Assembly: GCA_011050235.1 (NCBI GenBank)
Contig: DRGC01000082.1
Coordinates: forward strand, 1 to 55,292
From: Phycisphaerae bacterium
GTDB taxonomy: Bacteria; Planctomycetota; Phycisphaerae; SM23-33
Direction of reading: 5' to 3'
Length of the DNA stretch: 55,292 nt
Under the pieces are notes generated by a model that saw nothing but the letters and a program-made list of their open reading frames with translations, did not search any database and was not told the origin of the DNA. The position numbers and the translations under genes were made by a program. Positions 1-55,292 of this stretch are shown piece after piece; position 1 is the stretch's first letter, and each line of letters begins with the position of its first letter.

Positions 1-1999
1 ACTGGGACCAGAACCGCACATAGGGGCTGTCGGCGCCCGTCGCCTTCATCGGCAGGTCCCCCTGCCACGTCGTATCGGCCGTGAACGCCGCAGAGCGCCC
101 GGCCCCGTACGACTGGACGGCCAAAACCACCAGCGGCCCGGCGGCGTTGGCCTCGGTGGGGTGAACGGCCAGCACCGTCGCGGCGGGCTTGGCCCCGACG
201 ACGCCCGAACATCCGCGAAGCGCCGCCAAGTCGCCCTCGGCCGCTCGGCCGTCGGCGCCGGCGAAGAAGTCCGTGATCCCCCGCAAGATGGGGTGCGCAT
301 CGCCGGCCGCCGTCAAACGCAGCCCAAACGGCGCTGTGACCGAAGCGGTCTCCCGCGACCCCATGTGCACGGGCAAAGCGTCTTCCACGGCCGTCCCGCC
401 GTAGCCGCCCGGGCCGAAACTGCTCGTCCCGCCCAGCATCACCAGCCCGCCGCCGCGGTCGACGAACGCCTCCAGTCGCTTCAGGGCGGTCGCCTCCCAA
501 AAGAGCTTGTCCAGGTCGCTCAGAATGATCACATCGAACATTGCGAAATCCGCCTCGCTGGCCGGCAGAGAGGCAAGGGGCTTGTCGCCGATGCGGCCCC
601 GCGCCCAGAACCGGCGGTCGCGGATGCGGACCAGCGAGATCAGCTCAATGTTGGGGTCGCTGTCCAGATGGCGGCGGAGGTACTTGTACTCCGCCCGGAC
701 CGTGCCCTCGATGTACAACACGCGAATCTTCGGGTGCGTCACCAGCACATGGACGATCGCTTCGTTGTCGTCGCTGATGATCTCTCCGTCGCCGGGGGGG
801 ATCGCAACTCGCAGCTCGACCACCGGCGATGGGGCCGACGTTGAACCGTCGTCGCCGGGGCGATCCTTGGGCGTCCAGTCCAGCGTGACGGTTCTTGTGG
901 CGTCCGGCTGGTCGGTCCATATCCCCTGGACCAGCAGCGGCGTTGGGTCCATGCCTTCAAACAGGCGGACCTCGGCTGGGGTGTTGGCCCAATGGGTCAT
1001 TCGGACTGTAAGTTTGATAGTTGCGGCAACATTCGCCGCGGCCGTCAGAGGCGCATCGACCGAGACGATCTCAATGTTTCGCCGGGCTGTCGGCGGCTCC
1101 GTCAGAGCGCCCACGCCAAGGGTGTAGATCGGCGCGCGAGCTTCTGCGGCGGCCTGCAGGATGTCTTCGGGCCCGTTATGGTTGCCATCGGTGATCAGCA
1201 GGATGGCCCTGGGCCGGCGGCGGGCGCTGTGGGCGGCCATTCGAATTGCAGCGGCCAGATCGGTCCGGTCCGTACCGTCCCCGCGAGGGGACAACTCCGC
1301 CAGCTCCGCCAGAGCGGCGACCCTCCGCGGCGCAGCAGCGAAGTGGCCCCAGATCGGGCGATAGGTCTGCTCGATGCGCACTCGCTGCGAGGCCAGCATC
1401 TCCAGCGCTTGCGTGTACCGCTCGGGCGAGGCGCCGTCGGTCGCCGCCATCGAGGCGGATCGGTCCACGAAGATGCTCAGCAGCGGCTTGAGCGCTTCAC
1501 CCGTCGGCAACATCGCCACTGCCGGCTGCAGCAGAACCGTCAGCAGCGCCCCAATAGCCAGCGACCGCAGCGCCATCAGCGCCGTCAGGCGCCCCAAGCC
1601 CAGCCGCTCGCTCGCGCCGGCATAGAACACCCCGACGGCCATAGCGACCTGCATCCCCGCCAGCGCCGCCAGTACGACCGGTTGCGACACCCCGGCCGCG
1701 GCCACGACGCCCGCCGCGATCGTCAGCGCTGCCGCCGCCGCCACCGCCGACAGCCACGCGTGTCGGCCGCCGCGCTTGTCGCCACTGCGGTATCGTCGCC
1801 CGGCCTCGAGGAGCATGACGGGGACGAACACAACAGGCGTTAGCGCAGCGGCCAGCACGACCACGCCCGATCGCCACTGGCGGGCCGTTATCTGTCGCAC
1901 CGCCAGGCCCACCAGCAGCAGCGTCGCCGCCGCCAGCAACCCCGCCAGCAGGAGGCCGTTCTGGCTGCCCTGAAATTGCAGTGACATCGTCGCAATCAT
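1..1999 (-). CDS. VWA-domain membrane protein with glutamine-amidotransferase-like C-terminal region (partial)
   Basis: An open frame runs from ATG at 1999 to the window edge (666 codons, stop not seen). About five hydrophobic segments fill residues 1-165. A von Willebrand A domain begins near residue 173 with the MIDAS motif DRSASMAATD, and ILLITDGNHNG lies near residue 271. A Rossmann-like region from about residue 420 contains KIRVLYIEGTVRAEYKYLRR and, near 520, GGGLVMLGGTSSFGPGGYGG, as in the amidotransferase-like domain of planctomycetal VWA proteins. That family usually sits beside MoxR-type ATPases and is membrane-anchored with a periplasmic C-terminal part. Its exact role is unknown. 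An in-frame ATG at 1987 is an alternative start; neither has a clear ribosome binding site. Any MoxR partner is not upstream here, where a PHP gene lies 84 bp away. Confidence 0.85.
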   Translation of the reverse strand, partial: MIATMSLQFQGSQNGLLLAGLLAAATLLLVGLAVRQITARQWRSGVVVLAAALTPVVFVPVMLLEAGRRYRSGDKRGGRHAWLSAVAAAAALTIAAGVVAAAGVSQPVVLAALAGMQVAMAVGVFYAGASERLGLGRLTALMALRSLAIGALLTVLLQPAVAMLPTGEALKPLLSIFVDRSASMAATDGASPERYTQALEMLASQRVRIEQTYRPIWGHFAAAPRRVAALAELAELSPRGDGTDRTDLAAAIRMAAHSARRRPRAILLITDGNHNGPEDILQAAAEARAPIYTLGVGALTEPPTARRNIEIVSVDAPLTAAANVAATIKLTVRMTHWANTPAEVRLFEGMDPTPLLVQGIWTDQPDATRTVTLDWTPKDRPGDDGSTSAPSPVVELRVAIPPGDGEIISDDNEAIVHVLVTHPKIRVLYIEGTVRAEYKYLRRHLDSDPNIELISLVRIRDRRFWARGRIGDKPLASLPASEADFAMFDVIILSDLDKLFWEATALKRLEAFVDRGGGLVMLGGTSSFGPGGYGGTAVEDALPVHMGSRETASVTAPFGLRLTAAGDAHPILRGITDFFAGADGRAAEGDLAALRGCSGVVGAKPAATVLAVHPTEANAAGPLVVLAVQSYGAGRSAAFTADTTWQGDLPMKATGADSPYVRFWSQ

Positions 2000-2083
2000 C
2001 CCCGTCACTCTATGAGGGTCTTCCAGGAGCTTCAAGGCATGCCCGCGCGATCCTGGGGATGTCAGTGGCTGGGTCGACGCAGT

Positions 2084-3316
2084 CTATCGCCGCCTACGCG
2101 GCCGCCAGAGGAAGTCGAAGATGTCGTCGACGCCGGCGACGCGGCGCAGGAAGTCTCTGTAACAGCCGAACAGGCCCATCCCCCACAAGGAGTGAGCGTC
2201 CGAGCCGAACGTGATCTTCACGCCGCGATCGAGACACGCTGCAAAGAACGGCTTGAGCGGAGCGTTTTTGTGGAAGTTCAGTTCCGCCACAGTGTCGGTC
2301 TCGGCCAGCATCCGAGCGAGCGTGTCGCCGGTCTCGGGCGCCAGGGCGCTGGCGCTGCGGAAGAAGTACCGCAGCGGGTGGGCCATCACGTCGACGTCGG
2401 CGGCCAGCACCTGCTCGGCCGTGCGGAGGAAGGCGGCGTTGATCTGCGCTTCGGTCAACCCGTCGGGATCGACGTTGAGCCAGTGAATGGCCCCCAGCAG
2501 CACATCGGCGCGGGCGCGGTCTTCGTCGCGAAGGATCAGTCGGCCGTCGCGGTCGACTTCCGTTTCGAGCCCGACCAGCACATTGTTGCTGCGATAGACG
2601 TCGGTGCGCCGCAGGTAGTCGTCCATCCGGTCGCGCGGGCCGGTTGTCCAGCACTGCGGCTCGAAGATGAAGCGGGCGCCCCAGAAATCATCGGCACTGA
2701 CATACAGTTGCCCGGCGTGCTCGGTGAAGCACATGCCCGCCAGACCGAACAGATGCATGCGCTCGCTCGCGCCTTCGATCGTCACGCCCGAGGCGCAGTA
2801 GGCCAGTTCGGTGTGCACGTGCGTGTCGAACAGCCCGGGCAGATCGTTCGCCAGGTGTCGCACCTCCGGCGATGCGTCCGGATCGGCCGGACTGAAACGC
2901 CCGTAGGGGAACGGCGACTCGCACAGGCTGCCGATCCGATCGCCCGCCTCGCGCAGCCGGTGCGGATTGGCCATGGGATTGTCCGATGTCCCCAAGACGC
3001 TTGCGGCCAGGGCGTCCTGGGACGGGTCGGCGGCGATCAGCAGCGGCAGGTTACCCGCCAACTGACGGATGATCTCCTGCAGATCGGCCAGATCGCTTGC
3101 GGCATAGGGACGAGAGGCGTCGGCGACCAGCTTGCCGACCAAGGCCACCGCGTCGATATCGTTATCGTCGCGGCGGCGACTGTCTTCCAAGGCGCGCTGG
3201 AGGAGTTCGGCCCCCAGGGATATCTGTCGCTGCGGGTGGTCGGGATCGATCTGGCGGACGCTGTCATAGCAGATGTCCGACAGGATCAATACGTGGGTCT
3301 TGTGATCGCGCGTCAC
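2084..3316 (-). CDS. PHP-domain phosphoesterase with degenerate metallophosphoesterase-like N-terminal half
   Basis: About 410 residues from a GTG at 3316, chosen because GAGAGG lies 8 bases upstream and because longer versions run into the divergent galU. An in-frame ATG at 3349 is the alternative. The C-terminal half is a PHP domain: FDTHVHTELAYC near residue 165, GMCFTEHAG, VGLETEVD, GAIHWL, DVMAHPLR and ITFGSDAHSL supply the usual His/Asp/Glu metal ligands. PHP proteins hydrolyse phosphoesters such as histidinol phosphate; the substrate here is not known. The first 110 residues look like a calcineurin-type fold whose metal motifs are altered (LSDICYD for SDIHYD, VGKLV for GDLV, IAADP in place of GNHD). 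Divergent from galU with about 130 bp between. Confidence 0.8.
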   Translation of the reverse strand: MTRDHKTHVLILSDICYDSVRQIDPDHPQRQISLGAELLQRALEDSRRRDDNDIDAVALVGKLVADASRPYAASDLADLQEIIRQLAGNLPLLIAADPSQDALAASVLGTSDNPMANPHRLREAGDRIGSLCESPFPYGRFSPADPDASPEVRHLANDLPGLFDTHVHTELAYCASGVTIEGASERMHLFGLAGMCFTEHAGQLYVSADDFWGARFIFEPQCWTTGPRDRMDDYLRRTDVYRSNNVLVGLETEVDRDGRLILRDEDRARADVLLGAIHWLNVDPDGLTEAQINAAFLRTAEQVLAADVDVMAHPLRYFFRSASALAPETGDTLARMLAETDTVAELNFHKNAPLKPFFAACLDRGVKITFGSDAHSLWGMGLFGCYRDFLRRVAGVDDIFDFLWRPRRRR

Positions 3317-3449
3317 GGCAGGGGCCTCTCGCTGGGTAAGAGGCGGCATTTTACGCCGTCCGGGCCGACATGCAAGGTCGTCGCCCACAAGGAGCGTCTG
3401 TGTTGCCTGCGAGTTTTGTGGTAAGGTGCCGCCTTCTGTCAGAACGCAC

Positions 3450-4292
3450 ATGGTTCGAAAAGCCGTCATACCGATTGCGGGTCTGGGCACGCGGATGCGG
3501 CCGATCTCGGCTGTGGTCCCCAAGGCGCTGCTGCCGCTGGTGGATGCGGCCGGGCGATGCCGGGCCGTCATCCATTGGATTCTCGCCGATGCCGCCGCTG
3601 CCGGAATCGAGCAGGCTGCGCTGGTCGTCTCGCCCGGCCAGCAGCAGGCCGTTGAGACCTATCTGGACGCCGCCGGCCAGGGCGATGACGCCGCCGATTT
3701 GCCGGAGGTGGTCTTCATCGACCAGCCTGCTCCGGGTGGTCTCGGCGATGCCGTCCTGCAGGCCGAATCGTTCGTCGGCCCCGAGCCGTTCGTCGTGTTG
3801 CTCGGCGATCACGTCCACGTCGCCGACGCCGGGGCCAAGGGCTGTCTCGCCCAGGTGACGGGCGCCTTCGAAGGCTATCGCGGCGCGGCGATGGTGGGCA
3901 TGCAACTGGTCGGTCCGGAGGAGGTTTCGCGCGTGGGGGTCGCCGCCGGTGAGCCCATCGCTGCCGGGCACGTCTATCGTTGCTGCAGGCTTATCGAGAA
4001 GCCCTCTCCCGCAGTCGCGCGGGATCAGCTCGTCACGCCCGACCTGGCGGCGGACCGTTTTCTGGCCCATGCCGGCATCTATATTTTCAAACCGGAGATC
4101 TTCGTCGACCTGCGCGAGCTGGGCGACGACGGCGAGCACACGGGCGAGCTCGGCCTGACCGACGCTCAGCAACGCCTGCTGGCCCGCCGGCCGGACGATT
4201 ATCACCTGACGACGATCGCCGGGCGGGTCTACGACGTCGGCCACCCCACCGGCTACGCCGACGCCCAACACGCCTTCCGCGCCGATCGGTAG
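3450..4292 (+). CDS. galU: UTP-glucose-1-phosphate uridylyltransferase
   Basis: A 280-residue nucleotidyltransferase that would make UDP-glucose from UTP and glucose 1-phosphate in the cytoplasm. The N-terminal GLGTRMRPISAVVPKALLPL matches the GalU nucleotide-binding loop with its PKxLLP motif. GLGDAVLQAESFVG, the metal-binding FVVLLGDH, EKPSP, AGIYIFKPEIF and YDVGHPTGY follow in the family order. ATG at 3450 (MVRKAVIPIAG) puts the loop at the usual distance from the N-terminus; an ATG at 3426 would add eight residues without support. Length is close to the usual 290. Some positions differ from the GalU consensus, so a related sugar nucleotidyltransferase of other specificity is possible. Confidence 0.85.
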   Translation: MVRKAVIPIAGLGTRMRPISAVVPKALLPLVDAAGRCRAVIHWILADAAAAGIEQAALVVSPGQQQAVETYLDAAGQGDDAADLPEVVFIDQPAPGGLGDAVLQAESFVGPEPFVVLLGDHVHVADAGAKGCLAQVTGAFEGYRGAAMVGMQLVGPEEVSRVGVAAGEPIAAGHVYRCCRLIEKPSPAVARDQLVTPDLAADRFLAHAGIYIFKPEIFVDLRELGDDGEHTGELGLTDAQQRLLARRPDDYHLTTIAGRVYDVGHPTGYADAQHAFRADR

Positions 4293-4311
4293 GGCCGTCC
4301 GGTCCAACCGG

Positions 4312-4340
4312 TTGCGTCGCCCCCGTCTCCTGCGTATCAT
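4312..4340 (+). promoter_or_regulatory. candidate sigma70 promoter for ilvE
   Basis: TTGCGT at 4312-4317 and TATCAT at 4335-4340 are separated by 17 bases and lie about 50 bp before the ilvE ATG. Found by eye only. Confidence 0.45.
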
Positions 4341-4389
4341 ATCCGCTCTTTCAACTTGGGTTTCGATGCGCCGATCGCAGGAGTGTGCA

Positions 4390-5259
4390 ATGAAGATCTG
4401 GATGGACGGTGAACTGCTCGACAGAGAACAGGCGAAGATCGATGTCTTCGACCACGGCTTGCTTTACGGCGACGGTGTCTTTGAGGGCATCCGCGTCTAC
4501 CACGGCCGGATCTTTCAGTGCACCGCCCACGTCGACCGCCTCTATGACTCCGCCGAGAAGATCCATCTGGAGGTCCCCTACACCAAACAGGAGTTCGTTG
4601 ACGCGATGACTCTTTGCGTCAAGACCAACGGCCTGACCGACAACGGTTACATCCGTCCGGTCGTCACGCGCGGCGTGGGCACGTTGGGGCTGCACCCGTT
4701 CTACTGTCCGCGGCCGAGCATGTTCATCATTGCCGACCAGGTCCAGCTCTACCCGCCCGAGCTGTACGAAACCGGTATGGCCGTCATCATCGCCAAGCGC
4801 CGCCGCATTACCCCGATGATGCTGGACCCGGCGGTCAAGAGCCTCAACTACCTCAACAACATCATGGCCAAAATCGAGGCCATCGATGTCGGTCTGCTCG
4901 AGGCCGTTATGCTCAACGAGGATGGCTATGTCGCCGAATGCACCGGCGACAATATCTTCCTGGTCAAAGACGGCGTGCTGATCACCCCGGCCGTCAGCGC
5001 CGGCATCCTGGTCGGCGTGACCCGCAGCATCACGATCAAGCTCGCCCGCCGGGCCGGCATCGAACTGGTCGAGCGCGACGTGACCCCCGACGAGCTCAAG
5101 GGCGCCGATGAGGTATTCCTGACCGGTACGGCCGCAGAGATCATGGCCGTTATCAAGGTCGATGACGCCGTCATCGGCAACGGCAAGCCGGGCCCCATGA
5201 CGGGCCAACTGCTCCAGGCGTTTCGCGATTTCATCGAGACCGACGAGGCCTACGAATAG
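4390..5259 (+). CDS. ilvE: branched-chain amino acid aminotransferase (class IV)
   Basis: A 289-residue PLP-dependent transaminase of fold type IV, which moves the amino group between glutamate and the branched-chain 2-oxo acids (last step of Leu/Ile/Val synthesis, first of breakdown). MKIWMDGELLDREQAKIDVF is the typical IlvE start, GDGVFEGIRVY follows, and the Schiff-base lysine is expected at K150 in VKSLNYLNN. ECTGDNIFLVKDG and FLTGTAAEIMAVIKVDD complete the family signature. ATG at 4390 is preceded by AGGAG at 4379-4383. A longer in-frame start at 4312 overlaps the candidate promoter and is rejected. D-amino acid aminotransferase and aminodeoxychorismate lyase are relatives, but length and motifs favour IlvE. 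Convergent with the next gene. Confidence 0.93.
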   Translation: MKIWMDGELLDREQAKIDVFDHGLLYGDGVFEGIRVYHGRIFQCTAHVDRLYDSAEKIHLEVPYTKQEFVDAMTLCVKTNGLTDNGYIRPVVTRGVGTLGLHPFYCPRPSMFIIADQVQLYPPELYETGMAVIIAKRRRITPMMLDPAVKSLNYLNNIMAKIEAIDVGLLEAVMLNEDGYVAECTGDNIFLVKDGVLITPAVSAGILVGVTRSITIKLARRAGIELVERDVTPDELKGADEVFLTGTAAEIMAVIKVDDAVIGNGKPGPMTGQLLQAFRDFIETDEAYE

Positions 5260-5280
5260 CGTCGGGGGCGACCCACGCGG

Positions 5281-7404
5281 TTACTCACCGGGATCGCCGC
5301 TGATGGCATAGAGCAGGACATTGATAGCCAAGCGGTGCGCATCATCGCGCTGCAACCCCCACCGCCCCAAAGCGGCCGTCCCCTCGATGGCCGGCGTAAC
5401 GCCGCAGCGCCCCACGATCACGGCCAGCCGGCCGTCGAGTTCAATGCCCGAAAGCTCCACGCTCTTTGGCGGGTTCGGCGTCGCCTGCGTGTAGTGGGCA
5501 TCTCGAAGATCGTTGCCGATGCCGCCGGCGAATTGGCCCGTCAGCAGGGGATGATCCTGCGGGAGCTTCGCCAGGGCGTCCGGGCCGAACATCCGCGCCA
5601 ACGTGCCCGATGCATCGCGGAGGAACGCTTCTCGCCCCATGGCGGAATCGACGAACAGCGTCCCACCCGCTTCCAGGTACGCCTTCAGATTCTTCTGCTG
5701 CAGGAGCGTCAACTGCGCGTGGCGCGTCCCGGCCAGCCACAGGACGCTTTGCGAAAGCTCGCCGCCGTTCAGATCGACAGGGGCTATTTCCTGCACGCCG
5801 ATGCTCAGGGCGGCGGCCAGCGTGTCGCTCAGCCGCCTCAAGGCCATCGGCGCGATGGCCCAGTCGCCGGCGTGCTTGATCCGCGCGACATGAATGGCCC
5901 GCGTCGGGGCCGCCGGCGCGGCGCCGAACGATTCGCGGCCGGCCGGCGGGTCCCGGCCCGTGGCCGCAATCGCCAGGTTCACCATCAACTCGAACGCGGC
6001 GGCGGTCTCATCGTCGATGCCGGCGGCCAACTGAGCGGCCACGGCCGGCGGCAAGACCATACCCACCGGCCTGGCGCCGTCGCCGATGACGATCAACTCG
6101 GGGCGGCTGTCGGCGGCGAGCTTGAACTTGGCCTTAAAGAGCGCGTGGTTGTCGAGATCGGCCAGCATCGGCCAGCGACCCAGCAGCGCGACCAGCTCAC
6201 GGGCGAGGGCTGGAACGGCCTCCTCCTTGTCGCTGCCTGCGATGATGACAACGGCCCCGCCGCGCTCGGCGAATTGTCGAAGACCTTGGGCCCACGAGGG
6301 CGGCATCTCCAGCTTCTCGCCGGCCAGAACGTAGACGATTGTCGCCTCGGCCAAGGAAGCGAGCGGGGCCTCGATCGAGATCGACTGCCACGAATAGTGA
6401 CGGTCGGTGACGGCTTTCAGGTAAGCCATCCAGTTCGCCACGTCGTCGGTGTCGGAATCGATCAGGGCCAGGCGGCTGACGAACACCGACTTGCCGGCAT
6501 CCGCCAGGGCCAGCAGAGCATAGCCCGTTTCGGCCGTCTCCTCGCGTCCGTCCCAGGACCCATCGGCGCCTTGGCGGGCCAGAAGTCGACGACCGATCTC
6601 GACGCCGAGCGTCTGGTCGGCGATCGCCCACCGACCGGTGGCGCGTGTGAATCGTTGGAGGCAGAACATGTAGTAGCACCACGGCTCGTCGGAGCCCCAC
6701 ACCCACTGGGGCACACGGTCCAACACGATGTGGGCCTCGAACCACTTCATGCCGCTCGCCAGCGACTCAGCCCGCTCCGTCCGCTGCGCATCGTTGGTTG
6801 GGGTGGGACAATCCGCCAGCAGCGCCAGCGCTGCGGCGGTCGCCGAGCCGTGGCTGGCGCCGCGAACGCGCAGGGGCCGGGTGTCCGGTGGGGTGTAGCC
6901 CCAGCCGCCGTCGGCGTTCTGACAGGCCAGTGTCCATGCCATCGCCTGCTCGAAGACCTTGGTCGGCACGTCCAGCCCGGCCTCCTGGGCCCGGCGCAGA
7001 GCAGCCACCGCTAACTGTGTGTTGACCATGTCCGTCCAGTCGGGGTGGATGTCGGTGTGCGGGTGCCCCTGGCCGAATCCCCATCCCCCGGTGTCGGCCT
7101 GCTGATCGATCAACCAGTCAACATCCTCCTCAGTCGGGGCGGTGTGGTCCAAAGCGGCGGCCAGCAGAACGTTCCGCGCTCGCCCGGCGACGGATGATTC
7201 CTCGGGAGAGGGCGTCTCGGATGCTCTTTTGGCCAGGGCGGCCCGGGCGAGTCGGACGGCCTCGGCGACGTCGTCGGCATCGGCCCGCGTATCACAGACA
7301 GCCAGCCACGCCGCAACCAGACAAGCCGCCAGCAAGACCGCTCGCCGCCAGGGCTTGGTAGCCAAACTCGTTCGGTGCTGCACGTTGGTGTCTTCTTTCT
7401 GCAT
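5281..7404 (-). CDS. secreted prenyltransferase/squalene-oxidase-repeat and DUF4159 protein
   Basis: A 707-residue protein starting at ATG 7404 (MQKEDTNVQHRTS), with a signal-type hydrophobic segment AVLLAACLVAAWLAV after Lys/Arg. Residues about 60-330 hold alpha/alpha-barrel repeats with Gly-Trp-Gly signatures (TGGWGFGQGHP, ADGGWGYTPPD, ADGSWDG), as in terpene cyclase and prenyltransferase folds. The C-terminal 200 residues fit DUF4159: GDWAIAPMALRRLSDTL, YLEAGGTLFVDSAMG and a final LAINVLLYAISG. Such proteins are common in planctomycetes and sit in the periplasm; no activity is established, and the repeats probably act as a scaffold rather than as a cyclase. It is the last gene of the serS-aroF-comEC group, 53 bp behind comEC, and converges on ilvE. 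Confidence 0.8.
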   Translation of the reverse strand: MQKEDTNVQHRTSLATKPWRRAVLLAACLVAAWLAVCDTRADADDVAEAVRLARAALAKRASETPSPEESSVAGRARNVLLAAALDHTAPTEEDVDWLIDQQADTGGWGFGQGHPHTDIHPDWTDMVNTQLAVAALRRAQEAGLDVPTKVFEQAMAWTLACQNADGGWGYTPPDTRPLRVRGASHGSATAAALALLADCPTPTNDAQRTERAESLASGMKWFEAHIVLDRVPQWVWGSDEPWCYYMFCLQRFTRATGRWAIADQTLGVEIGRRLLARQGADGSWDGREETAETGYALLALADAGKSVFVSRLALIDSDTDDVANWMAYLKAVTDRHYSWQSISIEAPLASLAEATIVYVLAGEKLEMPPSWAQGLRQFAERGGAVVIIAGSDKEEAVPALARELVALLGRWPMLADLDNHALFKAKFKLAADSRPELIVIGDGARPVGMVLPPAVAAQLAAGIDDETAAAFELMVNLAIAATGRDPPAGRESFGAAPAAPTRAIHVARIKHAGDWAIAPMALRRLSDTLAAALSIGVQEIAPVDLNGGELSQSVLWLAGTRHAQLTLLQQKNLKAYLEAGGTLFVDSAMGREAFLRDASGTLARMFGPDALAKLPQDHPLLTGQFAGGIGNDLRDAHYTQATPNPPKSVELSGIELDGRLAVIVGRCGVTPAIEGTAALGRWGLQRDDAHRLAINVLLYAISGDPGE

Positions 7405-7457
7405 GGCCCCGTCATCGGCTCCTTGGCCGATGAGTCTACGTCCAACGGCCCCACGGC

Positions 7458-9995
7458 TCAAGGCCGCCGGCGCATCGTGCGGACCTCGAATGTTCCGGCG
7501 CCGAATCGCAACTGAATCCATCCGTCCGTGCGTGTGGTGTAAGCATGGCCGCTGCGGGCGAGGGTGTCGTAGAACTCCTTCCTCCGGGCGGTGGTTCCGC
7601 GCGATGTCAACGAGCGGCTGGTGCTGACCAGAACCGCCTGAGGCCCGACGGCCTGGACGAACGCCGGCAGCGTCTGCCGCCAGCCGCCGTGGTGGGGCAT
7701 GACCAGCGCGTCCGATTGCAGCGCCGCCGACCGGTCGGCCGTCATCAGCGCCGTCTGCGCCATCACCTGAACGTCGCCGGCCAGCAGGACGCTACGGCCG
7801 TCGCAGACGATTCGCAGGACCAGTGATCGATCGTTGGGGTCGGTCGCGGCGGGCAGGTCCATCGTCGGCCAGAGGACCTGGATGCTGGTCCGGTCATCGA
7901 GCTCGACCGTCATCCCCGCCGACAGGCGCACGATCTGCACCGTGTGATCGTCCAGGACGCCCATGAGATGCGCGACAGGCTGTTCGACGTCGCTCGGGTC
8001 GGCCCGGTCGAAGTCGTCGCTTAGATACACACGGCCAATAGGGCTCTGTCGCAGCAGGGCGGGCAGGGCATTGTAGTGGTCGGTGTTGCCGTGCGAGATG
8101 AAAACGGCCGACGGCGACGGCAGTCGTTGGGCGCGGAAGAACGGCCGGATGATCTGATTCGCGGCGTCGTAGCCCCCCTGCGTGCCGGCGTCGAGCAGAA
8201 ACGTCTGCCCGCTGGGCGTTCGCAGGACGGCGCATTGGCCGGCGCCGACGGCCAGCAGGTTCAACTCGGCGACGTTCGGCGGCGGGGCGAGCCTTTGCGT
8301 CCACACCGTTGCCGCGATCATCGCGACGACCGCGGCCAGGGAGACGATTCGCCCATACCGAAATCGCCGCCGCACAAGCAGCAGCGCCAGCGCGACGTAG
8401 CAGGCGACCACCCACCACCCGCCGACCGGCCGAAGGGCCAGTCCCATAGCGGGCAGGCGGCTTAGCCATTCGACGACCGCGGTCAGTTGCTCAGCCAGGG
8501 CGGATGCGAGCCGGCCGACGAGGTGCGAGAGATTGGGCGCCGGCCAGGCCATCGCCATCGACACGTACCCGGCGATCAGGATCGCGGCGACCAGGGGCAG
8601 CAGGACGATGCTCAGCAGGGGCGCCCACGGGCAGAACAGGCCGAAGTGGCGTGCGACCAGCGGGGCGGCGGCTACGTAAGCAACCAGCGAGATCGTCACG
8701 CCGGCGATCAGCCAGTTGGTCAGTGTGTAGGCCAGCCAGCGGCGAATGCGCTGCTCGCTGCGAAAGACCGTTAGCCCGCGCCGACGAAGGAACCAGCCGA
8801 ACAGCAGTCGCCTGGCCGGGTGGTGCACGCACACCAGCGACGTGACGATGATGAAGCTGAGTTGAAAGCCCACATCGAACAGGCGCAAGGGGTCTGCGAT
8901 CAGCAGCGCCGCTGCGGCGACGGCCAAGGCGTTCAGTTGGGCGTGACGGCGGCGGGCGATCGTCGCAGCGCACATCGCAGCGGCCATCACGGCCGACCGT
9001 AGCAGCGGCGGGCGCGGCTCGGCCAACAATAGATAAGCCGCCAACACCACCAGCACCGCCGCCGCCGATTGACGCGGCGTCAGCGAGATCAGCCGGCACA
9101 GCAGGAACACGAAGCCCAGAAAGATTCCCAGATGCAGCCCCGAGATGCTCAGAAAGTGGGCGATGCCCGCACGGATCATCGCGTCGTTGAGGCGCCGCAG
9201 GGCGGGGTGTCGCTCGCCGAGCACCAGGGCGTTGATGAGTCGGCCCTCGTGGGCGTCGCCAAAACTAAGCAGGTGCTGGCGAGCGCCCGCCCGCACGTGC
9301 CACAGGGCCCGGCGATACCACGGCGCGTGGGCGTCGGATAGAAGCATCGCCCCGTCGGGGGTCGGGACGGACATCTGAACGAGCAATCCCCGGTTGCGCA
9401 TGGCGGCGGCCCAGTCGAACTGCCCGGGATTGGGGGGCGAGGTGAACCGGCCGATCCACCCCGCCAGTTCCAGCCGCTGCCCGGCTGCAAGGTGCGGGTC
9501 GCCCTCGTCGATGCCCACGCGGACCAGCCCCCGAATGGGCCGCCAGGCGCTTTCGGTGCGGATGGCCTCGGCATCGAGGATGAAAACCGTTCGCATCGGG
9601 CGGCGCCAGCCGAGCGCCACGCTCGGATCGTCCTGCCAGGTCGTCGGGGCGGTGACGATCCGCCCGCGCAGCGTCGCCAGCGTCCGATGTCGGGCCGTGC
9701 ACGTGACGATGTGGTCATCGCCGACGCTGAAATAGCGCAGATGCACATAGGCTGCCCCCAGACAGGCGACCACCACCAGCACGCAGACCGTCGCCACGGG
9801 CAGCAGATGTTTTCGCCCCAGCGCGCCGATTGCCCCAAGCAGCGCGGCGCCGCCGGCGAACGCGTAGACACCGACCGGGATTGGCAAGTATCGCCCGGCG
9901 ATGATTCCCGCCATCAGGGCCGCTGCAAGCGGCGCCATGGGGATCCGATGTAACCGGCCGCGAGGCCGAGTGAGGCTGCCAGCAAACGGGTCCAT
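7458..9995 (-). CDS. comEC: ComEC/Rec2-type DNA uptake channel with metallo-beta-lactamase domain
   Basis: An 845-residue polytopic membrane protein with the three ComEC parts in order: an N-terminal DUF4131 region of hydrophobic segments plus OB-like section (to about 230), the competence domain with GIAHFLSISGLHLGIFLG and many membrane helices (about 240-570), and a C-terminal metallo-beta-lactamase-like domain (from about 585) with LLDAGTQGG, VFISHGNTDHYNALPALL, LLAGDV and VMPHHGG. ComEC carries single-stranded DNA across the inner membrane in natural transformation, and the C-terminal domain is thought to degrade the other strand. GAGGG six bases before ATG 9995 supports the start. It lies 39 bp behind aroF. 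No other competence gene is in the window apart from one prepilin, so transformability cannot be inferred. Confidence 0.93.
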   Translation of the reverse strand: MDPFAGSLTRPRGRLHRIPMAPLAAALMAGIIAGRYLPIPVGVYAFAGGAALLGAIGALGRKHLLPVATVCVLVVVACLGAAYVHLRYFSVGDDHIVTCTARHRTLATLRGRIVTAPTTWQDDPSVALGWRRPMRTVFILDAEAIRTESAWRPIRGLVRVGIDEGDPHLAAGQRLELAGWIGRFTSPPNPGQFDWAAAMRNRGLLVQMSVPTPDGAMLLSDAHAPWYRRALWHVRAGARQHLLSFGDAHEGRLINALVLGERHPALRRLNDAMIRAGIAHFLSISGLHLGIFLGFVFLLCRLISLTPRQSAAAVLVVLAAYLLLAEPRPPLLRSAVMAAAMCAATIARRRHAQLNALAVAAAALLIADPLRLFDVGFQLSFIIVTSLVCVHHPARRLLFGWFLRRRGLTVFRSEQRIRRWLAYTLTNWLIAGVTISLVAYVAAAPLVARHFGLFCPWAPLLSIVLLPLVAAILIAGYVSMAMAWPAPNLSHLVGRLASALAEQLTAVVEWLSRLPAMGLALRPVGGWWVVACYVALALLLVRRRFRYGRIVSLAAVVAMIAATVWTQRLAPPPNVAELNLLAVGAGQCAVLRTPSGQTFLLDAGTQGGYDAANQIIRPFFRAQRLPSPSAVFISHGNTDHYNALPALLRQSPIGRVYLSDDFDRADPSDVEQPVAHLMGVLDDHTVQIVRLSAGMTVELDDRTSIQVLWPTMDLPAATDPNDRSLVLRIVCDGRSVLLAGDVQVMAQTALMTADRSAALQSDALVMPHHGGWRQTLPAFVQAVGPQAVLVSTSRSLTSRGTTARRKEFYDTLARSGHAYTTRTDGWIQLRFGAGTFEVRTMRRRP

Positions 9996-10034
9996 TCCCG
10001 ACCCTCGTTGGATTTGGCGCCGGTGGCGGGGGCG

Positions 10035-11054
10035 CTAGAGCACCCGCCCAATGGCCTGGGCGATGCGCTTCAGAGACCGCACAAGTTCCTGCAGTTGGTC
10101 GGGCGCCAGCGACTGGGCGCCGTCGGACAGCGCGTGTTCGGGATCGATGTGGCACTCGACGATCAGGCCGTCGGCGCCGGCGGCGATGGCGGCCCGGCAC
10201 ATCGCCGGCACGAGGCGCGCGTGGCCCGTGCCGTGCGAGGGGTCCACCAGCACCGGCAGGTGCGTTCGCTCGTTCAGTTCGGGCACCGACGCCAACGGCA
10301 GCGTGTTGCGCACGTAGGACTCGAACGTTCGAATGCCGCGTTCGCACAGGATCACGTTGGGGTTGCCGGCGTTGATGATGTACTCGGCCGCCAAAAGCCA
10401 TTCTTCCAGGGAGGCCATCATGCCGCGTTTGAGCAAGATGGGCTTTTGGACCTGCCCGACGGCCTCCAGCAGCGGATAGTGCTGCATGTTCCGCGCGCCG
10501 ATCTGCAACACGTCGGCGTATTCCACGACGGCCGGCAGGCTGTCCAGGCCCATCACCTCGGTAACGACGGCCAGGCCGGTTCGTTCGCGGGCCTCGGCGA
10601 GGATGTGGAGCCCCTCTTCCCGCAGGCCCTGAAAGCTATAGGGGCTGGTGCGCGGCTTGTACGCGCCGCCGCGCAGGCCGATGCATCCGGCGGCCTTGAC
10701 GATGTCGGCCGTCCGCAGAAACTGGTCGCGACTCTCGACGGCGCACGGCCCGGCGATCACGCCCACGCGCCGGCCGCCGATGGGGAATTTCTCGGGCCCG
10801 ATCTCGATGGAGGTTTTGTCCTGCTTGACCTCTCTGGACGCCATCTTGTACGGCGCGAGGATCGGCATGATGCGGTCGACCATCGGGGCGGTCTCGATGG
10901 CGCCCTTGTCGACGGCGCGCTTGTCGCCGATGGCGGCGATCACGGTGCGATCGGTCCCCACGATGACGTGCTCCTTGAGGCCGAAATCCTGGATCAGCTG
11001 CACGACGTGCCGGACGTCCTGGTCGGTGGCGCCGGGTTTCATGATGACGATCAT
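10035..11054 (-). CDS. aroF: 3-deoxy-7-phosphoheptulonate synthase (type I beta)
   Basis: A 339-residue DAHP synthase, which condenses phosphoenolpyruvate and erythrose 4-phosphate in the first step of the shikimate pathway. Residues 1-70 ([20 protein letters not shown]) form the ferredoxin-like regulatory domain of the I-beta subclass. The barrel has [67 protein letters not shown] and [10 protein letters not shown]. The start at 11054 has AAGGA about 10 bases upstream; an ATG at 11084 would overlap serS. Cotranscribed with serS (26 bp gap) and comEC. The KdsA relative in the same window (30500-31318) lacks the regulatory domain, which keeps the two enzymes apart. Confidence 0.95.
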
Positions 11055-11080
11055 GCGTTCGGTCCTTGTCCGAGGCCGGT

Positions 11081-12355
11081 TCAAATCGCAGGCGTGATGC
11101 GATCCATGCCGCCCATGTAGGGGCGAAGGGCGGCCGGCACGGTGATCGCGCCGTCGGCGTTCTGGTACAGTTCGAGGATCGGGATCAGAATGCGGGGGCT
11201 GGCAATTACGGTGTTGTTGAGCGTGTGGACGAACTGCAGCTTACCGTCGGCGCCGCGGTAGCGGATGTTCAGCCGCCGAGCCTGGAACTCGTGATACCGG
11301 CTGGCCGAGTGCGTCTCCCCGTAGTGGTTTCGGGACGGCATCCACGTTTCGATGTCGAACTTCTGGACCTGCCCCTGGCCCAGGTCGCCCGTGCAGACAT
11401 TAACCACACGATAGGGCAGCTCCAGGGCCTGCAGCACCTCCTCGGAGTTCTGGACGATCTGCTGGTGCAGGGCTTTCGAGGTGGCCTCGTCATTGGGGCC
11501 CAGGATGACCTGCTCGACCTTGTCGAAAAAGTGAACGCGGTACAGCCCGTGAGTATCCTTACCGGCCCCCCCGGCCTCGCGGCGGAAACACGTGCTCTGA
11601 GCGACGTACAGCTTCGGCAGCTCGGCCTCGTCGAGGGTTTCGTCGCGGTGTAGGGCCGTCATCGGCGCCTCGGCCGTGCCGATCAGGCTCATCTGATCGC
11701 GCGGGCAGAGATACGCTTCGTCCCGCCCGATCGGGAAGAATCCCGTTCCAACCATGATGGCCTCGTCGACAAGCACGGGCACGTTTATCAGGGTAAAGCC
11801 TTTGGCCACCATCCGGTCGACGGCCAGTCGCAGCACGGCGTAATGCAGCATCGCCCCGGCGCCTTTGAGCGTGTAGTTTCGGCTGCCGGCCAGCTTGACG
11901 CCGCGAGGAACGTCAATGATGTCCAACGCCTCGCCGAGCGCCATGTGGTCTTTGGGCTCGAAGTCGAACTGGCGCGGCTGGCCCTGGCGGCGGATTTCGA
12001 CGTTCTCCGTCTCGTCGGCGCCGACGGGGACCTCCTCCGCCGGCGGCTGGGGGGCCAGCAGCATCAGTTCCTCGAATCGCGGCTGGAGCGTATCGATCTG
12101 TCCCTGGAGGTCTTTGAGGCTGGCCTTGATCTGGGCCATCTCTGCGACGGCGCCGGCTTTGTCGTCGCCTCGGAGCTTGGCGATTTCCTTGCCGGCGGCC
12201 TTTTGGGCCGTTCGAAGCTGCTGGAACTGGCGGCGCAGGTCGCCCAACTGGCCGTCGACATCCAATAGGGCGGCGACGTCGAAGGCGATGTGTTTCTTCT
12301 GGGCGGCTTGGACGAAACGCTCGGGGTTGTCTCGGATTTGCTTAATGTCGATCAT
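11081..12355 (-). CDS. serS: seryl-tRNA synthetase
   Basis: A 424-residue class II aminoacyl-tRNA synthetase that charges tRNA-Ser (and tRNA-Sec where present). MIDIKQIRDNPERFVQAAQ starts the N-terminal antiparallel coiled coil (to about 105), which contacts the tRNA long variable arm. The catalytic core has the motif 2 loop CFRREAGGAGKDTHGLYRVH, the serine-site stretch GDLGQGQVQKFDIETWMPSR, YHEFQARRLNIRYR, and motif 3 around NNTVIASPRILIPILELYQN. ATG at 12355 begins at the family position; an upstream ATG at 12436 adds 27 unrelated residues and overlaps the promoter. No clear Shine-Dalgarno is visible. First gene of the minus-strand group with aroF, comEC and the DUF4159 gene. Confidence 0.97.
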   Translation of the reverse strand: MIDIKQIRDNPERFVQAAQKKHIAFDVAALLDVDGQLGDLRRQFQQLRTAQKAAGKEIAKLRGDDKAGAVAEMAQIKASLKDLQGQIDTLQPRFEELMLLAPQPPAEEVPVGADETENVEIRRQGQPRQFDFEPKDHMALGEALDIIDVPRGVKLAGSRNYTLKGAGAMLHYAVLRLAVDRMVAKGFTLINVPVLVDEAIMVGTGFFPIGRDEAYLCPRDQMSLIGTAEAPMTALHRDETLDEAELPKLYVAQSTCFRREAGGAGKDTHGLYRVHFFDKVEQVILGPNDEATSKALHQQIVQNSEEVLQALELPYRVVNVCTGDLGQGQVQKFDIETWMPSRNHYGETHSASRYHEFQARRLNIRYRGADGKLQFVHTLNNTVIASPRILIPILELYQNADGAITVPAALRPYMGGMDRITPAI

Positions 12356-12391
12356 GGGTTGCTTTAGCAGACCGGGGCATGAAGGTGACGT

Positions 12392-12420
12392 AGGATACGG
12401 CAAACGTCGGCGCCGGCCAA
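12392..12420 (-). promoter_or_regulatory. candidate promoter for serS
   Basis: On the minus strand TTGGCC (12415-12420) and TATCCT (12392-12397) are 17 bases apart, about 36 bp before the serS ATG. It is back to back with the promoter at 12484-12511. Confidence 0.4.
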
Positions 12421-12483
12421 GGCCAATCTGCGGCACGTCATTTCTGACGGTCGCTCAAAAGGCCATATTTTCATCGGTTTTCG

Positions 12484-12511
12484 TTGACGGGGTCAGGGCG
12501 ATCTCTATAAT
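12484..12511 (+). promoter_or_regulatory. strong sigma70-type promoter upstream of nusA
   Basis: TTGACG at 12484-12489 and a perfect TATAAT at 12506-12511 with a 16-base spacer: one of the best promoter matches noticed in the window. It lies about 415 bp before nusA, with an intrinsic terminator in between, so its main product may be the short noncoding transcript, with read-through into nusA. Confidence 0.7.
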
Positions 12512-12517
12512 CACGTA

Positions 12518-12874
12518 ACATATGGTGACCACGGGTACGGTATACCCGTGGCGGCCCGACGGGCGAGCGCCCTCGCCAGCCGGCAAGGGTAGGTCTATCG
12601 CCGGGCCCAGAAGGACGTTGCGATGAATTGCTTTTCAAGCCGGCAGTTGCGGCCGAGCCGCGCATAGCGATGGATCGGCAACGGTGAAACGGGCGCAGCC
12701 CATTGTGGTTGGGCAGGGCCGAGGAAGGCTCGTCGGGATAGGTCCCCCCGGCTGAGCGGCGGAGCCGGCATGGCTGTTGGCGGCGCCGGGCGTTGGGATT
12801 GGCCCGGAGATGCCGCCGCAGCCGCTGCCGAAGCGAGGGCGGCTTGGAGAGCGGGCGAGACAACCCGCTTTTTT
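12518..12874 (+). ncRNA. candidate structured noncoding RNA or nusA-operon leader
   Basis: A stretch of about 355 nt lies between a strong promoter and an intrinsic terminator and holds no credible gene. It shows local hairpins: CCACGGGTA (from 12531) pairs with TACCCGTGG nearby, GGCGAG with CTCGCC around 12560-12577, and the terminator stem closes it. I looked for the conserved cores of RNase P RNA (GAGGAAAGTC), tmRNA, 6S and SRP RNA (GGAAGGAAGCA) and did not find them. A 14-codon ORF begins with ATG near 12622 and could be a leader peptide. Two readings are open: an independent small RNA, or a long attenuating leader controlling the nusA-infB operon. NusA autoregulation by its leader is known in other bacteria, but this sequence is not homologous by eye to any leader I know. 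Confidence 0.45.
12850..12874 (+). terminator. intrinsic terminator before nusA
   Basis: AGCGGG (12850-12855) and CCCGCT (12864-12869) form a six-pair stem with an eight-base loop, followed by a run of T to 12874. It ends about 50 bp before the nusA ATG. Confidence 0.75.
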
Positions 12875-12925
12875 GTTGGAATGAAAAGGCTGCCTCTGTG
12901 GCGGCGACAGCCAGGATATTGCCAG

Positions 12926-14374
12926 ATGAACCAAGAGCTAATACGGATCGTCGAGGCCATCGCCCGCGACAAGAACATCGACGCGGAGGCTGTCTACGAA
13001 GACCTCGAAGCGGCGATCGGCTCGGCCATGCACAAGGTGCACCCCGACACCGAAGATATCGTCGTACAGATCGATCGATCCAGCGGCGAGATCACCTCAG
13101 TGGTGGACGGCGAGTCGGTGAATATTCGCGGACACCTGGGCCGCATCGCCGCCCAGACCGCCAAGCAGGTGATCATCCAACGCATTCGCGAGGCCGAGCG
13201 CGGCAGTATCTTCGAGGAGTTCCGCGAGCGCCGCGGCGAGATCGTCACCGGTCGGGCCAGCCGATGGGAGGGCGGCATGCTGGTCGTCGAGGTCGAGCGC
13301 ACCGAGGCGCTGCTGCCCAAGAGCGAGCAGATCCCGGGCGAATCCTACCTGCCCGACGATCGCGTTCGGGCGATGATCCTCGACGTTCGCGACGAGCCCG
13401 GGCAGGTCAAGATCATCCTGTCGCGCACGCACCCGGACTTCATCCGTGTGCTGTTCGAGATGGAAGTCCCTGAAGTCGCCGAGGAGATCATCGAGATTCG
13501 GGCCATGGCGCGCGAGGCCGGCTACCGGACGAAGGTGGCCGTCAACAGCCTCGACCCGAAGGTCGATCCGGTCGGCGCGTGCGTAGGCATTCGGGGCAGC
13601 CGAATCAAGAACATCGTCGAGGAACTGGGCGGCGAGAAGATCGATATTGTTCGCTGGAACGACTCGTCGCAGATCCTGATCGCCAACGCGCTGAAGCCCG
13701 CCGAGGTGGCCCAGATCGCCCTGTGCTTTGAGCTGGGGCGGGCGACCGTTGTCGTCACAGAGGACCAGTTGTCCCTGGCGATCGGCAAACGCGGACAGAA
13801 TGTTCGCCTGGCGGCCAGGCTGACCCGTTGGGACGTGGATATCCTCACCCCGACCGAGTTCAACGCCGGCTTGGATGTCCTGGAAAGGGTCCTGCGAGAA
13901 GTCGAGGGTGTGGACTCGACGGTGGTTGACCAGATTGTGGCGATGGGCATGATCAGCGTGCTGGATGTCGAAGAGGTTGGCCTCGACCCGTTGCTCAACG
14001 AACTGAAGATGGACCGCGACCTCGCTCAGCGGATTATCGTACACTGCGCCGAGCAGGCGAAGAAGATCGCCGAAGAGCAGGCCGCCAAACAGGCCGCCGA
14101 AGCAGAGGGCGCCCAGTCAGGCGGCGACGAGTCGGCCGCTGCCGATGTCGCCGAAGAGCCTGCCGCCGCTGCTGGCGAGCCGGTCGCCCCTGCAGCGGAC
14201 GAGACGTCCGATGACGTCCCGTCGGCCGAGCCGCCCAGCGAACCAACGGACACCTCAGTGCCCGACGTACAGGCCGCGGCCGGGGATGCCTCCGCCGAGG
14301 CCGGCGGCATTTCGGGCCCACAAGCCGACAACTCGCAAGCCGACGAGTCGGACGACGAGACCACTGTAACGTAA
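12926..14374 (+). CDS. nusA: transcription termination/antitermination factor NusA
   Basis: A 482-residue NusA that binds RNA polymerase and nascent RNA to modulate pausing, termination and antitermination. MNQELIRIVEAIARDKNIDA begins the N-terminal polymerase-binding domain (to about 125). The S1 domain covers about 130-200, then two KH domains with VGACVGIRGSRIKNIVEELG and LSLAIGKRGQNVRLAARLTR. A helix-hairpin-helix-like segment spans about 325-385. The last 90 residues are a low-complexity acidic tail rich in Ala, Glu, Asp and Pro that standard NusA lacks. ATG at 12926 is the conserved start. No rimP gene precedes it, unlike many bacteria; infB follows after 21 bp. Confidence 0.96.
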   Translation: MNQELIRIVEAIARDKNIDAEAVYEDLEAAIGSAMHKVHPDTEDIVVQIDRSSGEITSVVDGESVNIRGHLGRIAAQTAKQVIIQRIREAERGSIFEEFRERRGEIVTGRASRWEGGMLVVEVERTEALLPKSEQIPGESYLPDDRVRAMILDVRDEPGQVKIILSRTHPDFIRVLFEMEVPEVAEEIIEIRAMAREAGYRTKVAVNSLDPKVDPVGACVGIRGSRIKNIVEELGGEKIDIVRWNDSSQILIANALKPAEVAQIALCFELGRATVVVTEDQLSLAIGKRGQNVRLAARLTRWDVDILTPTEFNAGLDVLERVLREVEGVDSTVVDQIVAMGMISVLDVEEVGLDPLLNELKMDRDLAQRIIVHCAEQAKKIAEEQAAKQAAEAEGAQSGGDESAAADVAEEPAAAAGEPVAPAADETSDDVPSAEPPSEPTDTSVPDVQAAAGDASAEAGGISGPQADNSQADESDDETTVT

Positions 14375-14395
14375 CTGAACGGTCGGGAGAGCCTT

Positions 14396-17089
14396 TTGGC
14401 TACTCGCGTTTTTGAAATTGCCAGAGAACTTGGGGTCACCAGCAAGGTGGTGTTGGCCAAATGCCGCGCCGAAGGGCTGGAGATCAAGAATCATATGTCC
14501 ACGGTCTCGGCCGGACTTGAAGCCACGATTCGCGAGTGGTTCAGTGAGGGGGAGTCGTCGCGCACTGCCGTTGAGACAAGCACGCACGTCGATCTGGACA
14601 CGGCCCGAAAGGAAGCAAAGAAAGTTCGTCGCCGGCCCAGAAAGAAGGCAACGGCGGACAAGGCCGACGACAAAACATCCGCCCTAGAGGCGCCCGTTGA
14701 AACGCCGGTTGCCCAACAGCCGCCGATAACCGAGACCGAGGCTGCCGCGCCGACGGAAGGCGCCCAAGTCGCTGAGAGTGTGGAGACGATTGAACCGGTC
14801 GTCGAGGCGCCGGTCGAATCAGCTGCCGAAGGGGCCCCGAAGGCCAAGAAGGCGAAGAAGACCAAGAAGGTAGCTAAGAAAAAGCCGAAGGATGAAGCCG
14901 ACGAGAGACCCGAGGACGTCAAACCGGCCGGCCCGCAGGTCGTGCCCGCGCCGGCCAGCCTGAAAGGCCCCCGGGTCGTCCGATACGAAGAGCCCGAACC
15001 GGACTGGAAACGTCCGGCTCGCCCGGCCCGCTTGCGTCCAGCGGCCGCGGCCGGGCCCGCCACAGCCGGCGTTGGCGCCCCGAGCCGACGCGGCAAACCG
15101 GCCGAGCCCGGAAAAGACGAGTCGCCTCGCGGCAAAGAGACCAAACGTCGCAGCCCGCGGCGGCGAGCGGGCCGCACCGCCGATGGCGGCGGCGGCGCGC
15201 GGGCTCGCGAGTGGCGCAATGCCGATCTGACCGAGCGATCCCAGCGCCTGGCGGCAGCTGCCGGCGGCGGGCTGCGACGTCACCGGGCGGCTGTCTCGCG
15301 GGGAGGCGGCGGGATGGCTGTCGCCAAGACCGGGCCGGTGGAAATCGGCGAACCCATCACCATCAAGAGTCTCTCTGCCGCTACCGGGCTCAAAGCCACC
15401 GTGATCATCCGCAAACTGATGGAAGCGGGCGTGATGGCGACGATGAATCAGAGCATCTCGACGGAGGTAGCCGAAGTGGCCGTGGTCGATTTCGGCATCG
15501 TCCTGACGGTCAATAAGGCCACCACCGACGAAGAGCAACTTCTCGATCATCTCCAGCAGCGCGAGAAGGGCGAGCAGGTCAACCGCGCCCCGGTCGTGAC
15601 GTTCCTGGGTCATGTCGACCACGGAAAGACATCGCTGCTGGACGCCATCCGCCAGACCACCGTCGCCGAAGGCGAGGCGGGCGGGATCACCCAGCACATC
15701 GGCGCGTATCGCTATGATCTCGAAGACAAGCACGTGGTGTTCCTGGACACGCCGGGCCACGAGGCGTTCACCGCCATGCGGGCCCGCGGGGCCAACATGA
15801 CCGACGTCGTCGTCCTGGTCGTCGCCGCCGATGACGGCGTGATGCCCCAGACCGCCGAGGCCATCAGCCACGCCAAGGCCGCCAACGTGCCCATCGTCGT
15901 TGCGCTCAACAAGATCGACCTGCCCAACGCCAACATCCAGCGGGTCATGGGGCAATTGGCCGAACACGATCTCCAGCCGCGTGAATGGGGCGGACAGACC
16001 GAGGTCCTCCAGACCAGCGCCATCACCGGCGAGGGAATCGACACGCTCGTCGAGACGCTCTCGCTGGAGGCCGAACTGCTCGAACTGCAGGCCGAAATCG
16101 ACGCCCCGGCGGGTGGGTACGTGATTGAATCCGAGATGGACCCCGGCCGCGGCGTTGTGGCTCGCCTGTTGATCCTGGATGGCACGTTGAAGGTGGGCGA
16201 CGTCGTCCTGGCGGGACTGGGCTTTGGACGCGTGCGGGCCATGATCGACAGTCACGGCGAGTCGGTCCAGAGCGCCCCACCGGCGACGCCTGTGGAAGTA
16301 TCCGGCCTGAACGAAGTGCCCGAGGCGGGCGACAAGTTTTACGTGATCGACACGCTGGACAAGGCTCGCACCGTCGCCGAAGAGCGTCGCCAGCAGGCTC
16401 GGACCCGGGCGCTGGCCGCTCCGCCGCCGGTGTCGCTGGAGGGCCTGTGGTCGCAGATTCAGGAAGGGCGGATCACCGACGTGCCCCTGATCGTCAAGGC
16501 CGACGTGCAGGGCTCGCTCGAAGCGCTGATCGGCTCGCTGAACAAGCTCAGCACCGATGAAGTGCGCGTCAACATCCTACACACGGGCGTGGGCGGCATC
16601 AGCAGCGGCGACGTGGCCTTGGCCGCAGCGTCCAGTGCGATCATTGTCGGGTTCAACGTCGTGCCCGCCGCCGGCGCCCGAGCCAAAGCGGAGGAAGACG
16701 GTGTGGACGTGCGGATGTATCGGGTCATCTACGATCTGATCGATGACATTACGCGCGTCCTGGAAAAGGGCCTGGCGCCGGAGATTCGGGAAGAATCGCT
16801 CGGCCGGGCGCAGGTGCGGCAGGTATTCAAGGTTTCGCGCGTCGGCACGATCGCCGGCTGTTTCGTCACCGACGGCCGGGCCGTCCGCAATGCGCTGGTG
16901 CGAATTATCCGCGAGAATGTCGTGATCGGAGATGAACGAACGCTCGATAGCCTCAAGCGGTTCAAGGACGACGCCCGCGAAGTTCGGGCCGGCATGGAGT
17001 GCGGCCTGAGAATCATCGACTACGACGACGTCAAGGAAGGCGACGAACTGGAGTTCTACCAACGCGTGGAGATCGAGCGCAAGCTCTAA
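14396..17089 (+). CDS. infB: translation initiation factor IF-2
   Basis: An 897-residue GTPase that brings fMet-tRNA to the 30S subunit and promotes subunit joining. The start is TTG at 14396, with GGAG six bases upstream; it gives MATRVFEIARELGVTSKVVL, the first IF2-N domain. A long Lys/Pro/Ala-rich linker follows (about 80-310), then a second IF2-N-like domain (TIKSLSAATGLKATVIIRKL, about 320). The GTPase has G1 GHVDHGKTS near 404, G3 DTPGHE, G4 NKID and G5 SA, followed by the beta-barrel, the IF2 domain (VPLIVKADVQGSLEALIGSL) and the C-terminal domain ending in VEIERKL. Shorter products from internal starts are known for IF2 and are possible here. Classic nusA-infB order. Confidence 0.97.
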   Translation: MATRVFEIARELGVTSKVVLAKCRAEGLEIKNHMSTVSAGLEATIREWFSEGESSRTAVETSTHVDLDTARKEAKKVRRRPRKKATADKADDKTSALEAPVETPVAQQPPITETEAAAPTEGAQVAESVETIEPVVEAPVESAAEGAPKAKKAKKTKKVAKKKPKDEADERPEDVKPAGPQVVPAPASLKGPRVVRYEEPEPDWKRPARPARLRPAAAAGPATAGVGAPSRRGKPAEPGKDESPRGKETKRRSPRRRAGRTADGGGGARAREWRNADLTERSQRLAAAAGGGLRRHRAAVSRGGGGMAVAKTGPVEIGEPITIKSLSAATGLKATVIIRKLMEAGVMATMNQSISTEVAEVAVVDFGIVLTVNKATTDEEQLLDHLQQREKGEQVNRAPVVTFLGHVDHGKTSLLDAIRQTTVAEGEAGGITQHIGAYRYDLEDKHVVFLDTPGHEAFTAMRARGANMTDVVVLVVAADDGVMPQTAEAISHAKAANVPIVVALNKIDLPNANIQRVMGQLAEHDLQPREWGGQTEVLQTSAITGEGIDTLVETLSLEAELLELQAEIDAPAGGYVIESEMDPGRGVVARLLILDGTLKVGDVVLAGLGFGRVRAMIDSHGESVQSAPPATPVEVSGLNEVPEAGDKFYVIDTLDKARTVAEERRQQARTRALAAPPPVSLEGLWSQIQEGRITDVPLIVKADVQGSLEALIGSLNKLSTDEVRVNILHTGVGGISSGDVALAAASSAIIVGFNVVPAAGARAKAEEDGVDVRMYRVIYDLIDDITRVLEKGLAPEIREESLGRAQVRQVFKVSRVGTIAGCFVTDGRAVRNALVRIIRENVVIGDERTLDSLKRFKDDAREVRAGMECGLRIIDYDDVKEGDELEFYQRVEIERKL

Positions 17090-17130
17090 CGGGATCGGCT
17101 TGCCGGATTCGCCCCCAGACGGCAAATACC

Positions 17131-17418
17131 ATGGCGACGACGGTAGGATTGGTGCATCTGGAACTGAACGTGGTCCAGGCGACCAGCCTCAAGGACAAGC
17201 GGCGCGTGATCAAGAGCTTCAAAGACCGTCTGGTCGCAAAACACAATGTCTCCGTGGCCGAAGTGGACGGACTGGACAGTCTCCGCCGGGCCGTGTTGGC
17301 TGTCGTGATGGTCGGCAACGACCGGCGCTATGTCGAAGGCGCCCTGCAGCAGATTGTCAACGCCGCCGCCCGCCATCGGGACATGATTCTAACGGGGCAC
17401 GAGGTCCAGTGGCTGTAA
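17131..17418 (+). CDS. ylxP: DUF503 family protein (YlxP-like)
   Basis: A 95-residue protein of the DUF503 family: LKDKRRVIKSFKDRLVAKHN in the first half, then VAEVDGLDSLRRAVLAVVMV. The same position between infB and rbfA is held by ylxP in Bacillus subtilis, so synteny supports the assignment. Homologues are small ferredoxin-fold proteins linked to ribosome assembly; a biochemical function is not established. Start at ATG 17131, 41 bp after infB, and the frame is open upstream, but only this start matches the family. Confidence 0.9.
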   Translation: MATTVGLVHLELNVVQATSLKDKRRVIKSFKDRLVAKHNVSVAEVDGLDSLRRAVLAVVMVGNDRRYVEGALQQIVNAAARHRDMILTGHEVQWL

Positions 17419-17451
17419 GGCCCCGGCGCAGCGGCGCCGGGTGAACGCAAT

Positions 17452-17868
17452 ATGAGTCGGCGAACAGAACGTGTCGGTAATCTGCTTCGGAACACCATCG
17501 CGGAGGTGCTGGCCCGGAAGATATCCGATCCACGGGTCGATCCGGGCCGCACGTCCATCACGCGCGTGGAGGTCACCGAAGACCTGCTGGCCGCCCGTGT
17601 GTTCGTGTCGGTGATGGCCGAACCGCCCGAGCAGCGCAATACGCTTCGGGCGCTGCAGCACGCCGCCGGGCACATTCAGGAACTGGTCACGCGGCAGATT
17701 ACATTGAGACATATGCCGCAACTGACGTTTGTGGCGGATGAACGATTCAAGAAAACCATGAAAACCCTTACGCTGATTCAGCAGGCGATGGATGAGATTC
17801 GCCAAAAAGAGCAGGCCTCGTCGGCGCCGGACGCTCCTCCCGGCGACCCCGACAAGGCAAGCGTGTGA
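17452..17868 (+). CDS. rbfA: ribosome-binding factor A
   Basis: A 138-residue KH-like protein that binds the 30S subunit during 16S rRNA maturation. MSRRTERVGNLLRNTIAEVL opens the fold; ITRVEVTEDLLAARVFVSVM and LRALQHAAGHIQELVTRQI carry the central features, and LRHMPQLTFVADERF matches the conserved C-terminal stretch. About 20 extra residues at the C-terminus are charged and probably flexible. It follows ylxP by 33 bp and precedes the next gene by 9 bp, the usual place for rbfA behind infB. truB and ribF, which often come next, are absent. Confidence 0.95.
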   Translation: MSRRTERVGNLLRNTIAEVLARKISDPRVDPGRTSITRVEVTEDLLAARVFVSVMAEPPEQRNTLRALQHAAGHIQELVTRQITLRHMPQLTFVADERFKKTMKTLTLIQQAMDEIRQKEQASSAPDAPPGDPDKASV

Positions 17869-17877
17869 GTTGCCGCG

Positions 17878-18819
17878 ATGAAGGATGCTACCAAGTACGA
17901 AAAGAAGCTTAAGAAACTCCTGACCGGCCTCAGCAGCGTGCGTGTTGCTCGGGATGCCGACGACGATCCCGTGCGCACCCTGATTGTAGCCGTGATGGAG
18001 GCCAATGCCACCACCAAATTGGTCCAGAAGGCCATGGATATCTTCGAGCGACAGTTCGTGGACTTCAACGAACTTCGCGTCGCCCAGCCTCGCGAGATTG
18101 TCGAGATGCTCGGCAAGAGCTACCCCCACGCGAGGGAAAAGGCCAGTAAACTGACCGCCGCGCTGAATGGGATCTTTCAGCGGGCGAGCGATCTGTCGAT
18201 GACCTACATGGAATCGATGTCCAAACGCGACCTGCGGCGCCATCTCGCCGAGATCGGCCTGTCGGCCTATGCGGCCGCCCGGGTCGTGACATTGTCTTTT
18301 GACGGACACGGTATTCCGGTGGATCGGGACCTGGCCGAAACGCTCCGGATGGACGGGTACGTCGCCCCGGGTGCGGACCTGGATGACGTCCAGGGGTTCC
18401 TGGAGCGCGTCATTCCCCAAAAGCGCGCCCTCGCCGCCCACCAACGGTTCCGGCGTTTCGTTGCCAAACGCGCCGAGGCCTTAGCGAAGAAGCGCAAGAT
18501 CGAAGAGACAGCGCGCCTGGCCGCCGAACGCAAGGCCGCCAAGGCTGCTGAGGCCATCAAGGCTGCTGAGGCCGCCAAGGCTGCTGAGGCTGCCAAGGCC
18601 GCCGCCGAAGCAGAGGCCAAGGAGAAAGCCAAAGCCGCCGCCAAGAAAAAGGCCAAGACTGCCTCTGCCAGGCGCACGAAGGCCAAGGCCGCTTCAGCCG
18701 CCAAGAAAAAAGCCAAGCGACCTGCCGCCAAGGCCATCCGGAAAAAGGCCGCCAAGAAAGCCAAACGGCCGGCCGCCAAGACGGCCGGGGCGTCCAAGGC
18801 CCGTAAGAAGAAAGCCTAG
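17878..18819 (+). CDS. HhH-GPD (endonuclease III-like) protein with histone-H1-like Ala/Lys tail
   Basis: A 313-residue protein of two unlike halves. Residues 1-200 resemble the endonuclease III/HhH-GPD fold: LIVAVMEANATTKLVQKAMD near 40, RVAQPREIVEMLGKSYPHAREKASKL, then a hairpin-like EIGLSAYAAARVV and VDRDLAE. The lysine that endonuclease III uses for the beta-lyase step appears as alanine, the aspartate (in PVDRDL) is kept, and there is no cysteine at all, so no iron-sulfur cluster. Residues about 200-313 are nearly pure Ala, Lys and Arg (repeats of KAAEAAKA and AKKKAK), like the tail of bacterial histone H1-like proteins. A DNA-binding role is likely; glycosylase activity is uncertain. 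It sits 9 bp after rbfA. Confidence 0.75.
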   Translation: MKDATKYEKKLKKLLTGLSSVRVARDADDDPVRTLIVAVMEANATTKLVQKAMDIFERQFVDFNELRVAQPREIVEMLGKSYPHAREKASKLTAALNGIFQRASDLSMTYMESMSKRDLRRHLAEIGLSAYAAARVVTLSFDGHGIPVDRDLAETLRMDGYVAPGADLDDVQGFLERVIPQKRALAAHQRFRRFVAKRAEALAKKRKIEETARLAAERKAAKAAEAIKAAEAAKAAEAAKAAAEAEAKEKAKAAAKKKAKTASARRTKAKAASAAKKKAKRPAAKAIRKKAAKKAKRPAAKTAGASKARKKKA

Positions 18820-18879
18820 CCGCCCGTGCGCCGATCGCGCGGCGGCGCGCCGCCGCACCGTGTTGAACTGGGTTCCGCC

Positions 18880-21800
18880 ATGAAACCGCTTGCCGCCGTC
18901 ATCGTTACTGCGATGTCGTTGTCGGTTTGTGTGGGCCTGCCGGCGGGGTGTGGCCCTGCAGAGACCGACGGCGGGATCTCCCCCCCGTCACTAGCCGCAC
19001 CGGCGCCGGTGACACAACCGGCCGAGGCGGTCTCCTCGTCGGCGCCGCGCGACCAGCGGAGCATTGCCCAGAAGCTCGCCGACTTGCCTCCTTGCGTGCC
19101 CGCCCCCGTCAATGCTCCCAAACCGACGACCCGCCCGGCCCCCGCCGCCGAGGCTCTGGCCGAGGCCCGTCAGCTTCTGGCGGCCCATCGCGCCCAGGAG
19201 GCGATTTTCCGCCTCGAGCGCGCCTTGAAGTTCGCTCCTAACGACTGGGTCATTCGCAAATCGCTCGGCATTGCATGCTATAACGCGGGACAAACGGCGA
19301 TGGCCATGCAGCACTTGCGGCGCGTGGTCGAGACAGCGCCGGACAACTTTGACGTGCAGGTCCTGCTGGGCCGACTGTACGACAGCACCGGCCAGGGCGC
19401 TGCCGCCATGGGCGCCTATCGGACCGCTCTGAAATGCAGCGGCGCCGCCGCGCAGGACCCGCGAACGGCCGAAGCGCTGTTTCGATTGGGGACGCTGTTG
19501 GCCGATGATGGCCAGGACCAGGCCGCCTTGGATGCCCACGATATTCTGTCGGCCTGGTGGGCCAAGTATGCACCGATCTATCAGCAGGTTGGCGATGGCG
19601 CAAAGCGTGGCCTGCGCAGAGATGCGATCATCCTGGTGAGGGGGCGGCTGTTAATCCGTCTTGGGCGGGCCGCGGAGGCCGTCGAGCTTCTCAAGGATCC
19701 CGCCATCGTGGATGGCCGGGCCGCGGCGACCCAGTTGCTGCTTGAGGCGATCGCCGCGACGGGGCAGTTCGATCTGGCCAACGACCTCTTGTTGAAGTGG
19801 GCGGGCGAAAGTATTTCGCCCACCAGCGCACGTGTGCTGATCGGCAGTCTGCTGCGCGGCTACGCCCGCGCCGGTCGGCTGGAAGAAGGCATGCGCTCGG
19901 TGGCGGCGCTGATCGCGAAGCGCTCCGGCTGGGCCAGCGACGTGGGTGGCGCGGTTGCCGATCTGCCGCACGACAACGTGCCGCCCGGTTTCCAGCGGCG
20001 CCTGGCCAAACAGTTCGATGCCGAAGGCGACGCCGTCGGACCTGCCCATCGTTATGTATTGGCGCGCCTGGCCGAGGCGCGGGGCGACTGGCCGCTGGCG
20101 CGCGACATGCTGGAGCAGACCATCGCCTTGCAGGAACGTTTCCTGCCCGCCTACGAAGCATTAGCCGACGGCTGGCTGGCCCGAGGCCGAGCCGACCGCG
20201 CCATGCGGATCGCCGAAAGACTTGTAGACGTGCCAACCGGGCGACAGAAGGCGATGTATCTCAAAGGCAAGGTCCAGTTGGTCGTCGGCGATCTCAGCGG
20301 GGCCGTCGAGACGCTGAGCCTCGCCGTCCGGCTGAACGACCGCGATGTCGCAGCGAGGCTGGCATTGGCGGAGGCCTACGAATACGCGGGGCGGCCGGGG
20401 GCGGCCGTATTGGAATTGCGGCGAGCCCTGAGGACGGCGCCAACCCGTCGGGGCGTCCTGCGAAAGCTGCTGGACGTGTCCCGGCGAATGGGGCAGGGGG
20501 TCCATGAGTCCAACGAGACTCTTAAGTTCATGCTGAAAAACTACACGCAGGCGTTGGAGGTCCGCCTGGCCCTGGTGGAATCATATCTGGCCAGGGGTGA
20601 GGTCAAACTGGCCGCCAATGAAATCGCCGCCGTAGAACGTCATCACCGTGATGACGCGGGCGTTCGGTTGCTGGCGGTCGAGGTCCAATTGATCGTCGAT
20701 GCGACGGCCGACCAGGTCGACGCGTTCGATGTCGATACCGACAGCCAGCCGCCCGCGCCGGTAGTTAGCGACCTATGGGCCGATCAGATTCGACAGATGC
20801 TGCTTCCGCCGCTCGTGGGGACGGCCGCTGGTCATAAGGCGATCGGCCAGGCCTCTCCGGCGGCATTGCGAGGCGCCTTGCGAGAATTGGAGACGCTGGG
20901 GCGGCGATGGCCCAACGATCTGGACGTTCGCCGGACAATGTGCACCGTGCTGGAGGCGCTGGACCGAAATGACGAAGCCCTGGTGCTCTGGCGGCAACTG
21001 GTCCGCCGGCGGCCCGGGGATATGCCGGCCTTGTGGGGCCTGGCTGCGGCGCTGATGACGGCCGAGCAATATGATGAACTCGTGACGATCGCGACCCACA
21101 TCATCAGCCGCCAGCCGCACAACAGGACGGCCCGCGGTGTGCTGCTGACGGCCTTGGTCCGGGCGGAGCGATACGCCGACGCCGACGCGCAGTTGACAAC
21201 GTGGCTGGCCGAGTCGCAGGGGAACACGCAGGCAACGTGGCGGCTGCAGAGGTCTCTCGTTGCCGTCCGTCAGCTTTCGGGCGACTACGACCGATGCCGC
21301 GACCTCCTGGACACGCTGATCGCCACCGCTGCGAAGCAGAACGATCGACAAGATGCCGTCATCCAGAAGCTGGCGGGCCTCATCGAGGCGGAACAAGAGG
21401 ATCAGGCCTCCGCCATCATCAGGATGTACGGGCGTCGGTCGGACAAGCTTCGGATAGCGTGGCTGGAGATGCTGGGCGAGGCCCGACGGTACGAAGCGAA
21501 GCAACGGGCCCTGGACGAGTGGCTCAAAGCCACCCCTGACTTGCGAGGACGTCACCGGGATATCCGGAAGAGGAAGGTCAAGACGTGGATCGATGCCGGC
21601 CAGTTCGACCGCGCGCATACACACCTGGACGCCTGGCTGGCCGACAAGCTCTGTGATTTTCGTGACGCCTGTTATGAATGGAAGGTGACTGTCTTCGCCG
21701 AGAACGGCGACCTGGACGGCGCCATCGCCTATGTGGTCGCCCTCAACGACAGCCGGCAGGCCGGAAAGGCCCGAAAGGTGCTGCTGGCGCATTTGTACAA

Positions 21801-22851
21801 GCAAGATCGCTTCGAGGACATCAAGGCCCTGGCCGACCACTGGGCGCATGCCGATCCGACGGGCCCGGACATTCGTCTGGCGCAAGCGTTGCTGGTGGGG
21901 GCAGAGCAGTGGGATTTGGTGATGGCGCTGCTGGATGCCTGGGAGGTCCAACTGCTCGAGAGAATCGATTCGGGCCCAACGATACGGCCGGAAGTGTTTT
22001 CGGCTGACCCGGCGGTGGAGGCCCTTCGATTGGTTCGCGGCCGGGTCTTGTCGAGCCTGATTGTGCAGCAGCGAGAGGCCGAAGCCGCCCAGCGCGGCCA
22101 GGCATATCTCGCGGGCGACCCCAACTGCGTGGACCTGCTGCTGGTCTGCTCGACGGCGCTGTCGGAATCGGGCCGGCCGAGGCGAGCAGAAGCCTTGCTG
22201 GTTCGGGCCCTTCAGATCGTTCGTCAACCGTCGTTCCTCACAGGTAATCTGCCGGAGGTCTACGGCAGCGAGGACGAACGGCGTGAGGCCAACAGTTCGG
22301 TGATTGAGCGTCGCCAGGAGACTGGGGCCGTCGTCCTGAACAATCTTGGGTACCTGTATGCGGAGATGGGCGTCAAGCTCCCCCTGGCCCAGCGATTGAT
22401 CCGAGAAGCCTTGGCGCATGAGAAGACCCTCGGCGCGCTGGACTCACTGGGCTGGGTGTTTTACAAGCAGGGGCAGTTTGACGTTGCCGTAAAGATATTC
22501 GATGAGATATTCGTTCACAGCCGCCATCCCCGTAAAGGCAGCCAGGACGACCAGCAACGGGGCCACCCGCTCTTCTACGATCATACCGGTGATATCCTGT
22601 ACCGCCAGGGCGATCTATCCGGCGCGGTTGACATGTGGCGAAAGGCCCTGCAGCGCGCCGGTTATGTTCGCCCGGGCCGCGAGATCGATCAGATTCGCCG
22701 GCAGACGCCGCTCAAGCTGGCGGCCGTCGGCAAGGGGCGCGTGCCCCCGGTAGCGCCGCTGGGCGAGGGCGTGTTCGACCCGCTCATGCGACGCGAAGAA
22801 GAACTGTTGAAGGAGCGATCGGCCCCCCCGCCGGTCACGCAGCCGAAGTAA
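18880..22851 (+). CDS. giant tetratricopeptide-repeat protein, probably exported
   Basis: A 1,323-residue protein starting at ATG 18880 (MKPLAAVIVTAMSLSVCVGL), whose first 25 residues look like a signal peptide ending at a possible lipobox LPAGC; the proline makes a lipoprotein less certain. A Pro/Ala-rich segment follows to about 75, then TPR-like helical repeats cover nearly the whole chain, for example AEARQLLAAHRAQEAIFRLE, IRKSLGIACYNAGQTAMAMQ and, at the end, LDSLGWVFYKQGQFDVAVKI. TPR arrays mediate protein-protein contacts; similar exported TPR proteins serve in envelope complexes, polysaccharide export and secretion. No catalytic domain is visible. Its place between rbfA-linked genes and yebC suggests cotranscription but gives no function. 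Confidence 0.85.
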   Translation: MKPLAAVIVTAMSLSVCVGLPAGCGPAETDGGISPPSLAAPAPVTQPAEAVSSSAPRDQRSIAQKLADLPPCVPAPVNAPKPTTRPAPAAEALAEARQLLAAHRAQEAIFRLERALKFAPNDWVIRKSLGIACYNAGQTAMAMQHLRRVVETAPDNFDVQVLLGRLYDSTGQGAAAMGAYRTALKCSGAAAQDPRTAEALFRLGTLLADDGQDQAALDAHDILSAWWAKYAPIYQQVGDGAKRGLRRDAIILVRGRLLIRLGRAAEAVELLKDPAIVDGRAAATQLLLEAIAATGQFDLANDLLLKWAGESISPTSARVLIGSLLRGYARAGRLEEGMRSVAALIAKRSGWASDVGGAVADLPHDNVPPGFQRRLAKQFDAEGDAVGPAHRYVLARLAEARGDWPLARDMLEQTIALQERFLPAYEALADGWLARGRADRAMRIAERLVDVPTGRQKAMYLKGKVQLVVGDLSGAVETLSLAVRLNDRDVAARLALAEAYEYAGRPGAAVLELRRALRTAPTRRGVLRKLLDVSRRMGQGVHESNETLKFMLKNYTQALEVRLALVESYLARGEVKLAANEIAAVERHHRDDAGVRLLAVEVQLIVDATADQVDAFDVDTDSQPPAPVVSDLWADQIRQMLLPPLVGTAAGHKAIGQASPAALRGALRELETLGRRWPNDLDVRRTMCTVLEALDRNDEALVLWRQLVRRRPGDMPALWGLAAALMTAEQYDELVTIATHIISRQPHNRTARGVLLTALVRAERYADADAQLTTWLAESQGNTQATWRLQRSLVAVRQLSGDYDRCRDLLDTLIATAAKQNDRQDAVIQKLAGLIEAEQEDQASAIIRMYGRRSDKLRIAWLEMLGEARRYEAKQRALDEWLKATPDLRGRHRDIRKRKVKTWIDAGQFDRAHTHLDAWLADKLCDFRDACYEWKVTVFAENGDLDGAIAYVVALNDSRQAGKARKVLLAHLYKQDRFEDIKALADHWAHADPTGPDIRLAQALLVGAEQWDLVMALLDAWEVQLLERIDSGPTIRPEVFSADPAVEALRLVRGRVLSSLIVQQREAEAAQRGQAYLAGDPNCVDLLLVCSTALSESGRPRRAEALLVRALQIVRQPSFLTGNLPEVYGSEDERREANSSVIERRQETGAVVLNNLGYLYAEMGVKLPLAQRLIREALAHEKTLGALDSLGWVFYKQGQFDVAVKIFDEIFVHSRHPRKGSQDDQQRGHPLFYDHTGDILYRQGDLSGAVDMWRKALQRAGYVRPGREIDQIRRQTPLKLAAVGKGRVPPVAPLGEGVFDPLMRREEELLKERSAPPPVTQPK

Positions 22852-22872
22852 CTGAAACGGAGATCGCCAACG

Positions 22873-23631
22873 ATGTCAGGACATTCACACTGGTCGAAAA
22901 TCAAGCGGTCCAAGGCCAGCGTCGACGCCAAGCGCGGGCGCGAATGGAGCAAGCTCGCCCGGCGCATCATCGTCGCCGCCAAGAGCGGGGGCAACCCCGA
23001 CGATAACCTCACGCTCCGCTACGCCATCGATGAAGCCCGGGCAGCCAACATGCCCAACGACACCATCGCCAAGGCGATCAAGAAGGGCACGGGCGAGCTG
23101 GGCGGCGAGAGCTACGAACAGGTTATCTACGAAGGCTACGGACCGGGCGGGGCGGCATTCCTGGTGGACTCCCTCACCAATAACCGCAACCGCACGGCGC
23201 CCGAGTTGCGCAAGATCTTCGAAAAGGCCGGCGGACAACTCGGCGCGACCGGATGTGTGGCGTATCTGTTTCAAAAGCGGGGGCGCTTTGTCATCTCATC
23301 CGAGCAGGCTGACGAAGACACGCTGATGGAGATCGCCATCGACAACGGCGCCGACGACGTCAAGCCCGACGACGATGTGTTCGAGATCATTTGCGACGTC
23401 AGCGCCTTCGGCGCCGTCAAGGACGCCCTGGCCCGGCAGAGCATCGAAACGATCGAAGCGGAGATCGGCATGGTGCCCGATACCACCGTGGCCGTGCCCG
23501 CCAACAGGGCTCGCCAGGTCGTTCATCTGGCCGAGGCGCTCGACGATCACGACGACGTCCAGAAAGTCTACTCCAACTTCGAAATCCCCGAAGACGTCAT
23601 GGCCGAACTGGAAGCCGAGGCCGCCCAGTAG
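22873..23631 (+). CDS. yebC: YebC/PmpR family protein
   Basis: A 252-residue member of the YebC/TACO1 family. MSGHSHWSKIKRSKASVDAK is the family start, followed by GNPDDNLTLRYAIDEARAAN, MPNDTIAKAIKKGTGE, YEGYGPGGAAFLVDSLTNNR and CVAYLFQKRG. Family members have been described both as transcription regulators and as ribosome-associated factors that help translation of proline-rich stretches. Length is standard. It lies 21 bp after the TPR gene as the last gene of the operon and ends 9 bp before a convergent gene. Confidence 0.95.
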   Translation: MSGHSHWSKIKRSKASVDAKRGREWSKLARRIIVAAKSGGNPDDNLTLRYAIDEARAANMPNDTIAKAIKKGTGELGGESYEQVIYEGYGPGGAAFLVDSLTNNRNRTAPELRKIFEKAGGQLGATGCVAYLFQKRGRFVISSEQADEDTLMEIAIDNGADDVKPDDDVFEIICDVSAFGAVKDALARQSIETIEAEIGMVPDTTVAVPANRARQVVHLAEALDDHDDVQKVYSNFEIPEDVMAELEAEAAQ

Positions 23632-23640
23632 CGTCCCGGC

Positions 23641-25941
23641 CTACTCGGAATCGCCCGCGCGCTGTCGCAGTTGGGCAAGGTGAGCGCGCTCGCCCTCATC
23701 CAGACGGTATGAACTATCCGCGGGCAGGCGGGCGTTGAGGCGTTCGGCCGTCGCAAGCTCGTCGCTCGCCTGCGGCGACAGGTCGGCGGTCAGCAACGCT
23801 TCGGCATGGCTGATTCGCAACCGGGCGTTGGCCGGGTCCAACGCAACGGCCGCTGCCAGCAGTTCGTGCCGACTTGCGGCGCCCACCATGGCCCAAGATT
23901 TCTCGAGCAACTCATCCGGGGAGGGGCTGGCCGCGAGCAGTTGATAGAACGGGCCGTGGCCCCGTTGGCGGGCAATCGCTCGCCGGGCGGCGCGATCGCC
24001 CAATGTCAGATACGTCTTACGCTCGTAGCCCGGGAGAAGATCGGAGCTCGCCAGGCGCCACCACAGCTTGGCCGACTCGGCGGCGGACAGACCGTCCGCA
24101 AGGTCGGCCGAGGCGGCCCAATCGGCATTGGCGGCGGCGGCCTTGAGCTGATGGGTCTCGATCGCCCGCTTGGCCCGCCGCCAAAACCGCGCCTTGGCCC
24201 ATGTCGAATCGTTCACGCTCATCAGCACCAACGCAACCGCCATGATCGCTATCGCTGCAACAGGCCAGCGGAAGGTGGTCACCGGCAGCGCCCGAGACGG
24301 GGCCTGGGCCAGCAGCGCGCCGACGGCCACCCAAAACAGCATCGCCGCCCCCGGGGCCCACAGGCCCGGCGAGATCAAATTGTGCAGCGCAAAGGCCGCC
24401 ACCCCGCAGGCCAGTGCGACCCGGGCCGTGCTGGTCGCCCTCGCCTCGGCGGCGTCACCCCGCGGGGCCAGCAGCAACACGCCACCGGCCAACACCGCCG
24501 CCGGCAAGACGACGTCCAGAACGATCACGCCCCAGTTGGCCGTCGCCTGGCCGACCACCACGCGAACGACCACCACCACGACCCCCAGCATCCCCGCCGC
24601 CACCAGCGGCCCAATCGCGGATGCAGAGCCCGACGCGGAGCATTCGTTGCTGTCGGGCCGACAACTGCCGATCAGTCCATACAACAGGATGACCATATAA
24701 AGCCCGCCGCCGATCAGGCCGAACTGCACGGCCGCATGGACCAGCATGTTGTGCGGGGCGCGGACGGCCTCTTCAGCTTCCGGGCGGCGGTGGCGAAGAT
24801 AGGCGTCGGCGAAATTGCCGCCGCCGACACCCAGCAGGGGCCGCTCTGCGACGATCTCGGCCGAGGCCGTCCAGTAGTACCACCGGAACCTCATCGTCTT
24901 GGTCGGCAGCCCGTCGTGGGCTGCCCCGTAGGCGACCGTCAGGGCCGCCGCCAATACGATCAGCAGCAGAGCGGCTGCAACGGCCTTTCGCCAGTGGCGG
25001 GCCAGGCGCCGGCCGAAGACGGCCACCCCGACGCCGCCCGCTATCGCTGCTGCACCCGCGCCGATGGCCCCTCGGCTGCCCGTCAGGATCAGCGCCGCTG
25101 CGCACAACAGCGCCACACCGCCCGTGCAGGCGCCCTGGATCAGGGATAGGGGGATTTGGCCCGGCGGGCCGCTGCTGCGCAGCTCGGCCAGCTCGCGCCG
25201 TCCAGCGCGCAGGCGATCGATCCCCAGCCCCGTTGCTGCTGCGGCCAGAACGATCAGGGCGGCTGCGTAGACGTTGGCCAGGACGAGCCAGCCGGCGGGC
25301 TGGGCAGCGCGGAGGCGGGCGTCCGACAATCGCTCGAACACTGTGTCCACCGTCTCGCCAGGCGCGAGGGCGGCACGCCACGCGAGGGCTTCGGGCAGTT
25401 CGACCGCTGCCTGATAGAGCCCCTTCAACGCCAGTGTCGCCCCGGCGGCGACCAGCACGGCCACCAGCAGGTTGAAACGGCGTCGATTCACAAACATCTG
25501 CGCCGCCAACCACATCGCCGTCAGCAAGGCCGTCTGCTCCAGCCAGACCAGCAGGCCGCTCCGCTTATCGTCGGCGCCAAACCCCGAGACAAATGCGCTT
25601 ACGGCGAACAGGCCGATCAGAACGGCCAGCCAGGGCCGGCGAACGGTCAGATGACGGGCCAAAGCCCCACCCACCAGCCACATTGCGCCGGCTGTCAGGA
25701 TAGCCAGGGCGAACGTGGCCCGGGCGGGCTCGCCCATGTCCAGGTGGGCCCTGTCGGGCGGCGAGGCCTGGGCCGCCTCCAGCGCCGCTACGACCGGCAG
25801 GATCGGCAGGCGGAAAGGCAGCTCGCCCGCGAACAGCCGGCCCACCACGCACGCCGTCAGCAGGCCAACGGCCAGCGCTCGCAGAATCGCACCGGCCCGG
25901 CCGGCGGGAGTGTCAGTCAGCGTGTGCATGCGAAGTGTCAT
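23641..25941 (-). CDS. O-antigen ligase/polymerase-like (Wzy/WaaL) membrane protein with TPR-like C-terminus
   Basis: A 766-residue protein with about a dozen hydrophobic segments over residues 15-560. The loop RWYYWTASAEIVAERPLLGV, followed by GGGNFADAYLRHR and APHNMLVHAAVQFGLIGGGL, is the Wzy_C/O-antigen ligase signature (arginine-rich loop plus catalytic-type His). LTGSRGAIGAG precedes it, as in other members. The last 180 residues are hydrophilic and helical with a repeat-like character (KAAAANADWAASADLADGLS), a common C-terminal addition in planctomycetal members. It would polymerise or transfer a lipid-linked glycan at the periplasmic face. Start may be 25941 or 25929; the first overlaps the upstream WecA-like gene by 29 bp. 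Polymerase versus ligase cannot be decided here. Confidence 0.82.
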   Translation of the reverse strand: MTLRMHTLTDTPAGRAGAILRALAVGLLTACVVGRLFAGELPFRLPILPVVAALEAAQASPPDRAHLDMGEPARATFALAILTAGAMWLVGGALARHLTVRRPWLAVLIGLFAVSAFVSGFGADDKRSGLLVWLEQTALLTAMWLAAQMFVNRRRFNLLVAVLVAAGATLALKGLYQAAVELPEALAWRAALAPGETVDTVFERLSDARLRAAQPAGWLVLANVYAAALIVLAAAATGLGIDRLRAGRRELAELRSSGPPGQIPLSLIQGACTGGVALLCAAALILTGSRGAIGAGAAAIAGGVGVAVFGRRLARHWRKAVAAALLLIVLAAALTVAYGAAHDGLPTKTMRFRWYYWTASAEIVAERPLLGVGGGNFADAYLRHRRPEAEEAVRAPHNMLVHAAVQFGLIGGGLYMVILLYGLIGSCRPDSNECSASGSASAIGPLVAAGMLGVVVVVVRVVVGQATANWGVIVLDVVLPAAVLAGGVLLLAPRGDAAEARATSTARVALACGVAAFALHNLISPGLWAPGAAMLFWVAVGALLAQAPSRALPVTTFRWPVAAIAIMAVALVLMSVNDSTWAKARFWRRAKRAIETHQLKAAAANADWAASADLADGLSAAESAKLWWRLASSDLLPGYERKTYLTLGDRAARRAIARQRGHGPFYQLLAASPSPDELLEKSWAMVGAASRHELLAAAVALDPANARLRISHAEALLTADLSPQASDELATAERLNARLPADSSYRLDEGERAHLAQLRQRAGDSE

Positions 25942-27064
25942 GATCCCGGCGACAGGGCCCGTTACCGTCGGCCGCTGCGCCGGCGGACGAGCCGCCCCAT
26001 TCCAGCAGCGCGATAATGGACAGGATCAGCACGGTCTGCCCGGCCACCAGGACCGCCCCGATGGTGTCGGTGTGCGGCAGCAGCGATGCGCCAATCGCCG
26101 TGCCGACCGTGCACAGATAGATTGTCAGCACGGCCGATCGCGGCGTCATGCCGCGGCGGACCAGGCGGTGCGAGAAATGTCGCCGGTCGCCGACAAAGAC
26201 GCTTCGGCCGTCCTGAACACGCAGCACGATGACGCTGACCATGTCGTACAGGGGCACGGCCATCAGGACCATGGGCACGAGCATCGCCGCCAACGACAGC
26301 GACGCGCCGGGTGCGACGTAGGTCGTCAGGCAGGCGAGCACGCCGAGCAGGTAGCCGATGACGAGCGAGCCGGCGTCGCCCATGAACGTCCGCGCCGGCG
26401 GGAAGTTGAAGGGCAGGTACCCCAGCAGCGCGCCCAGCAGCACGCACAGCCAGGTGGCGACGAACAGCTGGCCCATCTGCGCGGCGGCCGCCAGCAGTGC
26501 GGCTGCACAGATCGCGGCCGTCCCGACCGACAGGCCGTCCATGTTGTCCAGGAAGTTGAAGGCATTTGTGATCACCACCAGCCAGACGACGGTGGCGGCG
26601 ATGCTGACGGCGGGCCCGGCGATCGTCAGGACGCGAACGTCGGCGAAGACCACCACGCCGGCGGCGACGATGAATTGCCCCAGCAGTTTGACCCACACGG
26701 GCAGGCCGCGACGATCGTCGATCAGGCCCAGGATGTGCAGCGCGACGGCCCCGGCGCCGATGCCGATCACCATGGGTGTCCGGGCCAAGATGCCGGGCAG
26801 ATGGACGGCCAGTTCCGTCGGCAGCCACCCCGGCGGGTCGTGGGCGGTCGCAGCGGCAAAGGCCAGGGCGGCCGATATCGGCGCCAGCACGGCCAGCAGG
26901 ATCGGCCCGCCCCCCAGCAACGGCGTCGGGGCGGCGTGGTTCTTCCGCGAGGTGGGCGCGTCGAGCATGCCGACCCGGCGGGCGAGCCGTTGACTCAACG
27001 GCGTGAGGCCCGCCGACAGAATCAGCCCGGCGGCAACGGCAATCGCGGCTGAAACGATTAGCAT
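25913..27064 (-). CDS. WecA/TagO/MraY-family sugar-1-phosphate transferase
   Basis: A 383-residue polytopic protein that would move a UDP-sugar phosphate to undecaprenyl phosphate, starting a surface glycan. LLGGGPILLAVLAPISAALA, ILGLIDDRRGLPVWVKLLGQ, NAFNFLDNMDGLSVGTAAIC (the DNxD motif) and FMGDAGSLVIGYLLGVLA give the family order, and RRHFSHRLVRRGM matches the cytoplasmic histidine loop of WecA/TagO rather than MraY. Length fits. The C-terminal 25 residues are hydrophilic and end in DTSHAHAD. It overlaps DUF4416 upstream by 7 bp and the Wzy/WaaL-like gene downstream by 29 bp, so the three are likely translated together. Sugar specificity is not visible. Confidence 0.88.
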   Translation of the reverse strand: MLIVSAAIAVAAGLILSAGLTPLSQRLARRVGMLDAPTSRKNHAAPTPLLGGGPILLAVLAPISAALAFAAATAHDPPGWLPTELAVHLPGILARTPMVIGIGAGAVALHILGLIDDRRGLPVWVKLLGQFIVAAGVVVFADVRVLTIAGPAVSIAATVVWLVVITNAFNFLDNMDGLSVGTAAICAAALLAAAAQMGQLFVATWLCVLLGALLGYLPFNFPPARTFMGDAGSLVIGYLLGVLACLTTYVAPGASLSLAAMLVPMVLMAVPLYDMVSVIVLRVQDGRSVFVGDRRHFSHRLVRRGMTPRSAVLTIYLCTVGTAIGASLLPHTDTIGAVLVAGQTVLILSIIALLEWGGSSAGAAADGNGPCRRDHDTSHAHAD

Positions 27065-27609
27065 CCGGGCGTCTCCTGGCGCAACTGGTCGGCGAGTCGA
27101 TCGCGAACGTCGGTCAGGAACGCATCATATCGCCCCGACGTGTAGTCGGGAAAGGTCCATTCCAACCCCTGCCACCGGCCGTCGCGGTACTGCAGCGTCA
27201 GTTCGGCGTAGACGCCGTCGGCGAGATAGATGCGGTGCGCGAAATCCTTCATGCTGGCCAGGATCAGTCGGGATAGGCAGACGTATCCCACGTCGAGGTT
27301 GATCGGCCTCGGCGGGCCGGCGGCGCACTGGGCGGCGAAGTCGGCCTCGATGGCGTTCGTGCGACACTTGGCCGTAGCGAGGCAGTCGGGCGAGGCCAGC
27401 GGGCCGAATGCGGCAAACTGGCGGAACAGCGGGCGGCCCATCTCGGCGGCGTAATAGTTGGTGAGATCGAAGTCCATCACCTCGCTGACGATGTCGACGG
27501 CCCCGAACGTCTCGGCCATCGCCGCCGTCGCGCGGGGCAGTAGCGACCGGTCGGCGGCGATCATGCCGCAGATGAACTTGACGGGCGTGGGGGGGGACGG
27601 CTGGGCCAT
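27058..27609 (-). CDS. DUF4416 family protein
   Basis: A 183-residue protein starting at ATG 27609 (MAQPSPPTPVKFICGMIAAD). PVKFICGMI, EVMDFDLTNYYAAEMG, RPINLDVGYVCLSRLILAS and DFAHRIYLADGVYAELTLQY match the DUF4416 family known mainly from planctomycetes, deltaproteobacteria and Nitrospirae. Its function is unknown. It overlaps the WecA-like gene by 7 bp, hinting at a link to glycan or envelope work or simply to an operon. The frame extends upstream to 27705, but that stretch overlaps the start region of the divergent carbamate kinase and has no family match. Confidence 0.75.
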   Translation of the reverse strand: MAQPSPPTPVKFICGMIAADRSLLPRATAAMAETFGAVDIVSEVMDFDLTNYYAAEMGRPLFRQFAAFGPLASPDCLATAKCRTNAIEADFAAQCAAGPPRPINLDVGYVCLSRLILASMKDFAHRIYLADGVYAELTLQYRDGRWQGLEWTFPDYTSGRYDAFLTDVRDRLADQLRQETPGC

Positions 27610-27747
27610 GGCTGCATTCTGCCAGGGGGCCGGGGGGCTGTCAATTCGGACAGGTCGGGCTGTGCTTGGCCCGCCGTTCTGCCGACAAGAGTTATGACAG
27701 GACATCCATCGGCCACGTGGAGGCCGGCCGATCTATGGGCCCCTCGT

Positions 27748-28689
27748 ATGGATAAAACGATCGTCATCGCGTTGGGCGGCAATGCTCTTTCTCCGGCCGG
27801 AGAGGAAGGGACGATCGCCCAGCAGTTTCGCCACACGCGCGAGAGTCTGGGCGCGGTGGTCGACCTGGCCGCTGACGGATGGCGGATGGCGATCGTGCAC
27901 GGCAACGGCCCGCAGGTGGGCAACGCGCTGATGCGACAGGCGATCTCCCGCTCGACCGTCCCGCCGCTGCCGCTGGGCGTGCTGGTGGCCGGCACGGAGG
28001 GGTGGATCGGCTACATGATCCAGCAGTCCCTGCAGAACGCCCTGGCTCGACAAGGCGTCCAGCGACAGGTCGTGACGATGGTCACGCAGGTGGTCGTCGA
28101 CCCGCATGATCCGACGCTTGTGCACCCGAGCAAACCCATCGGCCGGGCAATGGACGAAGCCGCCGCCCGCGCCCTGGCCGATCAGATCGGCTCGGAGGTG
28201 GCCCAATCGCAGCACGGGTGGCGGTGCGTGATCGCCTCGCCTCGGCCGATCGAAATTATCGAAGCACCCATGATTCGCGCCCTCGTCGCCCATGGACATC
28301 TGGTGATCGCCGCCGGCGGGGGCGGCACGCCCGTATACCGCCATCCGACGCTTGGCCTGGAAGGCCTGGATGCCGTGGTCGACAAGGACCGGGCCGCCGC
28401 GATCCTGGGCAGCGACATTCACGCGGACGTACTGCTGATCCTGACGGATGTCGAGGGGGTCTACGCCGACTTCGCAACGCCGCAGCAGACGCTGCTGCCG
28501 CGGCTGACAGCCAGCCAAGCCCGGGAGTTACTGACATCGGGCCAGTTGGGGGCCGGGAGCATGGGGCCCAAGGTGGAGGCGTCGGTTCAATTCGTGCAAA
28601 ACGGGGGCCGACGAGCCGTCATCGCCCGACTCGACCGGGGCCGACAGGCCGTCGCCGGCGAGGCGGGCACGGAGATCGTCGCCGACTAG
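27748..28689 (+). CDS. arcC: carbamate kinase
   Basis: A 313-residue amino-acid-kinase-fold enzyme that interconverts carbamoyl phosphate plus ADP with carbamate plus ATP. MDKTIVIALGGNALSPAGEE, IVHGNGPQVGNALM, TEGWIGYMIQQSLQNAL, VIAAGGGGTPVYR, AVVDKDRAAAILG and LILTDVEGVYADF are standard ArcC motifs, and length is normal. ATG at 27748 is chosen because the glycine loop then lies at residues 9-11. It stands alone, with no arginine deiminase, ornithine carbamoyltransferase or oxamate/allantoin gene beside it, so the pathway served here is open. Confidence 0.94.
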   Translation: MDKTIVIALGGNALSPAGEEGTIAQQFRHTRESLGAVVDLAADGWRMAIVHGNGPQVGNALMRQAISRSTVPPLPLGVLVAGTEGWIGYMIQQSLQNALARQGVQRQVVTMVTQVVVDPHDPTLVHPSKPIGRAMDEAAARALADQIGSEVAQSQHGWRCVIASPRPIEIIEAPMIRALVAHGHLVIAAGGGGTPVYRHPTLGLEGLDAVVDKDRAAAILGSDIHADVLLILTDVEGVYADFATPQQTLLPRLTASQARELLTSGQLGAGSMGPKVEASVQFVQNGGRRAVIARLDRGRQAVAGEAGTEIVAD

Positions 28690-28728
28690 CCGCGCGCGGG
28701 CACGACCGGGACGCGACACGTGGCGTGG

Positions 28729-29247
28729 TTACTTGCGGTCGCGTTCGGCGTTTTCGCTCTTGGCGGCGTCGCCGACACCGCGGATGGCCCATCGGGCGAA
28801 CCGCATCCGCACGTTGTTGGTCTCGTCGACTTTCACGACGATCTCATCTTCACGGGCCTCGATGACGGTCCCGCAGATGCCGCCGATGCTGGTGACCTTG
28901 TCGCCTTTGCTCAACGCGGCCAACATGTCGCGGCGATCGGTTTCCGTCTTGCGGCGCTTGCGGCTGGAGAAGAAGAACATTACGCCGATCATGCCGAGGA
29001 TCAACAGCGGAATCTTCCATCCGCCGCCGAACAGCCCGTCGGTCCTGTTGCCGTCGCCGGCGGGGGAGGTCGTGGGTTCAGCGCCGGGGGCCGGGGGGGC
29101 GGCGGTGTCGCCGCCGGTGGCCGTGTCATCGCTGGTGAGGGCTTCGCCGGCGGCGGGGTCGGCCGGAGCGTCGTCCTGGGCCCGGACAAACGTCGCAGTC
29201 AGCAGAACAGTCACAGCCAAAGCACAAAGAATGTGGCTGAGTTTCAT
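28729..29247 (-). CDS. yajC: preprotein translocase subunit YajC with N-terminal signal and linker
   Basis: A 172-residue YajC, an accessory subunit of the SecDF-YajC complex in the inner membrane. The usual family core is at the end: a membrane segment IPLLILGMIGVMFFFSSRKR (about 95-115), then DMLAALSKGDKVTSIGGICG and VIEAREDEIVVKVDETNNVR. Ordinary YajC is about 110 residues and starts at this helix. Here an extra N-terminal hydrophobic segment (MKLSHILCALAVTVLLTATF) ending in VRAQDD looks like a cleavable signal, followed by about 60 Pro/Ala/Asp-rich residues. Start at ATG 29247. It lies about 100 bp behind tgt; tgt-yajC linkage is common in bacteria, though secD and secF are not next. Confidence 0.88.
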   Translation of the reverse strand: MKLSHILCALAVTVLLTATFVRAQDDAPADPAAGEALTSDDTATGGDTAAPPAPGAEPTTSPAGDGNRTDGLFGGGWKIPLLILGMIGVMFFFSSRKRRKTETDRRDMLAALSKGDKVTSIGGICGTVIEAREDEIVVKVDETNNVRMRFARWAIRGVGDAAKSENAERDRK

Positions 29248-29349
29248 GGTAAACGTCCTTTCATAGCATCGCCTCGTCGGGAGGCGGTGGGGCATTGTGC
29301 GGGATTGGGCTGGGCGCGTCAAACAAAACGTCGGGCCCGGGCCGCTGGC

Positions 29350-30510
29350 CTAGGGCGACTCGTCGGGGAGGGCGGCATCGGCGTTGGGGTACATTCTCTC
29401 GAGCCATCTCGGCGCGTCGGCGGCCAATGTGCCGTCGGTGATCGCCTGGCGAATGGCGGCCATGAATTGGGCGAAAAAATTCAGATTGTGAATGCTGACG
29501 AGCGTCGGGCCCAGCATTTCCTTGGCCATGAACAGGTGTCGCAGCGCCCCGCGCGAGAAGTTTCGGCATGCGTAGCAGTCGCACCCATCATCCAGAGGCC
29601 CGGCGTCATCGGCCCATCGGGCGTTTCGCAGTCGCACCCGGCCGGTCCAGGTCAGGGCCTGGGCGTTTCGCCCGTTGCGCGTCGGCAGGACGCAGTCGAA
29701 CATATCGATACCGGCCTGCACGGCCGCCAGGATGTCGCGCGGCTCGCCGACGCCCATCAGATAGCGGGGCTTGCCGGCGGGCAGTTGCCCGTCGATATGC
29801 TCCAGCACGCCCAGCATCGCGTCGTGGCCCTCGCCGACGGACAGGCCGCCGACGGCGTAGCCCGGCAGGTCCAGCGCGACGATCCGCTCGGCCGACTCGG
29901 CCCGCAGGTCGACGTGCACGCCGCCTTGCTGGATGGCGAACAGGGCCTGGGCGGGCGCGTCGGTTTCGAGCCATCGCTGTTTGCATCGCTGGGCCCACAC
30001 CGCCGATCGCGCGACCGCGCCGGCGACCTTTGATTTGGGAGCGTCGCCGGGCGGGCATTCGTCGAGCTGCATGATGATATCGGCGCCGAGGGCTCGTTGG
30101 ATGTCGACGGCGCTTTGAGGGGTCAGTGTGACCTGGGCACCGTCGATGTGAGATTGAAACGTCACGCCCTCGTCGTCCAGCGTTCGCATGTGGGCGAGCG
30201 AAAAGACCTGGTACCCGCCGCTGTCGGTGAGGATCGGGCCGTCCCAGGCCATCATTCTGTGCAGGCCGCCCAGGCGAGCGACGGTGTCAGCGCCGGGGCG
30301 AAGCATCAGGTGGTAGGTGTTGGCCAGCAGCACCTGCGCGCCGAGGGCGTGCAACTGGTCGGGGGTGACACCCTTGACGCTGCCGGCCGTGCCGACGGGC
30401 ATGAATAGCGGCGTCTGGACGGCGCCGCGGGGCGTTGTCAATTCGCCGCGGCGCGCCCGGCCGTCGGTCTGGAGGATGTCGAGCCGCAGGGCCACTGGAT
30501 CACTGCTCAC
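29350..30510 (-). CDS. tgt: queuine/preQ1 tRNA-guanine transglycosylase
   Basis: A 386-residue enzyme that exchanges guanine 34 of GUN-anticodon tRNAs for preQ1 in queuosine synthesis. TDSGGYQVFSLAHMRTLDDE holds the general acid/base Asp, GGLSVGEGHDAM and LMGVGEPRDILAAVQAGIDM follow, and FDCVLPTRNGRNAQALTWTG holds the nucleophile Asp and the tRNA-contact loop. The zinc site is CDCYACRNFSRGALRHL with the downstream His in SIHNLNFF. Its first bases overlap the end of kdsA by 11 bp. Other queuosine genes are not in the window. Confidence 0.96.
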   Translation of the reverse strand: MSSDPVALRLDILQTDGRARRGELTTPRGAVQTPLFMPVGTAGSVKGVTPDQLHALGAQVLLANTYHLMLRPGADTVARLGGLHRMMAWDGPILTDSGGYQVFSLAHMRTLDDEGVTFQSHIDGAQVTLTPQSAVDIQRALGADIIMQLDECPPGDAPKSKVAGAVARSAVWAQRCKQRWLETDAPAQALFAIQQGGVHVDLRAESAERIVALDLPGYAVGGLSVGEGHDAMLGVLEHIDGQLPAGKPRYLMGVGEPRDILAAVQAGIDMFDCVLPTRNGRNAQALTWTGRVRLRNARWADDAGPLDDGCDCYACRNFSRGALRHLFMAKEMLGPTLVSIHNLNFFAQFMAAIRQAITDGTLAADAPRWLERMYPNADAALPDESP

Positions 30511-31318
30511 GAGCAGCCTGGAAGATTCGCTTGCACTCGGCCAGCACGTCGGCGATCTGGTCTAGCGGCAGTTGGCAGGCGGGGTCGGACTTGGCATGAT
30601 CGGGGTCGACGTGCGTTTCGATAAACAGCGCGTCGGCGCCGACGGCCATCGCCGCCTTGGCCAGCAGCGGAGCGAAGTGGCGCTGCCCGCCGGAGGACCC
30701 GCCGAGTCCGGAGGGCTCCTGGATGGAGTGGGTGGCGTCGAAGATCACCGGCGCCAGCGACTGCATCTGCGGGATAGCGCGAAAATCAGTCACCAGACGG
30801 TTGTAGCCGAACGACGTGCCGCGTTCGGTCAGCATCACGTTGTCGTTGCCGGCCGATCGGACCTTCTCGACGGCGCCGGCCATGTCCCATGGGGCCATGA
30901 ACTGGCCCTTCTTGATATTGACGCCCTTGCCGGTCTTGGCGGCGGCGACCAGCAGATCGGTCTGGCGACACAGAAAGGCCGGGATCTGCAGACAGTCCGC
31001 CACCTCGGCGACCGGCTGGGCCTGGTCGGCCGTGTGGATGTCGGTCAGGACCGGCACGGAAAGTGTGTCGCGGACCTTTCGCAGATAGGCCAGTCCCTCC
31101 TCGACACCGGGCCCGCGGTAGCTGGCGGCACTGGTGCGGTTGGCCTTATCGAAGCTGGCCTTGAAGACGTATCCCACACCCAACCGGCCGCACACATCGG
31201 CGAGCGTTTCGGCGACGGTCAGGCAGAGGGATTCGTCCTCAGCCACGCATGGGCCGGCGATGACGACCAGGTCGCCGGCGCCGATTTCAACGGGTCCGAT
31301 CCGGCAGGTGTGGGTCAT
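30500..31318 (-). CDS. kdsA: 3-deoxy-8-phosphooctulonate synthase (metal-dependent class)
   Basis: A 272-residue enzyme that condenses phosphoenolpyruvate with arabinose 5-phosphate to Kdo 8-phosphate, a precursor of lipopolysaccharide inner core. VVIAGPCVAEDE, VFKASFDKANRTSAASYRGP, VLTDIHTADQAQPVAEVADC, QIPAFLCRQTDLLVAAAKTG, VNIKKGQFMAPWDM, LTERGTSFGYNRLV and DATHSIQEPSGLGG are the KdsA signatures. The cysteine in GPCV, where the E. coli type has Asn, points to the metal-dependent class (known for Aquifex). It shares ATGA with the upstream diacylglycerol-kinase-like gene and overlaps tgt. It indicates a Kdo-containing outer membrane. Confidence 0.95.
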   Translation of the reverse strand: MTHTCRIGPVEIGAGDLVVIAGPCVAEDESLCLTVAETLADVCGRLGVGYVFKASFDKANRTSAASYRGPGVEEGLAYLRKVRDTLSVPVLTDIHTADQAQPVAEVADCLQIPAFLCRQTDLLVAAAKTGKGVNIKKGQFMAPWDMAGAVEKVRSAGNDNVMLTERGTSFGYNRLVTDFRAIPQMQSLAPVIFDATHSIQEPSGLGGSSGGQRHFAPLLAKAAMAVGADALFIETHVDPDHAKSDPACQLPLDQIADVLAECKRIFQAAREQ

Positions 31319-32256
31319 AGGGGCAGCTCTCCTCTCCAGGGCCAGAATCCGGCGCGTCGCGGCTGTTGAGGAATCAGCAACTTAATCCCTCGGGGGACGA
31401 CGCTGACTTCGATGGGCGTCTTGGGGCCCAGATCGCCATCGACCTGGCAGGCTACGGGCGGGTCGGTTTCGATGCGGATCGATCGGACCTGGCGGTACAG
31501 CACGTCGCCCTTGAGCGGATGCCGTCGCAGCAGCGTCCAGGCGGCGTGCAGCAGCAGGCCCGTCTGCTCGCGGCAGCGAAAGATCACCAGGTCCAACTTG
31601 CCGTCGTCCAAGCTTGCGTGGTGGCAGATTCGCAGCCCGACGGCATAGCGGGAGATATTACCGATAAAGGCCAGGCCGAAGTCGTCGAAGATCTCCTGCC
31701 CGTCGGCCACCACCCGCATCTTCGGGAAGTCGTGCTCCCAGAATGTCCGCCAGATGGGCCAGAAGTAGCTCAGGTGCGAGGTGTGCCCGGTGCGGGTGGC
31801 CGTCAGGCGGCGGACGACCTCGCCGTCGAAGCCGACGCCGATAATGAGCAGGAAGTTTCGCCCGTTGATCTTGCCGACGTCGCAGTCGATTACGTTGCCT
31901 GTTCGCAGGGCGTCGGCCAGGCGTCCGGTGTGCAGCGGGATGCGAAGCTCCTTGCACAGGAGGTTTTCCGTGCCGGCGGGGCAGGGCAGCATCGGCACAC
32001 CCGTGCCGACGAGGGCGTTGGTGACCTCGTTGATGGTCCCGTCGCCGCCCCAGACGATGATGGCGGCGGCGTCGGCGGCGGCCGATGCGGCGTAATCGGT
32101 GGCGTCTCCGGGCCAGCGGGTGCGATGTTCGCGGACGCGCCACCCGGCCGATCGCAATAATGCTCGCAGATCGCCGGCGAGGCGCTTGGACCCGCCATAG
32201 CCGCTGTGAGGGTTGAGGATCAGGTGTACCGGTTTGGCCGAATCGATGTTTGCCAT
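31315..32256 (-). CDS. diacylglycerol/lipid kinase family protein
   Basis: A 313-residue protein of the DAGK catalytic family. LILNPHSGYGGSKRLA near the N-terminus, then the nucleotide motif IVWGGDGTINEVTNALVGTG near residue 70, PAGTENLLCKELRIP and IIGVGFDGEVVRRL. The C-terminal half has the beta-rich sandwich with IGNISRYAVGLRICHHASLD and CQVDGDLG. Members phosphorylate diacylglycerol, sphingosine or other lipids; specificity cannot be read. The stop overlaps the kdsA start (4 bp), so envelope-lipid work next to Kdo synthesis is plausible. Confidence 0.88.
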   Translation of the reverse strand: MANIDSAKPVHLILNPHSGYGGSKRLAGDLRALLRSAGWRVREHRTRWPGDATDYAASAAADAAAIIVWGGDGTINEVTNALVGTGVPMLPCPAGTENLLCKELRIPLHTGRLADALRTGNVIDCDVGKINGRNFLLIIGVGFDGEVVRRLTATRTGHTSHLSYFWPIWRTFWEHDFPKMRVVADGQEIFDDFGLAFIGNISRYAVGLRICHHASLDDGKLDLVIFRCREQTGLLLHAAWTLLRRHPLKGDVLYRQVRSIRIETDPPVACQVDGDLGPKTPIEVSVVPRGIKLLIPQQPRRAGFWPWRGELPL

Positions 32257-32284
32257 AGCTGTGCTATCGGTTGGCGCAGAAGGA

Positions 32285-32312
32285 TTGCAGCCGGCCGATT
32301 GGTAGCTATAAT
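32285..32312 (+). promoter_or_regulatory. candidate sigma70 promoter for the TPR/alpha-CTD gene
   Basis: TTGCAG at 32285-32290 and a perfect TATAAT at 32307-32312 with a 16-base spacer, about 75 bp upstream of the ATG at 32386. Confidence 0.6.
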
Positions 32313-32385
32313 ATCCGATCTATCTTTCACAGGCCAATGGGACGTTTTGCCGGTTTAACAGATACCGCCGGCAGGAGAGACAAAT

Positions 32386-33738
32386 ATGCAAGAGAATACG
32401 CGTCAACGGCTGGTCGACCTGGCTGAAAAGGAAAGCTGGTCCGTCGAAGACCACGATGAGTTGTTGCAGACGCTCTTTCAGACGGTCAACGCCGCCAATA
32501 AGTTTCGGGACTTTCTGGCCAAGTTGGAGGCCGACACCCCCGCCCCCAAAGGCGCCGCGGCGCTGAAGATCGGGATCGGCCGATACATGGTCTGCCGGTT
32601 CCGCGAGGCGTTGGATGTTCTGGCGGGGGCGACGGACAACAAGGACCGCCACCTGTTCCAGGGACTGTGCCGGCTGCACCTGCGGGATTACGCCGAGGCG
32701 GCCGAGGAGTTCGAGCGAGCCAAGGCCCGCGATGCCGACGCCGGCGCGATGGATCTAAGAATCGCCGAGGCCCAGGCGCTGGGTGGCGATCTGGATTCGG
32801 CCGCCAAGATCGTCGGCCGGCTCGAAAAACGCCTGAGCGACGTGGCCATGTTCCACTACGTGCGCGGGTTGGTGCGCGAGTTGCAGGGGTTTGGCGCCGA
32901 AGCGGCCGATGCCTACGAGCAGGCCCGTACGCTGGATCCGGCGTGCGCCGAAGCGACTTTCCGCCTGGCCTATTACCTGGACCTTCACGGCGACGAAGAC
33001 GAAGCGATCGAATTGTACCGGGAGTGTGTGGCCCATCCGCCGGTCCGGGCGAACGCGCTGCTGAACCTGGCCGTTCTCTATGACGACGCGGGCCATTACG
33101 ACGATGCGATTGCCATGGCCAAGCGCGTGCTGGCGATCAACCCCACGCACCCGCGAGCCAGGATGATCCTCAAGGACGCCGAAGCGTCGAAGGTCATGTA
33201 CTACGACGAGGAACAAGCCCGGCGGCTCGCCCACCACAATGCCATCCTCGACACGCCCGTTACGGACTTCGAGTTGTCCGTGCGTGCGCGGAACTGCCTC
33301 AAGAAGATGGACATCCGCACGCTGGGCGACCTGGTCATGACCACCGAAGCGACGCTCATGAGCTACAAGAACTTCGGCGAGACGTCGCTGCACGAAATCA
33401 AAGAGATGTTGGCAGCCAAGGGCTTGTCGCTGGGGCAGGCCGCCGAGCAGGACCTGCCAGCCGGCGGTAGAGACCTGTTGGCGATGCTGACCGGCGGAGA
33501 TGCGAACGACGACGATGCTCCAGAGGCCGCTGGCGGCAATGATGTCTCGGTCGCCCAGGTGGCGTTCTCGGTGCGTGTGCGTCGGGCCCTGGAGGAGATG
33601 GGGATCCAGACGCTGGCGGATCTGGCGGCCAAGACGGAGGCCGATCTGCTGGGGTGCAGCAACTTCGGCCAGACCAGCCTGAACGAAGTTTACGCCAAAC
33701 TTAGCGAACACGGATTGCAGTTGGCCGAGGGGCGCTAG
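32386..33738 (+). CDS. TPR protein with two RNA polymerase alpha C-terminal domains
   Basis: A 450-residue protein. Residues about 20-270 are TPR-like helical repeats (LFQGLCRLHLRDYAEAAEEF, ALLNLAVLYDDAGHYDDAIA). Residues about 286-350 closely match the RpoA C-terminal domain: DFELSVRARNCLKKMDIRTL and NFGETSLHEIKEMLAAKGLS, keeping equivalents of E. coli R265, N268, G296, S299 and E302, which contact the UP element, while K298 is Thr. After an acidic linker, residues about 386-450 hold a second copy (FSVRVRRALEEMGIQTLADL, NFGQTSLNEVYAKLSEHGLQ). There is no alpha N-terminal assembly domain, so it is not an RNA polymerase subunit. It may bind DNA, sigma region 4 or activators and recruit partners through the TPRs (inference). 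It has its own promoter and precedes spoIID by 31 bp. Confidence 0.9.
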   Translation: MQENTRQRLVDLAEKESWSVEDHDELLQTLFQTVNAANKFRDFLAKLEADTPAPKGAAALKIGIGRYMVCRFREALDVLAGATDNKDRHLFQGLCRLHLRDYAEAAEEFERAKARDADAGAMDLRIAEAQALGGDLDSAAKIVGRLEKRLSDVAMFHYVRGLVRELQGFGAEAADAYEQARTLDPACAEATFRLAYYLDLHGDEDEAIELYRECVAHPPVRANALLNLAVLYDDAGHYDDAIAMAKRVLAINPTHPRARMILKDAEASKVMYYDEEQARRLAHHNAILDTPVTDFELSVRARNCLKKMDIRTLGDLVMTTEATLMSYKNFGETSLHEIKEMLAAKGLSLGQAAEQDLPAGGRDLLAMLTGGDANDDDAPEAAGGNDVSVAQVAFSVRVRRALEEMGIQTLADLAAKTEADLLGCSNFGQTSLNEVYAKLSEHGLQLAEGR

Positions 33739-33769
33739 GCCGGGCCCAGAGAACAGGAAGGCAGGCCGA

Positions 33770-35035
33770 ATGGATGCGACCGCCCGCCATCGCCGCCGTC
33801 GGCCGGACCGCCCGTCGGTCCGGGGGAGACTCGTTGCGGTCGGGATGGCGGCTTGGCTGCTGGGCCAGCTCGGCTGCGGCGAGGACAAGACGCTCGCCCC
33901 GCGCCAGCCGCTTTCGCACCAGGGGGTGCCTGTTGTTCGTGTTCTTCTGACGGCCAAGCCCGCGGTCTCGGCGACCATTGCTGCGGGGGACGACTATCAT
34001 CTGCTAGCCGACGGGCGGACGATCAGCCAGTCGAAAGGGGCGCTGCCGTCCCTCAAGATCACCCGCAAAGGCGATCGCTGGCGCGTCGGCCGGCAAACCG
34101 TGCCCGCCCGGCAACTGGCCCTGAAGGTCAGCGGCGACAGCTTCGTCCGTTTCGGTCGCACCCGATATCGCGGCGAGCTTCATCTGCTTCCGGTGGATGA
34201 GGATCGCATACAGGTGGTCAACCATGTCGACACCGAGAGCTACCTCGCCGGCGTGCTGCCGAAGGAACTGTACGGCGGGTGGTCGCTGGCGACCTATCGC
34301 GCCCAGGCCGTCGCCGCCCGCAGCTTCGCGCTATTTCACCGGGCGAGGTTCGGACCGCGACGTCCGTATGATCTGGGCGCCGGCGAGGCGTCGCAGGTTT
34401 ACGGCGGCATGGACGCCGAGACGGACACATCGTGGTCGGCCGTCCGCCAGACACACGGGCAGGTGTTGACGTATGGCGCGCCGGGCCAGGAGAAGGTCTT
34501 CCTGGTCCAATACTCCTCGTCCTGTGGGGGCGTGGTGAACGGGGCCGGCGTGATTCGTCCGGCCAACGATATCGAACCGCTACGAGGGGGCCAGACCTGC
34601 AGCGACTGCCGTCCGTCGCCCCGCTACCGCTGGCCCACCACCCGGATCTCCAAGACGCACATCTACGAGGCCCTGCAAGCGGTGTATCCTTCCGCCCGGG
34701 ACCTGGGCGGCGTGGCGACGGTCCGGATCAAGTCCAGGACGCCCTACGGCCGGATCATGTGGATCGATGTGATCGGCCCCAACCGCAAGAAACTGACGAT
34801 CCGCGGCGAAGACCTTCGCCTGGCCTTGCTGCGAACCGGCGTCAAGACGCTGTACTCGATGAACTGCCGCCTGCGCGACCTGGGCAAGCAGATCGAATTC
34901 TCCGACGGCCGAGGCAATGGCCACGGTGTGGGGATGTGCCAGTGGGGCGCCGAGGGCAAGGCCCAGCGCGGTTGGACCAGCCAAGAGATCCTTGGCTTTT
35001 ACTACCCGGGCGCGAACATCACTCCGCATTACTAA
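33770..35035 (+). CDS. SpoIID/LytB-domain protein
   Basis: A 421-residue protein starting at ATG 33770 after AGGAAGG. The N-terminal VRGRLVAVGMAAWLLGQLGC looks like a signal ending in a possible lipobox Cys. The SpoIID/LytB fold follows: VNHVDTESYLAGVLPKELYG, YRAQAVAARSFALFHRARFG, YSSSCGGVVNGAG and the C-terminal GHGVGMCQWGAEGKAQRGWT with ILGFYYPGA. In Firmicutes SpoIID is a lytic transglycosylase acting on denuded glycan strands during engulfment; in non-sporulating bacteria the domain acts in peptidoglycan turnover. A sporulation role is not implied here. A periplasmic muralytic or amidase-enhancing role is the best reading. Confidence 0.9.
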   Translation: MDATARHRRRRPDRPSVRGRLVAVGMAAWLLGQLGCGEDKTLAPRQPLSHQGVPVVRVLLTAKPAVSATIAAGDDYHLLADGRTISQSKGALPSLKITRKGDRWRVGRQTVPARQLALKVSGDSFVRFGRTRYRGELHLLPVDEDRIQVVNHVDTESYLAGVLPKELYGGWSLATYRAQAVAARSFALFHRARFGPRRPYDLGAGEASQVYGGMDAETDTSWSAVRQTHGQVLTYGAPGQEKVFLVQYSSSCGGVVNGAGVIRPANDIEPLRGGQTCSDCRPSPRYRWPTTRISKTHIYEALQAVYPSARDLGGVATVRIKSRTPYGRIMWIDVIGPNRKKLTIRGEDLRLALLRTGVKTLYSMNCRLRDLGKQIEFSDGRGNGHGVGMCQWGAEGKAQRGWTSQEILGFYYPGANITPHY

Positions 35036-35058
35036 CCGCCCGGCGAGCGCCTGGGCGC

Positions 35059-35086
35059 TTGCAGCGTCGGCTGGGCTGGATACACT
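35059..35086 (+). promoter_or_regulatory. candidate promoter for the nagB-PIG-L gene
   Basis: TTGCAG at 35059-35064 and TACACT at 35081-35086 with a 16-base spacer, about 90 bp before the ATG at 35176. Confidence 0.4.
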
Positions 35087-35175
35087 GTGGCCGTTTGAGT
35101 TTTTCAGCGAACGGATCAGGCCGGGCGGCTGGCCTGCCACCGCACCCCAGCCAGCGGCGAAGGAGACCGCAATCG

Positions 35176-37092
35176 ATGAACATCACCGTCACCACCCGCG
35201 AGCGCGTTGCGGTCCAGATATTCCCAGCCAGCAGCCAGGCCGCCGTCGCCGTCGCCCGCCGCATCGCCGAGCTGATCCGCAGCCGGGCCGCTGAAGGCAA
35301 GCCCTGCGTGCTGGGCCTGGCCACCGGGCATACGCCGATCAACGTCTATCGCGAGCTGATCCGCCTGCACCGCCGGGACGGGCTGGACCTGGCCCACGTG
35401 GTGACGTTCAACCTCGACGAATATTGGCCCATCGAGCCGACCGCGATCCAATCGTATCACCTGTGGATGCACGAGAACTTCTTCAAGCACGTCAATATTC
35501 GCCGGGAGAACATCCACATTCCCTCCGGCACCATCGGTGAGGACGATATCGACGGCCACTGCAGCGACTACGAAGACGCCATCGCCGAGGCCGGTGGGAT
35601 CGACTTCCAGATCCTGGGCGTCGGGCGGAGCGGGCATATCGGCTTTAACGAGCCCGGCTCGTCGCGCGAGAGCCTCACGCGCCGAATCGTGCTCGATAAG
35701 ATCACGCGTCTGGACGCGGCGAGCGATTTCTTCGGCGAGGAGAATGTCCCCGAGATGGCCATCACGATGGGCGTCGGTACGATCCTGGCCGCCCGCGAGG
35801 TCGCCCTGATGGCGTTCGGCGAGCACAAGGCCCCCATCGTCCGCCGCGCTGTCGAAGAGCCCGTCAGCCTGGAGGTGACGGCCAGCTTTCTGCAGGACCA
35901 CCGGCGGGCGTGTGTCTATCTGGACGAGGCGGCCGCCGCCTCGCTCACCCGCATCGCCACGCCGTGGCAGGTCGGGCGATGCGTCTGGGACGAGTGTCTC
36001 CAGCGCCAGGCCGTCATCTGGCTCGCCCGCCAGGCCGATAAACCCATTCTCATGCTGACCGCCGAGGACTACGCCGAGTGGGGCCTGGCCGAGCTGCTTC
36101 GGGCCGGCGGCGGGGCGTATGACCTGAACCTGAAGATCTTCCGCCACATGATGAACACCATCACCGGCTGGCCGGCCGGCAAGGGCCAGCGCCGCAACGT
36201 GGTGATCTTCAGTCCCCATCCCGACGACGATGTGATCTGCATGGGCTCGACGCTGATGCGGCTGGCGGAGCAGGGCCACAATGTCCACGTCGCCTACATG
36301 GTGTCCGGCTCGTTGAGCGTTTTCGATCAGGACGTGCGGCGGTACTGCGAGTTCGTCAAGGCCTTCCACGAGCTATTCGCCCTGGGCGCCCGCCACGTCG
36401 AGGACATCGACAGCCGCATCGAGACCTTCCTGGCCGACAAGAAGCCCGGCGAAGTCGACACACAGGACATCCAGGGCATCAAAGCCCTGATCCGCCGTTG
36501 CGAGGCGATCAATGCCGCCCGCTACTGCGGCCTGTCGGACGAGCACATCCATTTCATGGACCTGCCGTTCTACGAGACCGGCAAGGTCCAGAAGCTCCCC
36601 ATCGGCGAGGCGGATATCGCCGGCGTGCTGGACATGCTCAAGGCGACCAAGCCCCACATGATCTTCGCCGCCGGCGACATGTCCGACCCGCACGGCACGC
36701 ATCGCCAGTGTCTCCAGGCCCTCCTGGCTGCGTTGAAGCAGTACAACTGCCGCCGCAAGAACAAGCCCGAGTTGTGGCTGTACCGCGGGGCGTGGGAGGA
36801 ATGGCCGGCCGCCCAGATCGAGATGGCCTCGCCCATGTCGCCGGACGAGATGCGGCGAAAACGGTTTGGCATCTTCCGCCACGAAAGCCAGAAGGACCGT
36901 GCGATGTTCCCCGGGCCCTATGACAGCCGAGAGTTCTGGCAGCGGGCCGAGGACCGCAACCGCCACACCGCCGCCACCTACGACGCGCTGGGCCTGCCGC
37001 AATACGCCGGCGTCGAAGCCTTCACCCGCTGGCCTCTCCAATGCGCCGAAACCGTGGCCCGCCAGATGCAGGCCGACTACCCGACCGAATGA
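35176..37092 (+). CDS. glucosamine-6-phosphate deaminase-like and PIG-L/LmbE deacetylase fusion
   Basis: A 638-residue two-domain protein; ATG 35176 follows AAGGAG. Residues 1-260 are NagB-like: GLATGHTPINVYRELIRLHR, FNLDEYWPI with the catalytic Asp of the ring-opening/isomerase step, and GVGRSGHIGFNEPGSS with the His. The Asp that NagB has two residues before this His is Ser here. Residues about 335-630 are a PIG-L/LmbE zinc deacetylase: VVIFSPHPDDDVICMGSTLM and AGDMSDPHGTHRQCL give the metal ligands. Family fusions occur in Bacteroidetes and planctomycetes and are annotated as glucosamine-6-phosphate deaminase. Together the domains could deacetylate and deaminate an amino sugar (inference). 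It heads a run of sugar genes. Confidence 0.9.
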   Translation: MNITVTTRERVAVQIFPASSQAAVAVARRIAELIRSRAAEGKPCVLGLATGHTPINVYRELIRLHRRDGLDLAHVVTFNLDEYWPIEPTAIQSYHLWMHENFFKHVNIRRENIHIPSGTIGEDDIDGHCSDYEDAIAEAGGIDFQILGVGRSGHIGFNEPGSSRESLTRRIVLDKITRLDAASDFFGEENVPEMAITMGVGTILAAREVALMAFGEHKAPIVRRAVEEPVSLEVTASFLQDHRRACVYLDEAAAASLTRIATPWQVGRCVWDECLQRQAVIWLARQADKPILMLTAEDYAEWGLAELLRAGGGAYDLNLKIFRHMMNTITGWPAGKGQRRNVVIFSPHPDDDVICMGSTLMRLAEQGHNVHVAYMVSGSLSVFDQDVRRYCEFVKAFHELFALGARHVEDIDSRIETFLADKKPGEVDTQDIQGIKALIRRCEAINAARYCGLSDEHIHFMDLPFYETGKVQKLPIGEADIAGVLDMLKATKPHMIFAAGDMSDPHGTHRQCLQALLAALKQYNCRRKNKPELWLYRGAWEEWPAAQIEMASPMSPDEMRRKRFGIFRHESQKDRAMFPGPYDSREFWQRAEDRNRHTAATYDALGLPQYAGVEAFTRWPLQCAETVARQMQADYPTE

Positions 37093-37168
37093 TCCGTCTC
37101 ACAAGGCCGGCAGCTTCTTGCCTGTGAAGAACGTTAACCAGTGAATGAATCAACGAGATGACCACCCC

Positions 37169-37978
37169 ATGAACAAAGCTGTCATTCTCGCCCGCGGTCT
37201 GGGCACGCGGATGCAAGAGGCCGACGATTCCGTCGCGCTGAGCGATAAGGAAGCAGCCGCCGCCGCCAAGGGCATCAAGGCCATGATCCCCATCGATGGC
37301 GAGAGGCCCTTTATCGATTATGTCCTGAGCCAACTGGCCGACGCCGGCTACACCCGCGTGTGCCTGGTCATCGGCCCCGAGCACGACGCCGTCCGCGAGT
37401 ATTACGACACGCTCGCCCCGACGCGCGTGACCGTGGAGTTTGCCGTCCAGCACGAACCGCTCGGCACGGCCGACGCCGTCGCCTCGGCCGAGGCGTTCGC
37501 CGCCGGCGGGCACATCCTCGTGATCAACTCCGACAATTACTATCCCCTCGAAGCGTTCCAAACGCTGCGGACGCTTGAGACCTCAGGCCTGGCCGCCTTC
37601 GAGCGCAGCACGCTGATCGAAAGCAGCAACATCCCCCCCGAGCGGATCAACAAGTTTGCCGTCATCGAAATCGCCGACGGCGCCATGACCCGCATCATCG
37701 AAAAGCCCACCGACGAGCAGATCGGCGCACTGCCCGAGCCGATCTGCGTCAGCATGAACTGCTGGCGCTTTGGCCCGAAGATCTTCGACGCCTGCCGCGC
37801 GATCGAGCCTTCCCCGCGCGGCGAACTGGAAATCACCGACGCCGTCCAGCACGCCATCAGCCAACTCGGCGAGCGTTTTGCCGCGCCCACGTTCCGCGCG
37901 CCGGTGCTGGATCTGTCCAGCCGAACCGATATCGGATCGGTCCAACAGGCGCTCCAAAACGTTCAGGTCCGGCTGTAG
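37169..37978 (+). CDS. sugar-phosphate nucleotidyltransferase
   Basis: A 269-residue NTP_transferase-fold protein. The N-terminal loop MNKAVILARGLGTRMQE replaces the usual AGGxGTRL with ARGLGTRM, then AKGIKAMIPIDGERPFIDYV, GTADAVASAEAF, the metal-site ILVINSDNYYPLEAF, and FAVIEIADGAMTRIIEKPTD. It would join a sugar 1-phosphate to a nucleotide. The start at 37169 places the loop at residue 9; an in-frame ATG at 37145 is possible. The galactokinase-like gene follows by about 160 bp, and the two together could make an NDP-sugar from a free sugar (inference). Sugar and base specificity are not visible. Confidence 0.85.
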   Translation: MNKAVILARGLGTRMQEADDSVALSDKEAAAAAKGIKAMIPIDGERPFIDYVLSQLADAGYTRVCLVIGPEHDAVREYYDTLAPTRVTVEFAVQHEPLGTADAVASAEAFAAGGHILVINSDNYYPLEAFQTLRTLETSGLAAFERSTLIESSNIPPERINKFAVIEIADGAMTRIIEKPTDEQIGALPEPICVSMNCWRFGPKIFDACRAIEPSPRGELEITDAVQHAISQLGERFAAPTFRAPVLDLSSRTDIGSVQQALQNVQVRL

Positions 37979-38140
37979 CGGCAGGTCTGGCCAGGCGAGG
38001 GCGGGCGCCGCAGGCCCTCATAATCCGTTGAGCGATCGATGTTCATAAGACGGGCGGCGGTCTTTCCGAGGCCGTCGCCCGCTTGCGTTGCTGGTGGGGG
38101 TGTCTATCGTCCCTTGCCAACAGGGGTGTCGGTGTGTTCA

Positions 38141-39553
38141 ATGGCCGCCATGATGAGTGAGCTTCGCTTGAAGGACGTGGCCTCGCGCGCCGATGGCGTG
38201 GTGGCTGAATTGCTTGCCGCTGCCGGTTTTTCGGCTGGGGCGGCTGCGATGCGGGCGGAGTTGTTTGTCGCGTCGGCGGAGACGCTGAAACGGCGCGGCA
38301 TCGACGACGATGCGGTCGTGCTGGCGCGTTTCGTGCCCGGCCGGATCGAGGTGCTGGGCAAGCACACCGACTACGCGGGCGGCCGAAGCTTGCTGGCGAC
38401 CGTCGAGCGGGGCTTTTGCATGGTGGCGGCCCCGCGCGATGACCGGACCGTCTGGTTCGCCGACGCCCGCCTGGGCGAGGAGGTGACCTTCCGGATCGAC
38501 CCGGACCTTCAGCCCACGGTCGGCCACTGGTCGAACTATCCGATGACGGTCGCCCGCCGCATCGCCCGCAACTTTTTGGGCCGGCTGCACGGGGCCGAGA
38601 TGGCCGTCGCCTCGGACCTGCCGATCGCCTCGGGCATGAGCAGCTCCAGCGCGCTGATGGTGACGGTGTTCCTGACGCTCGCCGACATCAACGGCCTGGC
38701 CGATCGGCCGGAATACGCGGCCAATATCCACTCGCCGGAAGACCTGGCCGGCTATCTCGGCACGGTCGAGAACGGTCAGACGTTCGGCTCGCTGGCCGGC
38801 GACGCGGGGGTCGGCACGTTCGGCGGCAGCGAGGATCATACGGCCATGCTGTGCTGTCGGGCGGGGCATCTGAGCCAGTATTCATTCTGCCCGGTCGTGG
38901 CCGAACGTCACGTGTCGCTGCCGCAGGGGTATGTGTTTGCGGTCGGGTCCAGCGGGGTCGCCGCCGAGAAGACCGGCGACGCGCGCGAGAAGTACAACCG
39001 TCTCTCGCGGCTGACCGTGGCTGTGGCGGAGGTGTGGCGATCGGCGAGCGGGCGCGACGACCCGCACATGGCGGCCGCCGTCGCCGGCGGCGGGGTGGAG
39101 GAGGTCCGCCGCGTGGTCGCCTCGGCCAAGCATGCCGAGTTCACCGGCGACGAACTGCTGGAGCGTTTCGAGCAGTTCCATGCCGAGAGCGTCGAGATTA
39201 TCCCCGCCGCCGGCGATGCGATCGCCGCGGGGGACATGGATCGTTTCGGCGAGTTGGTGGATCGTTCGCAGCACCTGACTGAGACGCTGCTGAAGAATCA
39301 GGTCGCCGAGCAGATCGACCTCGCCCGGGCCGCCCGCGAGCTCGGGGCTGTTGCTGCGTCGGCCTTTGGGGCGGGCTTCGGCGGCAGTGTCTGGGCGCTG
39401 GTGGACGAAGACCATGGCGAGCAATTCCTGGGCCGCTGGGCGGCGGCCTATCACCGGCAGTTCCCCCAGCGCGCCGAGCGGTCGAGCTTCTTCCTGACCC
39501 ACCCAGCGCCACCGTCGATAGCCATCACGCCGACAAACGGGGATCTGCATTGA
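38141..39553 (+). CDS. galactokinase-like GHMP kinase
   Basis: About 470 residues from ATG 38141; nearby ATGs at 38150 and 38153 are equally possible since no clear ribosome binding site is seen. ARFVPGRIEVLGKHTDYAGG matches the galactokinase signature except that the usual GEHTDY reads GKHTDY. The ATP loop is SDLPIASGMSSSSALM and the third GHMP motif is AFGAGFGGSVWAL. Galactokinases phosphorylate galactose at C1; relatives act on arabinose, fucose, galacturonate or N-acetylgalactosamine. At 470 residues it is longer than GalK (about 390), with extra length in the first 60 residues and around GTVENGQTFGSLAGDAGVGT. Substrate therefore open. Confidence 0.85.
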   Translation: MAAMMSELRLKDVASRADGVVAELLAAAGFSAGAAAMRAELFVASAETLKRRGIDDDAVVLARFVPGRIEVLGKHTDYAGGRSLLATVERGFCMVAAPRDDRTVWFADARLGEEVTFRIDPDLQPTVGHWSNYPMTVARRIARNFLGRLHGAEMAVASDLPIASGMSSSSALMVTVFLTLADINGLADRPEYAANIHSPEDLAGYLGTVENGQTFGSLAGDAGVGTFGGSEDHTAMLCCRAGHLSQYSFCPVVAERHVSLPQGYVFAVGSSGVAAEKTGDAREKYNRLSRLTVAVAEVWRSASGRDDPHMAAAVAGGGVEEVRRVVASAKHAEFTGDELLERFEQFHAESVEIIPAAGDAIAAGDMDRFGELVDRSQHLTETLLKNQVAEQIDLARAARELGAVAASAFGAGFGGSVWALVDEDHGEQFLGRWAAAYHRQFPQRAERSSFFLTHPAPPSIAITPTNGDLH

Positions 39554-39773
39554 TGGAGCGCCTTTCCGTCGTGCGTTCGGGTCGCGTGAATGGACACTGC
39601 TGCACATAGGTCCAGATCACTTCTGGAATCGGCGTACCAGCCTGAGTGCGCCAGAGGCAGGGGGGGCTGTCAGGCATGGCTTGGCTATCATTTTCTGTTT
39701 CATCAAGCTAGTCAAGAGAGAGGCCGATTGTGACGATCAAGTGAGAGGACAGTCCTTGCGCGGAGGTTGAGAG

Positions 39774-40280
39774 GTGGCCGTACAAACCAGCAGACGCACG
39801 GCGCCTTATCAACAGAGGCGCGTCGGCGGCTTCAGCATGCTGGAGTTGGTCATCGTCATCATCATCCTGGGGATCGTGGCCGCGATTGCTGTTCCACGGC
39901 TGAGCCGCGGGTCGCAGGGGGCCGCGGAGGCCGCACTGATGCAGACCCTTGTCGTTGCGCGGAACGCCTTGGACCTTTACGTCGCCGAGCACGGCGGCCA
40001 ACTGCCCCAGATCCAGTTCATCACTGCGTCGCTGACCGCGTACTCGAACGAGGCCGGGACGGCCTTCAGCGGGCTGAAGACGGACAAGTGCTATTTTGGG
40101 CCCTATCTGCGTATGCCGCCGCCGCCTCTGCCTGTTGGACGCCGCAAGGGGAACGTCGGCATTGCAGAGAGCGACGGGCCCATGGTCGGCTGGATCTATG
40201 ACGAGGCCGCTGGCACGATCCGAGCGAATTGTGACGATGACGAAGTCGACGCCGCCGGCGTGCAGTACAACAAGTATTGA
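39774..40280 (+). CDS. type IV pilin/pseudopilin-like protein
   Basis: A 168-residue prepilin. GTG at 39774 has GGAGG seven bases upstream. The leader ends RRVGG and is followed by FSMLELVIVIIILGIVAAIA: cleavage after the glycine leaves Phe at +1 and Glu at +5, the classic type III signal. The rest is a short globular domain with an unusual PYLRMPPPPLPVG segment and a near C-terminal NCDDDEV. Planctomycetes carry many such single pseudopilins, with type II secretion or type IV pilus machinery elsewhere. It interrupts the sugar gene block and is flanked by 220-bp gaps on both sides, so it is probably a separate unit. Confidence 0.9.
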   Translation: MAVQTSRRTAPYQQRRVGGFSMLELVIVIIILGIVAAIAVPRLSRGSQGAAEAALMQTLVVARNALDLYVAEHGGQLPQIQFITASLTAYSNEAGTAFSGLKTDKCYFGPYLRMPPPPLPVGRRKGNVGIAESDGPMVGWIYDEAAGTIRANCDDDEVDAAGVQYNKY

Positions 40281-40499
40281 TCCGCCATCATCTCCAAACG
40301 CCCGCTGATTCCTCACTTTCGGACTCGGTTGTCCACATCGCCCACCGATAACTCTCTCTGAGATGCCCATCGGGCCATGCCGGTTGGCCGGCCGCTGAAA
40401 TATCGCAATCGCAGGCCGGCTTGAAGCGGACGATGAGTTTTGGGACACTGGGGGTCCGTCCTTCGAGTCAATCGCCCCTACCAGCATTGAGAGACTCCC

Positions 40500-41999
40500 A
40501 TGAGCAAGCTACCGAACGCCCCGCAGGTGTCGCTGGCCCTTGTCGGCGTCAGCCGCGATTGTTTTCCGATCGAACTGACCAGGACCCGCCTGGCGGCGCT
40601 GGCCAAGGCCTGCCGCAAGGAGGGCCTGAAGGTGACCGCCTGCAAGACGGTCATCGAGAACGAGACCGACGCGATGGCGGCCCTGACCGAGGTCGATCAG
40701 GCCGGCTGCAATGCGGCCGTCATCTACCTCGGCAACTTCGGGCCGGAAGGGCCGTTGTCGATTTTCGCCGAGTACTTCGACGGGCCGGTGATGGCGTGCG
40801 CAGCCGCCGAGGAGACGGGCGAGAATCTCATCGACGGCCGCGGCGACGCCTTCTGCGGCATGCTCAATGCCGCCATCAACTTCGACCTGCGCGACGTGCC
40901 CGTCTACATCCCGCAGATGCCGGCGGGCACGGCGGATGAACTGGTCCCCAGGATCGCGCACTTCCAGCGTCTCGCGCGGGTCCTGCTGGGCGTCGTGGGT
41001 CTGAAGATATTCTCCTTCGGCCCGAGGCCGCACGACTTCTACGCCTGCAACGCCCCGATCGGCCAGTTGTACGACATGGGCGCGGAGGTGATGGAAAACT
41101 CGGAGTTGGATCTGCTGGGGCTCTTTGAAGCGGTGGATGAGAAGGACCCCGCCGTCAAACGGGCCGCCCGCAAGATGGCGGCTGAGTTGGGCGAGGGCAA
41201 CACGTATCCACAACTGCTGCCGAGGCTGGCCCGGTTCGAGGTGGCGTTGGAGCGGTTCGCCGAGGCCAACCTCGGCTCGCGGCAGTACGCGATCTTCGCC
41301 AACAAGTGCTGGCCCGCGTTCGAGAAGGCGTTTGGCTTCGTGCCGTGCTATGTCAACAGCCGGCTGTCCACGCGCGGCATGCCGGTGGCGTGCGAGGTGG
41401 ATATCTACGGCGCGCTGAGTGAGTATCTGTGCTACCTCGCCAGCGAGGCGCCCGCGACGTTGCTGGATATCAACAACACCGTACCGCCCGACATGATCGG
41501 CAAGAAGACCAACCTCAAGGGCGCCAAGGCCGAGGACCTGTTCATGGGCTTCCATTGCGGCAACACCCCGAGTTGCCACATGAAGAGCTGCTCGATGAAA
41601 TACCAGTTGATCATGAATCGGCTGATGGAGGACCCGGCCAACGAGCCCGACATCACCCGCGGCACGCTGGAAGGCCAATTGCGGGCCGGGCCGATCAGCT
41701 TTTTCCGGATTCAGGGCGCGGCCGATGGCGGTCTGACCAGTTATGTCGCCGAGGGCAACATCCTGGATATCGATCCCCGTAGCTTCGGCGGCATCGGCAT
41801 TGTCGCGATCCCCAACTTCGCCCGCTTCTACCGACACGTGCTGATCGGCAAGCAGTTCCCCCACCACGGGGCGGTCGCGTTCAGCCAGTGCGGCAAGGTC
41901 CTGTACGACGCGGCGGCCATGCTGGGCATCGAGGACATCAACACGCCGTTGCCCCCGACGGCGCTGTACGCCGGCGAGAATCCCTTCGAACTGACCTGA
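40500..41999 (+). CDS. L-fucose/L-arabinose isomerase family protein
   Basis: A 499-residue protein of the FucI/AraA fold. The N-terminal half has VIYLGNFGPEGPLSIFAEYF and GDAFCGMLNAAINFDLRDVP, the middle PATLLDINNTVPPDMIGKKT and AEDLFMGFHCGNTPSCHMKS, and the C-terminal QFPHHGAVAFSQCGKVLYDA carries the His pair expected near the metal site. Such enzymes convert aldoses such as L-arabinose or L-fucose to ketoses. The gene is 19 bp before an AraB-type kinase, so an arabinose-like route to ribulose 5-phosphate is the best guess, but the sequence belongs to the broad FucI-like group rather than being a clear AraA. Confidence 0.85.
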   Translation: MSKLPNAPQVSLALVGVSRDCFPIELTRTRLAALAKACRKEGLKVTACKTVIENETDAMAALTEVDQAGCNAAVIYLGNFGPEGPLSIFAEYFDGPVMACAAAEETGENLIDGRGDAFCGMLNAAINFDLRDVPVYIPQMPAGTADELVPRIAHFQRLARVLLGVVGLKIFSFGPRPHDFYACNAPIGQLYDMGAEVMENSELDLLGLFEAVDEKDPAVKRAARKMAAELGEGNTYPQLLPRLARFEVALERFAEANLGSRQYAIFANKCWPAFEKAFGFVPCYVNSRLSTRGMPVACEVDIYGALSEYLCYLASEAPATLLDINNTVPPDMIGKKTNLKGAKAEDLFMGFHCGNTPSCHMKSCSMKYQLIMNRLMEDPANEPDITRGTLEGQLRAGPISFFRIQGAADGGLTSYVAEGNILDIDPRSFGGIGIVAIPNFARFYRHVLIGKQFPHHGAVAFSQCGKVLYDAAAMLGIEDINTPLPPTALYAGENPFELT

Positions 42000-42018
42000 A
42001 CTTCGAAAGCGAGCGTCT

Positions 42019-43701
42019 ATGGCCGTCTATACCATTGGTCTGGATTACGGAACCAACTCCGTTCGGGCGATCGTCGTCAACGTCGGCAACGGCCGGGAGG
42101 TCGGCACGGCCGTGTGGAACTACGCCCACGGCAGTGAGGGCGTCATTCTGGGTCGCGACCCCAACCTGGCCCGCCAGCATCCGGCGGATTATCTTCAGGG
42201 GACGGAGATCACGGTCACCAAAGCGCTGGCCGCCGCGCGTAGGAGCGTCCGAGGCTTCCGGGCCGATCAGGTGATCGGTATCGGCGTGGACACCACCGGC
42301 AGCACGCCGCTACCGGTGGACGCCGACGGGTTGTCGCTGGCGATGGACAAGACCTTCGCCCGCGACCCGGCGGCGATGGCCTGGCTGTGGAAAGACCATA
42401 CCTCGGTGGCCGAGGCGGCGGAGATCACCGACCTGGCCCGTAAACGTCGGCCCCATTACCTGGCCAAATGCGGCGGGACATACAGCAGCGAATGGTTCTT
42501 CAGCAAGATCCTGCACTGCCTTCGGACCGCGCCCAAGGTGTTCGAGGCCGCCCACACCTGGGTGGAAATCGCCGACTGGATCCCGGCGATGCTGACCGGC
42601 ACGCAGAGGCCGGACAAGCTGACGGTGGGCATCTGCGCCGCCGGCCACAAGGCGATGTTCAACGACGCCTGGGGCGGCTATCCCGACGCGAGGTTTCTTG
42701 GCAGTCTCGATCCCAAGCTGGGGCAGCTTCGCCGCTGGCTGAAGGACACCGCGGCGGACATCTCCAAGGCCGTCGGCGCGCTGACGGGCGAGTGGGCGAA
42801 GAAGACGGGACTGCCGGCGGGCATTCCGGTGGCGGTGGGGGCGTTCGACGCTCACCTGGGCGCCGTCGGGGCCGGCATCGGCCCGGGGACGCTGGTGAAG
42901 ATCATCGGTACGAGCACGTGCGACATGATGGTGCACCCGGCCGGCAGACCGCTGGCGGACATTCCGGGGTTGTGCGGCATCGTGCCCGGCAGCGTTCTGC
43001 CCGGCCACTTCGGCCTCGAGGCGGGTCAGTCGGCCGTCGGGGATATCTTCAACTGGTTCGTCAACTACATCCAACCGGGCGGCAAGGGCGGCACGCACGA
43101 GGCCCTGACCCGACAGGCCGCCAAGATCGCCCCGGGGGCCTCGGGCCTACTTGCACTGGACTGGAACAACGGCAACCGCACGATCCTGGTCGACCAGCGG
43201 CTGACGGGCTTGCTGATGGGCCAGACGCTCTACACGACCCCGGCGGAGATATACCGGGCGCTGATCGAGGCGACCGCCTTTGGGGCGCTGACGATCATCA
43301 ACCGCTTCGAAGAATACGGCGTCAAGGTCCGCCAGGTGGTCAACTGCGGCGGCATCGCCGAGAAGAACCCGCTCGTGATGCAAATCTACGCCGACGTTCT
43401 GGGCCGGCCGATGAAGGTCTCCCGATCGGCCCAGACGTGCGCGTTGGGCTCGGCGATCGCCGGGGCGGTGGTCGCAGGCCGCAGGGCGGGTGGGTATTCG
43501 AGCTTCCGCCCCGCCCAGAAGGCCATGACGGGCCTCAAGCCCAAGGTCTACGCCCCCGACCGCAAGGCCCACGCCGTCTACGGCCAGCTCTACAAGCTCT
43601 ACCGGACCATGCACGACGCATTGGGCACGCCCGCCGGCAGCGGCAAGCTGTACGACGTGATGAAGACGCTGCTGGACATCCGCGCCAAGGCCAGGAAGTA
43701 A
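42019..43701 (+). CDS. araB: ribulokinase (FGGY family, AraB type)
   Basis: A 560-residue FGGY kinase that would phosphorylate L-ribulose at C5. YTIGLDYGTNSVRAIVVNVG is the AraB-type phosphate-1 start; GIGVDTTGSTPLPVDADG, AWLWKDHTSVAEAAEI, SSEWFFSKILH and WVEIADWIPAMLTGT follow. The C-terminal domain has PVAVGAFDAHLGAVGAGIGP, IIGTSTCDMMVHPAG, GLEAGQSAVGDIFNWFVNYI, VVNCGGIAEKNPLVMQIYAD and ALGSAIAGAVVAG. Length and motif set are those of AraB rather than xylulokinase or glycerol kinase. It follows the FucI/AraA-like gene directly. An araD-type epimerase is not in the window. Confidence 0.92.
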   Translation: MAVYTIGLDYGTNSVRAIVVNVGNGREVGTAVWNYAHGSEGVILGRDPNLARQHPADYLQGTEITVTKALAAARRSVRGFRADQVIGIGVDTTGSTPLPVDADGLSLAMDKTFARDPAAMAWLWKDHTSVAEAAEITDLARKRRPHYLAKCGGTYSSEWFFSKILHCLRTAPKVFEAAHTWVEIADWIPAMLTGTQRPDKLTVGICAAGHKAMFNDAWGGYPDARFLGSLDPKLGQLRRWLKDTAADISKAVGALTGEWAKKTGLPAGIPVAVGAFDAHLGAVGAGIGPGTLVKIIGTSTCDMMVHPAGRPLADIPGLCGIVPGSVLPGHFGLEAGQSAVGDIFNWFVNYIQPGGKGGTHEALTRQAAKIAPGASGLLALDWNNGNRTILVDQRLTGLLMGQTLYTTPAEIYRALIEATAFGALTIINRFEEYGVKVRQVVNCGGIAEKNPLVMQIYADVLGRPMKVSRSAQTCALGSAIAGAVVAGRRAGGYSSFRPAQKAMTGLKPKVYAPDRKAHAVYGQLYKLYRTMHDALGTPAGSGKLYDVMKTLLDIRAKARK

Positions 43702-43743
43702 CGAGGCAAGATCGCCGTGGGCCCAAAGCAGGGGCGTCGGGCC

Positions 43744-43772
43744 TTGACGGGTCGGGAGAGCAGGGGCATAAT
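43744..43772 (+). promoter_or_regulatory. candidate promoter for tRNA-Gly
   Basis: TTGACG at 43744-43749 and CATAAT at 43767-43772 with a 17-base spacer, about 130 bp before the tRNA. Confidence 0.55.
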
Positions 43773-43842
43773 GCCGCTAATGGCGGACAGTTCGGCTAGG
43801 CCGGTAAGGCGCAGATCGGCCAGGGCTGCTGCCAGAGCGCTG

Positions 43843-43888
43843 CCAAGACGCCCGGCCTCAACAGGAGTGAACGAGCAGGGCGTCTTGG
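43843..43888 (+). other. 11-bp inverted repeat in the tRNA-Gly leader
   Basis: CCAAGACGCCC (43843-43853) and GGGCGTCTTGG (43878-43888) are perfect inverted copies with a 24-base loop, ending 11 bases before the tRNA 5' end. It would form a strong hairpin in the precursor RNA. No T run follows, so it is not a terminator. Confidence 0.6.
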
Positions 43889-43899
43889 GATCACAAGGT

Positions 43900-43971
<72 letters not shown>

Positions 43972-43972
43972 T

Positions 43973-44011
43973 ACAGGGTCAGTCCGCCGCGCAGCGGCGG
44001 GCTGATCCTGT
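43973..44011 (+). repeat. 18-bp hairpin directly downstream of tRNA-Gly
   Basis: Arms 43973-43990 and 43994-44011 pair over 18 positions (16 Watson-Crick, 2 G-T) around a GCA loop. It starts one base after the tRNA. Only TACTATAT follows, so it may terminate or protect the tRNA transcript, but it is not a textbook terminator. Confidence 0.65.
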
Positions 44012-44076
44012 ACTATATCGGGCAAGTCATTCGGGCCCTCCCGGTTTCGCCGCAGCGTGGCGGAGGCGCCGCGCAG

Positions 44077-44095
44077 CGAATCCCTTCGGCCGCTT
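44077..44095 (+). repeat. imperfect copy of the tRNA-Gly 3' end
   Basis: These 19 bases match 43954-43972 (the T-arm and acceptor 3' end of tRNA-Gly plus one base) with a single mismatch. They lie 123 bp downstream in the same direction. Such copies can mark old integration sites in tRNA genes; no integrase gene is present in the window. Confidence 0.5.
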
Positions 44096-44165
44096 TCTGC
44101 TTCGCTGAGGCTACGCAGAGGTCCCAAACGCCTCCCGATGACAGCCATTGCAAGGAGTCGTCACG

Positions 44166-44804
44166 GTGTCTGTTGGAAAAGGAGAACGAAGCGATCGAAG
44201 GATTCACAGTGTCGGTGCGTTCCGTGTGGATATTGACGCCCTATGGGGGATAGCGCATTGCTGCCGGGCTGAGCTGTGCAAGAAGATGAAGTGTTGCTGT
44301 GAAGTCTACGATGTCTCCGTGACGCAAAAAGAGCTTTCATGCATCATCGGCATGGTGGAGGCGGGGAAGGGGTTTTACGCCGGGCTTAACAGCCACAGCC
44401 GCTGCCAGGAGTTCTTCGAGGAGGGCGAGGGAGGCGTCTTCAGCCTGGCCGTCGACGAGGACATGCGATGTGTGCTGGCGTATCGAAGCCGTCACGGTCT
44501 CCGCTGTTACCTTCACTCGGTGGCCTTGCGGCTGAAGCTCAATCCCTACCGGACAAAGCCCCAAGCCTGCGCGATCTGGCCGCTGGCCGTGTCCGACGGG
44601 CGTCGGCCGGCGCTGGGCGTACAGGAAAGCGCCTTTTCGTTCCCCTGCAACCGGCGGCGGCCTGCGCGAGGGGCGCTTGACGAGGGCATCGAGCAGATTA
44701 TCCGAGAGACATTCGGGGAGACGTTTCTGGACCAACTCAAGGAGGCCGGGGTCGAGCGGCGCTGCCAGGGCGAAGCTGCGCGGAATCCGGATGGCGGGGT
44801 GTGA
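44166..44804 (+). CDS. cysteine-rich metal-chelating protein (DUF3109/YkgJ-like)
   Basis: About 212 residues from GTG 44166, which has AAGGAG about nine bases upstream; a TTG at 44148 would lie before that site. Cysteines cluster in two places: HCCRAELCKKMKCCCEVYDV (near residue 30) and MRCVLAYRSRHGLRCYLHSV with QACAIWPLAVSDG (near 100-140), resembling the C...C-IH...KP..C..FPL pattern of DUF3109/YkgJ-type zinc or iron-chelating proteins. The fold may bind an Fe-S cluster or a metal ion; the reaction is unknown. It is a lone plus-strand gene between the tRNA-Gly region and the convergent giant subtilase. Confidence 0.72.
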   Translation: MSVGKGERSDRRIHSVGAFRVDIDALWGIAHCCRAELCKKMKCCCEVYDVSVTQKELSCIIGMVEAGKGFYAGLNSHSRCQEFFEEGEGGVFSLAVDEDMRCVLAYRSRHGLRCYLHSVALRLKLNPYRTKPQACAIWPLAVSDGRRPALGVQESAFSFPCNRRRPARGALDEGIEQIIRETFGETFLDQLKEAGVERRCQGEAARNPDGGV

Positions 44805-44837
44805 TGTCCAGGCGAGCTTGGGGATGTTGCGGGCAAG

Positions 44838-47800
44838 TCAGGAGACGGTGACGGTGAAGGTCCGCTGCACCGTTGTGATCCCGTCCGATGCTGTGACCGT
44901 CACATTGAGGAGGCCTTCAAAGTCCGTCGGCGGGGTGATCGTCAACTGATTGCCCACGATGCTCACGGCGCCATCGGCGGATACGGCAGGCTCAGTGGCC
45001 AGCAGTGTGGCCGGGTCCCTGTAGTGGACCGGCGCCGTGCCCTCCAGCACATTGCCGGTTCGCGACTCGATGCCGACCCATCGGTAGATGTCGCCGTTGG
45101 GCAGCATGTAGTACCAATCGCCCGAGGCGCCGATCATATACACCTCGCCCCACCCGCGATAGTTGTCGTAGATGCTAACGTGAGTCGTCAGATTCAGGCG
45201 CGCCTGCAACTGTTCGGCGGCGTTGCCCGTCAGCGCCGTCGCGCTGAGCGTAACGGCATCGCCGTTCGCATCGGAGACCGACAGCGTCAGCGTTCGAGAC
45301 TCATTGGTCGAGATCTGCTGATCTGCGATCGTCGCCAGTGCAGGAGCGGTGTTGGTCACGGTGACGGTGAAGGTCTGTGTTGTCGTGGCCGAGCCGTCCG
45401 AGGCCGTCACGGTCACCTGAAACTCGCCCGAGAAACCGGACGGCGGCGTGATCGTCAACTGATCGCCCACGAGGCTCACCACGCCGTCGGCAGAGGCGGG
45501 GGGCTCGGTGGCCAGCAGTGTCGCCGGATCCTCGTAGTAGCTGACCGGCACGGTGCCTTCGAACGCATTGCCCTCAAGTCGCTCGACCGCCATCCACCGG
45601 TAGACGTCACCATTGGGCAGTATGATGAACCAATCGCCCGACTCGCTCACCAGGTACTTCTCGCCCCCCCCACGGTAATTGTCGTAGATACTAACGTGAG
45701 TCGTCAGATTCAGACGCGCCTGCAGCTGTTCGGCCGCGTTGCCCATCAGCGCCGTGGCGCTTAGCGTGACTGCATCGCCGTCCGCATCGGAAACCGACAG
45801 CGTCAGCGTTCGAGACTCATTGGTGGCCATCTGCTGATCTGCGATCGTCGTCAGCACAGGAGCGGTGTTGGTCACGGTGACGGTGAGGGTCTGTGTTGTC
45901 GTCGCCGAGCCGTCCGAGGCCGTCACGGTCACCTGAAACTCGCCGGAGAAACCGGACGGCGGCGTGATGGTGAGCTGATCGCCCACGAGGCTCACCACGC
46001 CGTCGGCAGATGCCGGGGGCTCGGCGGCGAACAGTGTCGCCGGATCCTCGTAGTAGCTGATCGGCACGGTGCCTTCGAAGGCATTGCCCTCAAGCCGCTC
46101 GACCGCCATCCACCGGTAGGCGTCACCATTGGGCAGTATGATGAACCAATCGCCCGACTCACTTACCAGGTACTTCTCGCCTCCCCCGCGGTAATTGTCG
46201 TAGATACTAACGTGAGTCGTCAGATTCAAACGCGCCTGCAGCCGTTGGGCGGCGTTGCCCACCAGCGCCGTCGCGCTGAGCGTGACCGCATCGCCGTCGG
46301 CATCGGAGGCCGACAGCGTCAGCGTTCGGCTCCCGTCATTGGGGGACATCTGCTGATCTGCGATTGCCGCCAACACGGGAGCGGCGTTGGTCACGGTGAC
46401 GGTGAAGGTCTGTGTTGTCGTCGCCGAGCCGTCCGAGGCGGTCACGGTTACCTCGATGTCGCCAACAAAACCGGATGGCGGGGCAATTGTGAGTTGGTCA
46501 CCCACGAGGCTCACCACGCCGTCGGCAGATGCCGGGGGCTCAGCAGCAAGCAGTTTGGCCGGATCCGTGTAGTCGGCCGACACCGTGCCTTCCAGCACAT
46601 TGCCGGTTCGCAGCTCAAGGCCCACCCATCGGTAGACATCACCGTTGGACAGCATGTAGTACCAATTGTTCGATGCGCTGACCAGGTACACCTCGCCCCA
46701 CCCACGGTAATTGTCGTAGATACTGGCGTGAGTCGTCAGATTCAGGCGCGCCTGCAGCCGTTCGGCGGCGTTGCCCATCAGCGCTGTCGCGCTCAGCGTG
46801 ACCGTATCCCCGTCCGGATCGGATACCGACAGCGTTAGCGTTTGGCTCGCATCATTGTGCGACATCTGCTGGTCTGCGATTGCCGCGATCACGGGAGCGG
46901 AGTTGGTCACGGTGACGATGAAGGTCTGTGTTGTCGTCGCCGAGCCGTCCGAGGCCGTCACGGTCACCTCGATGTCGCCTACATAACCGGATAGCGGAGT
47001 AATCGTGAGCTGATCGCCCACGAGGCTCACCGCGTCATCGGCGGATACTGCGGGCTCAGCAGCCAGCAGTATGGCCGGATCCGTGTAGTCGGCCGATACC
47101 GTGCCTTCCAGTGCATTGCCGGTGCGCGACTCGAGGCCCACCCATCGGTAGATGTCGCCGTTGGGCAGCATGTAGTACCAATTGTCCGACGCGCTGACCA
47201 GATACATCTCTCCCCACCCGCGGTAATTGTCGTAGATGCCAACGTGATTCGTCAGATTCAGACGCGCCTGCAGCCGTTCGGCGGCGTTGCCCATCATCGC
47301 TGTTGCGCTCAGCGTGACCGCATCGCCGTCCGCATCGGAGGCCGATATCGTCAGTGTTCGGGTCCCGTCGCTGCGCGACATCTGCTGATCTGCGATAGTG
47401 GCGATAGCCGGCGCGCGGTTGGTGCTGATCCGCGTGCTCAGGCCCGTGCCCACAAACTGGTTCGGGCCGTCGTTGATGGAAATCTGCAGCAAGCTGTCGC
47501 CGACGCCTTGGACGCCGATATCCTTGATCCCAACGCTGGCCGAAGCGCCGCCACTGTGATAATTGGACACATCCAGATCCGAGTAGTTGAACTGGATGTC
47601 GTTGCCGTCCTCATACAACACCGCCTGGAAGGTGACGCGCCCCTGGCCATAGCCGCCCCAGAACCGCGCGTTGTCCCACTGAATGATGAGTCGCTGGTTA
47701 TCGCCGCCGCCCCGCAGGCTCCAATAGACCGATGCAGGGGTGTCGATGAAAAGGTCGTCCCAGAACGGAGAAATGGCCGCCTGCGAGGGCGAGCTCGTCA

Positions 47801-50324
47801 GGTTCTGGTTGGACCAGTTCGTAAAGCCGCTCCCGAACGTGATAATGCCGTTGCTTGAAACGTAGACGTTCCCTTGATCCCGGCCGTAGAAGTCGAAATC
47901 GAAGCCCGGCAGCGAGGATGTTTCGATCTGGAAGTACCAGTCATCGGTGTAGGACAATCCCATGTTGCCGAACGAAGCGATGTCTTCGAAGGCGAACAGA
48001 ACAGGCCTTGCTGAATATCCTCCCGCGTCGGGCCCCAGCACCGGCACAGAGCTTCTCGTGTCGGCAGCCAGTGTCAGCGAGAGGACGTACTGGCCCGTTG
48101 ATCCTGCACTGCCGCTTGCGGCAGATAACGGGTCATAGGAGAAATTGCCGTATCCCGAGACGCCAATGTAGTAGGTGCCGGCCTGGGCCAATTTCGTTTC
48201 GATGAAACTGTCGGACGTGGCGGCATCGTCATTGAAGGTCAACTCATTGCCGCTTGCATCGAAGATCCGCAATACCGAGTCGAGTGTGGACCCATTGGAG
48301 GCAGCGATAACCTTGGCCTGAAGCACGGTGTCCGCCGATGCTTGCACCCGGTAGAGGTCCACATCGCGCGTGCCATTGGCGCCGTTACCCACCTGGCCGG
48401 AGAAGTAGGCCAATGCTGGGCCGCTCAGTCCGGTCGCGTTGGCTTGGGCGAGGGTGTCGTCCGGTTCGGCCGATGTCTGGATATTGGCGATCTGGAAGAG
48501 GTGGACGGTATTGACACCGTCATTCAGTGCATTGCCCGCCATATCCCTTATCGGCGTGGCCCCGGTCCCCAGGATCGTCAGGCGATAGTTGTCGTAGGGC
48601 AGGTCAGCATCCAGAGTAATTGTGATACGGTTGGAGTGAGTCTGCGTGAGCCACGATGTCGGGATGGAGAAGATAACATCGTCTAGGGCATCGAACCCGC
48701 CGTCGGGCCCGGAGCCCCGCAAGAGGAAGTTCGCCCCGAGAACGGACTCAGGAAGGATATCCTCGCTGAAGACGATGGCAATTGTGTTGCCGGTGGCGCT
48801 CAAGCCGCTCGGGGAGACCGACTCGACGGTGGGCCCGCGACGGTCCGCGCCATCGATCAGTTGGAGAGATGCATAGGCGTTGAGGCGTGCGCCGGTAACC
48901 GTGCGGCCGGTCAGCGAACTGATGGGGTCGGCGCCGTCGAGGATGGCGGCTTTTATTTCTGCGGCGGTCGCCTGGGGGGTCATCGCCGCAAGCAGCCCCG
49001 CCACACCCGCCACGTGGGGCGTCGCCATGGACGTTCCGCTGTACCAGGAGTAACTGTTTCCGGGCACGGTCGAGTAGATCGACACGCCCGGCGCACCGAG
49101 ATCAACGGTGGTCGCTCCGTAGCTGGAGAAGTATGCCAGATTGTCGTTGTGGTCGGTGGCTGCAACGGCAATGACGTTATCGTAGGCGTAGTTGGAGGGA
49201 TAGTGGCTGCCCACGTCGTTGTTGGAGCCGCTGTTGCCTGCGGCGGCGATGAACAAGACGCCCGCTTGATCGGCCGAGGAAATCGCATCGGCCAGGGCCG
49301 AGGAGTATCCGCCGCCTCCCCAACTGTTATTGGTGGCGATGACGTTGATGCCGAAGTCGCGTCTCATCATCGTCACATAGTTAATGGCCTGGATGGCGCC
49401 GGCCGTCGAGCCATAGCCGCCTGCGGAGAGGAACTTCATCGCCATCAGCTTCGTGGTCCAGTTGACGCCCGCAACACCGGCCGCATCGTTGCCGACGGCT
49501 CCGATCGTCCCGGCGACGTGCGTGCCGTGGCTATGGTCGTCGTAGGGATCGCTGTCACCGTTGATGAAGTCGTACCCGTAGATATCGTCGATGTACCCGT
49601 TGCCGTCATTGTCGATCCCGTCGCCGGCGATCTCTCCGGGATTGACCCACATATTGGCAGCGAGGTCCGGATGCGTATAGTCGATGCCCGTATCAACAAT
49701 GGCGATCACCACGTCGGCGGATCCGGTCGTCAGGTCCCACGCTTCCGGGGCGTCGATGTCGGCGTCGGCGAGCCCGCCTGTCTGGCCGGTGTTATTCAGC
49801 CCCCACAAGGACGAGAACCCGCCGTCATTCGGCATGGTCGACTCGATGACATCGCCCATCGTGTGGACAAAATTGGGCTCGATGTACATTACGCCGGCCG
49901 TCGAATCCGCCCATGCGGTGAGATCTTCATAGGTGGCGCCCGCAACGGAGATGGCCCCGAAACCGTCGCCGCCGAGACCTTGGAATTCGGCATCGGAGAA
50001 TCCGTAGGCGCTGAGGCTATCGGCTACGAAGTCAGTACCGACCTTCTCGGCGGTGAATCGCACCACCCACTGCTGAGAGACGACTTGAGCGACGCTGTCG
50101 CCCCATTGCATGCTCGTGAAGTTGGCCTGGACGGCAGCGGCGCCTAGCAGGTCGGATGACATGAGGAGGCGCGGCTCGAGAGTCTCGAAGACAGAGGGGC
50201 GGCGCGATGCTTCGACGTTTTGCTGGCGGCGTCGGCGTCGTCTCTCTCTCGCGGGGCCCGAAAACCAGGCCCCATCAAGCGCATGGGCGACCGAGCCGCC
50301 CTGGTCTCTTATCCCGTAAGCCAT
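44838..50324 (-). CDS. giant surface subtilase (S8) with LEPR-XLL motif and five C-terminal repeats
   Basis: A 1,828-residue secreted serine protease; ATG 50324 follows GGGAGG by seven bases. A basic N-terminus (RERRRRRRQQ) leads to ETLEPRLLMSSD at residues 48-58, the planctomycetal LEPR-XLL export/anchoring motif. A propeptide region precedes the S8 domain with the triad D211 (VDTGIDYTHPD), H266 (SHGTHVAG) and S432 (SGTSMATPHVAG), and N364 in AAAGNSG. Then come an Ig-like segment (VESVSPSGLSATGNTIAIVF), a PPC-like domain near 640-750 and a nidogen-like part (ISPFWDDLFID). Residues about 970-1828 hold five repeats of 172-173 residues. No dockerin, PEP-CTERM or membrane anchor is seen at the C-terminus (FTVTVS). 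Probably a cell-surface or released protease. Confidence 0.93.
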   Translation of the reverse strand: MAYGIRDQGGSVAHALDGAWFSGPARERRRRRRQQNVEASRRPSVFETLEPRLLMSSDLLGAAAVQANFTSMQWGDSVAQVVSQQWVVRFTAEKVGTDFVADSLSAYGFSDAEFQGLGGDGFGAISVAGATYEDLTAWADSTAGVMYIEPNFVHTMGDVIESTMPNDGGFSSLWGLNNTGQTGGLADADIDAPEAWDLTTGSADVVIAIVDTGIDYTHPDLAANMWVNPGEIAGDGIDNDGNGYIDDIYGYDFINGDSDPYDDHSHGTHVAGTIGAVGNDAAGVAGVNWTTKLMAMKFLSAGGYGSTAGAIQAINYVTMMRRDFGINVIATNNSWGGGGYSSALADAISSADQAGVLFIAAAGNSGSNNDVGSHYPSNYAYDNVIAVAATDHNDNLAYFSSYGATTVDLGAPGVSIYSTVPGNSYSWYSGTSMATPHVAGVAGLLAAMTPQATAAEIKAAILDGADPISSLTGRTVTGARLNAYASLQLIDGADRRGPTVESVSPSGLSATGNTIAIVFSEDILPESVLGANFLLRGSGPDGGFDALDDVIFSIPTSWLTQTHSNRITITLDADLPYDNYRLTILGTGATPIRDMAGNALNDGVNTVHLFQIANIQTSAEPDDTLAQANATGLSGPALAYFSGQVGNGANGTRDVDLYRVQASADTVLQAKVIAASNGSTLDSVLRIFDASGNELTFNDDAATSDSFIETKLAQAGTYYIGVSGYGNFSYDPLSAASGSAGSTGQYVLSLTLAADTRSSVPVLGPDAGGYSARPVLFAFEDIASFGNMGLSYTDDWYFQIETSSLPGFDFDFYGRDQGNVYVSSNGIITFGSGFTNWSNQNLTSSPSQAAISPFWDDLFIDTPASVYWSLRGGGDNQRLIIQWDNARFWGGYGQGRVTFQAVLYEDGNDIQFNYSDLDVSNYHSGGASASVGIKDIGVQGVGDSLLQISINDGPNQFVGTGLSTRISTNRAPAIATIADQQMSRSDGTRTLTISASDADGDAVTLSATAMMGNAAERLQARLNLTNHVGIYDNYRGWGEMYLVSASDNWYYMLPNGDIYRWVGLESRTGNALEGTVSADYTDPAILLAAEPAVSADDAVSLVGDQLTITPLSGYVGDIEVTVTASDGSATTTQTFIVTVTNSAPVIAAIADQQMSHNDASQTLTLSVSDPDGDTVTLSATALMGNAAERLQARLNLTTHASIYDNYRGWGEVYLVSASNNWYYMLSNGDVYRWVGLELRTGNVLEGTVSADYTDPAKLLAAEPPASADGVVSLVGDQLTIAPPSGFVGDIEVTVTASDGSATTTQTFTVTVTNAAPVLAAIADQQMSPNDGSRTLTLSASDADGDAVTLSATALVGNAAQRLQARLNLTTHVSIYDNYRGGGEKYLVSESGDWFIILPNGDAYRWMAVERLEGNAFEGTVPISYYEDPATLFAAEPPASADGVVSLVGDQLTITPPSGFSGEFQVTVTASDGSATTTQTLTVTVTNTAPVLTTIADQQMATNESRTLTLSVSDADGDAVTLSATALMGNAAEQLQARLNLTTHVSIYDNYRGGGEKYLVSESGDWFIILPNGDVYRWMAVERLEGNAFEGTVPVSYYEDPATLLATEPPASADGVVSLVGDQLTITPPSGFSGEFQVTVTASDGSATTTQTFTVTVTNTAPALATIADQQISTNESRTLTLSVSDANGDAVTLSATALTGNAAEQLQARLNLTTHVSIYDNYRGWGEVYMIGASGDWYYMLPNGDIYRWVGIESRTGNVLEGTAPVHYRDPATLLATEPAVSADGAVSIVGNQLTITPPTDFEGLLNVTVTASDGITTVQRTFTVTVS
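44841..47400 (-). repeat. five tandem coding repeats of 516-519 bp
   Basis: The unit begins with IADQQM; copies of that codon stretch lie near 47381, 46865, 46349, 45830 and 45314 (spacings 516, 516, 519 and 516 bp). Each unit has an Ig/cadherin-like frame (LTLSVSDADGDAVTLSATA ... VTVTASDGSATTTQTFTVTV) with an inserted segment of about 75 residues containing IYDNYRGWGE, NWYYMLPNGDIYRW and GNVLEGTV. Units 3 and 4 share one variant (WFIILPNGD, MAVERLEGN), units 1, 2 and 5 another. Confidence 0.93.
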
Positions 50325-50452
50325 CTCGGTGCCTCCCAATCCGCACCGACCGTCTGCCTGAAAATCGAGGCAGTCTCTACAGGTATTATGGGATTCAGAC
50401 AGGGTGAATCCCTGATGGAGCTCAGATTTCAATGGACGGCATATGACCAGCC

Positions 50453-50776
50453 GTGGCCTGTTTCACCAATCTATATATAGCCACTATTCACCACGCCGTG
50501 CAACAAGACACTTGGGACGCTGCCGCTCAGCCCAAGGCAGCCCCGGCCGTCTTCAGCGCGAGCTTCCGCTCGCCCAGACGAGATGGCGTTCCACTTTCCG
50601 TTGTGTTTAATGGCGATCCGGCCACCTATAACATGGACTCCGATGTCGCCGAGGGCGACTTTACCTACCATATCGAGGCCCTGGTCAAGGAGTTCGTTGG
50701 CCAGTTCAAGGATGTGGCTGCTGTGCAGCGTCCCTGGGGCAACGTTTCGCGGAACGAGCCCCTGGCGGCCAAGTAA
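50453..50776 (+). CDS. small protein of unknown function, or gene remnant
   Basis: An open frame of 107 codons from GTG 50453. The last two thirds have codon third positions typical of neighbouring genes and read as a plausible protein (YNMDSDVAEGDFTYHIEALV, KEFVGQFKDVAAVQRPWGNV); the opposite strand is less gene-like. The first 30 codons are less convincing, and no ribosome binding site is clear at this start, so the true start may differ or this may be the 3' part of a decayed gene. I do not recognise a family. It lies in the 545-bp gap between the divergent subtilase and the dockerin/PEP-CTERM gene. Confidence 0.35.
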   Translation: MACFTNLYIATIHHAVQQDTWDAAAQPKAAPAVFSASFRSPRRDGVPLSVVFNGDPATYNMDSDVAEGDFTYHIEALVKEFVGQFKDVAAVQRPWGNVSRNEPLAAK

Positions 50777-50802
50777 GGCTGGCGAATCGGGCTCGACGGC
50801 CT

Positions 50803-50808
50803 TATAAT
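50803..50808 (+). promoter_or_regulatory. candidate -10 box for the PEP-CTERM/dockerin gene
   Basis: A perfect TATAAT 60 bp before the ATG at 50869. The best -35 match, TGGCGA at 50780-50785, is poor. Confidence 0.35.
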
Positions 50809-50868
50809 CGCTGCCATAGGACACTGGTGGTCTGTCGGTGGCTCGGCAGATTGAGGAGGAGACGGCAC

Positions 50869-52386
50869 ATGAGAATGACAGGGACCACCGTCGGCGCTAT
50901 CGTTGCCGTTGTTGTGGCTTGGGGGCTGATGCTTGCTCCGGCTTCGGCCGTCTACGACCCCGATAAGGTCCAGTGGGCGGCCTACTTTGAACTGGCCCAG
51001 GATCCGACCCCAGTCATCGAACGGGGCACGCCCGGCTGGGAATATATCGTCGACGCCTACACCAACGGCGGCGGCGGGCAGCGGTACGGCATCTGGGGGC
51101 CTGCGGATCTCTACGAGAACATGCTCAATCTCGACGAGGGCGCCTCGTGGGGTTGGGGAACCCAGGACCTGATCATGCAGTATTGGGACCACTACGCCGC
51201 GAGCGGCGCGCAGGATTCGTTCCTGAAGCATCCATCCATGGACACCAACGGCGACGACGTCTGGGAGCTGACCGGGCACGACTGGGAGATGGATAACCCC
51301 TGGCACCTACCCAGCGAATACGTCGGTGGGCGGGAACGCAACCACACCACCCTGCGCAAGGACGCCGGCAATGTCTGGCCGGTTTACGGCCGGACGCTCG
51401 GGCAGGACTTGGTGCAGGTGATGAACACCAGCTGGGGTTGGGGGCACGCGGCGGGCCTGTGGTTTACGGTTCGCATCGTTGTCAGTGAGCCGCTGGAGTC
51501 GCTTGAGTGGTCCCTACCCGATTACGGCGCCGGTATCAACTGGGACCCCCGCCCGCATTCGGAAGTAGTCGACCCCGATGGCATACCGGGCAACGGCGAT
51601 GAGTATCTTCGCACCTGGACGGGCACCGGTAGTGTCTGGGCCGAGCACGAAGACGGCATTGACCTGCTCGATACCCAGACGGACTGGAACACCACCATCA
51701 TCGAACTGATCGATCCCGACGGCACGCCCGACACTGACGACGAATACATGCAGAAGCGCGCCGCGGCCCCCGGCGACGTTGGATACGGCGTCGGCGACGG
51801 CATTCTCGATGAGTCGGACGCCCGGGCCGGCCAAGACGGGCTCGCCGACGCCGGCGTGGACTTCGACGGCGACGGCAACAACGACGTCTTTCATGAGAAC
51901 TACGGCGTTTATCCGGTCTTGGGCAACTTCTTTGTCCCGAACATCCCGGGCGACTTCGACGGCGACGGCGACGTCGACGCCGACGATGTCACGGAGCTTT
52001 GCGCCAACCTGGGTGATCCGGCCTACGACCTCGACGGCGACGGCGACGCCGATGAGGACGACATGATCGTCCTGATCGAGACCCTCGTCGAGTTGACCGA
52101 TGGCGTTCGCGTGGGCACCGAGCGCGGCGACTTCAACCTCGACGGCCTGATCGACGGCACGGATCTGGCGCTGATGAAGACCGCCTTCGGCCAGCCGGGC
52201 CAGACCTATGCCGACGGCAACGCCAACTGCGACGCGTTCGTCGACGGCACGGACCTGGCGATCCTGAAGACCAACTTCGGCTACATCGCCCCCCCAAGCC
52301 CAGGCGGCGTGCCCGAGCCGATGACGATCGGTCTGCTGGGCGTCGGCGGCTTGGGCCTCCTTCGCCGCAGGTCGAAGATCCCCTAG
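50869..52386 (+). CDS. secreted PEP-CTERM protein with two dockerin-like calcium repeats
   Basis: A 505-residue exported protein; ATG 50869 follows GAGGAGGAG. A signal peptide (VGAIVAVVVAWGLMLAPASA) is followed by a 340-residue domain that I do not recognise, rich in Trp and Tyr (NTSWGWGHAAGLWFTVRIVV) with DPDG-type loops. Residues about 360-480 hold two dockerin-like parts: GDFDGDGDVDADDVTELCAN with DLDGDGDADEDDM, and GDFNLDGLIDGTDLALMKTA with NCDAFVDGTDLAILKTNFG. The end GGVPEPMTIGLLGVGGLGLL plus RRRSKIP is a PEP-CTERM sorting signal, processed by an exosortase in other bacteria. Dockerins may bind cohesins elsewhere or simply bind calcium. The 3' part is nearly identical to the gene at 54050. 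Confidence 0.92.
   Translation: MRMTGTTVGAIVAVVVAWGLMLAPASAVYDPDKVQWAAYFELAQDPTPVIERGTPGWEYIVDAYTNGGGGQRYGIWGPADLYENMLNLDEGASWGWGTQDLIMQYWDHYAASGAQDSFLKHPSMDTNGDDVWELTGHDWEMDNPWHLPSEYVGGRERNHTTLRKDAGNVWPVYGRTLGQDLVQVMNTSWGWGHAAGLWFTVRIVVSEPLESLEWSLPDYGAGINWDPRPHSEVVDPDGIPGNGDEYLRTWTGTGSVWAEHEDGIDLLDTQTDWNTTIIELIDPDGTPDTDDEYMQKRAAAPGDVGYGVGDGILDESDARAGQDGLADAGVDFDGDGNNDVFHENYGVYPVLGNFFVPNIPGDFDGDGDVDADDVTELCANLGDPAYDLDGDGDADEDDMIVLIETLVELTDGVRVGTERGDFNLDGLIDGTDLALMKTAFGQPGQTYADGNANCDAFVDGTDLAILKTNFGYIAPPSPGGVPEPMTIGLLGVGGLGLLRRRSKIP
51949..52264 (+). repeat. dockerin module, copy A
   Basis: 316 bp matching 54977-55292 without gaps and with about 26 differences by manual count (about 92% identity). 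Long stretches are identical, for instance about 60 bases around 51995-52055. Many of the differences are in third codon positions. Confidence 0.9.
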
Positions 52387-52504
52387 GGGTCGAAGATCCC
52401 TTCGGGGCGCCGCTCCCGGCGACGCCATGGCTATGCCGGGTAAGACGGAGCCTGAACACTGCTGAGGCGTCGGGAGGCATAGGTCCCCACGCAGGATCAT
52501 CAGG

Positions 52505-52540
52505 CCCCGGTTCGCGCAGGCAGACCGGGGTCCTTTTCTT
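52505..52540 (+). terminator. intrinsic terminator after the PEP-CTERM gene
   Basis: CCCCGGT (52505-52511) pairs with ACCGGGG (52524-52530), followed by TCCTTTTCTT. It lies about 120 bp behind the stop codon at 52386. Confidence 0.75.
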
Positions 52541-52572
52541 GCGCGGCAACCTGTTGCCCCAGGGAGAACGGA

Positions 52573-53667
52573 TCAGTCCAGCACGGTCGGGGCGATCAGA
52601 AGGTGGGTTATCGGATCGTCGGGGCGTGCGATTCGTCGCAGCAACTGCTCGATGAGGCGTTCGCCTTCCGCGACGCCCACGTAGCGAATCAGGTAGGGCA
52701 TGGGCTTGACGGGATTCATCCACAGCTTGACCGTCGCGGGCGTGATCACGACGACCGACTTGCCCGGCCTCGGGTCCTTCCGGACCGGTTCGATCCCTCT
52801 GCTGCGCAATTCGTCGTACATGTCGTTGACCGACGTGACTCCCATCGCCAGCCCGTCCGGCATTCACGGCAGGGCCAGAAGTTGATCGACCAAGGCGTTG
52901 GGGGACCCATCGACAACGGGAGCTTCGTCAGGGCCGTTGGCATGGGACATGAGCGGGCCGACATAGTGGCTGGGGACATCGTTGTGGTTGGCCGTCTCCT
53001 TGAACGCATAGAACAGATCGCGCGGCATCTCTTCGTCAGGGTCGCTGGTAACGAGAGCAAGCCTGGTGCACCCATGTTTGAGCAGATGCTCAACGGCCAG
53101 CTCGCCGATCATGCGTTCGTTGGGCACGACGCAGTCGCACCTCAGCCGAAAAGGGGTCCTCTGGGGCATCATGACCAGTGGAAAGCCGGCCTCGACGCCG
53201 GGAAGCGACTGGGCGGGATCCCCGGCGGCGCAGAGCAGGATGATTCCATCGGCGCCCTGCGTGTCAATCGGGTCGCCACCGAGCGCGGGAGATATGACCT
53301 CGACCTCGACGCGATGACTGTCGGCAGCTTGGATGATGCCGGAGAACACGTCTTTGCCATAGGGGGAATCGAGGAACGCCTTGCTCGGGTCCACCTGCTG
53401 GGTAGGATGGGAAGGAATCAGCAGCAGGACCTTCTTGCTCTTCTTGTGGTTCCGGCGGGCCTTCGGTTTGGGCCCGGGCTTTCGAAGGGGGGCCACGTAG
53501 CCCAATTCCTCAGCGGCCTTCATGACGGCCGCTACGTTCTCCGGCCGAACACCCCGACTGTGGTTCAGCACGCGCGAAACGGTCATGTGGGAAACACCGG
53601 CGGCCTTGGCTACATCCACGATGGAGACAGGTATAATGCGGGAAATCCTATCTGATCGGCTCGCCAA
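52573..53667 (-). pseudogene. LacI-family transcription regulator split by an in-frame TGA
   Basis: One reading frame, read from TTG 53667, encodes a LacI-type repressor interrupted once by TGA at 52866-52864. The first part (267 residues) has the helix-turn-helix VSIVDVAKAAGVSHMTVSRV and the start of the sugar-binding domain (KKVLLLIPSHPTQQVDPSKA, GADGIILLCAAGDPAQSLPG). The second part (96 residues, ATG at 52863 directly after the TGA) continues it: MPDGLAMGVTSVNDMYDELR aligns with the conserved region near residue 270 of LacI proteins. Joined length, about 364, is normal for the family. The hinge helix is replaced by a basic linker, KPGPKPKARRNHKKSKK. It may be inactive, a read-through product, or two chains made by stop-start coupling. 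A sequencing error is also possible. Confidence 0.8.
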
Positions 53668-54049
53668 AATACGGGTCAGGAAGGACGGAAGTACCGATTG
53701 AAAATCAATGGGGACTGATGCAACCGCCCTTCCTACGACAATCTACGATCAACAAACAGATAGTACAGCACGGGAATACGATTATCCAGCAATTAACCGG
53801 GGCTCTAAAGCTTTTTTGTATGTCTGGTGAATTATTCTTGTGAAAGTTACGTGAGATGTGAGACAATGCTCTTGGAATTGGGAGTATGCGCTGTGATGGC
53901 CGTCGGCCGCCGTCAGGCCGGCAACGGAATGGGTGAACCCGAGCAAGTGTGGTGGCTGCTCGCAGCTCCTTTCTTTGTGGAGCGTTGCCCAGTGGAGGGC
54001 AACACAATTCCCGTTTGACGGGACGGATTAGGAGAGAGGGACAAGCGTT
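53668..54049 (+). promoter_or_regulatory. AT-richer intergenic region with structured leader before the SUMF1/dockerin gene
   Basis: A 382-bp gap. 53730-53860 is AT-rich for this genome. TTGTGA and GACAAT near 53838-53868 could be promoter boxes with an 18-base spacer. The 3' half holds hairpins: GAGCA/TGCTC near 53940-53962, GTTGCCC with GGGCAAC near 53984-54003 (six-base loop), and CCCGT/ACGGG near 54010. GGAGAGAGG follows near 54030 and serves the ATG at 54050. No T run, no known riboswitch core recognised, and no gene seen. Confidence 0.4.
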
Positions 54050-55292
54050 ATGAGGTATGCAAAATTTGCAGTCGTGCTGGCAGCGATGTTGCTGGCGACA
54101 GGGGCAGCGCAGGCCGTCGTGACGATCGACATGCTCACGGTCGGCGACCCCAACACCAGTACGATGGTCGTTGACAACAACGCCCATTTCTATTGGCCGG
54201 ATCCTTCGGCCGGGGCCGTGGACTACACGTACGAGATGGGCGAGAAAGAGATCACAGCCAGTCAGTACGTCGAGTTCATGAACTCCAACATCGGCACCGT
54301 TGTCGCCTACGAGCTTCTCAGTTCGCAGATGGCCAATGCCGATAGCGCCGGCATCACACTGTCCGGCGCCGTGTACGTGGCAGCCCGTCCGGATGTGGCA
54401 ATCAACTACGTCAGTTGGGGTCAAGCGGCTCGTTTCGCCAACTGGATGCACAACGGCCAACTCGCCGGCGCCACCGAGACCGGCGCCTACACCATTAACG
54501 GCGCGATCACTGACGCCGACCTTGCCGCTGTGGCATTGGCTGGCCGGGAGGCGGACGCCGCGTTCTTCCTTCCCTCGCTCGATGAGTGGGTCAAGGCCGC
54601 CTACTATGGCGCCGGTACGGACACCTTCTACGACTACCCCACGAGTTCGGATACGGCCCCAACGCCAGCCGTTAGCGGCGCTGGGTCGAACCTGGCCGTT
54701 CTGGGCGGCTCCGGGGCCACCCTCCCGATCGCGCCGGGCACGCTGACCGGCACGACGAGCCCTTACGGCGCCTTCGACATGGCCGGCAATGTCAACGAAT
54801 ACATCGAGACGACCGTCACCATGTTTGGTGAGGGAATCTCGATGATGATGGGTAACGCTTGGGTCGCGCCAAGTGGCTCAACGCCCTACGCGTATATCCA
54901 CACCAACCACGATCAGCAGAACGACCGGAGAACGGGCTTCCGCCTTGCGGCTCCGGGCGCCGACGTCGGCATACCCGGCGATTTCGACGGTGACGGCGAC
55001 GTGGACGCCGATGATGTCACTGAGCTTTGCGCCAACCTGGGTGATCCGGCCTACGACCTCGACGGCGACGGCGACGCCGATGAAGACGACATGATCGTCC
55101 TGATCGAGACCCTCGTCGAGCTGACCGATGGCGTTCGCGTGGGCACCAGGCGAGGCGACTTCAATCTGGACGGTTTCGTAGACGGCACGGACCTGGCGCT
55201 GATGAAGACCGCCTTCGGCCAGCCGCTCATGGACTATGCCGACGGCAACGCCAACTGCGACGCCTTCGTCGACGGTACGGACCTGGCGATCC
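54050..55292 (+). CDS. secreted SUMF1-domain protein with dockerin module (runs off the window)
   Basis: ATG 54050 follows GGAGAGAGG. A signal peptide (MRYAKFAVVLAAMLLATGAA) is followed by a SUMF1/formylglycine-generating-enzyme-like domain (about 60-310): EKEITASQYVEFMN, AINYVSWGQAARFANWM, AFFLPSLDEWVKAAYYG, SPYGAFDMAGNVNEYIE and DRRTGFRLAAPG. This domain has no cysteine, so it cannot be a canonical formylglycine-generating enzyme; such folds are often carbohydrate- or protein-binding in planctomycetes (inference). A dockerin-like module follows (GDFDGDGDVDADDVTELCAN), nearly identical to the one at 51949. At least 414 residues are visible; a PEP-CTERM signal probably lies beyond the window. 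Confidence 0.9.
   Translation, partial: MRYAKFAVVLAAMLLATGAAQAVVTIDMLTVGDPNTSTMVVDNNAHFYWPDPSAGAVDYTYEMGEKEITASQYVEFMNSNIGTVVAYELLSSQMANADSAGITLSGAVYVAARPDVAINYVSWGQAARFANWMHNGQLAGATETGAYTINGAITDADLAAVALAGREADAAFFLPSLDEWVKAAYYGAGTDTFYDYPTSSDTAPTPAVSGAGSNLAVLGGSGATLPIAPGTLTGTTSPYGAFDMAGNVNEYIETTVTMFGEGISMMMGNAWVAPSGSTPYAYIHTNHDQQNDRRTGFRLAAPGADVGIPGDFDGDGDVDADDVTELCANLGDPAYDLDGDGDADEDDMIVLIETLVELTDGVRVGTRRGDFNLDGFVDGTDLALMKTAFGQPLMDYADGNANCDAFVDGTDLAI
54977..55292 (+). repeat. dockerin module, copy B
   Basis: The counterpart of 51949-52264, about 92% identical over 316 bp, ending at the window edge. Upstream of both copies the two genes share no obvious similarity. Confidence 0.9.

Follow-up and report, generated by a model that had tools for sequence, protein, structure and literature searches.

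The 5' leader of the nusA-infB operon in Phycisphaerae: a nusA-specific terminator and a probable transcription attenuator

Results

The nusA locus

The window, that is, the whole 55,292-nucleotide stretch of Phycisphaerae DNA analyzed here, contains nusA as the first gene of an operon with the order nusA-infB-DUF503-rbfA; serS is divergent. Ahead of nusA, a promoter and an intrinsic terminator bracket about 355 nt in which no conventional gene worth keeping was found on either strand. The features of the locus are as follows.

12484-12511, + strand: leader promoter, TTGACG-16 bp-TATAAT, 11 of 12 consensus positions
12518-12874, + strand: predicted leader RNA, ~357 nt if terminated, bounded by promoter and terminator
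12529-12551, + strand: strong 5' hairpin, CCACGGGTA-CGGTA-TACCCGTGG, in the MFE and centroid structures of the window only
12609-12615 and 12623-12667, + strand: SD sequence AGAAGGA and 14-codon leader ORF, MNCFSSRQLRPSRA followed by a stop, read from the sequence
12634-12739, + strand: putative diverged counterpart of the family core, from covariance models (6.6 and 7.4 bits, not significant)
12849-12874, + strand: nusA-specific intrinsic terminator (predicted attenuator), GAGCGGG-C..A-CCCGCTTTTTT, the sole genome-wide pattern match (12850-12874)
12926-14374, + strand: nusA (NusA_N, S1 and KH domains; NCBIfam TIGR01953 NusA)
14396-17089, + strand: infB, encoding IF2 (Pfam IF-2, GTP_EFTU, IF2_N)
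17143-17418, + strand: DUF503 gene (Pfam DUF503)
17452-17868, + strand: rbfA (Pfam RBFA)

The near-consensus promoter and the terminator had been noticed in an earlier, sequence-only reading of this DNA, and both are confirmed as real, far above the chance level. A scan of 2 kb yielded one promoter-like site of this quality versus 0.1 expected, and the terminator (GAGCGGGCGAGACAACCCGCTTTTTT, about 12849-12874) consists of a GCGGGC..ACCCGC stem and T6, with A instead of g before the CCC and a folding energy of about -11.6 to -13.2 kcal/mol. Judging from the promoter, transcription would start near 12518. The fold of the predicted RNA is more stable than those of dinucleotide shuffles (z = -3.2, with none of 100 shuffles as good). 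The claim of the same reading that the segment holds no credible gene stands for conventional genes but overlooks the 14-codon ORF, which has a good SD sequence and matches the short ORFs of other leaders in position. An SD-led ATG at 12770 also opens a frame that runs across the terminator into nusA, yielding a 534-codon ORF (12770-14374). An N-terminal extension of NusA from this start was considered and rejected: the length of the in-frame open stretch in relatives is anywhere between 0 and 89 codons, and the long ORF, being unconserved, is probably an accident of GC-rich sequence.

The Rfam search of the segment that the earlier reading had proposed returned no match at the gathering level to known riboswitches, T-boxes, r-protein leaders, RNase P, tmRNA, 6S or SRP RNA, in agreement with its statement that the last four are absent, and below threshold only chance-level matches. 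RNase P and 6S RNA were rejected as identities of the segment; the RNase P of this genome lies elsewhere (G000:C29), as does a sub-threshold 6S candidate (G000:C48:14610-14766, 38.2 bits against a threshold of 46.4, E 5e-6). The only gathering-level Rfam match in the window is a tRNA gene at 43900-43971. No tRNA or tmRNA was found in the nusA leaders; in one relative, L042, a single tRNA-Val lies outside the nusA leader, and in another, L059, two matches to Acido-Lenti-1 RNA exceed the gathering threshold near the nusA locus (240-294, minus strand, and 429-473, plus strand). A blastn search with the leader produced only short, GC-rich chance matches, a misleading result since the leaders diverge fast, and no closer relatives were found in another genome collection.

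A terminator dedicated to nusA

We identified nusA in 117 of 120 relatives, with one layout upstream of it: a promoter or an upstream gene, followed by the leader, the terminator and nusA. The terminator is present in all 34 sequences of the family and order and in 68 of 90 sequences overall, versus 2.7 in shuffles; 53 of these 68 contain a GGG..CCC stem, and the terminator is the only structure that RNAalifold found when applied to the entire leader. Genome-wide scans with the pattern AGYGGGN{3,12}CCCRCTTTTTT gave one match per genome in 25 of the 36 relatives, the window included, and comparison with nusA positions placed all 25 in the nusA leader. A slightly looser pattern, applied to the wider phylum, had 35 matches in 24 genomes, of which 13, including that of the window, are located no more than about 300 nt upstream of nusA; with this pattern, a terminator close to nusA was detected in other classes of the phylum as well.

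The distance from the terminator to nusA is about 52 nt in the window and 24-114 nt across the family and order. A promoter with at least 9 of 12 consensus positions precedes the leader in 28 of the 34 family and order sequences; of the remaining six, five have an ABC-transporter gene directly upstream, and in the last one the upstream sequence is too short. Within the gap, a promoter-like site occurs in only 3 of the 34 sequences and is missing in 31, several gaps being too short to hold any promoter. Because the gap is this short and usually promoterless, nusA is presumably reached by read-through of the terminator in most of these sequences.

Overall, no conserved antiterminator pairing with the 5' arm of the terminator was detected (mean duplex z -0.28), the 3' strand of core helix P3 being among the candidate partners, and the switch may therefore be weak or operated by protein only. 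In four relatives (L052, L054, L057 and L058), ACCCACTTG, located ~100 nt before the terminator, perfectly complements the 5' arm; this CCCACTT complement is confined to a genus that carries ugpC upstream of nusA, where it is a possible local antiterminator.

A folded core in the leaders of relatives

A block of about 108 nt with five short helices aligns in the stand-alone leaders of the family. In an alignment not fitted to the structure, 75.9% of the cells are paired, versus at most 44% with the partners slid, a control that favors the model inasmuch as the helices were set by hand and tested afterwards on the sequences from which the structure was drawn. The covariation score is 0.245 versus 0.204 in shuffles, a value that 3 of 500 shuffles reach, and 11 pairs show double changes versus 5.8; helix 5 is weak (47% paired). 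A covariance model, R1, whose training leaders lack ugpC and do not include that of the window, recovers the non-training members L042 (33 bits) and L046 (27.5 bits), and others weakly. This conserved folded core, present in most of the relatives' leaders, is a new finding. By position and aligned motifs, 12634-12739 of the window appears to be homologous to it; because the scores of 6.6-7.4 bits are not significant, we do not claim membership for the window. Conservation and covariation in relatives, which the earlier reading had named as a check, are thus found for the terminator and for the core of the relatives, respectively, but the copy in the window is too diverged for significance.

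That reading had left the choice between a separate small RNA and an attenuating leader. An independent trans-acting sRNA gene that merely adjoins nusA would account for the complete transcription unit, with its near-consensus promoter and strong terminator, for the covarying core, and for the best whole-genome matches of a second core model, which fall at the nusA-leader locus. These matches are mostly training members. Each confident one, however, is linked to nusA; moreover, the terminator sequence is found at nusA alone, and the gap, down to 24 nt, leaves nusA in most relatives without a recognizable promoter of its own. We rejected a separable sRNA unit on these grounds and consider this option quite unlikely; it is the attenuating leader that the nusA-specific, conserved terminator and the usually promoterless gap favor.

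Minimal ORFs in the leaders

Many of the leaders contain very short ORFs. Of 89 leaders, 33 contain an SD-led ATG ORF of no more than three further codons, versus 3.5 in shuffles, and 23 have an AUG separated from the stop by one codon or none, versus 1.9; when the SD rule is made strict, 21 of 89 qualify versus 1.0 in shuffles (no more than 4 in any of 200), and the reverse strand has 0. Longer SD-led ORFs are found in 17 of 43 stand-alone leaders versus 4.7 in shuffles; the kinship of the sequences was not down-weighted in any of these counts, which accordingly do not represent independent events. The minimal ORFs lie 38-129 nt before the terminator. Their enrichment in nusA leaders, often as AUG-codon-stop, is new, and we found no report of start-stop ORFs in nusA leaders in the open-access literature. 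In another family of the phylum, two genomes (L212 and L215) share an identical SD sequence followed by an AUG-UAG start-stop ~282 nt before nusA.

It is conceivable that the leader is mainly a translational attenuator, in which ribosomes on the minimal ORFs would report initiation capacity, that is, IF2, and failed initiation would lead to read-through into nusA-infB. The strict enrichment, confined to the coding strand, the placement of the ORFs before the terminator and the position of infB directly after nusA all fit this scheme. Yet the leader of the window has no such mini-ORF, only the SD-led ORF of 14 codons, no conserved alternative structure joins a mini-ORF to the terminator, and the connection to IF2 is an inference only, so that we regard a mainly translational mechanism as rather improbable. 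In the attenuating leader that we prefer, translation would have a modulating part.

The upstream ugpC gene and the origin of the leader

In six members of the family and in many other Phycisphaerae, a gene for a UgpC/MalK-type ABC-transporter ATPase (NCBIfam UgpC, 486 bits) is located directly upstream of nusA. The same arrangement occurs at three loci of other classes, and for this reason the ugpC-nusA order looks ancestral. Where ugpC is present, the folded core overlaps its 3' coding end, and R1 matches the ugpC end of L065 (18.6 bits, E 0.004) and, weakly, those of L054 and L057. Conversely, a profile of the UgpC tail detects relics in the stand-alone leaders of L078 (52.5 bits), L056 (14.3), L061 (9.6), L059 (9.1) and L060 (6.7), versus 4.8 bits for the best of ten shuffled sets; in the leader of the window, this profile gives no significant relic. 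These ugpC 3'-end relics, found in some leaders, are likewise new and support, without proving, the retention of the ugpC tail in the leader after loss of the gene. Four leaders of family f17 (L091, L094, L102 and L111) contain a short ORF ending in VSRAxA or SRA before the stop, perhaps the re-started tail of a lost ugpC.

It is highly improbable that the terminator is an ordinary, non-regulatory one inherited from ugpC, with nusA under an unrecognized promoter: it could simply end the ugpC transcript in the many genomes, some of other classes, in which ugpC directly precedes nusA, but in each genome its sequence occurs at nusA alone, it was retained in relatives where ugpC is gone, and gaps of 24-45 nt could hardly, if at all, accommodate a promoter.

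Discussion

Taken together, the sequence comparisons indicate that the segment is probably a transcription attenuator that forms the 5' leader of the nusA-infB-DUF503-rbfA operon, with feedback by NusA as the likeliest form of control. RNA polymerase would start near 12518 and transcribe a folded, partly translated leader up to the terminator at 12849-12874, where either a leader RNA of ~357 nt would be released or read-through would continue into nusA. The most likely effector, by analogy, is NusA itself, which would stimulate termination at its dedicated hairpin and so restrain its own synthesis, as reported for Bacillus subtilis, where NusA stimulates termination in its own leader in a negative autoregulatory loop (PMC12288461). 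Ribosomes on the short leader ORFs would probably modulate the decision at the terminator, and the terminated leader RNA, if stable, could have a function of its own.

The closest described counterpart is the rimP-leader, an operon-specific GGGc..gCCC terminator before rimP-nusA-infB, without a visible antiterminator, for which NusA was proposed as the regulator (Naville and Gautheret 2010, PMC2965389). The leaders analyzed here share with it a G-rich 5' arm and a C-rich 3' arm (GGGc..gCCC) with a U-tract before the nusA-infB operon, a terminator unlike the others of the genome, and a distance to the gene within 4-130 nt (~52 nt here). They differ in that they precede nusA-infB-DUF503-rbfA with no rimP found, in that A replaces g before CCC in the window, and in being longer, with SD-led short ORFs and, in relatives, the folded core. 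The Rfam model of the rimP-leader (RF01770, gathering threshold 47 bits) had no match above its cut-off in any of 60 genomes, including that of the window, nor in local scans. The segment had been described as occupying the place where rimP often sits; rimP is not merely displaced, there being no RimP_N (PF02576) match in the window's own genome and 35 relatives (0 of 36), compared with 10 of 14 control genomes, and RimP seems to be absent from this part of Phycisphaerae. Because the model cut-off failed and no RimP was found, we do not file the Planctomycetota leaders under RF01770; by their sequence features, they appear to work like the rimP-leader from outside that Rfam family.

The comparison extends to other systems in part. 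The 5' leader of the B. subtilis nusA operon likewise contains an intrinsic terminator but differs in gene order and leader sequence, and in the present case NusA feedback is a prediction. In Escherichia coli, the metY-rimP-nusA-infB leader contains the terminators t1 and t2, and NusA affects its own operon (PMC6511841); terminators before the first protein gene are common to both, whereas neither a tRNA gene nor rimP lies between promoter and nusA here. Ribosome profiling of E. coli and Campylobacter jejuni has revealed start-stop ORFs of 2-3 codons, which may act via ribosome occupancy (PMC11955535); ours are similarly minimal predicted ORFs that recur at the nusA leader across a bacterial class and are missing from the window.

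A bolder version, which we deem unlikely, is that the nusA-infB operon of Phycisphaerae is controlled by a translation-sensing attenuator, with a leader derived from the 3' end of a lost gene and a ribosome on a start-stop ORF or ugpC relic reporting initiation capacity. If true, the genes for NusA and IF2 would be tuned by the very process that IF2 serves. With start-stop ORFs recurring at the nusA leader, the idea that ribosome occupancy acts in attenuation can be put to a direct test, and the relics of ugpC illustrate how the tail of a neighboring gene may become a regulatory leader. As for the attenuating leader that we favor, a terminator signature that is found once per genome, invariably at nusA, in a lineage with no RimP match suggests NusA, rather than RimP, as the likely effector in the old rimP-leader puzzle. 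Joint control of the operon for NusA and IF2, both core factors, is hardly known outside E. coli and Bacillus, and the leader described here very probably acts as an on/off valve that sets their supply in these Planctomycetota.
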